64,000 nucleotides of DNA from Acidobacteriota bacterium (lineage in GTDB: Bacteria; Acidobacteriota; Terriglobia; Terriglobales; Acidobacteriaceae). The stretch covers positions 1-64,000 of the forward strand of contig QIAN01000306.1 in NCBI GenBank assembly GCA_003225005.1, written 5' to 3'. Within the stretch, counting starts at the first letter, position 1. The number at the start of each line of letters is the position of its first letter. Positions 1-64,000 of the stretch are shown here, piece by piece. The position numbers and the translations under genes were made by a program. The notes beneath the pieces were generated by a model. It did not search any database. It worked only from the letters and a program-made list of their open reading frames with translations, and was not told the DNA's origin.

Positions 1-73
1 TGGCAAGCAGGGATTCCCGCTGCTTGCGGTTGGGATATAGGCGGTACTTAAACGTCTTTCTGATTTTCAACAT
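1..73 (-). CDS. tnpB: IS605 TnpB/OrfB transposon protein, N-terminal fragment (runs off left edge)
   Basis: Reading leftward from an ATG at 73, the first 24 codons give MLKIRKTFKYRLYPNRKQRE and then SLLA, the typical start of IS605 OrfB/TnpB proteins (KTFKYRLYP motif). The gene leaves the window at base 1. The start overlaps the 3' end of the tnpA remnant by 26 nt, as is usual in IS605-type elements. TnpB proteins are RNA-guided nucleases that help retain the element. Whether this copy is intact cannot be seen here. Confidence 0.7.
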   Translation of the reverse strand, partial: MLKIRKTFKYRLYPNRKQRESLLA

Positions 74-417
74 ATTGCTTTATGACCGCCAGTGGTGCCC
101 CGCCAACCGGGGATACGAAATAGCTATTCGTCCAAAGTGTGGGTAACCGTGATTTCAATGTACGAAACTCTTGCCGCCAACCTGTGGATGCCGAACTGCG
201 GGTCCACTTCGACGAGCACAGGCACGTGGTCGGGCATGATTTCCAAGGCGATGATTTCAGCAGCCCGATATTTTTCAGCGGTCTGTCTCATCACCTGTTC
301 ACAGCGTTTTGCAATCGGACCAACAAGCACGCTGCGCCGATACTTGGGCGTCCACACGCAATGATATTTGCTGGAATACACCACATTCTTGTTCGATTTG
401 TACCCTTCTAGTGCCAT
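48..417 (-). pseudogene. tnpA: IS200/IS605 TnpA Y1 transposase, frameshifted and internally deleted
   Basis: The ATG at 417 opens a normal TnpA N-terminus (YSSKYHCVWTPKYRR). Two defects are visible. The HUH motif, normally HVHLLVEVDPQFGIHR in this group, reads HVPVLVEVDPQFGIHR, so the second metal-binding His is Pro. After IHRL about 12 codons are missing and the frame changes. The correct C-terminus (EFRTLKSRLPTLWTNSYF, then VGGAPLAVIKQYVENQKDV and stop at 48-50) continues in another frame, while the original frame stops at 124. The catalytic-Tyr region follows the break. The gene should be inactive. The IS left-end hairpin lies upstream and tnpB overlaps the end. Confidence 0.85.
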
Positions 418-481
418 GCTTGAACAGTCATCTATCTAATACAAGCGAAATCGGTGTTGCTTCGCAAAATACGCCTTATAT

Positions 482-503
482 CCCCAGCCCTAAAGGGCGG
501 GGG
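482..503. repeat. IS605-type left-end hairpin
   Basis: CCCCAGCCC-TAAA-GGGCGGGGG is an imperfect hairpin upstream of tnpA, where subterminal hairpins recognised by IS200/IS605 TnpA lie. It marks the right-hand boundary of the element in this orientation and abuts the broken DUF167 gene. Confidence 0.6.
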
Positions 504-505
504 CT

Positions 506-725
506 TTACGGCGCCTTTTCGGTAACGGAACAGCGCAGCAGCTTCAAAAGTTTCGCGAAGAACTCGATCGAGGCCCGCATGGGCGCGGCCTTCCACGGTG
601 GTGAGGTTAAGGAAACTTTGGAGCGCGTCGCCGAGTTCGCCGGTGATTGCATTTTTCCTCGCAAGGCGATGGACTTTGACCGCAAACCTCACTCCGCCAT
701 TCGACTCCTGGATGGGAATCGCCAC
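506..725 (-). pseudogene. DUF167 (YggU-like) protein remnant, frameshifted and abutting IS605
   Basis: From a GTG at 725 the frame reads VAIPIQESNGGVRFAVKVHRL, then ARKNAITGELGDAL, clearly DUF167/YggU-like. Around 565-580 the frame slips: the continuation IEFFAKLLKLLRCSVTEKAP is in another frame and reaches a TAA at 506-508, right at the IS605 end. Normal family members are about 95-100 residues with a further C-terminal strand, so the 3' end was probably replaced by the insertion. The start overlaps the end of the upstream membrane-protein gene, and an AGAAGGAA stretch sits close before the GTG. The order yggS, membrane protein, DUF167 mirrors the common yggS-yggT-yggU arrangement. Confidence 0.7.
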
Positions 726-1057
726 TTCCTTCTCAACGAAAATGCTGTCTCGGCCAGCAGCAGAGCGCCCACAAGAGTAATTTGCGGGTGCTCGAGCGTG
801 CGCGATTTTCCGATGCTTGCCATGAGAGCGATCACGAACACAACCATGGTTGCATTGGCAGTAATGCAGAATAGCTTGAGACCCCGTACTTCTCGGCGGT
901 TGCGGATGCGCAGCACATTCAACATCGCAGTGAAAAACAGAGGCAGGCCGGTTCCGAAGATCCAGATTCTGCCGGTGTAGGTTTTTGGCACAAGCAGGCA
1001 ATCCACGATTGCAAGAATAAAAAGGGTTCCCGCGCAAAGCCGGTCGAAGAGCTTCAT
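689..1057 (-). CDS. Small integral membrane protein, unknown function
   Basis: A 122-residue protein starting at MKLFDRLCAG. It has about four hydrophobic segments: residues 5-22, 30-48, 62-80 (LFCITANATMVVFVIALMA) and 90-105. I do not recognise a family. It lies 53 nt downstream of yggS and its 3' end overlaps the DUF167 remnant, the place YggT occupies in other genomes, though the sequence shows no clear YggT motif. The frame is open further upstream, but those residues are polar and would overlap the yggS end, so the ATG at 1057 is preferred. Confidence 0.65.
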   Translation of the reverse strand: MKLFDRLCAGTLFILAIVDCLLVPKTYTGRIWIFGTGLPLFFTAMLNVLRIRNRREVRGLKLFCITANATMVVFVIALMASIGKSRTLEHPQITLVGALLLAETAFSLRRKWRFPSRSRMAE

Positions 1058-1110
1058 CGCCTCTGTGTGCCCCTGTGTCCGGAGTTTACCCTGAGCTCGG
1101 CCAAGGGCGT

Positions 1111-1815
1111 TTAAGCCTTTGTTCTTTCCCCGAAGATCGCCGTGCCCACGCGCACGCAAGTCGATCCTTCTTCAATGGCCACTTCGAAATCGTGGGACAT
1201 GCCCATGGAAAGCTGCTCCATGGCGATGCCTGACAGTTTGCGAGCGGCAATTGCATCGCGCAGTTCACGCAGCTTGCGGAAGTATGGGCGCGCATCTTGG
1301 GCATGGTCGGAAAACGGAGGCACAGTCATGAGTCCCCGGAATACCATCCCCTCTAGACGGGGCGCTGCGAGCAGCAACTCTTCCAGTCCCTGTGAGTCCG
1401 GCGCGGCGCCGCTTTTGGCCTCCTCGCCGCCCACGTTGATTTCGACGAGTACGTCCAGTTTGCGGCTGAGCTTGCGGGCCGCCGCATCCAGCTTTTCCGC
1501 CAGCTTTAGCGAATCGACAGAATCCACGGCACGAAACAGTTCCGCCGTCTTGGCAGCCTTGTTGGTCTGCAGGTGTCCGATCATGTGCCACTCGGCAGCG
1601 TGCAAATCCTGAAGCGCGTTGTTTTTGGCTGCAAACTCCTGAACCCGGTTCTCGCCGAACAGGCGCTGTCCCGCGGCGTAAGCTTCGCCGATACGCTCCG
1701 GCGGCTGAGTCTTGCTCACGGCCATCAGTGCGATTTCTTCCGGTCGACGTCCAGCGCGGCGCGCAGCGGCGATGATGCGCTCCTGAATCGATGCGATATT
1801 GGCGGCGACGGACAT
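1111..1815 (-). CDS. yggS: YggS/PLPBP family pyridoxal-phosphate homeostasis protein
   Basis: About 234 residues from MSVAANIASIQERI. Recognisable blocks are LMAVSKTQPPERI, whose Lys is the PLP Schiff-base residue; FGENRVQEF; WHMIGHLQTNKA; GLMTVPPF; and LSMGMSHDFEVAI followed by RVGTAIFGER, the phosphate-binding end of the alanine-racemase-like TIM barrel. The family has no known catalytic reaction and buffers intracellular PLP. The frame is open 23 codons upstream, but the extra residues are not family-like. It lies 76 nt below the OPT transporter gene on the same strand. Confidence 0.93.
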   Translation of the reverse strand: MSVAANIASIQERIIAAARRAGRRPEEIALMAVSKTQPPERIGEAYAAGQRLFGENRVQEFAAKNNALQDLHAAEWHMIGHLQTNKAAKTAELFRAVDSVDSLKLAEKLDAAARKLSRKLDVLVEINVGGEEAKSGAAPDSQGLEELLLAAPRLEGMVFRGLMTVPPFSDHAQDARPYFRKLRELRDAIAARKLSGIAMEQLSMGMSHDFEVAIEEGSTCVRVGTAIFGERTKA

Positions 1816-1891
1816 GGAAGAGTGAATGAGAAACGGATCGATCTTTCGCTTTGCCAAGGACGCGGGCGGGAGTGCTCGCGCCACACGGTCA

Positions 1892-3961
1892 TCACATCAT
1901 TGCGATCGGCGGAGCAGGTTCGCTCGGATCGCCGGCCGCGGAGACGGGCAAAAAGATCATCAGAGCTGCCAAGCCAGCAAGCACGATCATTCCTCCAACC
2001 AGATAAGACGGATCGTTGAAGATCTGCGGCGGGTGGTTGGGTGCGCCCCAGGAGGGAACAAACTGCAACCCCGCCCATACCAGGCCCAATAAGGCTTCCC
2101 CAGCGATCAGCCCGGAAGCAACCAGCACTCCGGCATTTTCTACGCGTGCCTTCTGGGCGCTGTTGAATCCACGTCGGTCGGCGACCCAATCACCGACGGA
2201 GCGAATCACTCCGCCCACAAAAATCGCAAAGGTAGTTCCGAATGGCAAATACATTCCCACTGCCACCAGCATAGGACTTTTCACCTGCATCATGATCAGA
2301 GCGAACCCAAAAAGGATTCCCACCACCACCAACGGCCAAGGCATATCGTGACCCACGATGCCCATGGCCAAGGTGGCCATCAGACCGGCTTGCGGCGCCG
2401 GAAGCTCTGCACCGCCAAATCCCACGCCGCCGGCTTTAATGCTGCCCTCGTGCAGCAGCATCAAAGGGAAATACATCACAAGGCTTGCCACGACCACCGC
2501 GATCAGCTCCGCGGCCTGAATCTTCTGAGGTGTGCCTCCTAAGATGTAGCCAACCTTGAAGTCCTGCAAGAGCTCGCCCGCGACGGCTGACGAAACGCAG
2601 ACCACCGCTGCCACTCCCAGAACCGCGGCCACACCTGGACCACCCGAGACTCCCAGCGCCACCATCAGGAGCGCGGCAATCAGCAGCGTCGACAGCGTCA
2701 AGCCGGAAATCGGATTGTTGGACGAGCCGATGAACCCAACCAGATTGCCGGAGACGGTGGCGAAGAAAAATCCAACCAGAATCATCACCACCGCTGCCAG
2801 AATGGCGGGCCACAACAGCCCCGAGATTCTGATGTAAAGCAAACACATCAGCACGAACATCACGGCAATCAAACTGAATACCGTTTTCGAACTCATGTAC
2901 CGTTCCGTGCGTGCGAGCTTGGCTTGCTGGTCGGCCGTCTGGCGCAGGTCCGCGAATGCCTTGCCAATTCCGGCAGTCAGACTCGCGCGCATTCTGAATA
3001 GTGTGTACGCAGCGCCAACCAGCATGCCGCCTACTGCAATGGGGCGCACGATGTATCTCCATACCGCGTCCGCCATCGTCGCCCAATTGTCGGGAGTGTC
3101 GGTCGGAATGTAGGCCCTCAGCTGCGGCCCAAGGAAAAACATCATCAAAGGAACCATCAAACCCCAGGCCAGCACGCTGCCGGCAAACTGGATCGACGCC
3201 AGCCTGAGGCCGATGATGTACCCCACCCCCAGATAAGCCGGACTCACGCTCGGCGCCGCAAAGACGGTGGTTCCTCCCGTGGGTACGATGTGCGTGCTTC
3301 CTGCCGTGCCCAGACGAACCTGGGTGTGTCCCACACTGCCAACGCCAACGTGAAGGTCGGTGTCGGCGGAGAACAGCCCGAATTTTCCCAGGATATACAC
3401 CACGCCGCCAATGCCGATGTTCCAGAACAGATATTTCGCGGCTTGCGCTCCCCGTCGTCCAGCTTTGTGAATCTCCGATGCCGCCAGTGATTCCGGAAAA
3501 GGCAACTCCGGGTCTTCCACCATGCCGCGCCGTACCAGAGAAATGAACAGCACTCCCAGAATGCTGCCCACCATGATCAGTGCCGTGGATTTCCAGTAGG
3601 CGTCAGCAAACCGGAAAGAGGGCCATGCCTTGGCCAGCAGAAACGCCGGAAGCGTAAAAATTGCGCCGGCCGCGACCGACTCCCCAATCGACCCCGCAGT
3701 CCGAGCAATGTTTTCTTCCAGCAGCGACCCCTTCCACGCCCGCATCGCCGCCATGGCAATCACGGCCGCCGGATACGTAGCCGCGATCGTGATACCGGCA
3801 CGCAATCCCAAGTAAGCGTTGGCTGCCCCCAGGACAATCGTCATAAGAAGCCCCAGCAGCACCGCACGCAAAGTAAATTCCTTCATCTCCATGTTCTCGG
3901 GCACGAAGGGGACGTGCTTCTTCGGTCCAGGTCCTGTTTCGGCGGTGAGCGGGTTACTCAT
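1892..3961 (-). CDS. OPT family oligopeptide transporter
   Basis: A 689-residue inner-membrane protein with roughly 14-16 hydrophobic segments. The N-terminus (FVPENMEMKEFTLRAVLLG, then NAYLGLRAGITIAATYPAAV) is the hallmark of prokaryotic OPT transporters. Conserved NPISGLTLSTLL and GGTPQKIQAAELIA segments follow. The family moves oligopeptides, or metal-chelate compounds in some cases, with protons; the substrate here is unknown. Length matches the family (about 650-700). It is the first gene of a leftward run with yggS. Confidence 0.93.
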   Translation of the reverse strand: MSNPLTAETGPGPKKHVPFVPENMEMKEFTLRAVLLGLLMTIVLGAANAYLGLRAGITIAATYPAAVIAMAAMRAWKGSLLEENIARTAGSIGESVAAGAIFTLPAFLLAKAWPSFRFADAYWKSTALIMVGSILGVLFISLVRRGMVEDPELPFPESLAASEIHKAGRRGAQAAKYLFWNIGIGGVVYILGKFGLFSADTDLHVGVGSVGHTQVRLGTAGSTHIVPTGGTTVFAAPSVSPAYLGVGYIIGLRLASIQFAGSVLAWGLMVPLMMFFLGPQLRAYIPTDTPDNWATMADAVWRYIVRPIAVGGMLVGAAYTLFRMRASLTAGIGKAFADLRQTADQQAKLARTERYMSSKTVFSLIAVMFVLMCLLYIRISGLLWPAILAAVVMILVGFFFATVSGNLVGFIGSSNNPISGLTLSTLLIAALLMVALGVSGGPGVAAVLGVAAVVCVSSAVAGELLQDFKVGYILGGTPQKIQAAELIAVVVASLVMYFPLMLLHEGSIKAGGVGFGGAELPAPQAGLMATLAMGIVGHDMPWPLVVVGILFGFALIMMQVKSPMLVAVGMYLPFGTTFAIFVGGVIRSVGDWVADRRGFNSAQKARVENAGVLVASGLIAGEALLGLVWAGLQFVPSWGAPNHPPQIFNDPSYLVGGMIVLAGLAALMIFLPVSAAGDPSEPAPPIAMM

Positions 3962-4236
3962 AACGGAGCATCCTCGTTTGCGTGGGGTGCTAAGGCTGGC
4001 ATCTGGCCGTAACTGATTCTAAACACGCGGACGGCGCACGTTAGCACGTGGCACTCGTGCTTTACAAGTCCGGGCGCTGATTCCGTTCTGATTCCGAACG
4101 CTCCGGGACCTGCTTTTTGTGCTGCAGAAAACCGTTCGAAACCGGTAGAGAAAGCTGGAGCTTTTGGGCAAGGACGGAGTTACAATATGGCAACGAAATT
4201 TGCCTCTTCCGTTTACTTTCGTCCCCGAGGTGTCGT

Positions 4237-4515
4237 TTGCTAGTCGCAAAGATCCAGCCGTGGTTGCAGCAGTTGAGTCAATTCCGCTGCCGAGACTGCG
4301 CAAGTGACGTGGGCTTTCGTTCCCGCCGTCGCACTTTCTCAGAGCGCTATATCTTGCCACTTTTCTATCTGCAGCCAGTACGCTGCGCGGACTGCTTCCG
4401 GCGGGATTACCGCCTAATGTCCGTTCAGGTGCGAGAGCGGCTCGTCGAAGTGGGCCCTAAACCCGCGATGTCCGCAACCGGCCCGTCGCCGACCCACGAT
4501 CGTAACGTTGCCTAG
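4237..4515 (+). CDS. Small zinc-ribbon-like protein
   Basis: The informative part is FRCRDCASDVGFRSRRRTF, then a hydrophobic stretch (YILPLFYLQP) and RCADCFRRDYRL: two CxxC knuckles that could bind one zinc, separated by a short hydrophobic segment. I recall similar short proteins in acidobacterial genomes but know no function. I chose the TTG at 4237 because GAGG sits about 6 nt upstream; an in-frame ATG at 4117 would add 40 unconvincing residues. The C-terminal 25 residues look unstructured. Confidence 0.5.
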   Translation: MLVAKIQPWLQQLSQFRCRDCASDVGFRSRRRTFSERYILPLFYLQPVRCADCFRRDYRLMSVQVRERLVEVGPKPAMSATGPSPTHDRNVA

Positions 4516-4699
4516 CGGTCAGCATCGCCGTTATACTGCAGAGAGATTCGCCGCCCGTGAACCGCGAGTTCTACGGGCACACGGGAGGCCGTCTTCAGCA
4601 GTAGTGGAGACCGAACTCGGGCTACCCAGGCCAGAGCAGTGGCAGGCCTTTCTATCGTTTCGCGGTGGGGCGGGCGGGCTGCCGAAAGTCATTTCGTAG

Positions 4700-5127
4700 T
4701 ATTGTTTCCTTCCGATTGCCGCGTCTGCGGCACCCCCCTGGTTACGATTTCCCCGCTTCCGGAACCCTCGCCAGGTGGCCTGCGAGTGCTTGAAGGAGTT
4801 TTGGAGCCTAAGCTCGACACCTGCCCCCAGACTGGCCTGACTAGCCATCGGCGCCGAGAGAACATGCTTGGAGCCTTCACGGTGGGACGCCCTGAGGAAG
4901 TGAAGGGACGACCACTGGTGGTGGACGACGTCTACACGACCGGAACAAAGGTCTCTGAATGTGCCCGAGTTCCGGCACCGCACGCAGCATCTAAAGTGTG
5001 GGTCGCCGCAGTGGCGCGGACGCTCAAGGTATCGGCACGCGAAGTGGAAGTCGTGCGAGGTGAGGAAGGCGATCAAAGAGGTTGTCCCGTTGGCGCAAGC
5101 CGCCAGAGGCTAAGCAGCGAGGTGTGA
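4700..5127 (+). pseudogene. comF: ComF-family phosphoribosyltransferase remnant
   Basis: Pieces of ComF lie in order but not in one frame. The zinc-knuckle start (FPSDCRVCGTPLV) is followed by a slip into another frame (ACECLKEFW). About 100 residues that should carry the second zinc pair and most of the transferase core are missing. The original frame resumes with PQTGLTSHRRRENMLGAFTV and the PRPP-binding loop VDDVYTTGT. Downstream, SECARVPAPHAASKVWVAAVARTLK is still ComF-like but degraded. ComF normally supports DNA uptake. Boundaries are approximate; the open frame extends back to an ATG at 4639. Confidence 0.7.
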
Positions 5128-5181
5128 GGAGGACATTCGTCTCGCGGGATGCTGTCAGGCTGCCGTAAATTGAGTATCGAC

Positions 5182-5205
5182 GCTCTAAGGCGCGCTCTAA
5201 GGCGC
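5182..5205. repeat. 12-bp tandem duplication
   Basis: GCTCTAAGGCGC occurs twice in direct succession between the comF remnant and the HNH gene. No function is evident. Confidence 0.6.
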
Positions 5206-5317
5206 GCCGGTGCTTAAGTCGAGTATTCTGCGAACTGAGACTTTGGAGTTGCTGGCGCAAATGTCAAGCAGGGTCGAATCCGGAGCATGGCTAACGGGCA
5301 GGCACGCCGGGGGTACG

Positions 5318-5872
5318 ATGTTTGTGCCGGCGGCGACGCACCGCGAAGGCGACGCCCACGCGTTGCACGCTCCGGTGCTGGTGCTGAATGCGTCCTACGA
5401 GCCGATCAACGTCTGCGCTGCCCGCCGCGCCCTGGTGCTTGTGCTCAAGGGGGTTGCCATGACGGAAGAGGAAAATGGACACTTCCTGCACGCTGCCCGC
5501 CTCGCCATGCGTGTGCCCTCGGTGATCCGCCTGCTCGAGTACCGTCGCATCCCGCATCAGAGCCGCGCGCTGTCGCGGAAGAACATCCTGCTGCGCGATC
5601 GCAATACTTGCCAATACTGCGCCGAGGTGCTGCTTTCGAGTGAGTTGACGCTAGATCACGTAGTCCCGCGTTCCCGCGGAGGCCTCTCCACTTGGGAAAA
5701 CCTCGTGGCCTGCTGCCACGCCTGCAATCGTCACAAGGGCAACCAATTTCCCCCCGAGGCGGGGATGAAGCTAATGCGCGAGCCCCGCGCCTTCAATCTC
5801 CACACCAGCCGCCACATCATGCGCCTGATGGGCCGCAGCGACGACAAATGGCGGAAGTATCTTTTCTATTAG
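5318..5872 (+). CDS. HNH endonuclease family protein
   Basis: A 184-residue protein from [11 protein letters not shown]. The N-terminal half ([20 protein letters not shown]) is typical of a widespread stand-alone HNH group. The catalytic part has [15 protein letters not shown] (the HNH histidine), [16 protein letters not shown] (second zinc pair and the Asn/His end of the motif). The family's biological role is not established. The frame is open back to 5210, but conserved sequence begins near 5318, so the later ATG is preferred. No restriction-modification partner is nearby. Confidence 0.85.
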
Positions 5873-6035
5873 TACCACCCATCCGCACCTCGCAGCTCGA
5901 CCAGACGGACCGCAGTTAGCATTCGGCCCTTCCGGTCCGTGGGCGTGACCACACGGCTTCTCAGCTTCTGTCTCAAGAAGGCTGCCATTGATTTTCTGCG
6001 ATGGCCCTCAGAGTAAGGCTGAGTGCTGAATGCTT

Positions 6036-6929
6036 CTACTGCGGGCTCTGGGGCACGTCCGGCTTCTTCTCAGGATTTTGCGGCTGCTTCTGATCGTTCG
6101 GCGCCTTGGGTAGTTCCTTCCCCTGATACAGAATCTTCACATTCGATCCAAACCGTTTGTAGTCCTCGTACTTCACAATCTCTCGGATGTGGATGTCGCC
6201 CGTGCCGAAATGCAGAGTGTCGTCGGAGCGGGTGTAGGTCGGAAACCAGTATGCCCCGTCGATCTGCTGCCGCCAGGTGGTGAACTTGGGGTAGAGGTGC
6301 TCTTCCTTGCCCTTCTTTTTGGTGTCGCGAATTTCCGGCACGCCTTGCCCGTAGGTCTTGACAATTTGATAGTCATGGTCGTCCACCCAGATGCGTCCTT
6401 GGAAGTATCGCTGCTTCGGCTCGATTGTCTTGGGGGCGAGGTCAAACACGTAACAGTGCAGCTCATCTTCCTGCTGCTGACCAACATATAAAACGTTGTA
6501 TTCCGAGATCTCATCCGAGGTCATCACAAAAGGCAGGCGCCTGCGGATGTCCTCAAAGTCCCCCTGATCCATGGATAGTCCGCCTTTCTCAAGGTCGGAC
6601 TGTGGGGCAAAGACCACGTTCTCCAACCGCCTTCCCTTGTCGTCAAAAAGGACGTCGAAGACTTCGTGGAATTGGCCGGTGACGGTCTCGCCGTCCATGA
6701 CCATGACTTTCACATCCTGGCGATAGGTGTACTGATCCCGTGCCACCTTGAATTCTTTTTCCTTGGCAGCGAAGCGCTGAATGATTTCCTCCACGGTAAT
6801 CCCCTTAGGCGGAGACGTGTCCAGCGGCCCCTCCTGCGCGGAAGCCGGCAGATCCGCTAACGTGCAGCCTAGAAGTATGACAATAAAAAGCATTAGGGGA
6901 GACGAAGCAATGCGGAACGACGATTTCAT
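6036..6929 (-). CDS. Exported protein of unknown function, outer-membrane-lipoprotein-sorting-like
   Basis: A 297-residue protein with a signal peptide (residues 9-31, LMLFIVILLGCTLADLPASAQ). The body is rich in alternating strands (QYTYRQDVKVMV, FHEVFDVLFD, QRYFQGRIWVDDHDYQIVK, YWFPTYTRSDD), recalling the LolA/LppX-like half-barrel found in many acidobacterial exported proteins. The tail is Pro/Gln/Lys rich. The Cys at 22 is not in a clear lipobox. Function is unknown. It is a single gene reading away from the S9 peptidase. Confidence 0.7.
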   Translation of the reverse strand: MKSSFRIASSPLMLFIVILLGCTLADLPASAQEGPLDTSPPKGITVEEIIQRFAAKEKEFKVARDQYTYRQDVKVMVMDGETVTGQFHEVFDVLFDDKGRRLENVVFAPQSDLEKGGLSMDQGDFEDIRRRLPFVMTSDEISEYNVLYVGQQQEDELHCYVFDLAPKTIEPKQRYFQGRIWVDDHDYQIVKTYGQGVPEIRDTKKKGKEEHLYPKFTTWRQQIDGAYWFPTYTRSDDTLHFGTGDIHIREIVKYEDYKRFGSNVKILYQGKELPKAPNDQKQPQNPEKKPDVPQSPQ

Positions 6930-7344
6930 ACTTCTAGTCTATCGAAATATGGTCAGAAAGGCAGGACGACAGACCGCGGCGCGCCTACCTCCGACTCCTC
7001 TCCGCTCAGCGAAGCCGGAGGATAGGGCGCTGCAGTTCTGCCGCTATCTAAGATGCCAGACTAGAATAGGGGTTGCCGTCGAAGAAAATCAGCACCGCTC
7101 CGCAGCGCTCGGCATTTCCGGGGTCGGCGCGAAATGCGCCAGCGCACGATGTTCGACACAAGAGGGAAGACAGAGCGGGCATCCTGAGCGATTGACCCGC
7201 CGAAGGGGACCTATGCACTCCCGCCACTGGCATGGATCCTGCGAGCGAAAGACGCCGGTCAGGATGACGAATGCGCGGAGGCCAGCCGCGAGAAGCTAAA
7301 GCTAGAAGCCAGAAGCTAGCCCCTGTTACACTCATCGGTTTGCC
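6930..7344. other. Intergenic region with degenerate repeats
   Basis: There is no convincing gene in this stretch. It holds an imperfect inverted pair of the common bacterial GGCATCCTGAGCG / GGTCAGGATGACGA type (about 7178-7270) and a run of AGAAGCTAAAGCTAGAAGCCAGAAGCTAG words (about 7291-7320), like the sequence at 23885-23937. Confidence 0.5.
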
Positions 7345-7352
7345 AAGGAGGT
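7345..7352 (+). promoter_or_regulatory. Strong ribosome-binding site
   Basis: AAGGAGGT lies 6 nt before a GTG at 7359 and fixes that codon as the start of the S9 peptidase. Confidence 0.8.
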
Positions 7353-7358
7353 AACCTC

Positions 7359-9569
7359 GTGCGTCTTTTTGTCCTGTCCCTTCTTACCGGTGTTCTCATT
7401 TTCATATGCGGCTTTACGGCTTTCGCACAAGTCAAACATCCCTTCACTTTTGAAGACATGATGAAGATCAAGCGTGTGGGCGAGCCTGAAGTTTCACCCG
7501 ACGGCAAGTGGGTGATCTTCAGCGTGGTTGACGTAAATCTCGACGCCAACACCAAGATGCCGCACATCTGGATTGTGCCCACGGCGGGAGGCCCGGAGCG
7601 TGAGATCATTGCCGATCGAGATGCTGACCGCCCGCGCTGGGCACCGGATGGGAAGCGGTTTGCTTTCATTTCTACAAAAGAGCAGGGCTCGCAGATTTGG
7701 ATCGCGGATTTTGACGGCGTAGCCGGCGCCGTATCCGCGGTCTGGAGGTTAACCAGTGTCGCAACCGAAGCTGGCGGTGAGCTCTGGTCTCCGGATGGAA
7801 AAAATATTGTCTTCACTTCCGATGTTTATCCGGAGTGCGATGGCGAGCCTGCGCAAGAAGACATTTGCAACGGGAAGAAACTCAACGAAGCTAACAAGTC
7901 GAAAGTTCAAGCGCAGATCTTCACGCGCCTGCTCTATCGCCATTGGAACGCATACAAAGAGGGTAAGCGCAGCCACATCTTCGTAGTTAGCACGATTAAC
8001 GGAAGGCCAAATGTAGGTGACCAGCTCAGGCCGGTTCCGCACGACCTAACCCCCGGCGACTACGACGCGCCCGTATTCTCGCTCGACGGGCAGGACAACT
8101 ACGCTTTCTCGCCCGACGGGAAGGAGATTTGCTACACCTCGAACCACGACAAGAACGAAGCCAATTCCACCAACAACGATATCTGGATCATCCCGGTTCG
8201 TGGAGGGGCGAACGCCTCGTCCGCCCAGCCCTCGGCACAGGCCAGGAACATCACCGCCGACAATCCCGCCAGCGACGCGACGCCGCTCTATTCGCCCGAT
8301 GGCCGCTACATCGCCTACCGCGCCCAGCAGCGTCCGGGATACGAGAGCGACCGCTTCCGGTTGATGCTGTACGACCGCAAGACAGGAGAGAAGACGGATC
8401 TCACCCAGAGTTTCGATCACTGGGTTGGATCATTCGTCTGGGCGCCGGATTCGAAGACTATCTACTTCAGCGCGGAGCATTTGCGACATTCTCTGATATA
8501 TGCCGTGGGGACCAAGCCCGTATCGGGCACAGCGAACCCAATCGAATTTCCGCGGCGCGCCCTGGTTGGTGGCTTCGACGATGACGTAACGGTAACGCCT
8601 GACGGCAAGGAATTGATTTTCACTCGCATGTCCCTTAAGGCGCCAATCGAAATTTACGCGGCCGATGCAACCGTCAACGGATGTCCAGCCAGAACGGGCA
8701 ATGTGGATGCAGGGAAGGAAGACTGTTCGTTGAGCAAGGATTGGGCTCTTACCCACACAAACGATAAGTTACTGTCGCAAATCAGCATGTCGGATGGCGA
8801 GCCCTTCTCATTCACCGGCGCGCACGGCGACTGGGTCGAAGGCACTCTCGTCAAGCCGCCGAACTTCGAGGCCAGCACGAAATACCCCGTGAAGTTCCTC
8901 ATCCACGGCGGGCCGCAGGGGGCCTGGGGAGACGACTGGAGCTACCGCTGGAATCCCGAACTCTTCGCCGCCAACGGATACCTGGTCATCATGATCAACT
9001 TCCACGGCTCGACCGGCTACGGACAGAAGTTCATCGACGCCATTAACGGCGACTGGGGCGGCGCTCCGTATGAAGACCTGATGAAGGGCCTGGACTACGC
9101 CGAGAAGACTTATCCGTTCATCGACAAAGACCGCGAGTGCGCGCTGGGCGCCAGCTACGGCGGATACGCCATCAACTGGATCCTCGGCCACACCCACCGC
9201 TTCAAGTGCCTGGTGTCGCACGACGGCATGTTCAACGCCGAGTCCGCCTGGGGCACCACCGAAGAACTCTGGTTCAACGACTGGGAGTTCAAAGGCACGC
9301 CCTATGACAATCGCGCGATGTATCAGAAGTGGTCTCCGCACCAGTACGCGAAGAATTTCAAGACGCCCACGCTCGTGATCCACGGCCAGCGCGATTACCG
9401 ACTCGACGTGAGCGAAGGCTTCCAGCTGTTCACCACCTTGCACATGGAAGGCGTGCCTTCGAAGATGCTGTATTTTCCCGACGAAGGCCACTGGGTGCTC
9501 AAGCCGCAGAACAGCCGGCTGTGGTACGAGACGGTCAACGCCTGGGTAGATCAGTGGACGAAGAAGTGA
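7359..9569 (+). CDS. S9 family prolyl oligopeptidase / acylaminoacyl-peptidase, exported
   Basis: A 736-residue serine peptidase with a signal peptide (LSLLTGVLIFICGFTAFAQ). Residues about 25-470 form a beta-propeller with WD40-like PD40 repeats (EVSPDGKWVIFSV, RWAPDGKRFAF, LWSPDGKNIVF, YSPDGRYIAYR). The C-terminal alpha/beta-hydrolase domain has the nucleophile elbow GASYGGYAINW, the Asp in HGQRDYRLDVSEG and the His in DEGHWVLKP. Such enzymes clip short peptides in the periplasm. Length matches the family. A strong SD precedes the GTG start. Confidence 0.93.
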   Translation: MRLFVLSLLTGVLIFICGFTAFAQVKHPFTFEDMMKIKRVGEPEVSPDGKWVIFSVVDVNLDANTKMPHIWIVPTAGGPEREIIADRDADRPRWAPDGKRFAFISTKEQGSQIWIADFDGVAGAVSAVWRLTSVATEAGGELWSPDGKNIVFTSDVYPECDGEPAQEDICNGKKLNEANKSKVQAQIFTRLLYRHWNAYKEGKRSHIFVVSTINGRPNVGDQLRPVPHDLTPGDYDAPVFSLDGQDNYAFSPDGKEICYTSNHDKNEANSTNNDIWIIPVRGGANASSAQPSAQARNITADNPASDATPLYSPDGRYIAYRAQQRPGYESDRFRLMLYDRKTGEKTDLTQSFDHWVGSFVWAPDSKTIYFSAEHLRHSLIYAVGTKPVSGTANPIEFPRRALVGGFDDDVTVTPDGKELIFTRMSLKAPIEIYAADATVNGCPARTGNVDAGKEDCSLSKDWALTHTNDKLLSQISMSDGEPFSFTGAHGDWVEGTLVKPPNFEASTKYPVKFLIHGGPQGAWGDDWSYRWNPELFAANGYLVIMINFHGSTGYGQKFIDAINGDWGGAPYEDLMKGLDYAEKTYPFIDKDRECALGASYGGYAINWILGHTHRFKCLVSHDGMFNAESAWGTTEELWFNDWEFKGTPYDNRAMYQKWSPHQYAKNFKTPTLVIHGQRDYRLDVSEGFQLFTTLHMEGVPSKMLYFPDEGHWVLKPQNSRLWYETVNAWVDQWTKK

Positions 9570-9691
9570 GGGGAGGTTAACAGAGCCGCCCCAGGGCAGA
9601 CGTCACTTTTGGCATGCTCGAACATCTAATGAAGGGCTACAGCTCAATTAGGTGTATTGATTCATTCCGGCAATACTGCATAGAGGGAATC

Positions 9692-10108
9692 ATGACAGAA
9701 AAAATAGTGAAGAGTGAAACCGAGTGGAGGAAGGAACTGACTCCCGAGGAGTACCGCGTCACGCGCGAGGCTGGCACCGAGCCTGCCTTCAGCGGAAAGT
9801 ATTGGAAGACGAAAGATCCGGGCACCTATCACTGCGTCTGCTGCGGGGCGCCTCTGTTCGAGGCCACCACAAAGTTTGATTCGGGCACCGGCTGGCCAAG
9901 CTTCTACGCTCCCGCGGACGAAAAAAACGTGGTGCAGCACAAGGATTCCAGCTATGGCATGGTTCGGACTGAGGCACGCTGCGCAAGCTGCGACGCGCAT
10001 TTAGGGCATGTTTTTGAGGATGGTCCGGCGCCGACCGGCCTGCGGTATTGCATGAATTCGGCGGCGTTGAAGTTGGAAGCGAGCCAGGAAAAAGAAGAGA
10101 AGAAATAA
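9692..10108 (+). CDS. msrB: Peptide-methionine (R)-S-oxide reductase MsrB
   Basis: A 138-residue protein reducing methionine-R-sulfoxide in proteins with thioredoxin. It has SGTGWPSFY, two zinc CxxC pairs (CVCC and CASC) and the catalytic end RYCMNSAAL, where Cys is the nucleophile (usual RFCxN). I chose the ATG at 9692 because GAGGGA precedes it; an in-frame ATG at 9614 adds non-family residues. No msrA is adjacent. The tail is Lys/Glu rich. Confidence 0.95.
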
Positions 10109-10184
10109 CGATCGCGTCCTCCGGGGGTGCGGAGTTTGTTAACCACGAAGGACGCGAAAGCAACACGAGGAGAAATTGGATGTC

Positions 10185-10709
10185 CTATGCGCCGGACTTA
10201 GCGGCCAATGCTTTCGGCGGCTCAGAAGCCGACGGCTTCGATGTCTCGGCCGGTTTGATCTGAGAATTTGTTGGGTGTTTCTCCGGCTTCGATTCCGCGC
10301 TGCGTACCTGGATACCACCTTTGAGAACGGCGCCGTCTTCCACACTGATGCGTACGGTGGAAACGTCTCCCGTGACTGAGCCTTCGCTGCGGATGTCCAG
10401 ACGATCACCGCACTCGATGTTGCCGTTGACCTTGCCCATGATGACGATTTCGCGAGCGGTGATATTCGCCTGCACGCTACCATTGCGGCCGATGGTGATG
10501 CGATTGTCGGGTAGGCTGATCTTGCCTTCGATGCGGCCATCGATATAGAGCGATTCCGAGCCGCTGATTTCACCCTTGACTACGAGCGAACGCCCGATGG
10601 TTGCCTGCTCCACCGGAGAACTAACGGTCTTGACCGGGTTGTAGGAGTTTGGGTTCGAAGCCGGTGAACTCGACTTCAGGCTTAAAGCGTTGTCTGCTGA
10701 CTGAAGCAT
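10185..10709 (-). CDS. Bactofilin (polymer-forming cytoskeletal protein)
   Basis: About 174 residues from MLQSADNALSL. Residues 45-140 are a bactofilin beta-helix with regular short strands (IGRSLVVKGEISGSESLYIDG, then GKISLPDNRITIG, GSVQANITAREIVIMGKVNG). It is flanked by disordered Ser/Asn/Pro-rich N- and Lys/Pro/Ala-rich C-terminal tails, the standard layout. Bactofilins polymerise without nucleotide and scaffold envelope enzymes. The frame is open 33 codons further upstream, but those residues are low-complexity Arg/Gly and unlike the family. Confidence 0.9.
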   Translation of the reverse strand: MLQSADNALSLKSSSPASNPNSYNPVKTVSSPVEQATIGRSLVVKGEISGSESLYIDGRIEGKISLPDNRITIGRNGSVQANITAREIVIMGKVNGNIECGDRLDIRSEGSVTGDVSTVRISVEDGAVLKGGIQVRSAESKPEKHPTNSQIKPAETSKPSASEPPKALAAKSGA

Positions 10710-10890
10710 CGATGCGACCTTCCTTGGTTTCCCCGCGCCGCCTCTGCGGCGCCGACCCACGCGGTGGGTCTCTAGGATTTGTGGCCCTTCAGGGAGTTGC
10801 TGTCCCATCGGACATGCTGACTATCGCACACAGGTAAGCAATCACCGAGATTACGGAAGAACCTGTACGGTTGCGGCGACGCGGGCGCCA

Positions 10891-12852
10891 CTAGTCCACT
10901 TGCAGGACGTGAGCGAGATTTTCCCACTCCAGGATGAGAGCTGCGTGCCTGGTTTTGTGCTGGTCGAGTTCCTGACTATGGCGGTGGTTTTCGTCGACGC
11001 TGACAAAGTTCTGCAGGACGGTCTCGCAATGCGCGATGGCTGCTTCGACACTGCTGATTTCTTTTTCCAGGTCGCGGACGCGTTGTTCCACCTGCTGGCG
11101 CTTGATAGGATTCAGACGTTTGGTCTTGCTGCCCGCGGCGGGCTCTTCCCCTGATTGATTGCGGTCCGGTTTGCCATTTGAGGGGACGTCCGCCACGCTT
11201 GTCCTGGCTGCGAGAGCGGAAGCCATGCGCTCCTCTTGCTCGGTGTTCCCACCCTGTTTGCGCCAAAGGTAGTCTTCGTAGTTACCCGGATAAATCTCAA
11301 CTTTCCCTCCACCGATTTCGAAGACACGCGTGGCCAGCTTGTCGATGAAGTATCGGTCGTGGGAGACGAAGACGACGGTGCCAGCGTAATCGGTAAGCGC
11401 GTCGAGTAGCACATCTTTGGCGCGCAAGTCGAGGTGATTCGTGGGTTCGTCGAGCAACAGAAAGTTCGCGGGATGCAACAGCAGGCGCAGCAGGGCATAG
11501 CGGCCCCGCTCGCCTCCGGAAAGCACATCGATTTTCTTGAAAACATCGTCTTCGGAAAACAGGAAACATCCGAGAAGACTGCGTAGTTCGGTCTGGGTTG
11601 AGCGCGGAGAAGCATCGCCCAGATCCTCTAGAATTCGCGCGACCGGATTGAGTTCTTTGTATTGGTCCTGGGCAAAATAATCAGGCTGAGCGTTGTGGCC
11701 CAGCCGGTATTCGCCGCTCGTCAACGGCTCGCTGCCGGCGAGCAGCTTGATCAAGGTCGACTTGCCCGCTCCGTTCCCTCCGACCAGGGCAATACGCTCG
11801 GCGCGCTCGATCACGAAGCTGACGTCACGAAACACTTCCTTGGTGCCATAGCTCTTGGCGACATGGTTGAACTCGGCGACGATCCGCCCGCTGGGCTTGG
11901 GCTGCGGAAACGAAAAGTGGATGGCTTTTTCTTCCGGCGGAATCTCGATGCGCTCGATCTTTTCCAGTTCCTTGATGCGGCTTTGCACCTGCTTGGCTTT
12001 GGTGGCCTGGTAGCGGAAGCGATTGATAAAGACCTCGAGCTGTTCGATTCGGTCGCGCTGATTGCGGTAGGCCGCCTGCAACTGCTCATTGCGCTGCGTC
12101 TTCTGCGTCACGTATTTGTCGTAGTTGCCGGTGTAGAACCATAACCGCTTATTCCAGATTTCTACGATCTTGTTCACGGTGACGTCGAGGAAATAGCGGT
12201 CATGCGAGATCAGCAACAAAGCGTGGGGATAGTTTCGGAGATAGTCCTCGAGCCAGTTACGGGCTTCCAGATCGAGGTGGTTCGTAGGCTCGTCCAGCAG
12301 GAGCAGGTTCGGTTGCTGCAGCAGGAGTTTGGCCAGCGCCAGCCGCATCTGCCATCCGCCGGAAAATTCGTCCGTTTGCCTCTGCCAGTCTTGTTTGCCG
12401 AAGCCAAGCCCCATGAGCACGCGGCCCACTTCGGCTTCAATCGAGTATCCATCGCGGGTTTGGAACTCATGCTCCAGCCTATGATACCGGTCGGCCACGT
12501 CGGCATATTCCGCGCTGGTGTGGTCGAGTTCTGCGATGCCATGCATCAAGGTTTCGAGTTCCTGCTCCATCGCGCGCAACTCATCGAATACCGACATGCA
12601 CTCGGCAAAAACCGTGCGCCCGGAAAGCGAAAGGCCATCCTGCGGCAAATATCCTGCAGTGGTGCCTTTGGCGATGGTGAGCGTGCCGTAGTCCAGCGCG
12701 TCCAGTCCGGCGAGTACCTTCATCAGTGTCGACTTGCCGGTGCCGTTCGCGCCCACCAGGCCAACGCGGTCGTTGGGCGTGATCAGCCAGTCAGCATTCT
12801 CGAAAAGGAGTTTGTGGCCGAAACGTTTTCCGGCGCCAGACAACTGGATCAT
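10891..12852 (-). CDS. ABC-F family ATPase (Uup/EttA-like)
   Basis: A 653-residue soluble protein with two ABC domains and no membrane segment. Walker A motifs are GANGTGKST (about 34-42) and GGNGAGKST (about 358-366). Signatures are FSGGWQMRLALAKLL and LSGGERGRYALLRLLL, and both Walker B motifs read LLLDEPTNHLD. The linker between the domains (YRNQRDRIEQLEVFINRFRYQ) and a C-terminal coiled-coil (residues about 580-650, Glu/Arg/Gln rich) put it closer to Uup/YfmR than EttA. ABC-F proteins act on the ribosome E/P site; the exact subfamily is not certain. Confidence 0.9.
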   Translation of the reverse strand: MIQLSGAGKRFGHKLLFENADWLITPNDRVGLVGANGTGKSTLMKVLAGLDALDYGTLTIAKGTTAGYLPQDGLSLSGRTVFAECMSVFDELRAMEQELETLMHGIAELDHTSAEYADVADRYHRLEHEFQTRDGYSIEAEVGRVLMGLGFGKQDWQRQTDEFSGGWQMRLALAKLLLQQPNLLLLDEPTNHLDLEARNWLEDYLRNYPHALLLISHDRYFLDVTVNKIVEIWNKRLWFYTGNYDKYVTQKTQRNEQLQAAYRNQRDRIEQLEVFINRFRYQATKAKQVQSRIKELEKIERIEIPPEEKAIHFSFPQPKPSGRIVAEFNHVAKSYGTKEVFRDVSFVIERAERIALVGGNGAGKSTLIKLLAGSEPLTSGEYRLGHNAQPDYFAQDQYKELNPVARILEDLGDASPRSTQTELRSLLGCFLFSEDDVFKKIDVLSGGERGRYALLRLLLHPANFLLLDEPTNHLDLRAKDVLLDALTDYAGTVVFVSHDRYFIDKLATRVFEIGGGKVEIYPGNYEDYLWRKQGGNTEQEERMASALAARTSVADVPSNGKPDRNQSGEEPAAGSKTKRLNPIKRQQVEQRVRDLEKEISSVEAAIAHCETVLQNFVSVDENHRHSQELDQHKTRHAALILEWENLAHVLQVD

Positions 12853-12943
12853 GGGTCTGGTTTTATCGTCTCATAAAACCCAGCCCTCGAGTACCTTGTG
12901 CCCCGTACCGAGACCTTTTCGCGGAAGCACAAAACAGGATATT

Positions 12944-13465
12944 TCAGGACTGGGCGGCGCCGCGGCTCTGGCTTTTTTCGGGGGATTTGGCCCAGAGGGA
13001 TTCATGAAGATTGATGCGCTCAAGAGCGCGGTCAATCACCGACTGGAGTTCATGCGCGTACTTCACCTCACGCCCCTTAGTCAGGCGCTGTTGCGCTTCC
13101 TCGGCGCTGAACCAGGTGGGATTGCGCAAGGTTTCATCCGGACGGCGCGTTTCATGCACTTCCATCAAAAAGGCTTTGACCACGAACTCCTGAACGCCAC
13201 TGGCCTGCCAGAACACGCCCTTGGAGTGAATGTAGAGATGAAAGTGGCGAGGCTCGATGGTGCCCATTGCGCCGGCTTCCTCCGCCGCTTCACGTTCCGC
13301 AGCCTGGCTATGCGACATGTTGGCACAAGGCGAGCCCTTGGGAAAGGTCCACTTGTTGCCGCCATTGGTGTTGACCAGCAGGAATTCCACAGCCGCGCCG
13401 TGTCTGCGATAGCAAATCGCAGCCACCTGCAACGGCAAGGATTTCGCAGCGCGGGGTGAAGCCAT
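12944..13465 (-). CDS. Nudix hydrolase
   Basis: A 173-residue protein beginning with a Nudix fold (VAAICYRRHGAAVEFLLVNT, then KWTFPKGSPC). The Nudix box reads GSPCANMSHSQAAEREAAEEAG: the REAAEEAG part is intact, but the first Glu of GX5EX7REUXEEXGU is Met. The second half (PTWFSAEEAQQRL) is typical for the superfamily. The substrate is unknown; diadenosine polyphosphates or dinucleotides are common for this type. The gene stands between dctA and the ABC-F gene, all leftward. Confidence 0.85.
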   Translation of the reverse strand: MASPRAAKSLPLQVAAICYRRHGAAVEFLLVNTNGGNKWTFPKGSPCANMSHSQAAEREAAEEAGAMGTIEPRHFHLYIHSKGVFWQASGVQEFVVKAFLMEVHETRRPDETLRNPTWFSAEEAQQRLTKGREVKYAHELQSVIDRALERINLHESLWAKSPEKSQSRGAAQS

Positions 13466-13607
13466 CGGGCTAGCTCCTTGGTAAGCCTACTTGCAAGATA
13501 TTTCAGGAATGTTAAAGTGCAGCGAAAATTGTGCATCTGGTTGGTTACGAAAGAGTTACCTATGGGGAGAAATATTGAAGTCGGCTCACTCCACTCTCCC
13601 GAGGAGT

Positions 13608-14906
13608 TCACGCCAAGTTGCACTGCAAGGTCTTTCGGTCCAATTCATTTTCCCAGCGCGCCACCACCAACGTAGCCACGCCGTTGCCGATCATGTTGAC
13701 CAATGCGCGAAACATGCTCATGAAGCGGTCGATGCCGAGCACTAAGGCCATTCCGGCCACCGGAATCGTTGGGATCACAGAGAGAGTCACGACTAGCGCG
13801 ATGAATCCCGCACCCTGCACGCCGCTGGCGCCTTTCGAAGAAAGTACGGCCACGGAGAAAATCATAAGCTGCTGCGTCAAGGTGAGCGGAGTATTCGTCG
13901 CCTGTGCGACAAAAAGTGCGGCCAGCGTCATGTAAAGACTGCTGCCATCGGTGTTGAACGTGTAGCCCGTGGGCACGACTAACCCGACCAGGGAGCGCGA
14001 GCAGCCAAGAGTCTCGAGCTTCTCCATCAAGGTTGCCAGGGCCGTCTCGGAGGAGCTGGTGGCAAGAACCAGCAGGATCTCTTCCTTGATGTACAGCAAG
14101 AACTTTAGGATGTTGAAACCGGCAACCCACGCAATCGCGCCCAGCACGATCAGCACAAACAGAATCGATGTGATGTAAAACGTCCCCACCAGCCTGGCCA
14201 GCGGGCCGAGGGAGGCAATTCCGTACTTACCGATGGTGAACGCCATGGCCCCGAAAGCGCCGATGGGCGCAAACCGCATCACGATATTCACAACACCGAA
14301 GACCGCCTGGGTCAGGGAGTCCAACAGTTCGAGCAACGGCTTGCAGCGCGGCCCCATCGCGGAGAGCGCAAATCCGAACAGGATGGAGACAAGTACCACT
14401 TGCAGGATGTCGCCTTTCGCAAAGGCGTCCACAATTGTCGTGGGAATGATGTGCAGGAAGAAGTCGGTGACGCTCTGTGCCTTCGCCTGGCCGGCGTACT
14501 GGGCCACGGCTCGCGGGTCAAGTGTGGCTGGATTCACATTGAAGCCACTTCCCGGATGCACAAGATTTCCAACCACCAGGCCCAGCGCCAAAGCAATCGT
14601 CGAAACCATTTCAAAATAAAGGATGGCCTTGCCACCCACGCGTCCGACCTTCTTCATGTCCTGCATGCCGGCAATGCCGGACACCACAGTGCAGAAAATA
14701 ATCACGGTAATGATCATCGTGATCAGACGTATAAAGGCATCGCCCAGCGGCTTCATCGCGACGGCGGCGTTGGGGCGGAAGTGCCCGAAGATCACTGCCA
14801 GCGCGATGGCGAATACGACCTGGACCCACAGCGTGGCGTAGAAAGGCTTTTTGCTTGACCGACCGGACTTGGATATCGGCGGAACCGTGGTGGAAGTAGT
14901 TGGCAT
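13608..14906 (-). CDS. dctA: C4-dicarboxylate/glutamate:cation symporter (DAACS family)
   Basis: A 432-residue inner-membrane protein with about eight hydrophobic segments and the two re-entrant loops of the GltPh fold. Family landmarks are [18 protein letters not shown], a Ser-rich [17 protein letters not shown] (hairpin 1), the [21 protein letters not shown] segment and [14 protein letters not shown] (hairpin 2). It probably imports succinate, fumarate or malate with sodium or protons. DctA and GltP cannot be told apart safely from sequence alone; the DctA call is favoured by overall resemblance. Confidence 0.88.
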
Positions 14907-14966
14907 GAGTGGGTTCTTGGAATCCCTCTTGGCTTGGGCTCGGCGGCCTTATGGTTCGTGATTAGA

Positions 14967-16202
14967 CTAGCGGATTTCCGATCCCGCCGGGGTGCCGAGG
15001 GTTTTGACCAGCCAGGGAATAATAACCTGCTGGAAGATAAGCGGATCGGGCCAGACCCCAACTTGCCGTCCCAGATGGCCGCCCTTCGGGTTAATCCAAG
15101 CCTCTTTCGGGGTATCACCCTTGCTCAGCAGCAGATAAATGTCGTCGATCGGAACCTGGGTGTCTAGGACCCCAGCCATGACCAACATTGGAGCCATGGG
15201 TTTGCCGAGTAGGCCTTGATGCACCAGCGACATCTGGGGCAAGAACTGGCCCATCTCGTCGAGGGTGTGCACGCCTTCCAGAATGTTCATGAGCGCGGGC
15301 ACCTGATCGAACAGATACTCGCGATTCCCCAGCAGCGAGTTCATCAGAAAACCTTTCTGGAAGAACTTGTCTACCGGCGGAGATTGCGCGCTCGCCCCAC
15401 GCAGGCGTCCGCGTTGGACAATAGCCATCTTTGTCGCCCAGTATGCGCCCCAGCTCACGCCGTGCATGGCGATGCGGTTCTTATCGACCTCCGGCCGCGA
15501 CTGAGCGTAATCAATCACCCGCGAGAGCATACGGTCCGCCGTCTCGCTAACCTTGATCGGATTCTGCCCCGTGCCCGGACCGTCGACCGCGAGGAACCCG
15601 ACGCCGAAAGGCAGAATCGCTCCAAAGCTCTCGGTGAGATCCTCTTTGCGGCTGTCCAACCCATTCACCGCAATCACCAGCGGCACCGGACCCTTGGCGT
15701 TTTTGGGCAGTCGCATGTACCCGATGATTTCTTTACCTTCGAAGGGAATGCGAACCACTTCAAGCGGAGGATCGAAAAATCGTGCATGAGCAAGAAATGC
15801 CTGAATCGCTTTTTCGTAAGAGCGCTGTTTGCCCGGAGAAGCTGGGATCGGCCAGCGTCCAAACGAATAAAGCCGCCAGGCGCGGATGTATTCGGCATTC
15901 GCCTTCGTCGGATCGGAATTCTCCAGCAACTTGGCTTCGTCGAAATAGCGATCCGAAACTTTCATGAAACCAGCGGCCCATTCATCCTTGTCGCCGGTCT
16001 TGATGGAAGCGAATGCTTCTTTCACGTCGCCGGGATCAAGGCCGATCAGCGGATATTGACCAATTTCAGCACGATGAACGGCCTCGACTTTGATCTCCTC
16101 AATCGTGCGCTCGCGCCGCTCTTCGGCGAAAAGGCTTTCCGAAGCGAGCGCCATAATCACCAGAAGCGAAGCTAAGAAGGCGAACTGAATTTTGCTCTTC
16201 AT
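14967..16202 (-). CDS. Exported alpha/beta hydrolase (FrsA / DUF1100-like)
   Basis: A 411-residue protein with a signal peptide (residues 5-26, FAFLASLLVIMALASESLFAEE). An N-terminal helical part (residues 30-150) precedes an alpha/beta-hydrolase core with the nucleophile elbow GVSWGAYWATK and an acid residue in AGVLDTQVP. The likely histidine is in PKGGHLGRQ. The architecture resembles 2,6-dihydroxypseudooxynicotine hydrolase and FrsA-type esterases. The substrate is unknown. It lies directly after (118 nt below) the TonB receptor gene on the same strand, so a role in processing what the receptor imports is possible. The ATG at 16202 begins the signal peptide. Confidence 0.8.
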   Translation of the reverse strand: MKSKIQFAFLASLLVIMALASESLFAEERRERTIEEIKVEAVHRAEIGQYPLIGLDPGDVKEAFASIKTGDKDEWAAGFMKVSDRYFDEAKLLENSDPTKANAEYIRAWRLYSFGRWPIPASPGKQRSYEKAIQAFLAHARFFDPPLEVVRIPFEGKEIIGYMRLPKNAKGPVPLVIAVNGLDSRKEDLTESFGAILPFGVGFLAVDGPGTGQNPIKVSETADRMLSRVIDYAQSRPEVDKNRIAMHGVSWGAYWATKMAIVQRGRLRGASAQSPPVDKFFQKGFLMNSLLGNREYLFDQVPALMNILEGVHTLDEMGQFLPQMSLVHQGLLGKPMAPMLVMAGVLDTQVPIDDIYLLLSKGDTPKEAWINPKGGHLGRQVGVWPDPLIFQQVIIPWLVKTLGTPAGSEIR

Positions 16203-16319
16203 GATTTCTGACCCACTCTTTCCCTCTTGTCTTGCCACATCTCGATCCGCCTCCGCGAAAAAGGCCGAACGGAATGTCCGTCCGGCCCATGGACTCCCTC
16301 GATTTCTCCCTGCACGGAC

Positions 16320-19300
16320 TTAGAACGTAAACTTCAGGCCTAACTGCACCGCCCGGCTGCCGCCCGATCCAATCACCGGGTTGGCCGCGGCTACATCCGG
16401 CGTCGCGCAAGCACAACCGAAAGCGCCGAAAGCCGAAGGATCGTTTTGTCCGTAACCGTTTTGTCCGCCGTAGGGATTGGCAAAGTTAGGGTGGTTAAAA
16501 ATGTTGAAGAACTCCGCGCGGAACTGAGCGTGAACCCGATCTCCGAAGTGCCAGTTCTTGGCAATCGAGAAATCGAAGTTCTTGAATCCGGAGTCGGGGA
16601 ACAGATTGCGAGGCATGTTGCCCAACTGCCCCAACGGCGGCGGCAGCATGATGGAAGCGCCCTTGGCGTAGCAGCCATACAAGTTCAGCGCAGCGGTCGC
16701 CGGCCCGGCTGTCCCTCCGTCCACGGCTAACGCTTGTGTCGTACAGGCCGACGGCGTATTGGGATTGCCAGGACCGAAGTACGGAATTGGAGTTGGGCCC
16801 GACTTGAAGTCAGACGGCCTGCCGTAAAAGCTCCAGCGGATGGGGGCGGTAGCTGGCGGACTCACCGGAAGCGAACCCGTACCGCTGGCGTCGGTTCCCA
16901 GATCAATCGGTCCCCAGAATTGCGAGCTTTCCAATGTCACGATGGAATTGAGTTCCCAACCTTCCATCATCTGCGCAAATCCTTTGCGTCCGGGGATGGC
17001 ATAGGTGAGCGAGAGCGTGAGACGGTGTCGAATATCAAAGTCACTGTTCGCGTATTCCCGTCCTACATTGGCCGAGTCCACGGGCAGGCCCGCGCCATAA
17101 CCAAAGTCCCAGTTTGCGCCCACGTCGTCTAGCGCGTGGGCGTAGGTGTAACCGGCCACCATGCTCAGGCCGTGGTAGTTTCGAGAGTTCAACGTGACCT
17201 GCAGGCCGTTGTAATTTGATTTGTAAATGTTCCCCATCTGGAAGATGTTGCTAAGGTAGGGGAACTTCGCAGCGAAAGGTCGGTTCGCTTCTTCCCCTCC
17301 GGTGCTGTCTGGCGCACAGAAAGTGGGGTCGGTGTAGCCTGAAGCGATGCAAGCGGTGATACTTGCCGCGGGCCAGCCCGATCCTACTGGCGGTTGATTG
17401 ATGTCCCGAATGCCAGTCAAGTTCGAACCGTGATTGCCCACATAGGCAATTTCGAGAGAAAGGTTCGGCGTAAAGGAGTGTTGCAGGTTCAGCGTCCAGT
17501 TCCATACGTACGGAGTAGTGAGGTTGCGGACCACACTCATGATTGGGCATGGGCTCGCGCTGCAATCGATGTTGCTGCTGCTGATGTTGCCGTAGATCGG
17601 CCCGTTGTCCCAAGGATAGGGCAAAGGAATAATCGTCTGGTTGCCGGCGGTGATTGTGCCTCCAGCGGTGTTGCCAGCGGCATCGATAATGGCTCCCGTT
17701 GGAACGTTGGAGAGGCCGAAGGCATTGTTGAAAGCGAGAAACGATTCCCAGTTCACCGTTTCATACATCAGGCTGGCACCGCCTCTCAGCACGGTTTTTC
17801 CTTTGCCCATTACATCCCAGGCAAAGCCAAAACGCGGGGCAAAGTTCTTGCCATCGGGATTGTAGGGACCGCTGACGCCGTTTAATCCCGCCTGAATCAA
17901 GCCGGTGGGCGAATTCCGATCAAAATTGCCCAGGAGATTGTGAGCCTCTTTGATGTCCGAGCGGTACTCGTAGCGCAGGCCGACATTGATCGTGAGATTC
18001 TTGGTCGCGCGCCAGTCGTCCTGCAAAAAGGCCGAATATTCCCAGTCGTGGATCTGGCGGCGGGGATCGCCAGTTTGTACTGATGCTTTGAAAGGCGCAC
18101 CAGAGAAAAAGTCTTCCAACTGGGAGGTGTTGAGGGTAGTGGCCGGGTTCGCGGGATCCGGGGTGTTGCCACCAAGAAATGTGATACTACCCCGGGCGTT
18201 GCCAAATGCGCCGCCGCTGAAGCCCTCGCGGTGGAGCTCCCCGCCGAGTTTTATGGCGTGTTTGCCCTTGATGTAGGAGACGTGATCGATAAACTGGGTG
18301 ATCGTGTCTGGTCCCTGGAACTTCGGCCACTTGAATGCGCCCAGACCGGGGAAGAAATATCCAGCGAAACCAATGCGGGGTAAGCCTCCGGTCAGGGGAC
18401 CGCTCACGCCCGTGTTGAGACCATAACTTGATGCCGGTGCATTCAAGTCGCCCGGCAGTGTCGGCTGGTAGAGACGGTTGTAGCCGACCCTGGCTTCATT
18501 TACCCAGCGCTCATTGGGGGTCCAAATCCAGTTTCCTCCAACCACTTGCGCGCGGGTGTGGATCTTGGATCGCCAGAAGGACTGCAGCTCCGGAAAATCT
18601 TCGACCGTTCCTGAGTTATTGCCGAAGAAGTAAAAGCCGCTCACGCTGTGGTGCCGGTTGAAGTTGTAGTCTACTTTGCCCAGCGCATTGTCGACGCCCA
18701 CTTGATTGGGAAATCCGTTTACGATGTTGATGCTTGGATTGTTGTTGGTGGGAAATCCTTTGCCGTTGCAGGTAACGGTTCCTGCCGAGATCGCACAGCC
18801 CGCGACCTGGAGACTGGCCGGGCTGACGGTGATCCCTCCGGCTTCGAGATCGGCTATTACGTCGGGAATGCTATTGGCACAATCGCCAGTGGCGAGGAAG
18901 ATGCAGTTTCCCGCAGCGGGCATCGTTACCATCGATGGGCTGGTCACGCCGCCGAACGAGTTTCCGACGTCGTAGCGCTGTCCCTCATAGGCGCCGAAGA
19001 AAAACACCTTGTCCTTGATGATGGCGCCGCCCAGACTGCCGCCAAACTGTTCCAGAGTTCGGGGGTTTTTCGGGGCCGGAGATTGTCCGAACGCGCAGGG
19101 ATTCTTAGAGCAGTTAAAGTAATTGCGTGCGTCCATGGCTCCATCGCGGCCGAAAGCGAACGCACTGCCGTGAAGCATGTTGGTGCCGGATTTCAATCCA
19201 ACATTGACGACCGCGCCCGGCTTCCAGCCATATTCTGCCGAGGGATTCTCCTGAACATTGAACTCCTGAATCGTATCGATCGGCAGGATAGTCGCGGAAT

Positions 19301-19970
19301 CTCCCGCGATGCCCGCTCCGTTAATGATGCCCTGGCCGGAAAACGGCTCGCTGTTGAACAATCCTTCGACGAAATAGGCGTTGTCTTCGGCGCGTAAACC
19401 GTTGGTGCTGGTGGTCGAAAATCCGCCCCCTGGATAGCGCATCACGCCCGGCCGTAGCTGCAACAGGTTTTCGTAATTGCGCCCGTTCAGCGGAAGATCA
19501 TTAATCTCTTGGTTGCTGAGAGTGCCTCCCAAAGTGGCAGACGTTGTGTTCACCAGCGGGACATTTTCGTCGACGACGATGGTCTCGGAAACTTGTCCGG
19601 GCGGGAGGGCGAAATCAATACGCACGTCGGTAGCTACTTCCACTCCGACGCTCGGACGTTGTACAGTCTTGAATCCTCTTGCCTCCACCTGGATCCTGTA
19701 GTTTCCCGGAGTTAAGTCCGCCGCCACGTAAGCTCCCGCCTCGTCCGTGGTCAAAGTCCTCGATGTTCCGCGTTCCAAATCCGTGATCGCTACCTTGGCG
19801 GAAACGACTGCGGCACCGCTCTGGTCGGTGACCGTGCCCAAAATGCGTCCAGCTGTCGATTGCGCTGCGACGGGATGCACCACAGTTGGCAAAAAAACTA
19901 CCAACACGAATCCGACTATCGCGCTTCGAACGGCCGCAGGCACAGTTGTCCTCAGCAATCGGGAACACAT
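16320..19970 (-). CDS. TonB-dependent receptor, Oar-like, with carboxypeptidase regulatory-like domain
   Basis: A 1216-residue outer-membrane receptor. A signal segment (about 15-37) is followed by a CarboxypepD_reg-like domain (residues 40-125, RILGTVTDQSGAAVVSAKVAI), then a TonB plug (SATLGGTLSNQEINDLPLNGRN, YENLLQLRPGV) and a large beta-barrel rich in aromatic/Asn strands. It ends in the C-terminal signature VQLGLKFTF, with terminal Phe as needed for BAM insertion. This Oar-like type is greatly expanded in Acidobacteriota. It is divergent from the FadR-type regulator gene with possible operators between, so its ligand is probably related to the neighbouring dehydrogenase operon. A hydrolase gene follows. 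Confidence 0.93.
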   Translation of the reverse strand: MCSRLLRTTVPAAVRSAIVGFVLVVFLPTVVHPVAAQSTAGRILGTVTDQSGAAVVSAKVAITDLERGTSRTLTTDEAGAYVAADLTPGNYRIQVEARGFKTVQRPSVGVEVATDVRIDFALPPGQVSETIVVDENVPLVNTTSATLGGTLSNQEINDLPLNGRNYENLLQLRPGVMRYPGGGFSTTSTNGLRAEDNAYFVEGLFNSEPFSGQGIINGAGIAGDSATILPIDTIQEFNVQENPSAEYGWKPGAVVNVGLKSGTNMLHGSAFAFGRDGAMDARNYFNCSKNPCAFGQSPAPKNPRTLEQFGGSLGGAIIKDKVFFFGAYEGQRYDVGNSFGGVTSPSMVTMPAAGNCIFLATGDCANSIPDVIADLEAGGITVSPASLQVAGCAISAGTVTCNGKGFPTNNNPSINIVNGFPNQVGVDNALGKVDYNFNRHHSVSGFYFFGNNSGTVEDFPELQSFWRSKIHTRAQVVGGNWIWTPNERWVNEARVGYNRLYQPTLPGDLNAPASSYGLNTGVSGPLTGGLPRIGFAGYFFPGLGAFKWPKFQGPDTITQFIDHVSYIKGKHAIKLGGELHREGFSGGAFGNARGSITFLGGNTPDPANPATTLNTSQLEDFFSGAPFKASVQTGDPRRQIHDWEYSAFLQDDWRATKNLTINVGLRYEYRSDIKEAHNLLGNFDRNSPTGLIQAGLNGVSGPYNPDGKNFAPRFGFAWDVMGKGKTVLRGGASLMYETVNWESFLAFNNAFGLSNVPTGAIIDAAGNTAGGTITAGNQTIIPLPYPWDNGPIYGNISSSNIDCSASPCPIMSVVRNLTTPYVWNWTLNLQHSFTPNLSLEIAYVGNHGSNLTGIRDINQPPVGSGWPAASITACIASGYTDPTFCAPDSTGGEEANRPFAAKFPYLSNIFQMGNIYKSNYNGLQVTLNSRNYHGLSMVAGYTYAHALDDVGANWDFGYGAGLPVDSANVGREYANSDFDIRHRLTLSLTYAIPGRKGFAQMMEGWELNSIVTLESSQFWGPIDLGTDASGTGSLPVSPPATAPIRWSFYGRPSDFKSGPTPIPYFGPGNPNTPSACTTQALAVDGGTAGPATAALNLYGCYAKGASIMLPPPLGQLGNMPRNLFPDSGFKNFDFSIAKNWHFGDRVHAQFRAEFFNIFNHPNFANPYGGQNGYGQNDPSAFGAFGCACATPDVAAANPVIGSGGSRAVQLGLKFTF

Positions 19971-20078
19971 AGATATCCCTCCGGTTCTTCTGGTCCGACA
20001 GCCATACCACCACTAGAGAACGGGTGTCAAGAAGATTTGCGAGAGACCCGACGTTGACATGGGAAAACTGCCTTCATC

Positions 20079-20155
20079 ATACCACTATACCAATATACCA
20101 TAACAGCTTCCTCTATAAACCACCTGCCAGATGTCCCATATTCGCGGTATAGTAG
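20079..20155. promoter_or_regulatory. Candidate GntR/FadR-type operator sites between divergent genes
   Basis: On the minus strand 20079-20102 reads as closely spaced TGGTAT/GGTATA units (TGGTATATTGGTATAGTGGTAT). A further GGTATAGT at 20146-20153 pairs as an inverted repeat with ACTATACC at 20084-20091. FadR-subfamily regulators commonly bind TGGTATACCA-like or TNGTNNNACNA-like palindromes, so these are good candidates for the product of the regulator gene starting at 20213. The assignment is inferred from position and sequence only. Confidence 0.5.
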
Positions 20156-20212
20156 CCAGACCACGTCCAGTTGCGACGCCCCGAGTGCGCTGGGCAGGTG
20201 GGGGGCGAGTTT

Positions 20213-20971
20213 GTGTACAAAGTAGTGCGGACATCCCGGCTGTACGAGCAAATCGTTCAGCAGATTGAAGAATCCATCCTAAAGGGGACCCTGAAAACTG
20301 GGGACCAGCTGCCCGCTGAACGCGACCTGGCGCAACGTTTTGGCGTCAGCCGCACCGCAGTTCGCGAAGCAGTGAAAGCATTGCGCGAAAAAGGCCTGGT
20401 TGAGGCATACTCCGGCCGCGGTACCTTCATCACGGATGGTACCTCGCAGGCTGTTCGACAATCACTGGACCTCATGGTGAAGATCGGCCAGCCGGAAGGC
20501 TCGCAGTATCTCGCCGAACTGCGTGCCATCCTCGAACCGGAAATCGCAGCGTTGGCAGCGGCCCGCGCACAAGAATCCGACATGGCCACGATGCGCGAAG
20601 CGGTTGCGGTCATGGACCGAGCCGGTCGCGATCCCGATCCTTATATAGAAGCCGATCTCGATTTCCATCTCGCGCTGGCAGAAGCGGCGGCTAATCCCCT
20701 GATTCTCTCGCTGATTGATTCCATCGTTGGCCTGCTTCGCGAGCAACGGATGAGGATATTCAAAGTTGAAGGCGGTCCCGAGCGCGGGCAGTTTCATCAC
20801 AAGCGCATCTTGGAAGCCATGGAACAACGCGATCCGGAGAAGGCCCGCGACGCCATGCGGGCGCATCTCGACCAGGTGCGCGAGGACTCCCAGGTTTCTT
20901 CAAGCAAACTTTCAGCGGGCAAAGTTTCTTCGGCCAAAATTGGGCCGGTATCTTCCAGGCAGACTTCATAA
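20213..20971 (+). CDS. FadR-subfamily GntR transcriptional regulator
   Basis: About 252 residues from a GTG at 20213 preceded by a G-rich SD. The N-terminal winged helix has the GntR signature (LYEQIVQQIEESILKGTL, QLPAERDLAQRFGVSRTAVREA, GRGTFI). The C-terminal all-helical FCD domain (residues about 95-225) contains likely metal/ligand residues (EADLDFHLALAEAAANP and a late His in FHHKRILEAM). FCD regulators sense organic acids. The gene starts the rightward operon (dehydrogenase, E1, M24, E2) and is divergent from the TonB receptor gene. An in-frame ATG at 20171 would add 14 residues. Confidence 0.9.
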   Translation: MYKVVRTSRLYEQIVQQIEESILKGTLKTGDQLPAERDLAQRFGVSRTAVREAVKALREKGLVEAYSGRGTFITDGTSQAVRQSLDLMVKIGQPEGSQYLAELRAILEPEIAALAAARAQESDMATMREAVAVMDRAGRDPDPYIEADLDFHLALAEAAANPLILSLIDSIVGLLREQRMRIFKVEGGPERGQFHHKRILEAMEQRDPEKARDAMRAHLDQVREDSQVSSSKLSAGKVSSAKIGPVSSRQTS

Positions 20972-20990
20972 TTTCGGAGGCCAGCGTCGC

Positions 20991-21872
20991 ATGTCGAAAG
21001 TCGGATTTATCGGTCTCGGCGTCATGGGTGGCCAGATGGTGAGCCGGTTGCTCAGCAAGGGTCACACCGTGACTGGATACAATCGCACGCGATCGAAGGC
21101 GCAACGGCTGATTGACAAGGGTATGAAATGGGAAGACTCTCCCCGTGCGGTGGCCGCCGCGTCCGATTTTACTTTTGCCATGGTAACGAATGCTGCGGCG
21201 ATCTCGGCGATCACGGAGGGTTCCGACGGAATGCTGGCGGGACTCGGGCCGGGCAAGATTTTCCTCGACATGAGCACGGTGAGTCCCAGCGTCAGCCGCG
21301 CCCTGGCGGCGAAAGTCCGCGAGCGGGGCGCCGACATGGTGGACTCGCCGGTGTCTGGGAGCGTCATCACTCTACAAGAAGGAAAATTGTCAGTCATGGT
21401 GGGAGGCCGCCGCGAGACTTTTGAAAAAGTGAAGCCGCTGCTGCACGATATTGGGCCCAAGGTCACATACGTTGGTGACAACGGCGTCGCTTTGTCGATG
21501 AAGATTGCCACCAATTTGAGTCTGGCGGTGCAGATGCTCGCCTTCTCCGAAGGCGTGCTGCTCGCGGAAAAGAGTGGAATCGCGCGCGAGGTCGCAGTCG
21601 ATGTGCTCACGCACAGCGCCGTGGCCTCGCCCATGATCCAGTATCGCGGACCATTCGTACTCAAGCAGCCTGAAGAAGCCTGGTTCGATGTGAACATGAT
21701 GCAAAAAGACATGGTTCTGGCAATGGAGTTGGGACGACAGCTGGATGTGCCCCTGCCGACCACGGCGATAGGCAATGAGTTCCTCACCGCCGCGCGCGGC
21801 ATGGGTATGGAGAAGTTGGATTTCGCCTGCATGTTCGATGTGCTGGCGCGTATGTCGGGGATCTCGAAATGA
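20991..21872 (+). CDS. NAD(P)-dependent 3-hydroxyisobutyrate-dehydrogenase-family oxidoreductase
   Basis: A 293-residue protein. The Rossmann motif KVGFIGLGVMGGQMVSRLL opens it. The substrate-binding loop DSPVSGSVITLQEGKLSVMVGG and the catalytic-Lys region VALSMKIATNLSLAV (Lys in the usual GxxxxxKxxNN position) follow. Family substrates are beta-hydroxyacids such as 3-hydroxyisobutyrate, tartronate semialdehyde or succinic semialdehyde; the real one is unknown. CGGAGG precedes the ATG at 20991. It begins 19 nt after the regulator gene and its stop overlaps the E1alpha start (ATGA). Confidence 0.9.
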   Translation: MSKVGFIGLGVMGGQMVSRLLSKGHTVTGYNRTRSKAQRLIDKGMKWEDSPRAVAAASDFTFAMVTNAAAISAITEGSDGMLAGLGPGKIFLDMSTVSPSVSRALAAKVRERGADMVDSPVSGSVITLQEGKLSVMVGGRRETFEKVKPLLHDIGPKVTYVGDNGVALSMKIATNLSLAVQMLAFSEGVLLAEKSGIAREVAVDVLTHSAVASPMIQYRGPFVLKQPEEAWFDVNMMQKDMVLAMELGRQLDVPLPTTAIGNEFLTAARGMGMEKLDFACMFDVLARMSGISK

Positions 21873-22873
21873 CCATGGCGGCACCCCAGTTCGAGGCGGG
21901 CGCGGATACCGCGGTTCAGAGGGACAAATGGATCCACATGTACCGGCAGATGGTGAGCATCCGCCTGTTTGAAGAGCAGGTAAACGAACTTTACACACGC
22001 GCACTCATGCCAGGCCTCGCCCATCTTTACAGCGGAGAGGAAGCGGTCGCTGTCGGAATCTGCGAAGCGCTGCGGATCGATGATTACATCACCAGCACGC
22101 ACCGCGGTCACGGCCATTGTCTGGCCAAGGGAGCTTCGCCCGACCGGATGTTCGCCGAATTGCTGGGCAAAGAGGCAGGCTACTGCCGCGGCAAAGGTGG
22201 CTCCATGCACATCGCCGATCCTGCGACCGGCAACCTCGGTGCCAATGCAATCGTCGGCGGCAGCGTGGGAATTGCCACCGGCGCAGCATTTGCGGCAAAG
22301 AAATTAGCAACGGACCGCGTTGCAGTCTGCTTCTTCGGCGAAGGAGCGCTCGGACAAGGATCGCTCTATGAAGTAATGAACTTGGCGCAACTTTGGAAGT
22401 TGCCCGTAATCTACGTCTGCGAAAACAATCTCTACAACGAGTACACCCATTACACCGAGACCACCGCCGGCGACGTGCTCAGCCGCGCCACAGCGTTCGG
22501 GATCGAGGCAGCGAGCGTCGACGGTCAGGACGTGCGCGCCGTGTACGGGATTGCGAGCCGATTCGTCGAGCGCGCGCGCCGCGGCGAAGGACCGGGCTTT
22601 TTGCAGTGCAATACATATCGCTACACCGGCCACCATGTCGGTGACATCAATCGCGAATACTACCGTTCGAAGACAGAAGAACAGCTCTGGAAAACGGAGC
22701 GCGACCCCCTTAAGGTTCTGTCGGAATGGCTGCTGGCGCAGGGCCTTGCGGGGGCCCCGGCGCTGAAGGAAATTCAAGACCAGATCCGTGCGCGGATGGA
22801 AGCGGCGGTGAAGTTTGCCATCGAGTCCCCTTATCCAAGCGTCGACGAAGTGGAGAAGCACGTCTATGCCTGA
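21869..22873 (+). CDS. pdhA: 2-oxoacid dehydrogenase E1 component, alpha subunit (pyruvate/acetoin type)
   Basis: A 334-residue thiamine-diphosphate enzyme subunit. The TPP motif is FFGEGALGQGSLYEVMNLAQ ending in VCENN (GxG to NN spacing as expected). The N-terminal RLFEEQVNELY, HRGHGHCLAKG and GKGGSMHI blocks match pyruvate dehydrogenase E1alpha and acetoin dehydrogenase AcoA. It decarboxylates a 2-oxoacid and passes the acyl group to the E2 lipoyl arm. It overlaps the upstream gene by 4 nt and the E1beta gene by 8 nt, showing translational coupling. The gene symbol is approximate, since acetoin-type use is not excluded. Confidence 0.92.
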   Translation: MTMAAPQFEAGADTAVQRDKWIHMYRQMVSIRLFEEQVNELYTRALMPGLAHLYSGEEAVAVGICEALRIDDYITSTHRGHGHCLAKGASPDRMFAELLGKEAGYCRGKGGSMHIADPATGNLGANAIVGGSVGIATGAAFAAKKLATDRVAVCFFGEGALGQGSLYEVMNLAQLWKLPVIYVCENNLYNEYTHYTETTAGDVLSRATAFGIEAASVDGQDVRAVYGIASRFVERARRGEGPGFLQCNTYRYTGHHVGDINREYYRSKTEEQLWKTERDPLKVLSEWLLAQGLAGAPALKEIQDQIRARMEAAVKFAIESPYPSVDEVEKHVYA

Positions 22874-23861
22874 GTCCGCCACCCGCGAGTTGACCTTCGC
22901 TCAAGCCGTGCGTGAGGCACTGGCAGAAGAGATGCGCCGCGACTCGCGTGTCTGCATCATCGGCGAAGATGTGGCGGAGGCGGGCACGCCTTTCAAAGTT
23001 CTCTCCGGTCTGGTGGAGGAATTTGGCTCCGAGCGGGTAGTGGATGCTCCAATTTCCGAAGCTGGCTTTACTGGCGTTGGAGTCGGGGCAGCCATGACCG
23101 GGCTTCGACCCGTCGTCGACATCATGTTCGGCGATTTCATCACGCTGACCATGGACCAGATGGTTAATCAGGCCGCCAAAATTCATTACATGTCAGGGGG
23201 ACACTGGAAGGTTCCCATGGTAATGCGCACCACGCTGGGAGCAACCAGGCGCTCGGCGGCGCAACATTCGCAGTCGCTGCATGCCTGGTTCAGTCATGTG
23301 CCAGGACTGAAAGTGGTCTTGCCCTCGACCCCGTACGATGCGAAGGGCCTGTTGAAGACCGCGATTCGCGACGAGAATCCGGTCGTGTTCTTCGAAGATA
23401 AGATGATGTACAAGCTGAAGGGGCCGGTGCCCGAAGACGACTATACGATACCCCTGGGTGTGGCCGACGTGAAGCGCGCAGGGGACGATATCACTCTGGT
23501 CGCCACCAGCAGCATGGTGCAAATTGCGCTGCGCGCCGCCGACCTGCTCGAAAAAGAGAGCATTAGCGCCGAGGTGGTTGATCCACGCACCACCTGGCCA
23601 CTTGACGAAAAAACTCTGATTGAATCGGCAAAGAAAACTTCGCGCGTGATCGTGCTCGACGAAGGCTACGGGCGCTACGGTGTGACGGCGGAGCTCGCCG
23701 CGCTGATCGCCGAAGGTGCATTCTACGATCTGGACGCGCCGGTGAAACGCATGGCTGCAATGCACGTGCCGATTCCGTTTTCTCCGCCGCTTGAAGACGT
23801 GACGATACCGACGGAACAGACCGTATTCCATGCGGCGAGATCGATGTGTAAACCGTCTTGA
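22866..23861 (+). CDS. pdhB: 2-oxoacid dehydrogenase E1 component, beta subunit
   Basis: A 331-residue partner of E1alpha, with start ATG at 22866 inside the E1alpha end. Blocks such as REALAEEMRRDSRVCIIGEDV, DAPISEAGFTGVGVGAAM, RTTLGATRRSAAQHSQSLHAW and VVDPRTTWPLDEKTLIESAKKT are typical. The beta subunit completes the TPP site and forms the E2-binding face. The conserved His in the AAQHSQSLHAW segment is present. The next gene starts about 80 nt later, after an intergenic text-like repeat. Confidence 0.92.
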   Translation: MPESATRELTFAQAVREALAEEMRRDSRVCIIGEDVAEAGTPFKVLSGLVEEFGSERVVDAPISEAGFTGVGVGAAMTGLRPVVDIMFGDFITLTMDQMVNQAAKIHYMSGGHWKVPMVMRTTLGATRRSAAQHSQSLHAWFSHVPGLKVVLPSTPYDAKGLLKTAIRDENPVVFFEDKMMYKLKGPVPEDDYTIPLGVADVKRAGDDITLVATSSMVQIALRAADLLEKESISAEVVDPRTTWPLDEKTLIESAKKTSRVIVLDEGYGRYGVTAELAALIAEGAFYDLDAPVKRMAAMHVPIPFSPPLEDVTIPTEQTVFHAARSMCKPS

Positions 23862-23884
23862 CGGCGTCGGGCCTTTGAGGATTC

Positions 23885-23937
23885 AAGCTACAGGCCAGGA
23901 GCTAGACCCCTGACCTGAGAGCTAAAAGCTGGAGGCT
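23885..23937. repeat. Low-complexity word repeat (GCTAGAAGCT type)
   Basis: The spacer before the M24 gene consists of AAGCTACAGGCCAGGAGCTAG and AGAGCTAAAAGCTGGAGGCTG words, like 7291-7320. Its last part (CTGGAGGCTGTT) may double as the SD for the gene at 23941. Confidence 0.45.
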
Positions 23938-23940
23938 GTT

Positions 23941-25287
23941 ATGGCACTAAAAACTCACGGAACGATGGCAGTGGATTGGGAAAATCGCATCGACTTCGAC
24001 CGCCTGCGTCGCGAGCGTCTGGCGCGCGCGAAGGACTTGCTGGCGAAGTCGGAGATGGGCGCCTTGCTGTGCTTCGACATGAACAACGTCCGCTATCTGA
24101 CTTCCACACACATCGGCACCTGGGCCCAGGACAAGGCCAACCGCTTCACCCTTCTGCCGCAGAACGACGAGCCCATCCTGTGGGACTTCGGCTCTGCCGC
24201 CAAACACCACCAGCTCAACTGCCCGTGGCTGGGCGACCGTTCGCGCCCGGGAATTTCAATGTTGCGCGGTGCCATGACTCCCGAGATGGGGCGCGCAGAA
24301 GATGTCGCCAAGAAAATTCGCGTTGAACTTGAGATGCGTGGTCTACACAAAGAGCCGCTTGGCATCGACCTCATCGAATTACCCGTTCTGTTTGCACTCG
24401 AACGCGAGGGCATCAAAGTTGTCGACGGACAACAACTCATGTCCGACGCACGCGTTATTAAGACGCAGGATGAGATTTCACTGCTCAACACTTCGGCCAT
24501 GATGGTCGACGCTGCCTACGATGAGCTGTACCGCACCATGAAACCGGGGATGCGCGAGAACGAAGCCGTGGGACTGGTCAGCAAAGTTCTCTACGATCTG
24601 GGTTCGGAATATGTTGAAGCCGTGAATGCCATTTCCGGCGAACGCTGCAATCCGCATCCCCATGTGTTTTCCGATCGCGTGCTGCGCCCGGGCGATCCCG
24701 TCTACTACGACATTCTCCATTCGTACATGGGATATCGCACCTGTTATTACCGCTGCTTCACAATTGGGTATGGTTCGCACGCCATGGTCGATGCCTACAA
24801 GCGCTGCCGTGATTACCTCGATGCCGCGATCGAACTGGTTCGCCCTGGCCGCACCACCGCCGAGATTGCCTCGGTGTGGCCGAAAGCAGAAGAGTTTGGA
24901 TTCCCCAACGAAGAAGCTTGCTTTGCGCTGCAATACGGACACGGTATCGGCCTCGCGATCTGGGAAAAACCAGTGATCAGTCGCCTGGTTTCGTTCGACC
25001 ATCCGGTCGAGATCAAGCCGGGCATGGTATTCGCGCTGGAAACTTTCTGGCCTTCGACCGATGGCTGGAGTGCGGCGCGCATTGAAGAAGAAATCGTGGT
25101 CACTCCGACCGGCCACGAAGTCATCACGCGCTTTCCGGCGGAAGAACTTCTCGTCGCCGGAGCGCACTATTTCACTGTAAACGGCCCGCTGCCCACTACA
25201 CGAGAAACCGAGGCTGAACCCAGCCGCCGCGTGCTGGAAATGATCGAGACGAGCGCTAAAACAGAGCGCGTAGGAGTCTCGGGCTGA
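23941..25287 (+). CDS. M24 (pita-bread) family protein, Xaa-Pro-peptidase-like, one metal ligand changed
   Basis: A 448-residue protein with a creatinase/prolidase N-terminal domain (to about 185) and a pita-bread domain. The five-ligand dimetal site should be Asp-Asp-His-Glu-Glu. Here the first Asp is in VYYDILHSY. The second, eleven residues on, is Cys in YRTCYYRCF. His (YGHGIGLAIWE), Glu (FALETFWPS) and the last Glu (RIEEEIVV) are kept. So it is unlikely to be an ordinary dimetal peptidase. Creatinase (metal-free) and DMSP lyase DddP (iron) show that the fold supports other chemistry. The position between E1beta and E2 points to a metabolic rather than proteolytic role. Confidence 0.85.
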   Translation: MALKTHGTMAVDWENRIDFDRLRRERLARAKDLLAKSEMGALLCFDMNNVRYLTSTHIGTWAQDKANRFTLLPQNDEPILWDFGSAAKHHQLNCPWLGDRSRPGISMLRGAMTPEMGRAEDVAKKIRVELEMRGLHKEPLGIDLIELPVLFALEREGIKVVDGQQLMSDARVIKTQDEISLLNTSAMMVDAAYDELYRTMKPGMRENEAVGLVSKVLYDLGSEYVEAVNAISGERCNPHPHVFSDRVLRPGDPVYYDILHSYMGYRTCYYRCFTIGYGSHAMVDAYKRCRDYLDAAIELVRPGRTTAEIASVWPKAEEFGFPNEEACFALQYGHGIGLAIWEKPVISRLVSFDHPVEIKPGMVFALETFWPSTDGWSAARIEEEIVVTPTGHEVITRFPAEELLVAGAHYFTVNGPLPTTRETEAEPSRRVLEMIETSAKTERVGVSG

Positions 25288-25321
25288 AGGCCATCGGCCC
25301 TCCCCCCAGAAGAACACAACG

Positions 25322-26560
25322 ATGGCCTTCAGCGTTGTAATGCCCGCCCTCGAGATGGCGCAGGAAACCGGCAAGCTTATATCCTGGCGCAAAAAGGAGG
25401 GCGACCGCGTCGCCAAAGGCGAGCCTCTTCTCGAAATCGAAACCGATAAAGCTGTCATGGAAGTGGAAGCTCCTGCCGACGGCATTCTCGTCGGCGTCAA
25501 GGCTGCAGAAGGTGCAGTGATTCCCGTGGGTCAGACCATCGCCTGGATCGTCAGCCCAGGCGAGACTCCTCCTGCAGATAACAAACTGTTGAGTTCAGCT
25601 CCGGTAACCCGAGCCAAGAGTGAAGGCGGCTCCGCGACGGCATCCGCCGCGAAGGCTCCGGGTCAGATTACTGCAACGGGTGCGAAGATTTCGCCGAAAG
25701 CTCGCCGCCTTGCCAAAGAATTGGGAGTAGACATCACGACCCTGCATGGCTCCGGGCCGGATGGAGAAATTCTTGCCTCCGACGTTCATGCTAGGAGTGC
25801 GCAAGGCGCTTCAACCTCTGCCGTCTCTCCCACATCATCGGCCCACACAGCAGCGCAAATCGAAGTTCCAGGCTCGATCGGTCGTCTCATGGCTGAACGC
25901 ACAGCCCAGAGCTGGACGTCGGTTCCACACTTCTTTGTCACACGCGAAGTTGAAGCTGGCGCGCTCATTGCCGCACGCGAAGCGGTGGCCATGGCCCAAA
26001 AGCAGACCCCGGGCCTGCGTCTCACCCACACCGATTTACTCGTGGCGCTAGTGGCCAGGGTTCTGCTCAAACACCCCCGTGTGAACGCCAGTTGGAGCGC
26101 CGAGGGCATTCGTCTTCATGACAAAGTGAACATCGGCGTGGCCATAGCCGTGAATGACGGTGTAGCCATGGCGGTGCTTCACGACGCCCATACCGCCAGC
26201 CTCGCTGAAATCTCTTCGCAAAGACGGGCCGTCGCCGAGCGGGCGCGTTCAGGAAAACTGCGCCCTTCCGATATTGCGGGTGCGACTTTCACTATCAGCA
26301 ATCTGGGCATGTATCACGTGGATTCTTTTTCTGCCATTATCACGCCACCGCAGGCGGCCATTCTGGCGGTTGGCGCCATCTCCGATCGAGTTGTGGCTAT
26401 CGACGGCAAACCCGCCATCCGTTCCATGATGACGTTAACTCTGTCCTGCGACCACCGCGTTGCCGACGGTGCCCGCGCGGCGGCCTTCATGAACGACCTA
26501 GCGGAAGCCCTTCGCGAGCCACAGAGAGTGCTGGGCGACGAACTCAATTCACCCTCATAA
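25322..26560 (+). CDS. pdhC: Dihydrolipoamide acyltransferase (E2) of the 2-oxoacid dehydrogenase complex
   Basis: A 412-residue protein with the standard three parts. The lipoyl domain covers residues 1-80, with the lipoylated Lys in EIETDKAVMEVEAP. The peripheral-subunit-binding domain (about 120-160) contains KISPKARRLAKELGVDITTLHGSGPDGEI. The catalytic domain follows, ending with the active-site motif CDHRVADGARAAAF (HxxxDG). The linkers are Ala/Ser rich. It transfers the acyl group to CoA. No E3 gene lies in the window, so lipoamide dehydrogenase must be shared from elsewhere. The last 17 nt overlap a convergent small gene. Confidence 0.93.
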   Translation: MAFSVVMPALEMAQETGKLISWRKKEGDRVAKGEPLLEIETDKAVMEVEAPADGILVGVKAAEGAVIPVGQTIAWIVSPGETPPADNKLLSSAPVTRAKSEGGSATASAAKAPGQITATGAKISPKARRLAKELGVDITTLHGSGPDGEILASDVHARSAQGASTSAVSPTSSAHTAAQIEVPGSIGRLMAERTAQSWTSVPHFFVTREVEAGALIAAREAVAMAQKQTPGLRLTHTDLLVALVARVLLKHPRVNASWSAEGIRLHDKVNIGVAIAVNDGVAMAVLHDAHTASLAEISSQRRAVAERARSGKLRPSDIAGATFTISNLGMYHVDSFSAIITPPQAAILAVGAISDRVVAIDGKPAIRSMMTLTLSCDHRVADGARAAAFMNDLAEALREPQRVLGDELNSPS

Positions 26561-26759
26561 TCACTACTTTTGATCGGGCGCTTGCTGCAGAACTCTTCGA
26601 CGGGTCTTTGGAGTTGTCCGGGTCGGACCCGGATTCCTTGCTGCGCGATTCCAGTGCTTTGCTGAGTTGTTCTACAAGCGCGCGCAGCCTTTGCGGGTCG
26701 GTCTCATTCGCCGCCAGTTCGCATAATTTGCGCCAATCCGGTTCATCGATATGTGTCAT
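26544..26759 (-). CDS. Small acidobacterial conserved protein
   Basis: About 71 residues. The conserved-looking core is EPDWRKLCELAANETDPQRLRALVEQLSKAL, a helical segment I recognise as common in small acidobacterial proteins of unknown function. A Ser/Asp/Lys-rich tail follows. I chose the ATG at 26759, just before the core; ATGs at 26783 and 26879 are also in frame. Its 3' end overlaps the convergent E2 gene by 17 nt. Confidence 0.55.
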   Translation of the reverse strand: MTHIDEPDWRKLCELAANETDPQRLRALVEQLSKALESRSKESGSDPDNSKDPSKSSAASARSKVVIMRVN

Positions 26760-27005
26760 GGCATCTAGATAAGGCAAGTCCATTGCCACGATGAGGTCAC
26801 ACAATTGTGGATAGGGCGGCTGGGACACCTTGAATGTGCACGACTTACGACTGGACTTTAGAGTTCCGGCGAGAATCACCTAGGAAAAATTTGCTTGGAA
26901 CGCATCAATGTCGTGCCCACGGCATACATACAGTATTTCCCGTATCGGTCAATCCGCGACCATTCGCCCGCTGAGTACTGTTACTTTGAAGCCAGGCGGC
27001 AAGCC

Positions 27006-27692
27006 TTACGAATGCGGTGACGTGGTTTTTTCGAGGGAAGGATGGCGCGCAGAGGAAACTGCACGAACAAGTTCGCGAGCCGCCTGCGTAATCTTCGCGA
27101 GGTTCCCGTCACGCAGAGCGTCTGCGTTCACCAGGTCCGCACCCACTCCCAAAGCGAACGCTCCGGCGGCGATGAACTCGGCCGCGTTGGAGGCATTCAC
27201 CCCGCCGGTTGGAATCAGGGCAGCGTTCGGGAAGGGAGCTCTCAGGGAACGCAAATATTTCGGACCGCCAACATTGCCGCAGGGGAAAATCTTGATTAGC
27301 TTTGCGCCGTTTTCCTGAGCATGCATAAGTTCGGTTGGTGTCAGCGCTCCGGGAATGGCGAGCTTCGCACGTGCCTGCGCGACTCCGAGCACCGGCAGAG
27401 ACAGGCCCGGACTGACAATAAACTCGGCGCCCGCACCAATACATTGCTCAGCCTGCTCCGCGGTCGTAACCGTGCCCGCCCCGATAAGCACGGTGGTGCC
27501 ATATTCTTGCGCCAGGTGACGGATGACCGACGCCGCGTTGGGAACCGTCATGGTTATTTCGAGAATCGGAATGCCGCCCGCACAGATGGCCTGCACGGCG
27601 GAGGTTGCGTCTTCGACGGTCGCGGCTCGCACCACGGGAACGATCCCAATTTCTCCGATCCTGTGGATCACGTCCTCGATGGTCATACGCAT
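27006..27692 (-). CDS. eda: KDPG (2-keto-3-deoxy-6-phosphogluconate) aldolase
   Basis: About 228 residues from MRMTIEDVIHRIGEIG. It splits KDPG to pyruvate and glyceraldehyde-3-phosphate. The TIM-barrel motifs are present: GIPILEITMTVPNA (catalytic Glu), LIGAGTVTTAEQAE, FIVSPG, GALTPTEL and KLIKIFPCGNVGG, whose KIFPC Lys forms the Schiff base, then IPTGGVNASNAAEF. It begins 37 nt after the KDG kinase gene and ends the leftward sugar-acid operon, giving the last step of the inferred route. Confidence 0.93.
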   Translation of the reverse strand: MRMTIEDVIHRIGEIGIVPVVRAATVEDATSAVQAICAGGIPILEITMTVPNAASVIRHLAQEYGTTVLIGAGTVTTAEQAEQCIGAGAEFIVSPGLSLPVLGVAQARAKLAIPGALTPTELMHAQENGAKLIKIFPCGNVGGPKYLRSLRAPFPNAALIPTGGVNASNAAEFIAAGAFALGVGADLVNADALRDGNLAKITQAARELVRAVSSARHPSLEKTTSPHS

Positions 27693-27729
27693 CTTGTGCC
27701 TTGCCCTGTTCCAACATCTGACTGTTTTT

Positions 27730-28848
27730 TCAGCGTACAATGCGGGCGGTTTGGGCCTTCATCGCCTGCAAGACTTCATCCCTCGTTGCCATTGTGGTGT
27801 CGCCGGGCGTGGTCATGGCCAGTGCGCCATGAGCGGCTCCGCACTCGACGGCCCACTGTGGTTCTTTCCCCGACAGAAATCCATAGATCAATCCCGAAGC
27901 AAAAGAGTCACCCCCGCCTATCCGGTCGAAGATTTCCAGATTTTCGCGAACCGGCGCTTGGTAGAAGCCGCCGTCGTAGTAGCCCACCGCTCCCCAATCG
28001 TTCACCGTTGCCGATCTGGCGTTGCGCAGCGTGGCGGCGATTACTTTGACCGCTGGAAATTCCTGGATCACCTTTTTCATCATTTGCTTGAAGTGTGCTG
28101 GATCCAGCTTGGAGTGGTGCTCGTCCAATCCAGAAACTTCGAATCCTAGTGCGGCGGTGAAGTCCTCCTCATTACCGAGCATCACGTCCACGAGTGGCGC
28201 GAGACGCCGGTTAACTTCCTGCGCTTTGGACTTTCCGCCGATCGACTTCCAAAGTGACGGACGATAGTTCAGATCGTACGAAGCGATCGTGCCCGCACGC
28301 TTGGCTGCCTCCATAGCCTCCTGAGCAACCAGGGGGGCGGATTCCGAGAGCGCGCAAAAGATTCCGCCGGTGTGAAACCAGCGTGCTCCATCCTTCAAGA
28401 AAATCTGTTCCCAATCGATTGCGCCCGGTTTCAGCTGTGAGATTGCGGTATGTCCACGATCGGAACAGCCGAGGGGAGCGCGTACGCCAAAGCCTCTCTC
28501 GGTGAAATTCAACCCGTTGCGGACACTTCGTCCGACTCCGTCGAAAGGCACCCAGCGGACATATTTCTGACTCACGCCTCCCTGGAGCATGAGATCTTCG
28601 ACGAGACGTCCGACAGCGTTTTCAGCCAGCGCGGTAACGATAGCCGTGTCCATGCCAAAGCACCGCCTGAGACCACGCGCCACGTTGTATTCGCCTCCGC
28701 CCTCCCATACGCGAAACTGACGCGTTGTGGAGATGCGCTCATCGCCCGGATCGAGTCGCAGCATGACTTCTCCCAGACTGACCAAGTCCCAGAGGCATCC
28801 GGTCTTTGCTTTGATCTTGAGTTTCGCCATGAGTTTCGACAAACCCAT
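27730..28848 (-). CDS. kdgK: 2-keto-3-deoxygluconate kinase (PfkB family)
   Basis: A 372-residue PfkB sugar kinase. The N-terminal SLGEVMLRLDPGDERI and EGGGEYNVARGLRRCFG match 2-keto-3-deoxygluconate kinases. The nucleotide/catalytic end IGGGDSFASGLIYGFL holds the catalytic Asp of the family motif GxGDxF. It phosphorylates KDG to KDPG, the substrate of the aldolase encoded next. It follows the PLP-enzyme gene by 14 nt. The start is either of two nearby codons; the alternative ATG is six residues in. Confidence 0.9.
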   Translation of the reverse strand: MGLSKLMAKLKIKAKTGCLWDLVSLGEVMLRLDPGDERISTTRQFRVWEGGGEYNVARGLRRCFGMDTAIVTALAENAVGRLVEDLMLQGGVSQKYVRWVPFDGVGRSVRNGLNFTERGFGVRAPLGCSDRGHTAISQLKPGAIDWEQIFLKDGARWFHTGGIFCALSESAPLVAQEAMEAAKRAGTIASYDLNYRPSLWKSIGGKSKAQEVNRRLAPLVDVMLGNEEDFTAALGFEVSGLDEHHSKLDPAHFKQMMKKVIQEFPAVKVIAATLRNARSATVNDWGAVGYYDGGFYQAPVRENLEIFDRIGGGDSFASGLIYGFLSGKEPQWAVECGAAHGALAMTTPGDTTMATRDEVLQAMKAQTARIVR

Positions 28849-28862
28849 TCGCGTAAGCCTGG

Positions 28863-30140
28863 CTACCCTGCGCGCTCCCGCAGAATGCGCGATAGTCGCT
28901 CGGCAACAATTTTGTCTTCGCCAGGCTGCAGCATAAACGAGTTCATTCCCAAACCCGGCCGCTGTTCCCCTCCCCCCATTGCGATAGACGGCTTCGAACT
29001 GCGCAGAAGCTTAGAAGCCTCCTTCGGCGTCAGTGAAATTCGGGCGGCGTCCCATGTGATCTGCATATGCGGAACGTGGTTAGCGATGTCGGGAGTAAAG
29101 AAAGACGTGCTCACGCCGGGAACCTTCGTGATCTCGCTCGAGATCCGTTCCAGCCGTGACTGCCATTCTTTTGCCAGCGCGTCATGGTCTTCATTGAGGA
29201 AGAGCTCGAGCGCCTTAACCATTCCTACGATTTCTTCCTTGCCCACTTTCTGACTGCGGCCCAGAGTGTCCTCGTGTGGACTGTTGTTGAGCAGCGCATT
29301 GGCCACCAGTTCTTTACGTCCAATCAACATGCCGGCGCATTGCGGTCCGCGGATCGCCTTCCCGCCGCTGAACGTAATCAGGTCATAGCCCATATTGGCG
29401 TAGTCCCACAGATGAGAAACCGGCGGCGTGTCGGCTGCGGCATCATTCATGCAAGGGATGTTGTATTGCTTCGCCAGCTTTACCCACTCGTCCACTTTGA
29501 TCTGGCCCGCGGCATTGGCGAAATTCGAAAAGTGCATCATCGCCGTGCGCTCGTTTACTGCGGCGCGCAATTGATCTTGTGTTTCGATCTCCACCAGCTT
29601 GACTCCCGTGGCACGCAACTGGTGATCAAACGGATTGCGGTGCGACTTCTGAATGATGACTTCAGACTTCATCCCTGTCAGATCAGGCAGTTGCCGGATT
29701 AAGGCCTCGTTGTCGCCGGTGAGAATGCCAGCCAGTCCCGATTGAATGGCAGCAGCCGCACCGGATGTCACGATCGCGCTGTATCCGTCGGGAAGTTTCA
29801 GCATCTGAGCGATGCGGTTCCCCGCCGCAACTTCCAACTCCGCGATGGGCACAAAATGACGACCCGCCATGGTCATCACGGCTTCCAGTTCAGGATGAGG
29901 CAGGGAACCGCCCAGCACGGTCATGGTTCCCTCGCAATTGATCACCGTTGTGACCCCAAGTTCCTCGTACGGGTTTCCGCTCTGTCCAAACCCGGTTACC
30001 GTCGCGGTCTTGTTTTTTGGGCTCGCACCCGTAGCGCCGCGATTCAACGAAAACACCTTACGCGGCGCGAGGACCGACCCTGCAAATACTCCCACGCTGC
30101 CCAGAAAGTTCCGGCGGTTCCACTTCGAGCTCAGTCGCAT
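28863..30140 (-). CDS. Tat-exported PLP-dependent SelA-like / D-glucosaminate(-6-P) ammonia-lyase-like enzyme
   Basis: A 425-residue fold-type-I PLP enzyme. The N-terminus has a twin-arginine signal (WNRRNFLGSVGVFAGSVLAP). The PLP Lys lies in ITFSGGKAIRGPQCAGML, the pattern of selenocysteine-synthase-like proteins, including D-glucosaminate-6-phosphate ammonia-lyase. Other blocks are VTTVINCEGTMTVLGGSLPHPE and CMNDAAADTPPVSHLW. An ammonia-lyase would release NH3 from an amino-sugar acid, giving 2-keto-3-deoxygluconate. Context supports this: the RidA gene ends 20 nt upstream and the KDG kinase gene starts 14 nt downstream. The substrate is inferred; a 6-phosphate substrate is unlikely outside the cytoplasm. 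Confidence 0.82.
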   Translation of the reverse strand: MRLSSKWNRRNFLGSVGVFAGSVLAPRKVFSLNRGATGASPKNKTATVTGFGQSGNPYEELGVTTVINCEGTMTVLGGSLPHPELEAVMTMAGRHFVPIAELEVAAGNRIAQMLKLPDGYSAIVTSGAAAAIQSGLAGILTGDNEALIRQLPDLTGMKSEVIIQKSHRNPFDHQLRATGVKLVEIETQDQLRAAVNERTAMMHFSNFANAAGQIKVDEWVKLAKQYNIPCMNDAAADTPPVSHLWDYANMGYDLITFSGGKAIRGPQCAGMLIGRKELVANALLNNSPHEDTLGRSQKVGKEEIVGMVKALELFLNEDHDALAKEWQSRLERISSEITKVPGVSTSFFTPDIANHVPHMQITWDAARISLTPKEASKLLRSSKPSIAMGGGEQRPGLGMNSFMLQPGEDKIVAERLSRILRERAG

Positions 30141-30160
30141 GAACCAGCTCCTTTTTCGTT

Positions 30161-30703
30161 TTACTTACGGGCGACAGCGGCGGTGCAATTGATTTCTACC
30201 AGCGAGTCTCCCGGCAGAGCGGCGACTGCGACGGTTGTCCGCGCTGGGCCACCATGAGGAAAATATGTCGAGAACACTTTGTGCATTCCGTCCCAGTGCT
30301 CAATTTTTGTCAGGTAGACGTTCAATTGAAGAATGGTGTCCGTGGTTCCTCCGCCAATCTCCACCATTTTTTTGACCTTATCCATGACCATGGCGGCGTG
30401 AGATTCAATCGTCCATTGCTTGGCGTCTCGTGTATCGTGGGCGCCCTGCCCCGAGACATATATCAAGCCGTTGTGAACAATCACCGGCATGATGACGTCT
30501 TTTTCGCCACCGGGTTTTCCTTCGGCGTTCATCTTACGGATTCCGCTCGCGTCCGGCGCCATAGAGTTCTGGTCGGCCGAATTATGGCCGCTGGAAGTCT
30601 GGGCGGAGACGCGCTTCATCAAGACGCTGCTCGCGATGCCCAAAGTCGACAGCACAGCTCCGACGCCAGTGGCAAACGTCCTGCGAGTGACACTTGAATT
30701 CAT
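30161..30703 (-). CDS. RidA/YjgF family enamine/imine deaminase with Tat-type signal
   Basis: About 180 residues. AGGAGG sits 6 nt before the ATG at 30703, fixing the start at MNSSVTRRTFATG. That start gives a twin-arginine signal (TRRTFATGVGAVLSTLG, cleavage near VSA-QT). The mature part is RidA: VHNGLIYVSGQGAHD, LQLNVYLTKIEHW and the catalytic Arg/Glu region ARTTVAVAALPGDSLVEINC. RidA enzymes hydrolyse reactive enamines and imines released by PLP lyases. A Tat-exported copy directly ahead of a Tat-exported PLP enzyme is a matched pair. Confidence 0.9.
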   Translation of the reverse strand: MNSSVTRRTFATGVGAVLSTLGIASSVLMKRVSAQTSSGHNSADQNSMAPDASGIRKMNAEGKPGGEKDVIMPVIVHNGLIYVSGQGAHDTRDAKQWTIESHAAMVMDKVKKMVEIGGGTTDTILQLNVYLTKIEHWDGMHKVFSTYFPHGGPARTTVAVAALPGDSLVEINCTAAVARK

Positions 30704-30802
30704 AAAATCCTCCTGCATCGATCTGCTCCCAGAATTTACTGTGATCCGCTGTGCCCCTGACGTTAAAAAATGTCCGCACGTAACAGCGGCAGCGACGCGC
30801 GC

Positions 30803-32422
30803 TTAGGGCAACGCGAAAGCAAAAATGTCACTGCCTGCGGCAATTGCCACATACTGTTTGCCAGCGACTGCGTAGCTCATCGGAGACGCGCTCATCTCCT
30901 GCCCGGTATTGAAGTGCCACAGCGGCTTGCCACTCTGTGCGTCAACGGCTTCGAACGAGCCGGCGTCGTCCCCAAAAAACACCAAGTCGCCGGCTGTTGC
31001 CATGGTCCCTGCCGAAGAGCGTCCGCCACCGATTTGCGGATATTTCCACGCCATCGAACCACTATCGAGATTAAACGCGACCAGAAGTTTCTGAGAATTT
31101 TCGCCAGGGATGCGTTTCACTCCGGTTGAGTAATACCCCTGACCCTCCTGGAACGGCTGTGGCTTAAAAAAGTAGGTCTCGCATTGTTCCAGCGCCATAA
31201 AATAAACCGCATGAGTGGACTCGTTATACGAGGGCGCGAACCAGTTCGTTGCTCCCGCATAGCCCGGGCAAACCCGCGTTCCTTCGGTCGTCGGCTTGAG
31301 CTCGGTAAGTACAGGTCTGCCTGCTGCGTCGATACCTTTCGCCCAGTTCAGCTTTTCCACGAACGGCGTCGCCGAGAGAAATTTTCCATTGGTGCGATCG
31401 AGCACGTAAATATAACCATTCCGGTTTGCCTGCACCAGCAATTTCCGAGCTGTACCTTGATAGACGGCGTCAATCAGGATTGGCGTTTCCACCGCATCAA
31501 AGTCGAAAAGGTCATGCGGAGTGAACTGGAAATACCACTTCAGTTTCCCGGTATCCGGATCGAGAGCCAGCATGCAATCGGTGTAAAGGTCGTCTCCGGG
31601 ACGCACCCCACCCTCAAAGTCCGGCGCAGGATTACTGGTGCCCCAATAAATCGTATCCAACTTCGGATCATAGGTTCCGGGCATCCATGTAGTCCCTCCG
31701 CCGTGGAGATACAATTTGCCCGGCCAGCTTCCGGAACCGAACTCGCCCGGGGCCGGTATCGTCCAGAATCGCCACACCAGCTGGCCACTCAATGCGTCGT
31801 AGGCGGCGAGGAATCCGCGCACGCCGTCATCGCCGCCCGAGGTCCCCACCAGAACTTTGTCTTTAACGACCAACGGAGCGCTGGTTGCGCCGTAATTTTT
31901 GTTCCAATCCGCGTAGGCCACATCCCAGATAAGATTGCCAGAGCGCGCATCCAGGCACAGGAGATGCGCATCGTCCGTTTCCATGTAGAGACGGTTGCGC
32001 CACAATCCGACCCCACGTGTGATATGCCGCGAGGCATCATCGATCAATCCCTCCGCATTCGGCCGCGAGTGATGCCACACCACTCGACCACTGCGTGCGT
32101 CCAGAGCGAAAGCATCATTTGACGCAGTCACGAACATCATTCCATTGGCGACGACTGGAGTGACCTCGAGCCGACTCGAGTTGTGCACATGAAAGACCCA
32201 TGCCGCACGGAGTTGCGCGAGGTTATTCTTGTTGATCTCAGAAAGACTACTGTATCTGCGGCCGGAGTAGTCGCCGTTGTACGAGAGCCAGTTTCCCGCG
32301 AGCGGCTGAGCCAGCAGGTCGTCTGAATGTATATCGATAGCGGTGGATATGGTCGCAGGCGGATCATCACCCCAGGCCAGCAGACAGCTGAAGATGACCG
32401 TGATATGGATCGCACTCCGCAT
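30803..32422 (-). CDS. PQQ-dependent dehydrogenase (quinoprotein, eight-bladed propeller)
   Basis: A 539-residue periplasmic protein with a short signal (residues 1-18). W-motif blades recur (DARSGRVVWHH, DARSGNLIWDVAY, DPDTGKLKWYFQ, DAQSGKPLWHFN). The catalytic Asp region is SNPAPDFEGGVRPGDDLYT, equivalent to the GNPAPWN...RPGDN of methanol-type dehydrogenases. The vicinal Cys pair of classical enzymes is absent, and there is no fused cytochrome domain. It should oxidise an alcohol or sugar C1 and hand electrons to a cytochrome c; a dihaem candidate lies at 36391. The gene follows the DUF4380 gene by 2 nt. Confidence 0.9.
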   Translation of the reverse strand: MRSAIHITVIFSCLLAWGDDPPATISTAIDIHSDDLLAQPLAGNWLSYNGDYSGRRYSSLSEINKNNLAQLRAAWVFHVHNSSRLEVTPVVANGMMFVTASNDAFALDARSGRVVWHHSRPNAEGLIDDASRHITRGVGLWRNRLYMETDDAHLLCLDARSGNLIWDVAYADWNKNYGATSAPLVVKDKVLVGTSGGDDGVRGFLAAYDALSGQLVWRFWTIPAPGEFGSGSWPGKLYLHGGGTTWMPGTYDPKLDTIYWGTSNPAPDFEGGVRPGDDLYTDCMLALDPDTGKLKWYFQFTPHDLFDFDAVETPILIDAVYQGTARKLLVQANRNGYIYVLDRTNGKFLSATPFVEKLNWAKGIDAAGRPVLTELKPTTEGTRVCPGYAGATNWFAPSYNESTHAVYFMALEQCETYFFKPQPFQEGQGYYSTGVKRIPGENSQKLLVAFNLDSGSMAWKYPQIGGGRSSAGTMATAGDLVFFGDDAGSFEAVDAQSGKPLWHFNTGQEMSASPMSYAVAGKQYVAIAAGSDIFAFALP

Positions 32423-32424
32423 GC

Positions 32425-33879
32425 CTACGAGTCCTTCTCCGGTTTTGCAATTCTAGCCTCACCCAAACTGCCGAGGTCAGCGCCTCGTTGGTCATGCAAG
32501 TGAATGACTATGCGCGTTGCTTCAGAGGATACCTTGATCGTTCGATTCAGCTCTACTGTCTTGAGCGGATCGACGGATTCCAATTCAACAACGCTACGCT
32601 CCACTCCATGCTGGTCAAACACGTGCGCATGGAGGTTGCCGGGGAAAAACACTCCCCACGAGCCGGAGATGTGAATGCCGTCCGGCCTCAAAGACGCGAC
32701 CAGATCACGCTCAATGACTCCCGCAGGCGCGACCGATATAAGCCCTTTGCCGGCGCGAACCGGGAACCACGACGTATCCAGAGCATAGGAACTGCCCGGA
32801 TCCAATCGGATCATCGGGCTGTTGATCTCGGCTTCCATATAGTACGGAGCTTGCTCGGGATTGTTCAATCGCAACACGGGCATCCCTCGGTCATCCAACT
32901 CCAACACCGCGCCGTTCTTGTAAAAGATCAGAGAAGCTTTTCCTGGATATTCTTCAGTGGAAAAATATTTAAACCGCTCGATCATCCCGTACTTCGCCGA
33001 GTCATCGACCACTGCCAGCCAGCCCGCATCTGAGTCAAGCCACACTTCATTTTCCAAGTACAACCAGTGCAGCGTGAACCAGTCCTCGCTCACCGCAAAT
33101 GACGGATCATCGGCCAGGCCATTGCGAACTCGATACCCGTCCGTATAGGCACTGTGCGGATTTACTGGGGCGAACGCCCAGAAGTCGGGGTTGTAATTGG
33201 CCGCATTGCGGGAATCGGCCGTGTCATATTGCGTCACCGATTGCATCGACCAGCGAATCGGATGATCGCTGGTGTTGCTCATCACGGCATGAAACGAAAT
33301 CTGCGGAGAATCGCCTCCCATACTGATGTCGCGTGAATATTGCAGGCCGGTCTCAGGATCGCTAGGGCCCTCCAGATGAAGTGTGCAGCTGTTGTTCTGC
33401 GACACGACGCTGAGCTTGTATTCGCCGTCATCGAGCTGATCCGCAAATGGTCCCGGCCATTGTCCCTCTTTATGGCCCTCGGGAAGCGGCCAAAGCTTGT
33501 CGCCGCCGTAGTTGAACCACTCGCGCTTTTGGCCGCTCTCCGTTGGAGGAAAATACTTGCCCTTGTACTTCGGATTCACGAACAAGTAGCGATGTCCGCC
33601 GAATTCAACCTGCATGAGCCTGCCGCCAAGTTGCGGCACTACCGTAAGCCGTACCCAGTCATTAATCAGCTCCTCGCCTCTCCACCCTTCGAAGGTTGTA
33701 GACTGCACACGACAAGGGGCATGGGACACCGACGATGCCCAACTTCGGCTCGAGAATGTAAAACAGGCGCCTGTCAAGGCCAGGACTCCGATTCGAAAAC
33801 ACGACGTTCGTAAATCGCTTTCGAAGCAGCGCGCCTTGTGCAGCTTATAGAACCTTGGCAAGCCCTGCCTCCGCGGCAC
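32425..33879 (-). CDS. DUF4380-type exported protein (mutarotase-like sandwich)
   Basis: A 484-residue protein. After a hydrophobic signal (residues about 28-48, FRIGVLALTGACFTFSSRSWA) comes a beta-rich body with LINDWVRLTVVPQLGGRLMQVEFGGH and NYGGDKLWPLPEG, the hallmarks of DUF4380 (galactose-mutarotase-like superfamily). Function is unknown; sugar binding or epimer conversion in the periplasm is plausible. The N-terminus is uncertain: the ATG at 33879 overlaps the iclR-type gene by 35 nt, and a later start closer to the signal is possible. It is tightly coupled to the PQQ dehydrogenase gene. Confidence 0.78.
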   Translation of the reverse strand: MPRRQGLPRFYKLHKARCFESDLRTSCFRIGVLALTGACFTFSSRSWASSVSHAPCRVQSTTFEGWRGEELINDWVRLTVVPQLGGRLMQVEFGGHRYLFVNPKYKGKYFPPTESGQKREWFNYGGDKLWPLPEGHKEGQWPGPFADQLDDGEYKLSVVSQNNSCTLHLEGPSDPETGLQYSRDISMGGDSPQISFHAVMSNTSDHPIRWSMQSVTQYDTADSRNAANYNPDFWAFAPVNPHSAYTDGYRVRNGLADDPSFAVSEDWFTLHWLYLENEVWLDSDAGWLAVVDDSAKYGMIERFKYFSTEEYPGKASLIFYKNGAVLELDDRGMPVLRLNNPEQAPYYMEAEINSPMIRLDPGSSYALDTSWFPVRAGKGLISVAPAGVIERDLVASLRPDGIHISGSWGVFFPGNLHAHVFDQHGVERSVVELESVDPLKTVELNRTIKVSSEATRIVIHLHDQRGADLGSLGEARIAKPEKDS

Positions 33880-34702
33880 TATTTTTTGGTTGCAGGGGTG
33901 CCCGGTATCCGGTTCGTCCCACTGTTTGATATCCTAGTTCTCGTGAGATCTGCAGTCCTGCCGCTTGAATCATCGGTGCCAGCTGCCGCAAACGGGTAAC
34001 GGTCATGCGCACCATGGGCGCAGTAATGCTGAGACTGGCATGTACTCCGCCAGCGTGGTCCCAGATGGGAGCTGCGATGCACCGAATGTGCAGTTCATGC
34101 TCTTCCAGATCGCACGCATAGCCGTTCTTTCGAACCCGATACAATTCGCCTTCCAACTCCTGCCGGTTTCCCACGGTGTTCGGGGTCAAACGCTTCAGCC
34201 CCAATTGCGGAAGAATCTTTTTCCGTTCCTCGTCAGGCATGTAAGCCAGCATGACTTTGCCCACGGCAGTGCAATATAACGGAACGGCCGCGCCGATGCG
34301 CGAATGAATGCGCAGTGGCTCCGGCGAATCCAGCTTCTCGACATAAACTGCCGACAAGCCGTGCCGCACCGTCAGATGAATGGTTTCACGCGTTTGCTGA
34401 TTCAATTCTTGAAGATAAGGCAAGCTCAGGCGCCGTATGTCGAGTTGTCCGAGAGCTGCCTGACCAATAGAGAAACATGCAATCCCCAGGTGGTAAACGC
34501 CGTCGCCGCTGCAGTTCAGAAAGCCGGTGCCTTCCAGGTTCGCCAGAAAACGGTGGACCGTGCTCGCCGGCAGCCGCGAAAATACTGCAACCTGCTTGGC
34601 CGTGAGTCCGCGCGCCGATTCACTGAAGAGCTGAAGCAGCCGCAACCCCCGCTGCAGCGCCGTGATGTTGTAACTTCGTTTCGGAGCATCAGCCATGCGC
34701 AT
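33845..34702 (-). CDS. IclR-family transcriptional regulator
   Basis: A 285-residue regulator. The N-terminal winged helix (ALQRGLRLLQLFSESARGLTAKQVA, LPASTVHRFLANLEGTGFL) and C-terminal effector domain (AVGKVMLAYMPDEER, GYACDLEEHELHIRCIAAPIWDHAG, ASLSITAPMVRMT) are complete. IclR members such as KdgR sense sugar acids, including 2-keto-3-deoxygluconate. Its place at the head of the leftward run with KDG kinase and KDPG aldolase makes it the likely regulator of the island. It starts 75 nt below the RraA-like gene. Confidence 0.9.
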   Translation of the reverse strand: MRMADAPKRSYNITALQRGLRLLQLFSESARGLTAKQVAVFSRLPASTVHRFLANLEGTGFLNCSGDGVYHLGIACFSIGQAALGQLDIRRLSLPYLQELNQQTRETIHLTVRHGLSAVYVEKLDSPEPLRIHSRIGAAVPLYCTAVGKVMLAYMPDEERKKILPQLGLKRLTPNTVGNRQELEGELYRVRKNGYACDLEEHELHIRCIAAPIWDHAGGVHASLSITAPMVRMTVTRLRQLAPMIQAAGLQISRELGYQTVGRTGYRAPLQPKNSAAEAGLAKVL

Positions 34703-34777
34703 GCCAAAATCTACCGATACAAAATGAAAGTGCGAATTATCTGATGGAAGTCATATTTTTGCAACAGATCTCTTGCC

Positions 34778-35563
34778 TCACAGCCGGCCGAACTTCTTGA
34801 CCGCATCCACTATCGATTTCAGTTGTTCGATTACGGCATACATCGAGTGCTCCTTGAAATCCATTTGCTGGGCAAGGGTTAACACTTCTTGCGCCTTGGC
34901 TCTGGGAACTATGACCACGCCATCGCTGTCTGCGGTGACGATGTCACCTGGATTCACAGTAACGCCGTCGCAGGTAACGGGAATCTGCCCACCTCCGAAG
35001 CGATAGTGATGCACGGACGTGGAGGGCACGATCCCCGTCGCGTACACCGGGAATCCGATCTTTCGCAGATAGGCGACGTCGCGAACGCCTCCATCAATCA
35101 CAGCCCCGGCGTACCCGCGGGCTGCCATCGCTGTGCCCATCAGTCCGCCCATTCCCGCGATGTCTTCGCCGTTCTCCACCACCATGACGTAAACCGAATC
35201 CGTGGTGCCCTGATCAATCGCCGTCAACATTCCACTCAATGCGGCAGGGTCCGTGTTGCCTTCATCTTTCTTGAGCTGAACCGTCCGTGCGAAGCCGGCA
35301 AACTTCGTGGTGAAAATTGGATGCATGCGGTGTGTCATGTACATCCGCTTGCCCGTCAGTTCCTCGAGTGCATCCGACACAGAAGCCACTTCCACACGGC
35401 GAAAATCAGCAAGCATCGCGCCTTCCAATTGCGCTGCCGGCGAACGGGAAGCAGATTGCGCGCCAGGCATCCTGACCCCGCTCAATCCTGCACATAAAAT
35501 GCCGACAGAAAGCAGAAATGCGGTAATGGCGTGCGATTTCACGTAGCCATGAAATTTGTCCAT
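34778..35563 (-). CDS. Exported RraA / HMG-aldolase family protein
   Basis: About 261 residues from MDKFHGYVKSHAITAF, with a GGGAGGG SD before it. A signal segment (ITAFLLSVGILCAGLSG) precedes an RraA fold: GLMGTAMAARGYAGAVIDGGVRD, VYATGIVPSTSVHHYRFGG and a metal-site region VTVNPGDIVTADSDGVVIVP. Members are 4-hydroxy-4-methyl-2-oxoglutarate aldolases, oxaloacetate decarboxylases or RNase E regulators. The GGVRD Arg/Asp used in catalysis is present, so an enzyme is likely. Cytoplasmic RNase control is excluded if the signal is real. It is divergent from the second RidA gene. Confidence 0.85.
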   Translation of the reverse strand: MDKFHGYVKSHAITAFLLSVGILCAGLSGVRMPGAQSASRSPAAQLEGAMLADFRRVEVASVSDALEELTGKRMYMTHRMHPIFTTKFAGFARTVQLKKDEGNTDPAALSGMLTAIDQGTTDSVYVMVVENGEDIAGMGGLMGTAMAARGYAGAVIDGGVRDVAYLRKIGFPVYATGIVPSTSVHHYRFGGGQIPVTCDGVTVNPGDIVTADSDGVVIVPRAKAQEVLTLAQQMDFKEHSMYAVIEQLKSIVDAVKKFGRL

Positions 35564-35654
35564 TTTGCCCTCCCCCGTGTATACATGTGCGCGGACTCTA
35601 ACACTGTTTTTCATGGCGTGGAAGAGCCAATCCATGTATCGAGGAGGGCCGGAA

Positions 35655-36128
35655 ATGAAAATAACAATCGAGATCAGAATTTTCAGGCAGTTTCTCTTTG
35701 CTATTGCCCTTGCATTAGCGGTGGCAACCCTCTCGCAGCGAGGTTATGCACAGGAACACAAGGCGATAAATTTGTCCCCCGCAAGGGGCCTTCCGTTTAA
35801 TGACGGCATCGTGGCTGGAAACACCCTGTACGTCGCCGGCCAGGAGGGCACCGATGACTCCGGCAAGTTAGCCTCAGGTGGCATTGGTCCTGAGACGACT
35901 GCTGTGCTCGAAAACATCCAGAAAGTCCTCAAGGCCGCGGGTTTCGAGCTGAAAGACGTTGTCAACGTGACGGTTTTTCTCGCCGATATTCATGAGTTTG
36001 GGGACATGAATAAGGTCTACAAAAACGTGATGCCCGATCCCAAGCCAGCTCGCGCCACTATCCAGGCCGCGGCTCTAGTCAACAATGCGCGGGTGGAAAT
36101 CTCGGCCATTGCGGTGAAGCAGAAGTAG
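35655..36128 (+). CDS. RidA/YjgF family protein with Sec-type signal
   Basis: A 157-residue protein from MKITIEIRIF, with GAGGAGG just upstream of the ATG. A hydrophobic signal (FLFAIALALAVATLSQRGYAQ) leads to a complete RidA domain: GIVAGNTLYVAGQEGTDD, LENIQKVLKAAGFELKDVVN and the active-site Arg in KPARATIQAAALVNNARVEI. It is the second exported RidA within 6 kb, divergent from the RraA-like gene (92 nt between starts). It may handle imines or act as a dehydrating/deaminating helper outside the cytoplasm. Confidence 0.9.
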   Translation: MKITIEIRIFRQFLFAIALALAVATLSQRGYAQEHKAINLSPARGLPFNDGIVAGNTLYVAGQEGTDDSGKLASGGIGPETTAVLENIQKVLKAAGFELKDVVNVTVFLADIHEFGDMNKVYKNVMPDPKPARATIQAAALVNNARVEISAIAVKQK

Positions 36129-36390
36129 GGAGTTCTCGCCGCTGGTGAGGCCGGGCCTATTTGCGCATTCGCGGAACCATTTTCGGCCCAAGCAGTGAGG
36201 ATGCTATTGCAGTTCTTCCTCGAACGGAAGCAAACGGAGGCAAAGAGTTGACACGCCTACCGCGATTGCGATACACCCTCGTTCCAGCCTGGGCTGGGCT
36301 TTCAAAACCGAGGAAAGCTTTTCACGGGATGAAAATCCAGTATGGGACGGTGTTCAATCTTGTAGCGGCCTTTCCGGCAGGATATCGGCT

Positions 36391-37365
36391 ATGTGTAACC
36401 AGCAGCGCGCTCTTGTCGCGATACTCGCGTTTCTCTGTCTCGTTCTGGCGGCGTATGGGAAGCGGGATCCCGGCACTTCCCGCCGTCCGCCTTCAGGCGG
36501 ATTGAATCCGGGGAACCGGTCTGGCAACGGCCAGCGGGAGAGTTCGAACGCAGCGCCGTTGGGGGGGAATTTGCGGGCGCGAAGTTCTCTCCTCCGCATG
36601 CCAGTGCAAGTTGGGCAGCCGCAGCGGCAAAATGATCCCGTCCAAACCTTCTCCGGCAACGGCGAGAAGACATTTGCTGGTAGCTGCGCCGAGTGTCACG
36701 GTCTCGACGGGCGAGGTGGCGCGCGCGCGCCCAACATCGCGGAAAACCCAAGAGTGCAGAGGCTCTCCGATGATCAGATTTTCGGCGTTATTGAGAATGG
36801 CATTCCTGGAACCGGGATGCCCGCCTTCCACGTGCTCGAAAGTTCTGATATCAAGTCAGTAGTAGCGTACCTCCGCACTCTTCAAGGGACAAAGAAAACG
36901 GCCGAACTGCCCGGCGATCCCGACCGCGGAAAAGCAATTTTCTTTGGCAAGGCAAAATGCTCCAGCTGCCACCTGGTCGCGGGCAAAGGCGGATTCATCG
37001 CCTCCGACCTGTCGGGTTACGCGCGCACGCATTCGGTGGAAGAGACTCGCAGCACCATCACGAGTCCCAATCCCACCGGAGACCGGCAGTCACGAACCGT
37101 AACGGCGAGCACTCGCGACGGGAAGAAATATGTGGGAAGGATTCGCAACGAGGATAATTTTTCTCTCCAGTTGCAGGCTTTAGATGGTACGTTTCACTTC
37201 CTCGCCAAGCCTGATATCGAACGCCTAGACGTCAGTCCGCAATCATTGATGCCATCGGACTACCGCTCAACTCTTAGCCCGAATGAATTGAATGATTTGA
37301 TCAGTTATCTGATGACGTCGGCGAACCCTGGCGAAATTCCAAAAGAAATTTTGGATGAAGAATAG
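36391..37365 (+). CDS. Exported dihaem c-type cytochrome
   Basis: A 324-residue protein with a signal (ALVAILAFLCLVLAAYG). Two haem c sites are visible: CAECHGLDGRGG (about residue 96) and CSSCHLVAGKGG (about 191). The first domain is a classic class I cytochrome with an axial Met candidate in TGMPAFHV. The second resembles the haem-binding domain often fused to PQQ or membrane-bound dehydrogenases, with a following beta segment (RTVTASTRDGKKYVGRI). It is a good electron acceptor for the PQQ dehydrogenase at 30803-32422. The 260 nt before it show no gene. Confidence 0.85.
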   Translation: MCNQQRALVAILAFLCLVLAAYGKRDPGTSRRPPSGGLNPGNRSGNGQRESSNAAPLGGNLRARSSLLRMPVQVGQPQRQNDPVQTFSGNGEKTFAGSCAECHGLDGRGGARAPNIAENPRVQRLSDDQIFGVIENGIPGTGMPAFHVLESSDIKSVVAYLRTLQGTKKTAELPGDPDRGKAIFFGKAKCSSCHLVAGKGGFIASDLSGYARTHSVEETRSTITSPNPTGDRQSRTVTASTRDGKKYVGRIRNEDNFSLQLQALDGTFHFLAKPDIERLDVSPQSLMPSDYRSTLSPNELNDLISYLMTSANPGEIPKEILDEE

Positions 37366-37444
37366 GTCCGCCCCGGTCACGTATTTGCCTGCTGCCTCGA
37401 AGTTGAAAACTCGAGCGTTTATCCTTCCTCGCATTCCTCTCAAG

Positions 37445-39601
37445 TCAGACAGAGTCCGCAACTGTGTCTGGTTCACGCTCTGAGGTGGAATTGAGGATTG
37501 TTGATTCCGAAGTTGCTGCGTCCCGCAGCCCGATTCCCGCAACGAGATAAAACAAAGCTGCAATCAACAACAGTGCTTTGAGCCCGACGACGAGAGACAG
37601 ATTTTCCATCAAGCCCCCGACCACCGCCCCGAGCACGTTCGCCGCCAAGGCCGCACTCGGCGACGGAGTGGAGCGGAACTCGCGCGCAAACAGCAAGCCC
37701 GCGAAGAAAACCGGTACGGCAAATAGACCTGCAGCCAGCGAGCCAACCGCCAAGGTTGAGCCCGGAATACGAGCGAAACGCACGAGATAAATAGAAATCA
37801 GAGCGATTTGTAGTCCGACAAGAATCCACCATCGATTGAATCGCTGGCTGTACTTGTCCATTACGATATTGGCGACTACGAGTGCGGTGAGAACAGCGGC
37901 TATCGCTACGCTGTTCACTTGCCAGGTGGTTCCGAAAAATAAAGCCAGACGGCTTACGATCTGAGTCTCAAGAAGCATGAACCCGGCTCCCATGGCAAAG
38001 AAGAACAAAGACGATTGCCGGACATGGCTGGTCGAGATGCTCCGGCGGTAGTAGAAGGCAAGCAGCAAGACCAAGGTACTAAGGGTCAGAAAAACGGCCG
38101 GAATGCTTTTCTTTTCCTGATACAAGTACGGCCAATCATCGGTAGTGATCGGAATTGGCGGCGCGCTGTCGAAAGTTCGCTTTTGCCGTTCCACGAACGT
38201 CTTTAGCCCCGGATCTCGCGCGATGCTATTTTCGACCTCTTCCGAAGCTGAGATCACGAAGCAAGTTGCCCCCGCCCCATAGCTCGACTCAGCGAGGAAA
38301 ACTACTGGCGGCTTTCCGAAGACGCGAGTGAGCAGCATATAGAGTCGCCGGCCGAGCCAAAGCCGGTCCACCTGGAACTTTAGGAACAGCGTTCCATTCG
38401 GAGAAAGAAGGTCGCGAGCTTCGCGCAACGACTCCTCGGTGTAGACGTAGTTGTCTATCCGCATGTTGGCGTATTCCGACTGCTGTGTGTGTGAGTCCAA
38501 AAGGCCCATGAGAACCAGATCGTAGTGCTTGGCGGTTCGCTTCATGAACGCCCGCGCGTCGGTTAGGTGTGCGGAAACCGTGGACGACTCGTAAGGTCTT
38601 TCGGGATGGGTTCGACCGAGGTTTAGGATGGCTGGATCAATTTCTACCGCATCGATGGACTTGCTATTGCCGCGAACTGCCGCCGCTACGTCGTTCCCGG
38701 TACCCGCTCCAACAACCAGGACGCTGGGATTGGCTACCGTAAAGCGGAAGGGAAGGTTGTACGGGCTCTCGTCAGCGGGTTGTTGCAGAAGACCAGGATG
38801 TCGGTTGAGAAATTCTGACGAAAGATTGATGATCATTTGATAGCCGACATGGTTCACGTTGACGAGGGTGGCCAGCCACTCCCGATTCTTAAAATAGTAA
38901 CGCTGGATGTCGATCTGCTGATACGGGGTCCAGATGGTGAAGTGGTCCGTGGTAGCCTTTTCGTGGAGAAGCAGGACGGCTGGCACGATCAAGGAGGCCA
39001 CCGCGAACCGACGCCTCCAGTTTGCTTGTAGTAGTGCAAAGCCGAGCAAAACTAGGCCAAACCAAAACACCGGTGATAAGGCCCTGAAACTCACGAACGA
39101 AAACAACATGATGCCGAACAGGCTTGCACCAAGATTCCACGAATAGGCCCTCAATCGATCTGGCGCAGAATCCAACTCCTGACTGACGAGCTGTCCCAGC
39201 GGAATAAAGATAGTGGTCAAGAAGAAAAAAAAGACCCCGACGATTACGGCATCCAAAAGAATGTTAGGCCAGTTTCGTATCGTCCCGGTAGACCAGATGG
39301 CAATGTCCTGTCCGGCACCCAGCGTCTGTGACAGTCCTTCCAACAAGCGTGGAGCCCAAGGGTTGCGAACCAGCAGAATCACCGCCAAGATGGCCTGAAT
39401 GCTTCTCCACCAATAAACGCGTTTCGGGGCCAAAGCGCAGCCCACTCCGAAGCCGAGAAAACAAAGCAACAGCGCTAAGTTTTTGGCATATGCAAAAATC
39501 CGCACTTCGGTGGAGAGCCAGCGAATAATCGCAAGTTCGGCAAATAGCGTGAGGCAACTGGCGAGAAAAAGCCTATGAGTGTTTGGACGGTCTGGGTGCA
39601 T
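37445..39601 (-). CDS. Multi-spanning membrane protein with internal spermidine-synthase-like domain
   Basis: About 718 residues. The N-terminal ~200 residues have about six membrane segments (LFLASCLTLFAELAIIRWL, LALLLCFLGFGVGCAL). The middle (about 285-490) is a SAM/dcSAM-type Rossmann domain: VLVVGAGTGNDVAAAVRG, VEIDPAILNLGRTHPE, AHLTDARAFMKRT and YDLVLMGLLDS. The C-terminal part has about six more membrane segments. Such fused aminopropyltransferase-like proteins are known, but whether they make polyamines is open. An in-frame GTG start 7 codons upstream is also possible. Confidence 0.8.
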   Translation of the reverse strand: MHPDRPNTHRLFLASCLTLFAELAIIRWLSTEVRIFAYAKNLALLLCFLGFGVGCALAPKRVYWWRSIQAILAVILLVRNPWAPRLLEGLSQTLGAGQDIAIWSTGTIRNWPNILLDAVIVGVFFFFLTTIFIPLGQLVSQELDSAPDRLRAYSWNLGASLFGIMLFSFVSFRALSPVFWFGLVLLGFALLQANWRRRFAVASLIVPAVLLLHEKATTDHFTIWTPYQQIDIQRYYFKNREWLATLVNVNHVGYQMIINLSSEFLNRHPGLLQQPADESPYNLPFRFTVANPSVLVVGAGTGNDVAAAVRGNSKSIDAVEIDPAILNLGRTHPERPYESSTVSAHLTDARAFMKRTAKHYDLVLMGLLDSHTQQSEYANMRIDNYVYTEESLREARDLLSPNGTLFLKFQVDRLWLGRRLYMLLTRVFGKPPVVFLAESSYGAGATCFVISASEEVENSIARDPGLKTFVERQKRTFDSAPPIPITTDDWPYLYQEKKSIPAVFLTLSTLVLLLAFYYRRSISTSHVRQSSLFFFAMGAGFMLLETQIVSRLALFFGTTWQVNSVAIAAVLTALVVANIVMDKYSQRFNRWWILVGLQIALISIYLVRFARIPGSTLAVGSLAAGLFAVPVFFAGLLFAREFRSTPSPSAALAANVLGAVVGGLMENLSLVVGLKALLLIAALFYLVAGIGLRDAATSESTILNSTSEREPDTVADSV

Positions 39602-40068
39602 GAAGAGCGCCTTGCACATCACCGGCGGCTATACGACTCTGAGAGGCGACAATAATCAGGAAGCCCGATAAGCGGAAGGACCGAGCTATTATTCGGAAAT
39701 TCTTGCTACGGAACGATCTTTTCGGCTCGATAAGGAAATTGAACTCCCCTGTCCCCAACTGGTCGCCACTAAACACTCCGTGCACTGCGGCGCCGTGATA
39801 CTCAAGGTCGGCAGTATACACCTTCCTTTTACTCTCACGGTCATTGAGGCAGGGTCGATTCCAAAGACCTTAGTTTAAGCACTGCCGGCGGTGACAGGTC
39901 CGTCAAAATGTGCAGAACTCCGACGAGGATGTGCACGAGTACAATGCTCATGATTGTGCACGGGCTTGGGTCTCTCTATTTAATCCACGGAGCGGCGGGA
40001 CGTGACGTCTACTCGCCCCCGTCAGTCCAATGGCCGATTTATAATGATCGAATCCGCCAACAGAAAGA
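39602..40068. other. Intergenic region, no gene seen
   Basis: I find no convincing coding frame here. Two copies of the palindrome GTGCAC stand 25 nt apart (39931-39936 and 39956-39961), possibly a regulator site. Confidence 0.4.
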
Positions 40069-40260
40069 ATGCTAGACTCGGTGCGAGCAGAAATCATGCG
40101 ACTTCACGAAAAATTGGAACCGCGGCCTCACGAAACCAGGGTGCAAGAACTCTCTAGAGAACGCAAGTCTGAAAACCGGCAATTGGAACGGTTGGCAGCG
40201 CTCCTTGCGAAAAAGGCTGATCCGGCTACAGCCAACGTGCCCGACGACAAGGCGGCTTAG
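40069..40260 (+). CDS. Possible small helical protein
   Basis: A 63-codon frame starting MLDSVRAEIMRLHEKL, predominantly charged and helix-forming (ELSRERKSENRQLERLAALLAKK). It has an AGAAAG stretch before the ATG. I know no homologue. It may be a real small coiled-coil protein or chance, since it stands alone in a 770-nt gap and no neighbour supports it. Confidence 0.3.
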   Translation: MLDSVRAEIMRLHEKLEPRPHETRVQELSRERKSENRQLERLAALLAKKADPATANVPDDKAA

Positions 40261-40372
40261 TCCAGCCCAAGGGGCGTACCATTAACGCTGCAGGAAGCCC
40301 ACGCCGATATGAAAAGTTGAAATAGGCAGGTGACCCCTTCGCTACGCTGGAAAGACAGCACAACGGCTGTCC

Positions 40373-41866
40373 TCAGATCGTGGTCCTGTTCACGATTCCC
40401 ACCAGAGTGCCGCTCTCCACATATTGTACGTTTGCGCGAAGCCATTCGTTGGGCTGGTAGCGCCCCACCAGATGGAGCTTCTGGTAATTATCGGTGAGAG
40501 CTGTGGTGAACTTCGCCTGGGCAAGATCGGGGTGAGCAGCGCCCGTCCCACACGTTCCCAGAGTGATCGCTTCGACCGTCTTGCCGATGAACGAGTGCAT
40601 GAAGGCTAGCTTTTTCTCAGCGGCAATGTCGCGCAGGATACGGTTTCGTTCGCGAGCGGTATGAGCGGGAACTTGATTCGCCATGCTAGCGGCGGGAGTG
40701 CCGGGGCGTGCGGAATATGTGAAGACGTGCAGGTACGTGAAGGGAAGCTCTTCAATCAGGCGACGCGTTTCTTCAAACTCGGCGGCGGTTTCGCCGGGGA
40801 ATCCCACCATGACGTCGGCTCCGATGGCGGCCGTGGGCATGGCGGCGCGAAGCTTTTCAATCTTTTCGCGATAATGCCAGGGACGATATTTTCGGTGCAT
40901 GCGGCGAAGTACGGCGTCGCTGCCCGATTGCAAAGGGACGTGCGCGTGCTTCGCGATGCGCGGCGAGCGGGCAACCAGGGAGATAAGGTCGTCGGTCCAG
41001 TCCATAGGCTCGACCGAGGAAATGCGAAGCTTCTCCAGAGATGTTTCTTCGAGAATGGCGCGGATGAGGTCTTCGAAACGCAGCTCGGTTGTCTTGCTGC
41101 AAGCTGACGGCTGACGGCTGACAGCCAAATCCCGGCCCCAGCGGCCCAAGTTAATGCCGGAGATGACAACCTCGCGATAGCCGGTCGCCACCAGCGCGTT
41201 CACTTCGCGGAAAATTTCGGTTGGCGGCAATGATCGGCTTTGACCACGGACGAACGGAATAACGCAGAATGAGCAGCGATTGTCGCATCCATCCTGGACT
41301 TTGAGGTTAGGACGGTTGCGCTCGTTGGCCGCCCCCGTGCCTTCAAAAACAGGCGCCGCCAGCAGTTCAGTGTGGGCAAAGATGTCGGAAACAAAAATGC
41401 GATTCTCAATTCTGCCAGCTTGGTTCTCGGTGAGAGTTGCGACCGGGACGAAGGTCGAGCCGTGTCCCGAGCTTGTAGGTTCGGCGGTTGAAGCCAACAA
41501 CCGCGGCTGAACCCTTTCCCGGACCGGCACCTCTCGGAGCGCCAGATCGGCGAGTTGGTGCTTATGCGAATTTCCGATGACCGCGCTAACGCCGGGAAGC
41601 GCGGCAATTTCCTTAGAGGCGCGCTGCGCATAGCATCCGGTGATAATAATTTTCGCTTCTGGATTCTGCCGGCGCGTGCGCCGGATGGCGGCCCTCGCAT
41701 CCCGATTCGCCGCCGCTGTGACGTCACAGGAATTGAACAGAACAAAGTCGGCCTGCGTGGCGGTGGAGGCACGTGCGAGGCCCCGCTGTTCGAATTGATG
41801 TTCAAGGGCCGCGCCGTCGGCCTGGTTAGCACGGCAACCGAAATTCTCCACGTAAAAAGTCGCCAC
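40373..41866 (-). CDS. mtaB: tRNA (N6-threonylcarbamoyladenosine37-C2) methylthiotransferase MtaB
   Basis: About 497 residues from a GTG at 41866 (MATFYVENFGCRANQADGAA). It has an N-terminal UPF0004 domain with its cluster cysteines (ENFGCRANQADG, FNSCDVTAAA, IITGCYAQRAS), the radical-SAM motif CDNRCSFCVIPFVRG and a C-terminal TRAM domain (LTDNYQKLHLVGRYQ). It adds a methylthio group to t6A37 of tRNA. The frame opens at another GTG at 41911, but family members begin at the later site. A 13-codon insert (VSRQPSACSKTTE) follows GRWGRDLA and matches a word repeat found in spacers. Confidence 0.92.
   Translation of the reverse strand: MATFYVENFGCRANQADGAALEHQFEQRGLARASTATQADFVLFNSCDVTAAANRDARAAIRRTRRQNPEAKIIITGCYAQRASKEIAALPGVSAVIGNSHKHQLADLALREVPVRERVQPRLLASTAEPTSSGHGSTFVPVATLTENQAGRIENRIFVSDIFAHTELLAAPVFEGTGAANERNRPNLKVQDGCDNRCSFCVIPFVRGQSRSLPPTEIFREVNALVATGYREVVISGINLGRWGRDLAVSRQPSACSKTTELRFEDLIRAILEETSLEKLRISSVEPMDWTDDLISLVARSPRIAKHAHVPLQSGSDAVLRRMHRKYRPWHYREKIEKLRAAMPTAAIGADVMVGFPGETAAEFEETRRLIEELPFTYLHVFTYSARPGTPAASMANQVPAHTARERNRILRDIAAEKKLAFMHSFIGKTVEAITLGTCGTGAAHPDLAQAKFTTALTDNYQKLHLVGRYQPNEWLRANVQYVESGTLVGIVNRTTI
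41085..41127. repeat. Word repeat inside mtaB
   Basis: GCTGACGGCTGACGGCTGACAG, with neighbouring bases, sits in frame within mtaB. Related strings (AGCCGTCAGCCTTCAG) lie at 50171-50200. Confidence 0.55.
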
Positions 41867-42001
41867 GGAAATATGGTAGCGCAATGCCTCGATTTTGCGC
41901 AGGGAGGCCACCCCAAAATCCGGACATCACCGAGCCATCCTCTGTTCCCGTAGGGAGCAGGGTCGATGGAGGCTTCTCGAACCGGTTCGACAGGGCCAGG
42001 T

Positions 42002-42319
42002 TCACGCTGACGCGGCGGTCCTTTTTTGGGTGAAGCATTCGCGGCAGAGGACGGGACGGCCTTGCGTGGGGCGGAAAGGCACTGTCGTATCCTTGCCGCA
42101 TTGCGAGCATGTGGCCCGAGTCTCCACCTTGCTGTAGTTGTAGTTGCGAGACGGAGGCGGACTGGAACCGAGCACGGCCACTCGCTTGGACTTGCAAGCC
42201 TTGCAGCGCTTGGGCTCGTTTTTGAATTGCTTGTCGTGAAAAAAAAGTTGTTCACCGGCAGTGAAGACAAAGTCGGCACCGCAATCGATGCATTTCAACA
42301 TCTTGTCCTGAAATTCCAT
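42002..42319 (-). CDS. Zinc-ribbon protein (zf-trcl-like)
   Basis: A 105-residue protein with two zinc sites. The first pairs CIDCGADFVFTAGEQLFF with RCKACKSKR; the second pairs CSQCGKDTTVPFRP with LCRECF. A Ser/Pro/Asn spacer lies between. It resembles the short bacterial trcl/zinc-ribbon proteins of unknown role, possibly nucleic-acid binding. I chose the ATG at 42319 because the preceding ~31 codons are not family-like. An AAGGGAGA stretch upstream could be the SD. Confidence 0.8.
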   Translation of the reverse strand: MEFQDKMLKCIDCGADFVFTAGEQLFFHDKQFKNEPKRCKACKSKRVAVLGSSPPPSRNYNYSKVETRATCSQCGKDTTVPFRPTQGRPVLCRECFTQKRTAASA

Positions 42320-42597
42320 TGAGGATGGTTCTCCCTTCGGCCTGTCTCTGGCCTTCACGCGCGGGGAAGCGCAGTGAAGCTGAAGAAAAGGTTGTCTACA
42401 TCCCCCCCTCAAACTGCTCCTGGACTCGGCCCGCCACGCAACCAGGACGGCGCGTGGGTCAACCCTTGCTTGATGCCGGATGAATGATGGTTATGAAATG
42501 ACTCCCTGCTACAACTCTGCTTTGGTGGGGGCCATACAGAGCAGGGCCGCCCCGGGATGGAGGCGACCCTTCGAGTTAATTAGTTAGTATTGCTCCG

Positions 42598-42795
42598 TTA
42601 ATCCTGCTCCTTACGCGTCTTCTTACGGGCACGCTTGCGAGCCAATGCGGCCTTCACGCGCTTTTTTTCGCCCGGCTTCAGATAAAAGGAGTGACGCTTG
42701 ACCTCCTTAATAATGTCTTCCTGTTGCACCTTGCGCTTGAAACGGCGCAGAGCGTTTTCGAGGGACTCGCCCTCTTGCAGTCTTACTTCGGCCAA
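42598..42795 (-). CDS. rpsU: 30S ribosomal protein S21
   Basis: A 65-residue basic protein, MAEVRLQEGESLENALRRF followed by KRKVQQEDIIKEVKRHSFYL and a Lys/Arg tail. This is the standard S21, which contacts the Shine-Dalgarno region of 16S rRNA. The length matches the family. A promoter candidate lies just upstream. Confidence 0.95.
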   Translation of the reverse strand: MAEVRLQEGESLENALRRFKRKVQQEDIIKEVKRHSFYLKPGEKKRVKAALARKRARKKTRKEQD

Positions 42796-42837
42796 AAGCG
42801 GTACACCCCCAAACTAGTCCGGTAGGAACCCCGTTAG

Positions 42838-42865
42838 TTATTACAAGGTTCCGAAAACAAGTCAA
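42838..42865 (-). promoter_or_regulatory. Sigma-70-type promoter candidate for rpsU
   Basis: On the minus strand TTGACT (42860-42865) is followed after 16 nt by TAATAA (42838-42843), about 43 nt before the rpsU start. Both boxes are close to consensus. Confidence 0.5.
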
Positions 42866-43228
42866 GGGGGAAGTGAAAATTATTTTGGAGATAAGGTGCT
42901 GCTGAGGAAGTGGCACACGACGTGATAGGCGGTTTGTTTTGAAAGAGTTAGTGAAGGGGCAATTAAAACTCAGGATGCTGCCCGAAGCAAATAGCGAGCT
43001 CACAATTCCGACACCGGCATTCTCGGCTTGAGGCAGTTTTGCCGCCGCTGGTAGTGGATCGGGTACGGAGGCCGGGCCGGATGGGGAGACGGATTGTTTG
43101 TACGGCACGCTGTGAAGAGGAAGGCCGTGATACGCACCGTTCTTTTTTGAATTTCGTCCCAGAGTGGGAAAGCGAGTTTACGAGGTCGTGGGGCGTCGTG
43201 CTATGTTCAATGATTCTCATGGAAAATC
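42866..43228. other. Spacer between rpsU and the carbonic anhydrase gene
   Basis: No supported gene here. Short frames occur on both strands, but none has family-like sequence. Confidence 0.4.
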
Positions 43229-43756
43229 ATGATCCGCTCCTATAAAAGCGTGAGGCCCACGATCCCGGCGTCCTGTTACGTGGACGATTCGGCGCAAATT
43301 ATTGGCGACGTGGTGCTCGGAGAGCACGCTTCAGTATGGATGTGCGCGGTGCTGCGTGGCGATGTGCATTCGGTCCGCATCGGGGCGCACTCGAATGTGC
43401 AAGATTGCAGCGTGCTGCATGGGATGAAAGAACAGTATGGCGTGTTTCTCGGTGAATATGTCACCGTGGGCCATTCGGTCACGCTGCACGGGTGCGTGAT
43501 TGAAGATCGGTGCCTGATTGGGATGGGATCGATTGTTCTCAATGGCGCGAAGATTGGGGCGGGATCAATCGTCGCTGCCGGAACCCTCATCCCAGAGAAG
43601 ACAGTGGTCGAGCCCGGATCGTTGTGGATGGGATCTCCAGGAAAGTTTCGGCGCAAACTGGATGACCAGGATCAGGAAACGATCCTGCGGTATGCGCGAA
43701 ACTATCTGGGTTACAAACAGGAGTATTTGGCGGAGAGAAAAGTGCAGAGCACCTAG
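43229..43756 (+). CDS. Gamma carbonic anhydrase-like protein (left-handed beta-helix)
   Basis: A 175-residue protein made of hexapeptide strands (IIGDVVLGEHASVWMCAVLRGD, IGAHSNVQDCSVLHG, VTVGHSVTLHGCVIEDRCLIGMGSIVL and so on). The family's metal-binding histidines are visible at SVLHG and GHSVTLHGC. Homologues are called gamma-carbonic-anhydrase, PaaY or YrdA-like; many hydrate CO2, some hydrolyse thioesters. It stands alone, with REP-like hairpins following. Confidence 0.9.
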   Translation: MIRSYKSVRPTIPASCYVDDSAQIIGDVVLGEHASVWMCAVLRGDVHSVRIGAHSNVQDCSVLHGMKEQYGVFLGEYVTVGHSVTLHGCVIEDRCLIGMGSIVLNGAKIGAGSIVAAGTLIPEKTVVEPGSLWMGSPGKFRRKLDDQDQETILRYARNYLGYKQEYLAERKVQST

Positions 43757-43835
43757 GGGCAAGCGAGGCCCGAGTATGGGTGCCGGTTACCCAGCAATGA
43801 CAAAAGCGCGTCCTGGAGGGACACCTGACAATAGC

Positions 43836-43990
43836 CCGCGGTTTACACGCGGGGTGGGCGTAATGAACGGAATTCGGTCCCGTTAGGACGGCTGAAAATT
43901 ACCCGAAAAGGTTGCGCATCATTTCAATCGTGCCTACGGCAGGAGTGCGAAAGGCGCAGCTTACCCGCCACTGAAGTGGCGGGCTATTTT
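43836..43990. repeat. REP-like hairpins
   Basis: Two stem-loops in the spacer before hisS: GCCCGCGGTTTACACGCGGGGTGGGC (about 43836-43861) and the perfect CCCGCCACTGAAGTGGCGGG followed by CTATTTT (about 43963-43988). They look like mobile REP-type palindromes; the second could also act as a terminator. The spacer 43757-44067 holds no gene. Confidence 0.55.
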
Positions 43991-44017
43991 CCGAGGTCCT
44001 CCGGGACCTTCGTTGCT

Positions 44018-44049
44018 GGCTGAATGCTGAGTGCTGACTGCGGAATGCT
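44018..44049. repeat. Word repeat (GCTGAATGCTGAGTGCTGA type)
   Basis: GGCTGAATGCTGAGTGCTGACTGCGGAATGCT precedes hisS. The same words recur near 6015-6035, 50171-50200 (inverted) and 50240-50272. Confidence 0.6.
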
Positions 44050-44067
44050 CTGGGTCCAACAACTGAC

Positions 44068-45354
44068 ATGATCAAAGCTGTCCGAGGAACCCGCGACCTG
44101 CTGCCGCCTGAAACGGCGCTGTGGAATTTTGTGGAGTCGGCAGTGCGCGACGTGTTTCGCGCCTACAACTTCCAGGAGATTCGCACGCCCATTTTCGAGG
44201 AGACCGCCTTATTCTCCCGCAGCGTGGGAGAAGAGACGGACATCGTCGGAAAAGAGATGTACACATGGCAAGATCGTGGACGGGCTGAGAGCGACAGAGG
44301 CCAGTCGCTGACGTTACGGCCCGAGAACACCGCGGGCGTTGTCCGCGCTTACATCGAACACAAACTTTGGGATCGCGGACTGAACAAGCTCTACTATATC
44401 GGTCCGCAGTTTCGACGCGAGCGCCCACAAAAAGGCCGCTACCGGCAGTTTTATCAGATCGGCGCAGAGGTGCTGGGGCCGCCGTCAGCGGGCAGCGAGT
44501 CTCCAGCACGCGACGCGGAACTGCTGGAGATGCTGGCCACCCTGCTCGACCGTCTGGGCATTACGGGATGGAATTTAGAACTGAATTCGGTTGGCTGTCC
44601 TAACGACCGCGCGAAGTTTAACGAAGCTCTCCGCAAGGCGCTTGAACCGGTCGTGGGCAAGATGTGCGCGGATTGCCAGCGCCGCGCCCTCAGCAACCCA
44701 CTCCGCGTATTCGACTGCAAGGTGCCCGAGGATCAGCCGATCATCGAAAACCTTCCGCGCATAAGCCGGTTCTTGGATGAACCGTGCCGCGCGCATTTTG
44801 AAGCCGTGCAGGCGATTCTCCGGACTGTAGGCGTGCCGTTCACTTTGAATGACCGCTTGGTGCGGGGGCTGGATTACTACACGCGCACGGCATTCGAATT
44901 TACCCACGGAGCGCTGGGCGCACAAAATGCGATTCTGGGCGGGGGACGCTACGACGGATTATCCGAAGCTCTGGGTGGCCCGGCAGCGCCGGGGATCGGG
45001 TTTGCCATCGGCGAAGACCGGCTGGTCCTGTCGTTGCAGGAATCAGCCTCGGCCGAAGCCGTAGTGCGCAGGCCGGATGTGTACGTCGCTCCGCTCGGCG
45101 CGCGGATGAACCCCGACGCAGCACGGCTGGCGCGAGAATTGCGCCGGCACGATCTGGTGGTGGAGCTGGGCGATGAGACTTTCCGTCTGAAAAAGTCGTT
45201 CGAGGCGGCGACCAAAGCGGGAGCGAAGTATATTTTGATCGTTGGCGAAAATGAGGTTAAGGCAGATGCATTCGCACTCAAGAATCTTGAGACCGGGGAG
45301 CAGATTTCGATCGTGCGCTCGGAGTTGGCAGGAAAAATCCAAGCCGGACGCTGA
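44068..45354 (+). CDS. hisS: Histidine--tRNA ligase
   Basis: A 428-residue class II synthetase. It has VRGTRDLLPPETALWNF at the start, motif 1 around FQEIRTPIFEETALF, motif 2 in YIGPQFRRERPQKGRYRQFYQIGAE, the His-specific LVRGLDYYTRTAFEF, motif 3 in APGIGFAIGEDRL and a C-terminal anticodon-binding domain (VYVAPLGARMN). It charges tRNA-His. The length is normal. Confidence 0.97.
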   Translation: MIKAVRGTRDLLPPETALWNFVESAVRDVFRAYNFQEIRTPIFEETALFSRSVGEETDIVGKEMYTWQDRGRAESDRGQSLTLRPENTAGVVRAYIEHKLWDRGLNKLYYIGPQFRRERPQKGRYRQFYQIGAEVLGPPSAGSESPARDAELLEMLATLLDRLGITGWNLELNSVGCPNDRAKFNEALRKALEPVVGKMCADCQRRALSNPLRVFDCKVPEDQPIIENLPRISRFLDEPCRAHFEAVQAILRTVGVPFTLNDRLVRGLDYYTRTAFEFTHGALGAQNAILGGGRYDGLSEALGGPAAPGIGFAIGEDRLVLSLQESASAEAVVRRPDVYVAPLGARMNPDAARLARELRRHDLVVELGDETFRLKKSFEAATKAGAKYILIVGENEVKADAFALKNLETGEQISIVRSELAGKIQAGR

Positions 45355-45427
45355 CTTGTTCGTGAATGTTGACTTTGATTGTGAAATGAAAAACGGCCCA
45401 TGTTTGGCGGTCCTCAGGAGGAGATCC

Positions 45428-45913
45428 ATGAAAGCTCAACGTCTGGTCTACGCTTTTCTTTTTTGCATTGGCGCGGTGGTCACGGGGACGGCCCAAGCTC
45501 CCGCGCAGGCTGGCACGGCGGCAACGTCTTTGAGTCCGCTAGAACAGGCGATGATCGCCAATGAGAAGGCTTTCATCGTTGCGACCACCAAGCGCGACAA
45601 GGATTATTTCAAACGTACCTTGACCGGTGACTATTCCCTCGTCGGCTATGACGGTCAGCTGCATGATCGAGAAGAGATCGAAACTGATCTGAGCAGCGGT
45701 GGCGTGGACCTGATGCCCTACAACATGAAAGTGGTGGAATTAAGCGAGGGCACGGCCATCGTCACCTACGATGTGGTCTTCCGTGTTCCGGCGGCAGAGG
45801 ACCAGGGTCCGCCTCCGCGTTATCAGCATTGGAGCTCGGTTTGGGTGAAGCAGGGCGATGCGTGGAAGTTGAAGTTTCAGCAGACGACGCCGACACATTG
45901 GGGAGACTGGTAG
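45428..45913 (+). CDS. Exported DUF4440 / NTF2-like protein
   Basis: A 161-residue protein from ATG 45428, with AGGAGGA about 6 nt before it. The signal (LVYAFLFCIGAVVTGTAQAPAQA) is followed by an NTF2-like cone fold: LEQAMIANEKAFIVATTKRDKDYF, LTGDYSLVGYDGQLHDREEI, VVELSEGTAIVTYDVVFRV and VWVKQGDAWKLKFQQTT. Such proteins bind small ligands or act as minor enzymes; nothing more specific is visible. It lies 73 nt after hisS. Confidence 0.8.
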   Translation: MKAQRLVYAFLFCIGAVVTGTAQAPAQAGTAATSLSPLEQAMIANEKAFIVATTKRDKDYFKRTLTGDYSLVGYDGQLHDREEIETDLSSGGVDLMPYNMKVVELSEGTAIVTYDVVFRVPAAEDQGPPPRYQHWSSVWVKQGDAWKLKFQQTTPTHWGDW

Positions 45914-46158
45914 GAACCTCACAGTCGATGAGTTTACGGTTGCCCATACGTCAGCGGTGACTTTGCGGGGCATCCTGAGACGATTCCGCGATTGCCCCTG
46001 AAATCGGGTTCAGGCTGGACCTGCCTGGTGAGCCTCCCGGGGAGCGGGCCAAACCGTCCCGTTTCCTGTCTGCAGCTCGCGAAAGCACTACGCACCTATC
46101 TCCCCGTTTATAATCTCTGATTCGGCTTTCGCCACATCTCTCACTGTAAGGACACCAC

Positions 46159-48012
46159 TTGCTCGACTTTCTCGGAGATCTTCGACGGACGCATATGTGT
46201 GGAGCGCTGCGCGCTTCAGACTCAGGTAAAAAGGCCGTGCTCATGGGCTGGGTAAACCGGCGACGCGACCTCGGCAACCTGATCTTCGTCGATCTGCGCG
46301 ACCGCAGTGGCGTGACGCAAGTCGTTTTTAACGAGGAGCGCGATGCCGCGATTCATGAGAAAGCCTCAGGCCTGCGCAACGAGTACGTGATCGCGGTGAC
46401 CGGCCGGGTGAAGCAGCGCGATCCAAACACCGTCAACAAAAACATCCCCACGGGCGAAGTAGAGCTGGTGGCAGAGGAGATCCGTCTTCTCAACGAGTCC
46501 AAGCAGCCTCCGTTTCTGCCCGGCGATACGGCGCTGACCAACGAAGAAACACGGCTGAAGTATCGCTACATCGATCTGCGGCGCGACGTGATGCAGTTCA
46601 ACATCGAAATGCGGCACAAGGTAGCGCTCGCCATCCGCAATTATCTGGCGGGACAGGGATTCTTTGAGATTGAGACGCCATTCATGACGCGCTCAACTCC
46701 GGAGGGTGCGCGCGACTATCTCGTTCCCAGCCGCGTACAGCCGGGAACATTTTATGCGCTACCCCAGTCGCCGCAGTTGTTCAAGCAAATCCTGATGATT
46801 TCAGGCTTCGACAAATACTTCCAGATCGTGCGTTGCTTCCGCGACGAGGACCTCCGCGCCGACCGCCAGCCGGAGTTTACGCAAATCGATTTGGAGATGT
46901 CGTATCCGCAGCCGGAGCGGGTGTGGGAAGTGGTTGAGGGATTTCTGGCTGCTGCATTCAAGGCGGCTGGACATGACATCAAAGTGCCGTTTCCCCGTAT
47001 GGACTACGACGAAGCCATCCGGCTGTATGGCATCGACAAGCCGGACTTGCGGCTGCCCGCATTTGCAGATGTACGGGACTGCTTCACCGCAGAGAACTTG
47101 CAAGAGCTGGCCATCAATCCGAATCTGCCGGTGATCGCAATTCGCACGCCCAGGGTCGGCGAACTCTCGCGCAAGGAGCGCGATGACATCAAGCCCATGT
47201 TCCACGCCAAGGGCGAGGCGAAACTGTTCGAAGACTTCAAGCGCGTCGGCAACAAGTTTCCCGCCGCGGCGGCCGAAATCGCAAAGAAGGCCGGAATGGA
47301 CGAGAGCGACCTGGTTGTATTAGTGAGCGGCTCCGCCCTGGCTGGACCACAAACGGCACTGCCCGCGCACCGCAAAGTTACGCCTCAGGAGTTGGCTATC
47401 TACGCGTCGGCGGGTCTGTTGCGTCTGGCATTGGCGCAGAAATATGCGGACAGGCACGGCATCTTTGCCAAGACCGGCGACCCGGGCAAAGATTTCCGCT
47501 TCGTATGGGTGACGAATTTCCCCATGTTTGAGTGGGACGAGGCCGACAAGCGCTGGAACGCGGCGCACCATCCGTTTACCTCGCCCCACGAGGAAGACAT
47601 GCCGAAGCTTGAGACAGGCGTTGAGTTAGTCAGCGATCCCCAATCGGCGCTGAGCGCGGTGCGCGCGCTGGCTTACGACGTGGTCCTCAATGGTACGGAG
47701 CTAGGCTCAGGCTCAATTCGTATTCACCGCCAGGATGTGCAGCGCAGAATTTTCCGCGCGCTGGGCATGACCGAAGAAGAAGCCCGCTCCCGCTTTGGAT
47801 TCTTCCTCGAGGCACTGGAGTATGGCACGCCTCCGCACGGAGGCATCGCGCTAGGCCTCGACCGCATTGTCATGATTCTCGCCGGAGCGGAGAGTTTGCG
47901 CGAGGTAATTCCATTCCCAAAGACCGCGCGGGCCGTGGATTTGATGGTCGATGCGCCTACACCGGTGGGAGAGAGGCAGTTGCGCGAACTGGGGATTGTG
48001 GTGAAGAAATAG
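46159..48012 (+). CDS. aspS: Aspartate--tRNA ligase
   Basis: A 617-residue class II synthetase. The N-terminal OB anticodon domain (LDFLGDLRRTHMCGALRAS, VLMGWVNRRRDLGNLIFVDLRD) is followed by a catalytic core with IETPFMTRSTPEGARDYLVP, QSPQLFKQILMISGFDKYFQI, RCFRDEDLRADRQPEFTQID, the bacterial GAD insertion (about 290-420) and GGIALGLDRIVMILAG. It starts at a TTG at 46159, which matches the family N-terminus; an ATG lies 12 codons later. TTATAAT at 46108-46114 may be a -10 box. Confidence 0.96.
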   Translation: MLDFLGDLRRTHMCGALRASDSGKKAVLMGWVNRRRDLGNLIFVDLRDRSGVTQVVFNEERDAAIHEKASGLRNEYVIAVTGRVKQRDPNTVNKNIPTGEVELVAEEIRLLNESKQPPFLPGDTALTNEETRLKYRYIDLRRDVMQFNIEMRHKVALAIRNYLAGQGFFEIETPFMTRSTPEGARDYLVPSRVQPGTFYALPQSPQLFKQILMISGFDKYFQIVRCFRDEDLRADRQPEFTQIDLEMSYPQPERVWEVVEGFLAAAFKAAGHDIKVPFPRMDYDEAIRLYGIDKPDLRLPAFADVRDCFTAENLQELAINPNLPVIAIRTPRVGELSRKERDDIKPMFHAKGEAKLFEDFKRVGNKFPAAAAEIAKKAGMDESDLVVLVSGSALAGPQTALPAHRKVTPQELAIYASAGLLRLALAQKYADRHGIFAKTGDPGKDFRFVWVTNFPMFEWDEADKRWNAAHHPFTSPHEEDMPKLETGVELVSDPQSALSAVRALAYDVVLNGTELGSGSIRIHRQDVQRRIFRALGMTEEEARSRFGFFLEALEYGTPPHGGIALGLDRIVMILAGAESLREVIPFPKTARAVDLMVDAPTPVGERQLRELGIVVKK

Positions 48013-48137
48013 TCTGTTCGCAGTCCTCCTGCGAGCCCGATCTATCCCCATATCGATTGGTGTGATTTCAGATGCTTTGCTTTTACTCTGCTGTCTGCGA
48101 AACTGGCCACTAGCGATTAAATTACTTTCATCTTCCC

Positions 48138-50171
48138 ATGGGACGCATCCACGTTCTCTCAGAAGCCGTTGCCAACAAGATCGCCGCGGGCGAAGTGGTG
48201 GAGCGGCCTGCCTCGGTGGTGAAGGAGTTGCTCGAGAACTCGCTCGACGCGGGCGCAGCGCGGATCAAAATCAACGTGGAGGCAGGCGGCAAGAGGCTGA
48301 TCCAGGTCGTCGACAACGGATGCGGCATGGTGCGCGACGATGCCATGCTGGCCTTCGAGCGGCACGCCACATCGAAAATCAAAGATGCGGAAGATTTGCT
48401 GAGCGTGGCCACGTTGGGCTTTCGTGGGGAGGCGCTCCCGTCGATTGCCTCGGTGTCGCGGCTGCGGCTGGAAACTTGCGCGGCGAAGAACGGCCCCGAC
48501 GACGATGTAGCCGGGACGGTAATCGAGATCAACGGAGGCAAAATCGCCCGAGTGGAAGATGCTGGGCTGCCAGCGGGCACTTCCATTACAGTGCGCGATC
48601 TCTTCTTCAATACTCCAGCGCGAAAAAGGTTCCTGAAGGCGGAGTCGACCGAACTTTCACACATCGCGTCGCTGGTCACACATTATGCGCTGGCGCATCC
48701 CGACAAGCACTTCGAATTGCATTCCGCCACCAACGCCATGCTGGTGGCGCCTCCGGTGGCCGGGTACGGCGAGCGCGTGTACCAGGTGTTTGGCAAGGAG
48801 ACGCTTGAACAATTGATTGCTGTGGCGGCGGTGCAACCGTTCGAGCGAGTGGGGCTGCCACAGCCTCCGCCCTGGCGGCGCGCGGAAGTGGATGAAGACC
48901 AAGACGAGGACGCCCGCACGACTGGCCGTTCGGCGACCGATCCGGGCGAGATGCGGATTCACGGATTCGTTTCGAAGCCGGAGATCCAGAAACTGAATCG
49001 CAACTCAATTTTTATTTTCGTCAACCGACGGTTGATTCGCGACCGGCTGGTGCAGCACGCGCTGACCGAGGCCTATCGCAACATTCTTCCGCCCACGGTG
49101 TATCCCGTGGTGCTCCTATTTCTGGAGCTACCGGCCGCGGAGGTGGATGTGAACGTGCATCCCTCAAAAACCGAGGTGCGATTCAGGCAGCAGACGGTGA
49201 TGCACGATTTTGTGCGCGACTCGGTACGCGCAGCGTTGATGAAAGCGCGCCCGGTGCCGCAGTTCGTGGCGGAAATTCATGCGCATGCGACCGCGAGCTC
49301 GGGACTGACACCGGGAGCCAGAGCCGGAGATTGGGCGGTCTCCGAAGGTGGCGTCTTGACGCTGGACGCGGCACCTGCGGCAGGCACGACAGCGCATCAG
49401 CCCCGCGCGGGCGTGGCATTCACGCTGCAGCCGCCAACCATGCCGCCGGGTTCAGCGCGACTACAGTTTGATGGCGGCATTGCGGTAGAAGCAAACGCGG
49501 CCATTCCTGTGGCGCGCGGACCGGAGGCGATTCCTGATAACGGATGCGCCCCTGCCATCGACGTGACCGAACGAGAGCCAACCCTGGCTTCGCTCGTCAC
49601 GCTCAAGCCGGTCGGCCAAATTCGAAATTCATTCATCCTCGCGGTAAATGAAGACGGCCTATGGATCGTCGACCAGCACGTCGCCCATGAGCGCGTGTTA
49701 TTCGAGCGCGTTCTCAAGCAGCGCGGGGCGCAGAAAGTGGAGAGCCAGCGTTTGCTAATGCCGATTGTGCTGGAACTTTCTCCCGCACAGCAGGCGGTGT
49801 TTACGGAGATCTCCGACGAATTGCAGCGCAACGGATTCGAGGTAGAGCCATTCGGCGCCCGCAGCGTGGCGGTGAAGGTCGCCCCCGCAGGAGTGGAAGC
49901 CGCGGCGGTCGAACACATGCTGCACGAGCTGCTCGATCAGTTCTCACGCGAAGAGCAATCACTGAATCTGGAGAAGATTCGGGCGCGCATTGCTGCATCC
50001 ATCGCGTGCCACGCTGCCATCAAGGTCAACATGCCCCTCGAGCAAAACAAAATGGAGTGGCTGCTCGCCGAACTAGCCAAGACCGATCACCCGTACACTT
50101 GCCCCCACGGCCGGCCGGTCGTGCTCAGGTATTCTATGAAAGACATTCAAAAGGCCTTTAAGAGGATCTAG
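48138..50171 (+). CDS. mutL: DNA mismatch repair protein MutL
   Basis: A 677-residue GHKL ATPase. The N-terminal motifs are NKIAAGEVVERPASVVKELLENSLDA, VVDNGCGM, RHATSKI and GFRGEALPSIASVS. The linker (about 340-480) is Pro/Ala rich. The C-terminal domain carries the metal-site motif as DQHVAHERVLFE (consensus DQHA(X)2E(X)4E, here Val for Ala), then ACHAAIKVNMPL and CPHGRPV, consistent with an endonuclease-type MutL. It couples MutS mismatch recognition to strand removal. No mutS lies in the window. Confidence 0.96.
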   Translation: MGRIHVLSEAVANKIAAGEVVERPASVVKELLENSLDAGAARIKINVEAGGKRLIQVVDNGCGMVRDDAMLAFERHATSKIKDAEDLLSVATLGFRGEALPSIASVSRLRLETCAAKNGPDDDVAGTVIEINGGKIARVEDAGLPAGTSITVRDLFFNTPARKRFLKAESTELSHIASLVTHYALAHPDKHFELHSATNAMLVAPPVAGYGERVYQVFGKETLEQLIAVAAVQPFERVGLPQPPPWRRAEVDEDQDEDARTTGRSATDPGEMRIHGFVSKPEIQKLNRNSIFIFVNRRLIRDRLVQHALTEAYRNILPPTVYPVVLLFLELPAAEVDVNVHPSKTEVRFRQQTVMHDFVRDSVRAALMKARPVPQFVAEIHAHATASSGLTPGARAGDWAVSEGGVLTLDAAPAAGTTAHQPRAGVAFTLQPPTMPPGSARLQFDGGIAVEANAAIPVARGPEAIPDNGCAPAIDVTEREPTLASLVTLKPVGQIRNSFILAVNEDGLWIVDQHVAHERVLFERVLKQRGAQKVESQRLLMPIVLELSPAQQAVFTEISDELQRNGFEVEPFGARSVAVKVAPAGVEAAAVEHMLHELLDQFSREEQSLNLEKIRARIAASIACHAAIKVNMPLEQNKMEWLLAELAKTDHPYTCPHGRPVVLRYSMKDIQKAFKRI

Positions 50172-50272
50172 CATTCAGCACTCAGCCGTCAGCCTTCAGT
50201 CCCTAAGGTGCGGTGCCGCCATCTGCACGAATCATTACTGGCTAAATGCTGGGTGCTGAATGCTGAGTGCTT
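50171..50272. repeat. Inverted word repeats between mutL and the next gene
   Basis: GCATTCAGCACTCAGCCGTCAG (50171-50192) and GGCTAAATGCTGGGTGCTGAATGCTGAGTGCT (50240-50271) are partly complementary and could form a stem-loop. Both belong to the family at 44018-44049. Confidence 0.55.
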
Positions 50273-50280
50273 TGCTCCCC

Positions 50281-51192
50281 ATGACTGAACAAGAACTCCA
50301 GCAGCAGCGCCGCGAGAAGTGGCGGCTCAACGGCAAGCCCATCCGCACCATCGAGGAGGCGCGCGCGTTTGTCGAGTCGGTAGGACTTTGTCTGATGTAT
50401 CCGCTTCGACCAGCGCAGCCGCTGCCAACATTCATCGGGGCGACGATCGGCGGCGAAGATCGGTTGCCGACCTGGCAGCATGCGTATTCTGATCCGCGGA
50501 CCGCCGAGGCAACCCAGATCATGGTTCGGCTTTTGCGCGAGAGGGCCGCCTTTGAAGCGAATTCGTTCGACGAGAACAACGGGCTTCTGATAACGGCGTC
50601 GGCGTTTCCTTATTTCTATGCGCTGGTGGGCGAACGCAACCCAAAGCAGGCGCCTAAGGCGGGCTCGCGCTCTCCATATTCCGCGCTGGCTTGTGATGCG
50701 TTTGAGCTGATACGGCGCGAGGGTCCGATATCAAAGCAAAAAATGCAGGAAGCGCTGGGCGGAAGCATATCGCGGGCAGCGCTGGATAAGGCGCTCGGCG
50801 AGCTGTGGTCGAAGCTGCGCATCACCCGGGTCGATTACAACCCGAGCCAGGGTTCGTCTTGGGATGTCCTCTACCGCTGGGCCCCGGAAGCGGTGAAAGA
50901 AGGAATTGGATTGTCGGTGCCGGAGGCGCTTTCGGGGCTGATCTCAAAATATCTGGAAAGTGTAATCGCCGCCGAGCAAACGGAGTTGGAGTCCTTCTTC
51001 GGAAATTTCGTGCCGCGCTCGCGGGTCAAGGAAGCTGTGAATGCGCTGCTGGCGGCGCGGGAGCTGAGTTTCGTGCATGTCGGCGGCAGATCGATGATCC
51101 AGATCACGCCTGCGAAAGAAGCGGTCATTCCCGCTGCCAGGCCGCATCGCATGGTTAAGCGAGCTTCAAAGCACACGCCTGCGAAAACTTAG
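50281..51192 (+). CDS. Winged-helix protein, possibly AlkZ/YcaQ-related
   Basis: A 303-residue protein from ATG 50281 (MTEQELQQQRREKWRLNG). There is a helical N-terminal half, a winged-helix-like centre (ISKQKMQEALGGSISRAALDKALGELWSKLRITRVDYN) and a C-terminal helical part ending in a basic tail. The layout recalls the DNA-glycosylase AlkZ/YcaQ family, but I see none of its catalytic QxQ/QxD motif, so the name is tentative. It lies next to mutL, which may hint at DNA repair. An ATG at 50260 would fall inside a spacer repeat. Confidence 0.6.
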   Translation: MTEQELQQQRREKWRLNGKPIRTIEEARAFVESVGLCLMYPLRPAQPLPTFIGATIGGEDRLPTWQHAYSDPRTAEATQIMVRLLRERAAFEANSFDENNGLLITASAFPYFYALVGERNPKQAPKAGSRSPYSALACDAFELIRREGPISKQKMQEALGGSISRAALDKALGELWSKLRITRVDYNPSQGSSWDVLYRWAPEAVKEGIGLSVPEALSGLISKYLESVIAAEQTELESFFGNFVPRSRVKEAVNALLAARELSFVHVGGRSMIQITPAKEAVIPAARPHRMVKRASKHTPAKT

Positions 51193-51313
51193 GCACGAGA
51201 ACCTCGACCCTTCCGGCCAACAGTTTTGCGGTCCCTTGCCGTCTCCTGCCTGTTCACCGTCCGGTGGCGGGATTCGTTGCGGAGCTTCTCCGTGTACAAT
51301 CTTTAACTTCGCA

Positions 51314-52018
51314 ATGAATGACAGCTCTCAAAACCACCACGCCAAACGCAAACTGATCATTGCCATTGACGGCCCGGCGGGAGCGGGCAAGAGTACGATC
51401 GCCTCGCGGCTGGCGCGAAAGCTGGGCTACGCGAACCTGGAGAGCGGTGCGATGTACCGTGCGCTGGCACTGAAGGCGATTGACAAAGACGCGTCCTTCG
51501 ACGATGAGGATGGGCTGACAAAGCTGGCACAGAATTCGCGCATCCGGCTGGAGCCGACGATGGGCGGAAACCGCACGCTGCTGGATGGGCACGACATTTC
51601 TTCGCGCATTCGCGAGCGCGATGTGACCGAGGCTGCGTCGCGAGTGTCAGTGCATCCGAGAGTGCGGGAGTGGATGGTGGCGCGGCAGCGCGAGATGGGC
51701 GAGGGTGGCGGCGTAGTGATGGAAGGACGCGACATCGGCACCAAAGTTTTTCCGGACGCGGATTTGAAGATTTTTCTGGATGCCGATCCCGTAGTGCGCG
51801 AGCAGCGGCGGATGGAGCAGCAAAGAGTGAAGGGTGAAGTCGCCGCAGGTCTGGCTGCCGAACTGAGAGAGCGCGATCGCCGCGACCGCACGCGGGCCGT
51901 GTCTCCGCTGGTAGCAGCCAAAGATGCGGTGGTGATTGACTCAACCCAGTTGAGCGAAGATGAGGTCGCGGCGCGAGTAGAGGAGTTGGTTAAAAAGAAA
52001 TTGAATCAGCGGGATTAA
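51314..52018 (+). CDS. cmk: Cytidylate kinase
   Basis: A 234-residue NMP kinase. P-loop: AIDGPAGAGKSTIASRLARKLGY. CMP-binding part: LESGAMYRALALKAID. The LID region RERDRRDRTRAVSPLVAAKDAVVIDST is in place, and GRDIGTKVFPDADLKIFLDAD is typical. It phosphorylates CMP and dCMP. The ATG at 51314 gives the family-length protein; the open frame before it is not conserved. Confidence 0.96.
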   Translation: MNDSSQNHHAKRKLIIAIDGPAGAGKSTIASRLARKLGYANLESGAMYRALALKAIDKDASFDDEDGLTKLAQNSRIRLEPTMGGNRTLLDGHDISSRIRERDVTEAASRVSVHPRVREWMVARQREMGEGGGVVMEGRDIGTKVFPDADLKIFLDADPVVREQRRMEQQRVKGEVAAGLAAELRERDRRDRTRAVSPLVAAKDAVVIDSTQLSEDEVAARVEELVKKKLNQRD

Positions 52019-52067
52019 GGCTTTGACGCGATTGTTAATCCTTCCATCCCTTCCCTGATCAAATTCC

Positions 52068-53573
52068 TCAGTTCTCCGTCGCTTCGACGTTCTCCTTCGG
52101 CGGTGTCAGGGCTTTGGGCGGCTTAGGCTGCCTGGGCCCCGGCACTGCGCCCGTGATACCGCCCGGCATCCCTTCCTTCGGGCCGCCACTGGCGGGAGCT
52201 TTACGAAGCTCGATGCCGCCATGTTCGTTGTTGATGACGAGATGCGCGGTGGCATTGCCGACTGATCCCGAAGCTCTGGCTTCGTGGTCTCCATTTTCGA
52301 TCTTGAGTTCCGGAAACTCCGATGAAATCTCGCCGTCCCGGGTTCGCGCGTCCACTCGGAAGCCGGCTTTTTCGGGCACGCTGAACTGAATGTCCCCTTT
52401 GCGGCTGTCGATCTGCACGTTGCCCAACGAGCGCATGGATATTTCGACGCCGCCATTGTCATCCTGCAGGCGCACATCGCCGGACACGTTTTCGAGGCGG
52501 ACGTCTTTCGCGCGCGTGGTAAGGCGCAGAGGGCCAGTAATTTCTGAGGCGTTCAAGTCTCCAGAATCGAGATCAAGTTGGCCATCGAGGCGCGCGAATT
52601 CCATGTCGGTACGGGAAGACTTGAAGCTGACAGCCTTGGTGATGCGGGCGAGCTTGACGCTCTCCATGAACTCGCCATCGAGTTGGACCGAGCCTTTGAC
52701 ATCTGAGATGGAGACGTCAGTGAGTCGCCCTTCAACGTGCACGTCTCCGCTGACCTGCTCCACCTTGGCGGAGCTCTTTTCGAGGGTCAGCTTAACATTG
52801 CCGGTGATCTCCTCCACGGAAGTGTCGCCACGCTGAGTAGAAACTTCGAGGTTGCCCTCACGAGCGACCACGTTGACCTCGCCATGACGTGAAGCGATGG
52901 AGACCGATGCTTTGCGGGGCAGAGAAATAGCGAGATCAGTTTGCACCGGATGGTCGCCCGCGCCCTCGACCTTGGCGTCCAGCGTGACCAGGCCGCCGAT
53001 GGTAGTAATTGTGGGCTCGGTCTGGCTGTTGAATTTGTCGGCATCGCTCTGATTGCCAGCGCCGATGCGCTTACGGACGATTACCGTAATCTTGTTGTCG
53101 TCAGAAGCATGGACGCTGACCGCGCCATGATTATCAAGCACCTTGAGGCTGGCGCCGGCAGGGAAGTCGCGCTCGAGATGGTCGTCGAAGCTATAGGATT
53201 CCCCAAACAGATTCTTAAAATCCTCGTCGTCGATTCCCATGTTGTCGCGAATCTCGCCCCAGTTAAAACGCGACGCCTGAGTCGCGATCAAGCCGAAGAA
53301 AACGATGACGATGACCAGAAAAATTCCTCCGGCGCCAATGCCGCGAGGGCTTGTGCCTTCACGCAAGGCCGCCTGATACTCGATCAACTTGATGATGCCC
53401 CAGAGGATCAGAAGCAGGGGCCAGTAATGGGCAAACCAGAAGCCCAGCCGCGCCCAGGAGAGGACGTGCAGGTTGCCCAGCAGAAAGAGCAAGCCAAGAA
53501 AGATCAGAACGAAGGGGCCGGAAAAAGAGCGGCGGCGCCTTGGCGGACTGGGCGTGAGCACGGGATTAGACAT
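52068..53573 (-). CDS. DUF5668/DUF4097 envelope protein
   Basis: A 501-residue protein. The N-terminus has three membrane segments (FVLIFLGLLFLLGNLHVL, WPLLLILWGIIKLI, GGIFLVIVIVFFGLIA). The long C-terminal half (about 130-440) is a repetitive beta-helix of the DUF4097 type (NHGAVSVHASDDNKITVIV, RHGEVNVVAREGNLEVSTQRG, ESVKLARITKAVSFKSS, GDVRLQDDNGGVEISM). The tail is Pro/Lys rich. Members sense or scaffold envelope stress. It is the last gene of the sigma operon and overlaps the B-box gene by 8 nt. Confidence 0.8.
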   Translation of the reverse strand: MSNPVLTPSPPRRRRSFSGPFVLIFLGLLFLLGNLHVLSWARLGFWFAHYWPLLLILWGIIKLIEYQAALREGTSPRGIGAGGIFLVIVIVFFGLIATQASRFNWGEIRDNMGIDDEDFKNLFGESYSFDDHLERDFPAGASLKVLDNHGAVSVHASDDNKITVIVRKRIGAGNQSDADKFNSQTEPTITTIGGLVTLDAKVEGAGDHPVQTDLAISLPRKASVSIASRHGEVNVVAREGNLEVSTQRGDTSVEEITGNVKLTLEKSSAKVEQVSGDVHVEGRLTDVSISDVKGSVQLDGEFMESVKLARITKAVSFKSSRTDMEFARLDGQLDLDSGDLNASEITGPLRLTTRAKDVRLENVSGDVRLQDDNGGVEISMRSLGNVQIDSRKGDIQFSVPEKAGFRVDARTRDGEISSEFPELKIENGDHEARASGSVGNATAHLVINNEHGGIELRKAPASGGPKEGMPGGITGAVPGPRQPKPPKALTPPKENVEATEN

Positions 53574-54534
53574 GGTCCACCTCCTCGGGGGGCGTCGGCT
53601 GAGGCGGTGCCGGAGGCGCTGGCGGTGAAATCGGCGGCATGGCGGGATAGGTCCGCTCGACGTGTCCTTCCAACGACGCGTGGCTCTGCATTAGTTTAAC
53701 GACGCCAGCGGCAAGCAACCATGCCGGCCAAGTCCGGTCGAGATCAACCACTCGCAAGGTGTGCAATAGAAACAGGACCCCGGTGGTGAGCACCATCACC
53801 GGACCCATTAAACCGCGGGTGCGACAGTGAGCACAAGGACAGCCGTTGGTCGATCGCTCCCAGTTGCGGAACACCATCCAGCCACCGAGCAAGATCAAGA
53901 TCAGCGGCCAAAAGCGCTCGAAACCGAACTCCATTACTCCCATGGTATGAAGTAGAAACAGCACACCCAACCCGATGAGGATGACCGCACCGGTAGGGAC
54001 TTTTCCGGCGTCAAACCTTTCCCCCATGCTGAAGGTCTGCCCGAGGCCCAGGGGATCAGGGGCGGGCTGTCCAGCCTGGATCGCCTTGGCGGTACGAACG
54101 GCGTCTACGATCTGGTAGACGACGAAGAAGGCGATCCCGAAACCAAACACAAAATCCCAGTTGCCACTATGGTCGGCGCCGTAGACCAGCATGGCGAAGA
54201 TGAAAAGATGCGCCAGACCTTTGGCATACTGCCCGTTGTAGACGGCTCCAATGCCAAACGGAATCGCGCCCAGGATGCCCGCTATGGTTGGATGGGGACC
54301 TGAGCTTGGCAGAGGTGGAGCCTTCATCGCCGCGCCTTGGTCCGTGCCCTGTTGATAGGCTGTTTGTGGCGGCACGAAGGCAGCCGGTGGCTGCACTCCT
54401 TCAAGGCGGGCAGCGAGACAATTCTCGCAGTAAACTACTCCGCGAACGTTGCGGGTGCAGGTGGCACAGAGCGGCTTGCCGCAAGTGCGGCAAAAAGCCA
54501 CTGCGGCAATATCGCTGTGGTTGGCGCAGTTCAT
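53566..54534 (-). CDS. B-box zinc-finger membrane protein with DUF5668 segments
   Basis: A 322-residue protein. The N-terminal B-box-like finger is CANHSDIAAVAFCRTCGKPLCATCTRNV then CENC. Membrane helices follow, including ILGAIPFGIGAVYNGQYAKGLAHLF (TM2-like YNGQ segment) and two DUF5668 units (VILIGLGVLFLLHTMGV and VMVLTTGVLFLLHTLRV). It ends in a Pro/Ala tail. Probably a regulatory or assembly membrane protein. It overlaps the anti-sigma gene by 4 nt and the DUF4097 gene by 8 nt. Confidence 0.8.
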   Translation of the reverse strand: MNCANHSDIAAVAFCRTCGKPLCATCTRNVRGVVYCENCLAARLEGVQPPAAFVPPQTAYQQGTDQGAAMKAPPLPSSGPHPTIAGILGAIPFGIGAVYNGQYAKGLAHLFIFAMLVYGADHSGNWDFVFGFGIAFFVVYQIVDAVRTAKAIQAGQPAPDPLGLGQTFSMGERFDAGKVPTGAVILIGLGVLFLLHTMGVMEFGFERFWPLILILLGGWMVFRNWERSTNGCPCAHCRTRGLMGPVMVLTTGVLFLLHTLRVVDLDRTWPAWLLAAGVVKLMQSHASLEGHVERTYPAMPPISPPAPPAPPQPTPPEEVDHV

Positions 54535-55298
54535 ACGAACCTCCTGTACGTGGTCACCGACACTACAGGTAGATCGTCAGATGGAGCCAGCGGAGCCCCG
54601 GCCAGAATCAAATGGTTGTCTGACTGGCTGTAGTTGCGCTCCTGTTTCTGTTCGGGCTCTCCGCTTGTGTCGTTCTTGCGTTCTTTCTGCTTTTCCGGCG
54701 CCGGCTCGGCGGGAGTGGTCGCGCGTTTAAATTCGCGGACGCGCGACTCCACCTCATAGACGAACCGGATATTCTCGTAATACCTGATTACGCGGGCCTG
54801 CGTGTTGTAGTACGCATGCCGAATCGCGGCAGGCCGCAAACTTACCTGTCTCACGTCGGCAGGCTTTACCCCGGCAATGCTCAAAACAGCCGACAGCGAG
54901 AAGAACGCCATGCCAAACGACATGGCGAACCGAGGCTGGCGGACGGTTCCCCAGATGGGATCGACCAGACCTGCAATCGACGCTTGCAGCCGCTCCAGCC
55001 ACGATGTGAGTGGCCGGGTTGAGGGCGCAAGATGCCGCAAGTGACTGGTTGCGATTCCCGTTGTTGACGCCAGAATATTCTCGACCAGGCCGGCTGGAGG
55101 CTCCACCTCCGTGAGCGACTTCAGCCAGTTGCGCCCCGCCTCAGCATCGGCGAATAGCGGCCCGCACGCGGGACAAGCCCGGGCATGAGCTTGGAAGCGG
55201 TCGAGTTGGGATCCGCTCAAGATGCCATCGAAGGCATCCGCGAGCAGGATGTCGAACTCGTGACACTGCATTCCGTGACTGGGCTGTTCTGGCATCAC
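54531..55298 (-). CDS. zf-HC2 anti-sigma factor
   Basis: A 255-residue protein. The N-terminal zinc anti-sigma domain has the HC2 pattern in MQCHEFDILLADAFDGIL, HARACPACGPLF. A single membrane helix (about 128-148, FAMSFGMAFFSLSAVLSIAG) and an extracytoplasmic C-terminal part (about 150-255, Lys/Glu/Gln-rich end) follow. It should hold the ECF sigma factor of the upstream gene; the two genes overlap by 4 nt. Confidence 0.85.
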   Translation of the reverse strand: MMPEQPSHGMQCHEFDILLADAFDGILSGSQLDRFQAHARACPACGPLFADAEAGRNWLKSLTEVEPPAGLVENILASTTGIATSHLRHLAPSTRPLTSWLERLQASIAGLVDPIWGTVRQPRFAMSFGMAFFSLSAVLSIAGVKPADVRQVSLRPAAIRHAYYNTQARVIRYYENIRFVYEVESRVREFKRATTPAEPAPEKQKERKNDTSGEPEQKQERNYSQSDNHLILAGAPLAPSDDLPVVSVTTYRRFV

Positions 55299-55894
55299 AT
55301 CACCTGCCTATAGGTACGTTGTAAGAGGCGTGCAAGTTCCGCTCGCCCTCTATTAATTCGTGATTTCACGGTGCCCTCCGGTACTCTAAGTGCGGTTGCG
55401 ATGTCGCGATAGTCCATATCTTGTAAGTCCCTTAGAATCACTGCCTCACGGAGCTCAGGCGACAGCTTGGCCAGGGCCGCGTGGACGGTCTCGCCGACCT
55501 GGCGGCTGCGGACGCGGGAGTCCGGGGGAGCGGATTTATCTTCGATCCGGTCGCTCAGGGGGTGGGCGTCTTCATGATCGGAAGGCGCGGCGTCGAGCGA
55601 GTCCGTCATCCGATCCTGCTTGGTCTTGCGGAAATGATCCACCAACAGGTTGCGGGTGATGGTGGTAATCCAGGTGGCAAAAGCACCCTTGTGAGTGTCG
55701 TAGCTTGAGAGAGTGCGGTATATCTTTATGAAAACTTCCTGGGTGAGATCTTGGGCGTCGTCAGCCGAGCCTGCGAAGCGATAGCAGATGTTGTAGATGC
55801 GTCGATTGTAGTTTTGGACGATTTCTTCCCAGGCGGCGGCGTCGCCGGCGATACAGCGGCGGACAAGCATGGCGACGACCTGGACGTCTTCCAA
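55295..55894 (-). CDS. ECF sigma factor (RpoE-like)
   Basis: A 199-residue sigma-70 family protein. Region 2 (IYNICYRFAGSADDAQDLTQEVFIKIYR) and region 4 (LSPELREAVILRDLQDMDYRDIATAL, RVPEGTVKSRINRGRAELARLL) are complete; no region 1 or 3. It heads the operon with its zinc anti-sigma factor and two membrane proteins. Anti-sigma release should activate envelope genes, possibly including the divergent FecR protein. Confidence 0.93.
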   Translation of the reverse strand: MEDVQVVAMLVRRCIAGDAAAWEEIVQNYNRRIYNICYRFAGSADDAQDLTQEVFIKIYRTLSSYDTHKGAFATWITTITRNLLVDHFRKTKQDRMTDSLDAAPSDHEDAHPLSDRIEDKSAPPDSRVRSRQVGETVHAALAKLSPELREAVILRDLQDMDYRDIATALRVPEGTVKSRINRGRAELARLLQRTYRQVM

Positions 55895-56338
55895 CCAGCA
55901 CTCCCCGGAGGTTTCTAGCTAGGTACTTCGACCCCGCTGCCGCGTCGTGCATGATGATCTGAGTTTTGAGGTTCGGATGCCGAGACGGCTAGGGCGCATC
56001 CCGCAATGACGTGACACAAAACAATATGTCGTTGTGGTCGGCAAAGTTCGCCGCTGCAACCATTTGAGCATCAAACAGGGCATTGTAGCAGCGGCGACAC
56101 TGGCGCTTTTCCCAACTTCTGGCGCGGGCGCCCTTGATAGTAAAACCTTAAGGTGGCCGTGGTATTTCAAGTTGAGCAACCCTTGCGGCTGCAATATTTT
56201 AGGCAACTAATCCGGGCCCCGGAACGTCTCAGACAAACGGCGTAGAATCGGCTACGGCCAAAGTTTTAGGCGCAAAATTTCACGGCGAGAGCGGAACGTC
56301 CTTTGCCAACAATCGCCGACGGAAGGATTGAGTTTTTT
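55895..56338. other. Divergent spacer between the sigma operon and the FecR gene
   Basis: No gene seen. It contains one ECF-promoter-like string, GGAAC (56221-56225) followed after 16 nt by GTAGAAT (56242-56248), before the FecR gene start at 56339. An SD (GGAAGGA) lies at 56321-56327. Confidence 0.4.
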
Positions 56339-58678
56339 ATGAAAAACGTATTCAGAAGAAGAGTGGAATGGATCGGCGCACTGCTCACCTTGGCCCTCGC
56401 CACCATCGCGGTTCCACGAAATGCAGCCGCTCAAGATCAACAGGGCGATGATCCGCCAAGCCGAGTCGCTCGATTGGGCTACATGGAGGGCTCAGTCTCA
56501 TTCGACCCCGCAGGTCAACAGGATTGGGTGGAAGCCACCCCGAACCGTCCCATGACGACCGGAGACAAACTCTGGGCAGACAAGGATTCGCGCGCCGAAT
56601 TGCAGCTAGGGTCGGCGTCGATTCGGCTGTCCGCGAATACTGGCATGTCTTTTCTTAACCTGGATGATCGCACCGTGCAGATCCAGCTGACATCGGGAAC
56701 ACTGAATGTCCGGGTACGCCGGCTGAACCGTGACGATGTCTTCGAGATCGACACACCCAACCAGGCTTTTTCGGTCTACCAGCCGGGGAGCTATCGGCTG
56801 GAGGCCAGCGAAGATGGCACCTACACAATAATCAGCGTGCGCGAAGGTCAGGGTGAATCCACCGGCAACGGACAAACGTTTACGCTGCATCGAGGACAGA
56901 AGGGTACCTTCAGCGGCACCGAGACACTGAACGCGGAAGTCGACAACATCGGCGAGCCGGATCAATTCGACAACTGGGCTTATCAGCGCGAACACCGTTA
57001 TGAAGGATCGCGATCGGCGCACTACCTGTCGCCCGATGTTGTCGGTTATGAAGATCTTGATGACAATGGCGACTGGCGCGACGAATCCAATTACGGTCAC
57101 GTCTGGTTTCCCAATCATGTGGAAGCGAACTGGGCGCCGTATCACAACGGCCACTGGGCTTGGGTTGCTCCCTGGGGATGGACTTGGGTAGACGACGCGC
57201 CGTGGGGCTACGCGCCATTTCATTACGGCCGTTGGGTCAGCGTCAGCGGACGTTGGGGCTGGGTAGCCGGACCGGTTGACATAGCACCTGTTTACGCTCC
57301 TGCTTTGGTAGTTTTTGTTGGTGGAGGCATCGGGGCGGGAGTCGATGTGGGATGGTTCCCGCTGGGTCCGCGTGAAGTCTATGTGCCGACTTACAACGTG
57401 AGCCGAGGGTATGTGAACCGAGTCAACGTCAGCAATACCACGGTCAACACTACAACCGTAACCAATGTCTATAACACAACGATTGTCAATAACAAAACCA
57501 ACATCACGAACGTCAACTACGTGAACAGGAACGTGCAAGGCGCGGTGACCGCAGTGCCGCAGCGCGCCTTTGTTAGCGCGCAGCCGGTAGCTAGAGCCGC
57601 CGTTAAAATGGATGCGCGGCAAATGGCGTCTGCGCCGGTGACGACGAGAGTCGCACTGGCTCCTTCAAGAGAAAGCGTGCTGGGAGCGCACGCCAATACC
57701 GCCAATCATGTGACCGCGCCTCCGGCAGCAGTCGCGAACCGGCAAGTAATAGCTAAGAACACGCCGCCTCCGCCGCCCGTGCCGTTTGCGAAACAGCAGC
57801 AAATGATGGCCGCGCATCCGGGAGTTCCACCGGCCAGACACGAACTGCGAGCCGCTCAACCAGCGCCCACTGCTCAGGCACATCCGATGGTCAAAATAGC
57901 GCCTCCAGGAAAACCGGCGCAGCCGAATACGGGCCACCCAGGCAACCAGCCTGGAAACCAGCCAAATGCCAGACCTGGTATGCCAGCGAATCAACCGCCT
58001 GCAAATCAGCCGGGGAATCGTCCGGGCAACCAGCCAGCACCCAATGAGCGTCCTGGCACGACGAGTCCGGCGCAGCCGAATCGTCCGCAGCCGAATCAGC
58101 CGAATCGACCGGAGGCGAATCGTCCGCCTGCAGCGCAACCAAATAATCGTCCCGAGCCGAATCAACCTAACCGGCCCGAGGCGAATCGGCCGCCAGCGGC
58201 GCAGCCGAACAATCGTCCCGAGCCGAATCGACCGGAAGCGAATCGTCCGCGTGCAGCGCAGCCGAACAATCGCCCGGAACCAAATCAGCCGAACAGACCG
58301 GAGGCGAATCGTCCGCCTGCGGCGCAACCAAATAATCGTCCCGAGCCGAATCAACCTAACCGGCCCGAGGCGAATCGTCCGCCAGCGGCGCAGCCGAACA
58401 ATCGTCCCGAGCCAAATCAGCCGAATCGACCGGAAGCGAATCGTCCGCCTGCAGCCCAGCCGAACAATCGTCCGGAACCAAATCAGCCGAACAGACCCGA
58501 GGCGAATCGGCCGCCAGCGGCGCAACCGAAACCCGAACCTCAGCGGCAGCAAGCTACGCCGCAGCGCACTCCGCCTCCTGCTGAAACGCGGCCTGCACCA
58601 AAGCAACAACAAAACCCCGAGACGCCGCAGGAGAAGAAGAAGCGAGAACAGGAGCAGCAAAAGCCTCCGGGAATTTAG
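56339..58678 (+). CDS. FecR-domain protein with DUF6600 segment and Pro/Asn/Arg tandem repeats
   Basis: A 779-residue exported protein from ATG 56339 (SD GGAAGGA). Signal: WIGALLTLALATIAVPRNAAA. The FecR-like domain (about 40-190) has GDKLWADKDSRAELQLGSASIRL. A Trp/Gly/His-rich part follows (WAPYHNGHWAWVAPWGWTWVD, DUF6600-like), then an Asn/Thr/Val stretch (NVSNTTVNTTTVTNVYNTT) and a Pro/Asn/Gln low-complexity half. The tail contains seven near-exact 19-22-residue units. FecR domains often take part in signalling; this protein is probably a surface or periplasmic structural partner. Confidence 0.8.
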   Translation: MKNVFRRRVEWIGALLTLALATIAVPRNAAAQDQQGDDPPSRVARLGYMEGSVSFDPAGQQDWVEATPNRPMTTGDKLWADKDSRAELQLGSASIRLSANTGMSFLNLDDRTVQIQLTSGTLNVRVRRLNRDDVFEIDTPNQAFSVYQPGSYRLEASEDGTYTIISVREGQGESTGNGQTFTLHRGQKGTFSGTETLNAEVDNIGEPDQFDNWAYQREHRYEGSRSAHYLSPDVVGYEDLDDNGDWRDESNYGHVWFPNHVEANWAPYHNGHWAWVAPWGWTWVDDAPWGYAPFHYGRWVSVSGRWGWVAGPVDIAPVYAPALVVFVGGGIGAGVDVGWFPLGPREVYVPTYNVSRGYVNRVNVSNTTVNTTTVTNVYNTTIVNNKTNITNVNYVNRNVQGAVTAVPQRAFVSAQPVARAAVKMDARQMASAPVTTRVALAPSRESVLGAHANTANHVTAPPAAVANRQVIAKNTPPPPPVPFAKQQQMMAAHPGVPPARHELRAAQPAPTAQAHPMVKIAPPGKPAQPNTGHPGNQPGNQPNARPGMPANQPPANQPGNRPGNQPAPNERPGTTSPAQPNRPQPNQPNRPEANRPPAAQPNNRPEPNQPNRPEANRPPAAQPNNRPEPNRPEANRPRAAQPNNRPEPNQPNRPEANRPPAAQPNNRPEPNQPNRPEANRPPAAQPNNRPEPNQPNRPEANRPPAAQPNNRPEPNQPNRPEANRPPAAQPKPEPQRQQATPQRTPPPAETRPAPKQQQNPETPQEKKKREQEQQKPPGI
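58090..58530 (+). repeat. Tandem repeat coding for NRPEANRPPAAQPNNRPEPNQP units
   Basis: Seven copies of a 66-nt unit encode PNQPNRPEANRPPAAQPNNRPE. The third copy lacks three residues (NQP) and has RAAQP for PAAQP; the last runs into KPEPQRQQ. Bases differ at synonymous positions between copies, so purifying selection on the protein seems to act. Confidence 0.75.
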
Positions 58679-58706
58679 AGGCTAAGCTTTACAGTCTGTC
58701 GATCGG

Positions 58707-58738
58707 GGCATCCTCACTTTTGCCAGGATGCCTTTTTT
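58707..58738 (+). terminator. Rho-independent terminator after the FecR gene
   Basis: GGCATCC (58707-58713) pairs with GGATGCC (58726-58732) around a 12-nt loop and is followed directly by TTTTTT. It lies 29 nt after the stop codon. Confidence 0.8.
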
Positions 58739-59061
58739 ATGTGTGCAGAGCATGTGCGACAGCTGGGAAGTGGGCGCAAGGCCAGTGAATCGAAGTAGGC
58801 ATTCGGGAATCGAAACCATGGCAGACTGAATCAGAAAAATCATGCCATCCGACCGCAGGGTAAAAAAAGCGACATTTTCCTCCAACCGTAAACAAACGAA
58901 CCCCAGAGCAAGTTAAACAGATCGTTGCAGAACGTACCAATTGCAGCGATCAGGAAGCAGCCGATTTCTTCGCCAGGAGAGACAACCATTTTAGCTTAAA
59001 GCTACGTTTAATTCTTTTCCTAAAGGGGGGTCCGAGCCTGACAAATCAATGTCGAATAGGT
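58739..59061. other. Spacer between the terminator and glgC
   Basis: No supported gene; short frames on both strands look random. It separates convergent transcription units. Confidence 0.4.
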
Positions 59062-60312
59062 TCACTCCGACGTGAAGTAGTCCATAGTGACGGGATTCTC
59101 GAACAACGAGTAGTCGCGGGTGACGACGATGATGCCGGTTTCGGTGACGAAGTAGCGCTGGCGGTCGGCTTCGGCGTCGTAGCCGATAGTGGTGCCCTCG
59201 GGGAGATGAACGTCGCGGTCGACAATGGCGCGGCGGACGCGGCAGTGGCGTCCGATGCTGACGTGAGTGAAGAGGATGCTGGAGTCAACTTCTGAGTAAG
59301 AGTTAACGCGAACGTCGGGAGACAAAATGGAGTTCTTGACCAGGCCTCCGGAGACGATACAGCCATTGGAGACGATAGAGTCGAGAGCGGTGCCCATGCG
59401 TCCAGTTTCAGCGAAGACGAATTTCGCCGGCGGATACTGGCGCTGGTGCGTCCGAATAATCCAGTCTTCGTCGTAGAGATTGAAAATCGGCGAGACCGAA
59501 ATGATGTCCATGTTGGCTTCGTAGTAAGCCTCGAGCGTGCCCACGTCGCGCCAGTAGAGAGCTTCTTTCTTATTCTCATCGATAAAATCGTAGGCGAAGA
59601 CGCGGTAATCGTCGACCATCTTCGGCAGAATGTCTTTGCCGAAGTCGTGGCTGGAGCTTTGATCCTCGGCGTCCTTGAGGAGGACGGGAATGAGGACGTC
59701 GGCATTGAAAAGGTAGACACCCATAGAGCCAGCGACTTTGTTGGGGTTCGAAGGCGACCGCAGTTTTGTATCTTTCGGTTTCTCTTCGAAGCCGTTGACG
59801 CGGCCGTCATGATCAACATCGACCACTCCGAAACGGTAAGTTTCTTCAGGATCGATCTGGATTGTAGCCAGGGTGATGTCAGCAGCGGATTCCAGGTGCT
59901 GCTTCATCATCTTGCCGTAGTCCATTTTGTAGATGTGGTCGCCGGAAAGAATGAGCACGTACTTGGGTTGTTCCGAGCCGATGGAATAAATATTCTGGTA
60001 AACCGCATCGGCGGTGCCCTGATACCACTGTTCGCCGACCCGCTTCATGGGCGGAAGCACTTCGACGAACTCTCCTATTTCGCGGCCCACGATGTTCCAG
60101 CCCTCGCGGATGTGCCGGTTGAGTGACAGCGCTTTGTATTGGGTGAGGATGTACACGCGCCGCAGGTCGGAGTTGATGCAGTTGGAAAGTGTGATGTCGA
60201 TGATGCGGTAGATGCCGCCAAAGGTGACAGCCGGCTTGGCCCGGTCGCGAGTGAGAGGATAGAGGCGCTCACCCGCGCCACCTGCGAGCAGGACTCCAAG
60301 AGTGTCTTTCAT
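59062..60312 (-). CDS. glgC: Glucose-1-phosphate adenylyltransferase
   Basis: A 416-residue ADP-glucose pyrophosphorylase. The start (LLAGGAGERLYPLTRDRAKPAVTFGG) is the nucleotidyl-transfer motif, followed by GIYRIIDITLSNCINSDLRRVYI, GTADAVYQNIYSI, LILSGDHIYKMDY and GFEEKP. The C-terminal left-handed beta-helix (about 300-400, VSNGCIVSGGLVKNSILSPDVRV) is regulatory. It makes ADP-glucose for glycogen. The IS1 element lies 155 nt upstream of its start, so its upstream region may be interrupted. Confidence 0.95.
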   Translation of the reverse strand: MKDTLGVLLAGGAGERLYPLTRDRAKPAVTFGGIYRIIDITLSNCINSDLRRVYILTQYKALSLNRHIREGWNIVGREIGEFVEVLPPMKRVGEQWYQGTADAVYQNIYSIGSEQPKYVLILSGDHIYKMDYGKMMKQHLESAADITLATIQIDPEETYRFGVVDVDHDGRVNGFEEKPKDTKLRSPSNPNKVAGSMGVYLFNADVLIPVLLKDAEDQSSSHDFGKDILPKMVDDYRVFAYDFIDENKKEALYWRDVGTLEAYYEANMDIISVSPIFNLYDEDWIIRTHQRQYPPAKFVFAETGRMGTALDSIVSNGCIVSGGLVKNSILSPDVRVNSYSEVDSSILFTHVSIGRHCRVRRAIVDRDVHLPEGTTIGYDAEADRQRYFVTETGIIVVTRDYSLFENPVTMDYFTSE

Positions 60313-60458
60313 CCGACTGCCTCGGAATTCCTAAAGCGACTGTGTGCGGACCCTGGTTACACCCGCTGCACTGGAAGTGACGCTCCGCGACTGCGCGGCG
60401 CTTGCGACAGGAAAACAGTAGATGTTAGCACAACCATGTAAGGTTGCCGCGCCCGGCC

Positions 60459-60466
60459 AACCACTG
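60459..60466. repeat. Left target-site duplication of the IS1-family element
   Basis: AACCACTG, repeated exactly at 62733-62740. Eight to nine bp is typical for IS1. Confidence 0.8.
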
Positions 60467-60482
60467 GGTCGTGTCCTAATTT
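60467..60482 (+). repeat. Left terminal inverted repeat
   Basis: GGTCGTGTCCTAATTT. It also holds the stop codon (TAG on the minus strand at 60476-60478) of the leftward passenger gene. Confidence 0.85.
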
Positions 60483-61000
60483 CCCGGTCGGCGCATCCAG
60501 TGCAGCTTTCCGTCTGGCCCGAGTTGGGTCGCAAACCGAAATACGCGTTCCCGTTTAACAAGGACGTAATATTTCACAACTACGTCAAGCTCGGCGGAAG
60601 TGAGCAATTGACTGCTTATTACCCTGCCAGCATAAAGGTCGATACCATCGGTCGGCCAAAATACAGCCGCATGCCAATCTTCTGCGTAAGCCTCTCCAGC
60701 TATACGTCCTCCACCGTTCTCTCCCTTTATGTCTATATCCCGCATAAAGAACCTGACAGAAAACAGAGGAACGTATCCATCGTTGACAACGCGGAATGGA
60801 GTTGAAAATGGATCGTTTGGATCAATTGGGGAATCATTTGAAACGGAAAGGCGCGGGAAAAGCGCTATTACCGCGACAATCCCCCCGAGTAGAGTGGCGA
60901 CGCCAAGCGTTACGCCAAGCGTTGATATTCGCGGGGTCTTTCGCCCTGCCTTTTGTCTTTGTTTTTTTGGTTTGGGTTGTTTTATTGCTTTGTTTGACAT
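60476..61000 (-). CDS. Passenger gene: single-pass membrane protein, unknown function
   Basis: A 174-residue protein from MSNKAIKQPKPKKQRQ (ATG 61000). A very basic cytoplasmic start is followed by one membrane helix (about 28-52, TLGVTLGVATLLGGIVAVIALF) and a mostly extracytoplasmic domain with NDPFSTPFRVVNDGYVPLFSVRF, YAEDWHAAVFWPTD and RVFRFATQLGPDGKLHW. I do not recognise it. It points away from the transposase, and its stop lies inside the left terminal repeat, so it belongs to the element. Upstream in-frame starts exist, but those residues are not convincing. Confidence 0.6.
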   Translation of the reverse strand: MSNKAIKQPKPKKQRQKAGRKTPRISTLGVTLGVATLLGGIVAVIALFPRLSVSNDSPIDPNDPFSTPFRVVNDGYVPLFSVRFFMRDIDIKGENGGGRIAGEAYAEDWHAAVFWPTDGIDLYAGRVISSQLLTSAELDVVVKYYVLVKRERVFRFATQLGPDGKLHWMRRPGN

Positions 61001-61120
61001 CGCCCGCCCGTAGGTGAAATTGTAACACAAAAAGTTCTTGACAAGTCTGACATTCTGTAATACATTTAGTGACAGGCAAACGTACTCAGCGCCGAAAAGC
61101 AAACCGCGATAATCGCAGCC

Positions 61121-61900
61121 TTGGCCGAAGGTTCCAGCATTCGCTCGATTGAGCGGATTACGGGCGTTCACCGCGATACGATCATGCGGTTAGGCGTTCG
61201 CGTGGGGCAGGGCTGCACGGCTCTGCTAGATGAGAAAATGCGGAACCTTCCGTGCCGTTTACTCCAGTTCGATGAGGTATGGGGTTTCATCGGTAAGAAA
61301 GAGCGGCATTGCCGCGTGGATGATAATCCTGAATACGGCGATGTCTGGACGTTCTGCGCGATTGATTCTGAGACAAAGCTAGTGCTATCGTTCAAGTGCG
61401 AAAAGCGTAACGCGGAAACGGCGAATGCCTTTGTACAGGACATCGCCAACCGGGTTCGCAATCGCGTGCAAATCTCAACCGATGCATTAGGCGCATACGG
61501 CGAAGCGATTGAGCGAGCCTTCGGAGCGGACGTTGACTACGGCCAGATCGTGAAAGTCTACGTCCACGATTCTGCACACCATCCAGAGCGGCAATACAGT
61601 GCTCGATCATTCGCCTCTGCATACCGTAGGCCAATTGCTGGCAATCCTGAGATGGAGTTAGTCTCTACGAGCCATGTAGAACGCCTCAATGCCACTACTC
61701 GGCTCCATGTGAAACGGCTCTCGCGCCTCACGCTGGCGTTCAGCAAGAAGCTGGATAACTTCAAGGCAGCCGTTGGGCTGCACTTCGCCTATTACAATTT
61801 CGTTCGCCGTCACAATACGCTACGATGCACTCCGGCAATGGCAGCCGGAATTGAGCGGGATTTTTGGACAGTTGGGGATTTACTGGAGGCTACAGTATGA
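61121..61900 (+). CDS. IS1-family DDE transposase
   Basis: A 259-residue protein read from TTG 61121. The N-terminal helix-turn-helix (SIRSIERITGVHRDTIMRLGVRVG) is followed by the DDE core: Asp51 in LLQFDEVWGFIGKKE, Asp121 in ISTDALGAYGE and Glu187 in STSHVERLNATTRLHVKRLSR, with LTLAFSKKLDNF and FAYYNFVRRHNTLR as in IS1. Sequence from 61073 (NVLSAEKQTAIIAAL) is family-like but has no ATG, GTG or TTG, so the true start is unclear; an unusual start codon or a frameshift is possible. It overlaps the next gene by 4 nt (ATGA). Confidence 0.88.
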   Translation: MAEGSSIRSIERITGVHRDTIMRLGVRVGQGCTALLDEKMRNLPCRLLQFDEVWGFIGKKERHCRVDDNPEYGDVWTFCAIDSETKLVLSFKCEKRNAETANAFVQDIANRVRNRVQISTDALGAYGEAIERAFGADVDYGQIVKVYVHDSAHHPERQYSARSFASAYRRPIAGNPEMELVSTSHVERLNATTRLHVKRLSRLTLAFSKKLDNFKAAVGLHFAYYNFVRRHNTLRCTPAMAAGIERDFWTVGDLLEATV

Positions 61901-62235
61901 CGGAGGACGAAAAACGTCAGCAGAAGGCAATGCTGCTACTGGAGCATCAAGAAGCTGAGGAAAATCTGGCCCATCTCGAAGAGAAAGCCAAGAGAGTTTC
62001 CCAAAGGATTATGGCTGTTGCGGAGTGGCTAGAGCGCGCTTCTCAGCGAGGGAGCGACCTAAATCGAGACAAGATTTGGATTCCTAAACTCGGAGATGTA
62101 AACTTTCTGGCCGATCCAGAGTTCGGAATGGCGATGGATTTTGAGGCAGCAAAGACATTATTTCAGGAAGTAAGAGATGCAAAGGATAAGTTTGGCGAAT
62201 TAACGAAGCGCAAACAGTCGCTGGGGCTTAAGTGA
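61897..62235 (+). CDS. Passenger gene: coiled-coil protein, unknown function
   Basis: A 112-residue, charged protein from ATG 61897. Residues about 1-55 are helical and coiled-coil-like (EHQEAEENLAHLEEKAKRVSQ). A middle part (KIWIPKLGDVNFLADPEFG) and a second helix follow. The start overlaps the transposase stop by 4 nt, so translation is coupled, and the end overlaps the next gene by 4 nt. No family is recognised. It is perhaps a transposase accessory factor, inferred only from linkage. Confidence 0.6.
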   Translation: MTEDEKRQQKAMLLLEHQEAEENLAHLEEKAKRVSQRIMAVAEWLERASQRGSDLNRDKIWIPKLGDVNFLADPEFGMAMDFEAAKTLFQEVRDAKDKFGELTKRKQSLGLK

Positions 62236-62546
62236 ACGATTACATCAAAGAACTGCGAGATGTAATTCGGCGGCTACACGGTGTCGAATCAGAACACATT
62301 GAGAGCGTGCCAGTGAAAGAAGTGTTTCAAGGGCAGACGGTTTGGGAAGGCATTGTTGAGGTATTCGACCTAGCAGGACATCCGACGGCGCATCGGGTTT
62401 ACGCATGGGCGCATGAGACGGATGACCCAGAAAAACCGATTCGACACGTCACGGTACTACATCTTCATCCCATCAAATCGGCTCAAGATGCGGTAAGAGC
62501 CGCAATCATGCAAGAGGCGAGGAACCTTGGCACAGAAGAAAGCTAA
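62232..62546 (+). CDS. Passenger gene: 104-residue protein, unknown function
   Basis: Starts at GTG 62232, overlapping the previous stop by 4 nt (GTGA). The sequence is alpha/beta-like (VWEGIVEVFDLAGHPTAHRVYAWAHE, RHVTVLHLHPIKSAQDAVRAAI). No membrane segment or known motif is seen. Its 3' end overlaps the RHH-like gene by 20 nt, so all three form one translation unit with the transposase. Confidence 0.6.
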   Translation: MNDYIKELRDVIRRLHGVESEHIESVPVKEVFQGQTVWEGIVEVFDLAGHPTAHRVYAWAHETDDPEKPIRHVTVLHLHPIKSAQDAVRAAIMQEARNLGTEES

Positions 62547-62709
62547 AATCGGGCGGCCCAAGCTACCCAAAGGCGAAGCAAAGGGCAGGATCGTGCCTGT
62601 GCGCTTCACAGCAGACGATATAAAGGCTATCGCAGCCCAAGCGAAGGCCAGCAAGCAGAACGTTTCGGAATGGATTCGAAGCACGCTGAGGGCCGCTGCC
62701 AATGCCTGA
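62527..62709 (+). CDS. Passenger gene: ribbon-helix-helix-like small protein
   Basis: A 60-residue basic protein from a TTG at 62527. KGRIVPVRFTADDIKAIAAQAKASKQNVSEWIRSTLRAA is close to the RHH/CopG pattern: a beta strand (RIVPVRF), then helix A and helix B with WIRSTL. It may bind DNA and autorepress the element, or be an antitoxin-like protein; no toxin is obvious. It ends 7 nt before the right terminal repeat. Confidence 0.65.
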   Translation: MAQKKAKIGRPKLPKGEAKGRIVPVRFTADDIKAIAAQAKASKQNVSEWIRSTLRAAANA

Positions 62710-62716
62710 GAAATTC

Positions 62717-62732
62717 AAATTAGGACACTACC
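62717..62732 (-). repeat. Right terminal inverted repeat
   Basis: AAATTAGGACACTACC, the reverse complement of the left end with one mismatch (A for C at the fourth position). Confidence 0.85.
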
Positions 62733-62740
62733 AACCACTG
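62733..62740. repeat. Right target-site duplication
   Basis: AACCACTG, identical to 60459-60466. Confidence 0.8.
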
Positions 62741-62935
62741 TGGTGGCGCCGATTAGTTTCTGACCGCCGTGGCGGTGCCGTATCGGGGCAGTTGCTGGAT
62801 CAGGTGCTGACCGACTAGAACGGAATTGTTGATTGTCATTTTTGAATGAAAAGCTACAGAAGGCGGCTTTGAAATTTGTCCGCGGGGGGTTTGACTCAAC
62901 AATCAACCTTCAAAAATCAAACAGTTGATTTGTTG

Positions 62936-63220
62936 TCACTTCTCTTCGTCGATCTTGATGCGCAGCGACTTGAGAAACTTGAGATCCTGTTCGCTGATCT
63001 TGAACTCGGGATTGGTGGAAAGAGTGGTTACGAGAGAAGTCTTGTCAGAGGATTTTTCGCCTTGCTTGCTTACGCCGATCGTGGCTTCGAGTACCAGGAA
63101 AACGTCGTAGCCGCCTTCTTTGATGCGGGAGACAACTTCGGCGATTGCTTCAGAGTCAGAAAGAGATTCGTTTATGGCTTCGCCGAGTTCTTTCATCAGT
63201 TGCTTAAGTTGTTGATCCAC
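62936..63220 (-). CDS. Small conserved acidobacterial protein
   Basis: A 94-residue protein (MDQQLKQLMKELGEAINESLSDSEAIAEVV, then GGYDVFLVLEATIGV). The helix-strand start followed by Lys/Ser-rich and EFKISEQDLKFLKSLRI parts looks like a genuine small protein found next to other Acidobacteriota genes; no function is known to me. It begins 22 nt below the methyltransferase gene on the same strand, so it may share its transcript. Confidence 0.6.
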   Translation of the reverse strand: MDQQLKQLMKELGEAINESLSDSEAIAEVVSRIKEGGYDVFLVLEATIGVSKQGEKSSDKTSLVTTLSTNPEFKISEQDLKFLKSLRIKIDEEK

Positions 63221-63242
63221 GTGGTCCCCCTGTTGAAATCAC

Positions 63243-64000
63243 CTAAATCATGCTTTCCGCGCGAGTCGCGCGCACATCCAAATATTCGGCCTCGACGCTG
63301 GTTGTGCCGTCGGTTGCGGTATTGTACTCGGTCCATAACGATTCCAACTGCGCAGCCAGAGCGGTTTGTCCTGCCTCGTCCAGTCGTAAGAATGCCGTCT
63401 GTGTAGGTCCGAAGTGCCGGCGGAAGAATTCGACCACTTCTTTTGGCATGAACGGAAACTTGAACTGCGCTCTCTGCCGGACCAAATTCAGAGTTGAAGT
63501 GGTATTGGAAAATCTCTGGCGAACCGTTTGCTCATCGCCCCAAAGCACTGGAGGCGGAACAGAAGGCGGGGGCGGTACCATTTTGGCGGTGACCTGAAAC
63601 GACCTCCCAACAAAGCCTTCGGGAGTCCAGTTTGCCATGGCAATCAATCCCCCCGGTTTGCACACCCTAACCAACTCGGCGGCGACTCGATCAGGTCGAG
63701 GGGCGAACATGGCGCCGAACATGGTCAGCACGACGTCGAACGAGTGATCGGAGTAGGGGAGCTCTTCTGCGTCGCCTTCATCAAACTCGATTTCCAAACC
63801 TTCGGCGGCAGCCCGCTTGCGTGCTTGCAAGAGCAGATTTGGCGCGATGTCAACGCCCGTTACCGACGCGCCGGCGCGTGACGCGGGAATTGCGGTGTTT
63901 CCGGTGCCACAGGCGACGTCGAGAACGCGAGCGCCAGACGCGATCCCGAGCCCTTTAACAAACTTTTCAGCCTCTGCTGCGGTAACGCTCGCGATCTGGC
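63243..64000 (-). CDS. Class I SAM-dependent methyltransferase (5' end beyond window)
   Basis: A leftward frame entering from the right edge. The SAM motif I is VLDVACGTGNTAIPASRAGA, motif II/III includes GVDIAPNLLLQARKRA, FDEGDAEELPYSDHSFDVVLTMFG, and then VCKPGGLIAMANWTPEG. It resembles UbiE/menaquinone-type or small-molecule methyltransferases. The C-terminal part (RRHFGPTQTAFLRLDEAGQTALAAQLESL) is typical of the group. The substrate is unknown. The N-terminus lies outside the window. Confidence 0.88.
   Translation of the reverse strand, partial: QIASVTAAEAEKFVKGLGIASGARVLDVACGTGNTAIPASRAGASVTGVDIAPNLLLQARKRAAAEGLEIEFDEGDAEELPYSDHSFDVVLTMFGAMFAPRPDRVAAELVRVCKPGGLIAMANWTPEGFVGRSFQVTAKMVPPPPSVPPPVLWGDEQTVRQRFSNTTSTLNLVRQRAQFKFPFMPKEVVEFFRRHFGPTQTAFLRLDEAGQTALAAQLESLWTEYNTATDGTTSVEAEYLDVRATRAESMI

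Follow-up and report, generated by a model that had tools for sequence, protein, structure and literature searches.

A compact IS1-related transposon with stable partner genes, variable cargo and a statistical association with sigma70-type promoters

Elements of the IS1 family have ends of the consensus GGnnnTG, are usually small and leave target duplications of 8-9 bp; IS1A of K-12, annotated with insA and insB, is 768 bp long. Single-frame members of up to ~4.6 kb are placed by ISfinder in the ISMhu11 group of IS1, and an ISXO2-like transposase domain is the mark of the IS1595 family. Transposases that travel with passenger genes between short inverted repeats are described as a recognised class, the transporter IS or tIS (PMC7986276, PMC11891212, PMC9330008). 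The element described here belongs to the tIS kind: a compact, IS1-related transposon that is longer than classical IS1. Like IS1, it and its relatives have a sequence-related DDE transposase, 8-9-bp target duplications and ends starting GG...TG; unlike IS1 with its insA and insB, they have one transposase frame, two partner proteins (p104 and p60) and sizes of 1.7-5.5 kb among the two-ended relatives. Like tIS such as the passenger-carrying IS1595 members, they hold passenger genes inside IS ends, here as variable frames within verified ends. The ISMhu11 group may overlap with these elements; a literature search under that name found no paper. An undescribed mobile system had been proposed for this locus, which is right only in part, as passenger-carrying IS are already a class; what stands is that in the portions of the tIS literature consulted no account of IS1-related members with p104 and p60 was found.

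The window, a 64,000-nucleotide stretch of the Acidobacteriota contig QIAN01000306.1, held a mobile element of 2266 bp (60467-62732), with an IS1-related DDE transposase and four further frames between inverted ends. Its terminal inverted repeats, GGTCGTGTCCTAATTT on the left (60467-60482, forward strand) and AAATTAGGACACTACC on the right (62717-62732, reverse strand), were 16 bp long, complementary at 15 of 16 positions and bordered by two copies of an 8-bp target duplication, AACCACTG (60459-60466 and 62733-62740). The window site was hairpin-like (CCAACCACTGTGGTGG), but a palindromic target was rejected, with no dyad signal at the duplication over 34 sites. The left arm was occupied by p174 (60476-61000, reverse strand), whose stop codon (60476-60478) lay inside the left repeat. 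On the forward strand, a putative promoter-like TTGACA-17-TACATT (61038-61066) preceded the transposase frame (61082-61900), followed by p114 (61897-62235), its start overlapping the transposase stop, by p104 (62232-62546) and by p60 (62527-62709), which overlapped the end of p104 and ended 7 bp short of the right repeat. The initial annotation had read this as one IS1-related mobile unit with additional genes, longer than classical IS1, and the ends, the duplication, a match to Pfam PF03400 and recurrence in relatives confirmed that observation.

The window transposase matched PF03400 (IS1 DDE family) at 33.3 bits (cut-off 24.1), and its match to NCBIfam NF033558 (IS1), at 64.9 bits, was below the cut-off of 100, so it was filed as IS1-related and not as IS1 proper. 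The ISXO2-like domain was absent among its Pfam and NCBIfam matches at E <= 1, an indirect look at IS1595. The gene was a single uninterrupted frame in the window and in 18 aligned relatives, with no insA/insB split, and D64, D134 and E200, invariant in the alignment, probably constitute the DDE catalytic triad. An ATG stood at the expected position in 27 of 38 readable elements; the window copy had CAG there (61073-61075), and with the usual start codon missing its first in-frame start was TTG at 61121.

Among 70 loci with a related transposase, 47 had an end that departed from the consensus at no more than one position; the terminal ends of the clade are GGTNGTGTCCTAATTT, giving 8-bp duplications. 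Forty two-ended elements were chosen by us among the listed end pairs; L029 and alternative pairings are not among them. A perfect duplication flanked 36 of the 40, window copy included (34 of 8 bp and two of 9 bp), while two had duplications with one mismatch and two had none. This recurrence of ends and duplications means that the inverted ends in the window are not chance. At the locus corresponding to the window site, the element was absent from all 16 relatives compared, 11 of which had a gap of 120-357 bp; the empty site looked for in relatives was thus found at locus level and not base by base, the flanks being too diverged.

The four frames beside the transposase had all been taken for passengers, and different copies of the element divide them into two kinds. 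Of the 40 two-ended elements, 38 had p104 and 29 had p60; like the ends and the transposase, both recurred at different sites with 8-9-bp duplications. At 51 of the 70 loci p104 was in the same stretch as the transposase, and in a reverse search starting from p104 a transposase lay in the stretch at 27 of 33 retrieved places (18 of the 33 were on contigs already known from the transposase search; among 13 new ones, 9 had a transposase). The six places without one were two in G255, which also had no ends, L176 with both ends, L177 with a broken p104 and one end, and two relics from the genome to which the window belongs; a plasmid search with p104 gave no match. We consider p104 and p60 to be, on this comparative evidence, stable partner genes of this transposase clade, not variable cargo. 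It is doubtful, though credible, that they are instead ordinary passengers outside the transposition machinery, for instance a toxin-antitoxin-like or regulatory pair. p60 had a weak likeness to ribbon-helix-helix proteins of the antitoxin and mobilisation types that stayed under the curated Pfam and NCBIfam cut-offs (26.7 bits against 27 for the NikA-like Pfam family), sister-clade elements occurred without p104, and six of the 38 elements with p104 had the gene away from the transposase, on the opposite strand. Against this reading, two changes explain the distribution of p104 over a tree of 83 transposases from several phyla (26 when labels were shuffled), while other cargo varies from copy to copy; and of the 32 elements where p104 follows the transposase, 22 had the p104 start at most 16 bp from the end of the transposase frame, mostly overlapping it. 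The predicted structure of p104 (AlphaFold2; pLDDT 91.9, pTM 0.83) was a helix, four strands and a helix, with no match in the PDB at E <= 0.001; a second structure comparison gave a best Z of 5.5 to a designed protein and at most 4.4 to others, implying no function, and the sole PDB sequence match had an E of 1.5.

p174 and p114 form the variable part of the window element and probably have no part in transposition. p114 was absent from all 70 related-transposase loci, and none of the seven loci holding its relatives elsewhere had such ends. p174 was likewise missing from the 70 loci, yet it recurred with these ends at three other places (L236, L240, L241). It has a basic N-terminus, one predicted transmembrane helix and an all-beta domain; in the predicted fold (pLDDT 77.2) a helix at 27-46 is followed mostly by strands. 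The best Foldseek match was to a Kir channel (E 4e-4), but with TM-scores of ~0.3-0.4 and an rmsd exceeding 12 for the top matches the likeness is no more than that of a common beta-sandwich. There was no match among PDB sequences at E <= 1, a search of IMG/VR did not find p174, and it did not score significantly (E 0.27) against a profile built from 21 further left-arm proteins, so the left-arm proteins are not claimed as one family.

In relatives, the cargo changes from copy to copy, and restriction enzymes are among the defence-type genes found there; within verified ends, L038 carried a restriction enzyme and L046 a SmaI-type system, and to these two traced all PADLOC matches listed (25 of 88 rows) for 38 cargo proteins of the p104 set. 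For 44 cargo proteins of the sister set, the matches listed at E <1e-20 (25 of 37 families) included RmrA (2 members), RmrT, PDC-M19A, PDC-M19B and PD-Lambda-2_B, figures that give members per family and not a count of distinct cargo proteins. The control, 44 flanking proteins matched in size and drawn from 109, gave PDC-S07 and mad3. By these sequence matches, an enrichment of the cargo in defence genes is only suggestive.

Statistically, copies of the clade sit at a fixed distance from a sigma70-type promoter beyond the duplication. We evaluated 48 elements and kept 40, having dropped L010 and L013 (no 8-bp duplication), L019 and L021 (9-bp duplications) and, for short flanks, L008, L030, L046 and L054; the two-ended candidates L167, L179, L181, L259 and L262, without a matching 8-bp duplication, were outside the count, and L044 (without p104) and L060 and L176 (duplications with one mismatch) were included. 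A promoter match with its -35 box exactly 7 bp past the duplication (offset 15) was present at 28 of the 40 sites at up to 5 of 12 mismatches, one of three cut-offs reported, with distant offsets averaging 1.95; leaving out L011, whose element sits nested next to another, it was 27 of 39. The right flank contributed to 17 of the 28, the left to 12 and both to one. At up to 4 mismatches the match was found at 18 of the 40 sites (distant mean 0.41) and not at the other 22. The counts at offsets 13, 14, 16 and 17 were 4, 7, 11 and 3 at the looser cut-off and 1, 0, 1 and 0 at the stricter. The window copy was off by one base: its best match lay on the glgC side at offset 16, with 5 mismatches. The motif, its offset and the spacing had been derived from the first loci. 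Held out of offset discovery were a second set, mostly of the sister clade, eight elements added later, and 19 half-sites (4 matches; six of the later elements overlap with these). The later elements gave 5 of 8 at up to 5 mismatches (background 0.33), and the second set 9 of 21 (0.73), or 8 of 19 (0.63) without L219 and L221, which the tree puts closer to the p104 clade, and 2 of 21 (0.10) at up to 4 mismatches. The second set (21 of 31 loci) was picked by requiring an exact duplication and matching ends, so its duplications are no independent evidence. No two flanks were alike within either set. The promoter association of the clade is statistical, and the sister clade shows the same preference more weakly; as sister elements without p104 keep it, p104 is not needed for it.

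What the transposase complex recognises there may be promoter DNA or, more likely, bound RNA polymerase holoenzyme, and guidance of insertion by promoter-bound polymerase is our inference. Alternatively, the transposase itself, for example through an N-terminal HTH, might read a TTGAC half-site in DNA, promoters being hit because their -35 box is TTGACA. At offset 15, 19 of 89 half-sites had TTGAC with no more than one mismatch, other offsets averaging 1.3 and never exceeding 5, and 8 of 116 half-sites had a -35 box within one mismatch and no good -10. A -10 hexamer at promoter spacing, starting ~37-39 bases from the element end, was found in 12 of 28 half-sites with a good -35 (background 1.7), but also in 21 of 88 with a poor one (background 5.0, sd 1.85), an enrichment that speaks against the half-site reading, which we consider doubtful, though credible. 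It is improbable that selection after broad insertion set the position, with survival only of copies sparing gene and promoter. Genomic copies are old insertions that have already been selected, and sites just upstream of a promoter would be harmless, but survivors should then scatter over many distances and the signal lies at a single offset. That the unit is a chance arrangement, a degenerate IS beside unrelated genes as the missing transposase start codon might suggest, is practically out of the question, already refuted by the recurrence of the same ends, duplications and gene partners at different sites.

We therefore regard as probable, taken as a whole, a compact IS1-related tIS with a core of transposase, p104 and p60 and promoter-directed insertion. 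By comparison of copies, the core comprises the one-frame DDE transposase, the conserved 104-residue p104 and usually the ribbon-helix-helix-like p60. The promoter offset places insertions about -50 to -43 ahead of a transcription unit, which can lie on one or the other side of the element, and insertion there would leave the host gene unbroken. p104 is probably an accessory factor of transposition and p60 probably a repressor of the tnp-p104-p60 operon, and the variable genes, sometimes defence genes, would ride along. A fixed insertion place upstream of transcription units is also a property of the yeast elements Ty1 and Ty3, a likeness in how they work with no membership claimed, as those are retrotransposons with unrelated enzymes and a different polymerase. 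Ty1 and Ty3 are described as inserting at RNA polymerase III genes (PMC5911963). It is conceivable, at somewhat less than even confidence, that a large bacterial transposon clade docks on promoter-bound RNA polymerase-sigma70 and inserts its cargo, which is partly of defence type, at ~-47 relative to the start of transcription, a bacterial counterpart of the retrotransposons that track RNA polymerase III in yeast; in its own clade, p104 may sharpen docking.

Small IS-like elements thus carry single genes, some of them defence-type, in several phyla, and p104 and the left-arm membrane proteins gain a testable context. Should insertion upstream of promoters be confirmed, targets would be chosen in a way that leaves host genes intact, cargo could end up beside host promoters, and the system could serve as a tool for placing DNA in front of promoters.

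The element at 60467-62732 was a 2266-bp unit with 16-bp inverted ends matching at 15 of 16 positions, directly flanked on left and right by AACCACTG. It held five frames: p174, the transposase, p114, p104 and p60, with p174 on the minus strand and its stop codon within the left repeat. The transposase scored over the cut-off of the Pfam IS1 model and under that of the NCBIfam IS1 model; D64, D134 and E200 did not vary across a 19-row alignment and, judged from sequence, are its putative catalytic triad. The window's own genome contained this single full copy; two p104 relics lay on contigs C168 and C499, and C480 had a short piece of the transposase. Because the transposase ATG found in 27 of 38 readable elements was absent here, the window copy may have little or no activity.

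One scan of genome contigs gave 70 loci with related transposase genes; the labels of their source records included Acidobacteria, Verrucomicrobia, Proteobacteria and Nitrospirae. An end deviating from the consensus at no more than one position was present in 47 of these loci. The left and right ends were both located in 40 elements of 1692-5494 bp, window copy counted. Target duplications were perfect in 36 of them (34 of 8 bp, two of 9 bp), carried one mismatch in two and were missing in two, which is, for the ends and the transposase, the recurrence at other sites with 8-9-bp duplications that the initial annotation named as support. At L011:1229-5304, two units bounded by inverted repeats adjoined, a 1838-bp unit ending at 3066 and a transposase-bearing unit starting at 3076. 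Loci L039 and L040, on contigs labelled Acidobacteriaceae and Proteobacteria, had closely related transposases; both fell within an otherwise proteobacterial tree branch, which on sequence would fit either a recent transfer or a misbinned contig.

The partner gene p104 was present at 51 of the 70 loci and in 38 of the 40 two-ended elements, 29 of which had p60. In 32 elements of this set p104 lay downstream of the transposase, starting no more than 16 bp from its stop codon and mostly overlapping it in 22, and separated from it by an extra 316-790 bp in 10, including the window copy; in six elements it was on the opposite strand, on the left side. Mapped onto a tree of 83 transposase rows, the p104 label required 2 changes (bootstrap range 1-3), compared with 26 after shuffling. 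With the window's own genome included in each count, p104 occurred in 5 of 149 genomes in the phylum and 26 of 298 in the order. A search starting from p104 returned 35 places besides the window copy, 33 of which were fetched with wide flanks, the two left unfetched being weak and partial; 18 were contigs from the initial scan, two were the own-genome relics and 13 were new. A transposase lay within the fetched stretch at 27 of the 33, including 9 of the 13 new places. The six without one were two places in genome G255, the two own-genome relics, L176 (both ends present) and L177 (one end and a broken p104). Both G255 loci, L174 and L175, held p104-like genes without transposase or terminal repeats in the fetched stretch. 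In IMG/VR, 5 of 10 p104 loci had a transposase, two of the five sharing one contig.

Transposases without p104 were commoner than those with it, and homologues at E ≤ 1e-10 were found in 129 of the 298 genomes of the order. A further 31 loci comprised 20 lower-scoring transposase places of this kind and 11 loci from earlier searches; under the requirement that the ends match and the duplication be exact, 21 of them were placed as elements of ~2.0 to 4.4 kb, referred to as the second set. None of the 31 loci matched p104 or p60 at E ≤ 1e-10, a strict limit for p60. Their transposases mostly formed their own tree branch, with L219 and L221 nearer the p104 clade.

The longest minus-strand frame of the left arm encoded a predicted transmembrane helix in many Acidobacteria elements, and in eight (L001, L006, L008, L015, L017, L018, L026 and L068) the left-arm stop codon lay within the left repeat; the helix prediction for L015 was under threshold. 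As several elements had an overlapping plus-strand frame of similar length, the minus strand was chosen because its proteins resemble one another between elements; BLASTP connected many of them (best E 2e-23). A profile was built from 21 of these proteins after eight, p174 among them, were dropped; the good scores of its members follow from how it was built, and p174 scored poorly against it. Relatives of p174 (E ≤ 0.01) occurred in 16 other genomes among the 298 searched, and nine such loci were fetched. L240 had the window layout, with an adjoining transposase 71% identical, and L236:1444-2068 and L241:1134-1735 were ~600-bp units with a p174-like frame and the same terminal repeats but no transposase. 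These arrangements argue that p174 is recurrent cargo. The two short units are likely non-autonomous cargo carriers; in L236 the frame is broken and the 8-bp duplication perfect, and L241 is judged by its ends. Relatives of p114 were found in seven other genomes, and none of those seven loci had terminal ends of this type.

Among the other cargo, L038 carried a GmrSD/HEC-06-type enzyme, L042 a Schlafen AlbA_2 protein, L054 a cation-efflux protein and L033 a Bro-N protein that also matched BstA, more weakly. L039 encoded a P63C protein, to which proteins in L041 and L058 were related. The element at L046:27-5520, bounded by inverted repeats and a duplication, lacked p104 and carried a SmaI-type restriction enzyme paired with a methyltransferase. 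Most other cargo frames tested received no family assignment. For second-set cargo, the PADLOC matches listed included RmrA, RmrT, PD-Lambda-2_B and candidate defence families, and Pfam gave P63C and Clp-protease in three proteins each. Since 44 size-matched flanking proteins, taken as a control, yielded matches too, including two with E below 1e-20, defence-gene enrichment in the cargo is suggestive only.

In the excerpts retrieved, passenger-carrying insertion sequences are a recognised class (PMC7986276, PMC11891212, PMC9330008), and PMC10017437 describes a fragmentary IS1 member and merely names others. A limited literature search, covering titles, abstract openings and these excerpts, found neither IS1-related elements with p104/p60 partners nor a bacterial transposon lying a constant distance ahead of sigma70 promoters.

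The window copy adjoined a divergent gene that we take, from its sequence, to be glgC-like. Of 16 relatives from the same genus that share this neighbourhood, none had the element at this locus: in 11 the conserved stretches were just 120-357 bp apart, and in five (L100-L104) the corresponding intergenic place was occupied by 1.6-2.3 kb lacking these ends, so 60432-62940 may be an insertion hot spot. The flank contained a stretch conserved in relatives with a -10-like sequence; a weak -35-like sequence started 16 rather than 15 bases outward from the element end (offset 16), and the copy was scored as a non-hit for an offset-15 promoter.

Across 89 half-sites, TTGAC was favoured at positions 15-19 counted outward from the element end, which start 7 bp past the 8-bp duplication, with at most one mismatch in 19, against a mean of 1.3 and a maximum of 5 at the remaining offsets; newly fetched loci had it there in 4 of 19 half-sites. 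When TTGACA and TATAAT were scored jointly at a spacing of 16-18 bp, the lowest value fell at offset 15. Of 40 sites whose duplications had no more than one mismatch, 18 had an offset-15 promoter on one side at ≤4 mismatches (mean 0.41 at distant offsets) and 28 at ≤5 (mean 1.95), when offsets 14 and 16 gave 7 and 11. At ≤5 mismatches the first 32 sites contributed 23 against 1.62, and eight later additions 5 against 0.33. The second set gave 2 of 21 against 0.10 at ≤4 and 9 of 21 against 0.73 at ≤5, or 8 of 19 against 0.63 at ≤5 without L219 and L221. Where the -35 was poor, the -10 hexamer was still enriched at the right spacing (21 of 88 against 5.0, sd 1.85, maximum 10) in an analysis of 116 half-sites pooled from both sets. 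Selection after insertion, with harmless insertions surviving beside promoters, is an improbable source of this pattern, as it would leave the distance unfixed, whereas the observed distance to the two-part promoter is fixed. Such a distance is as expected if the insertion complex docks on the promoter complex, and we infer that RNA polymerase guides insertion of these elements.
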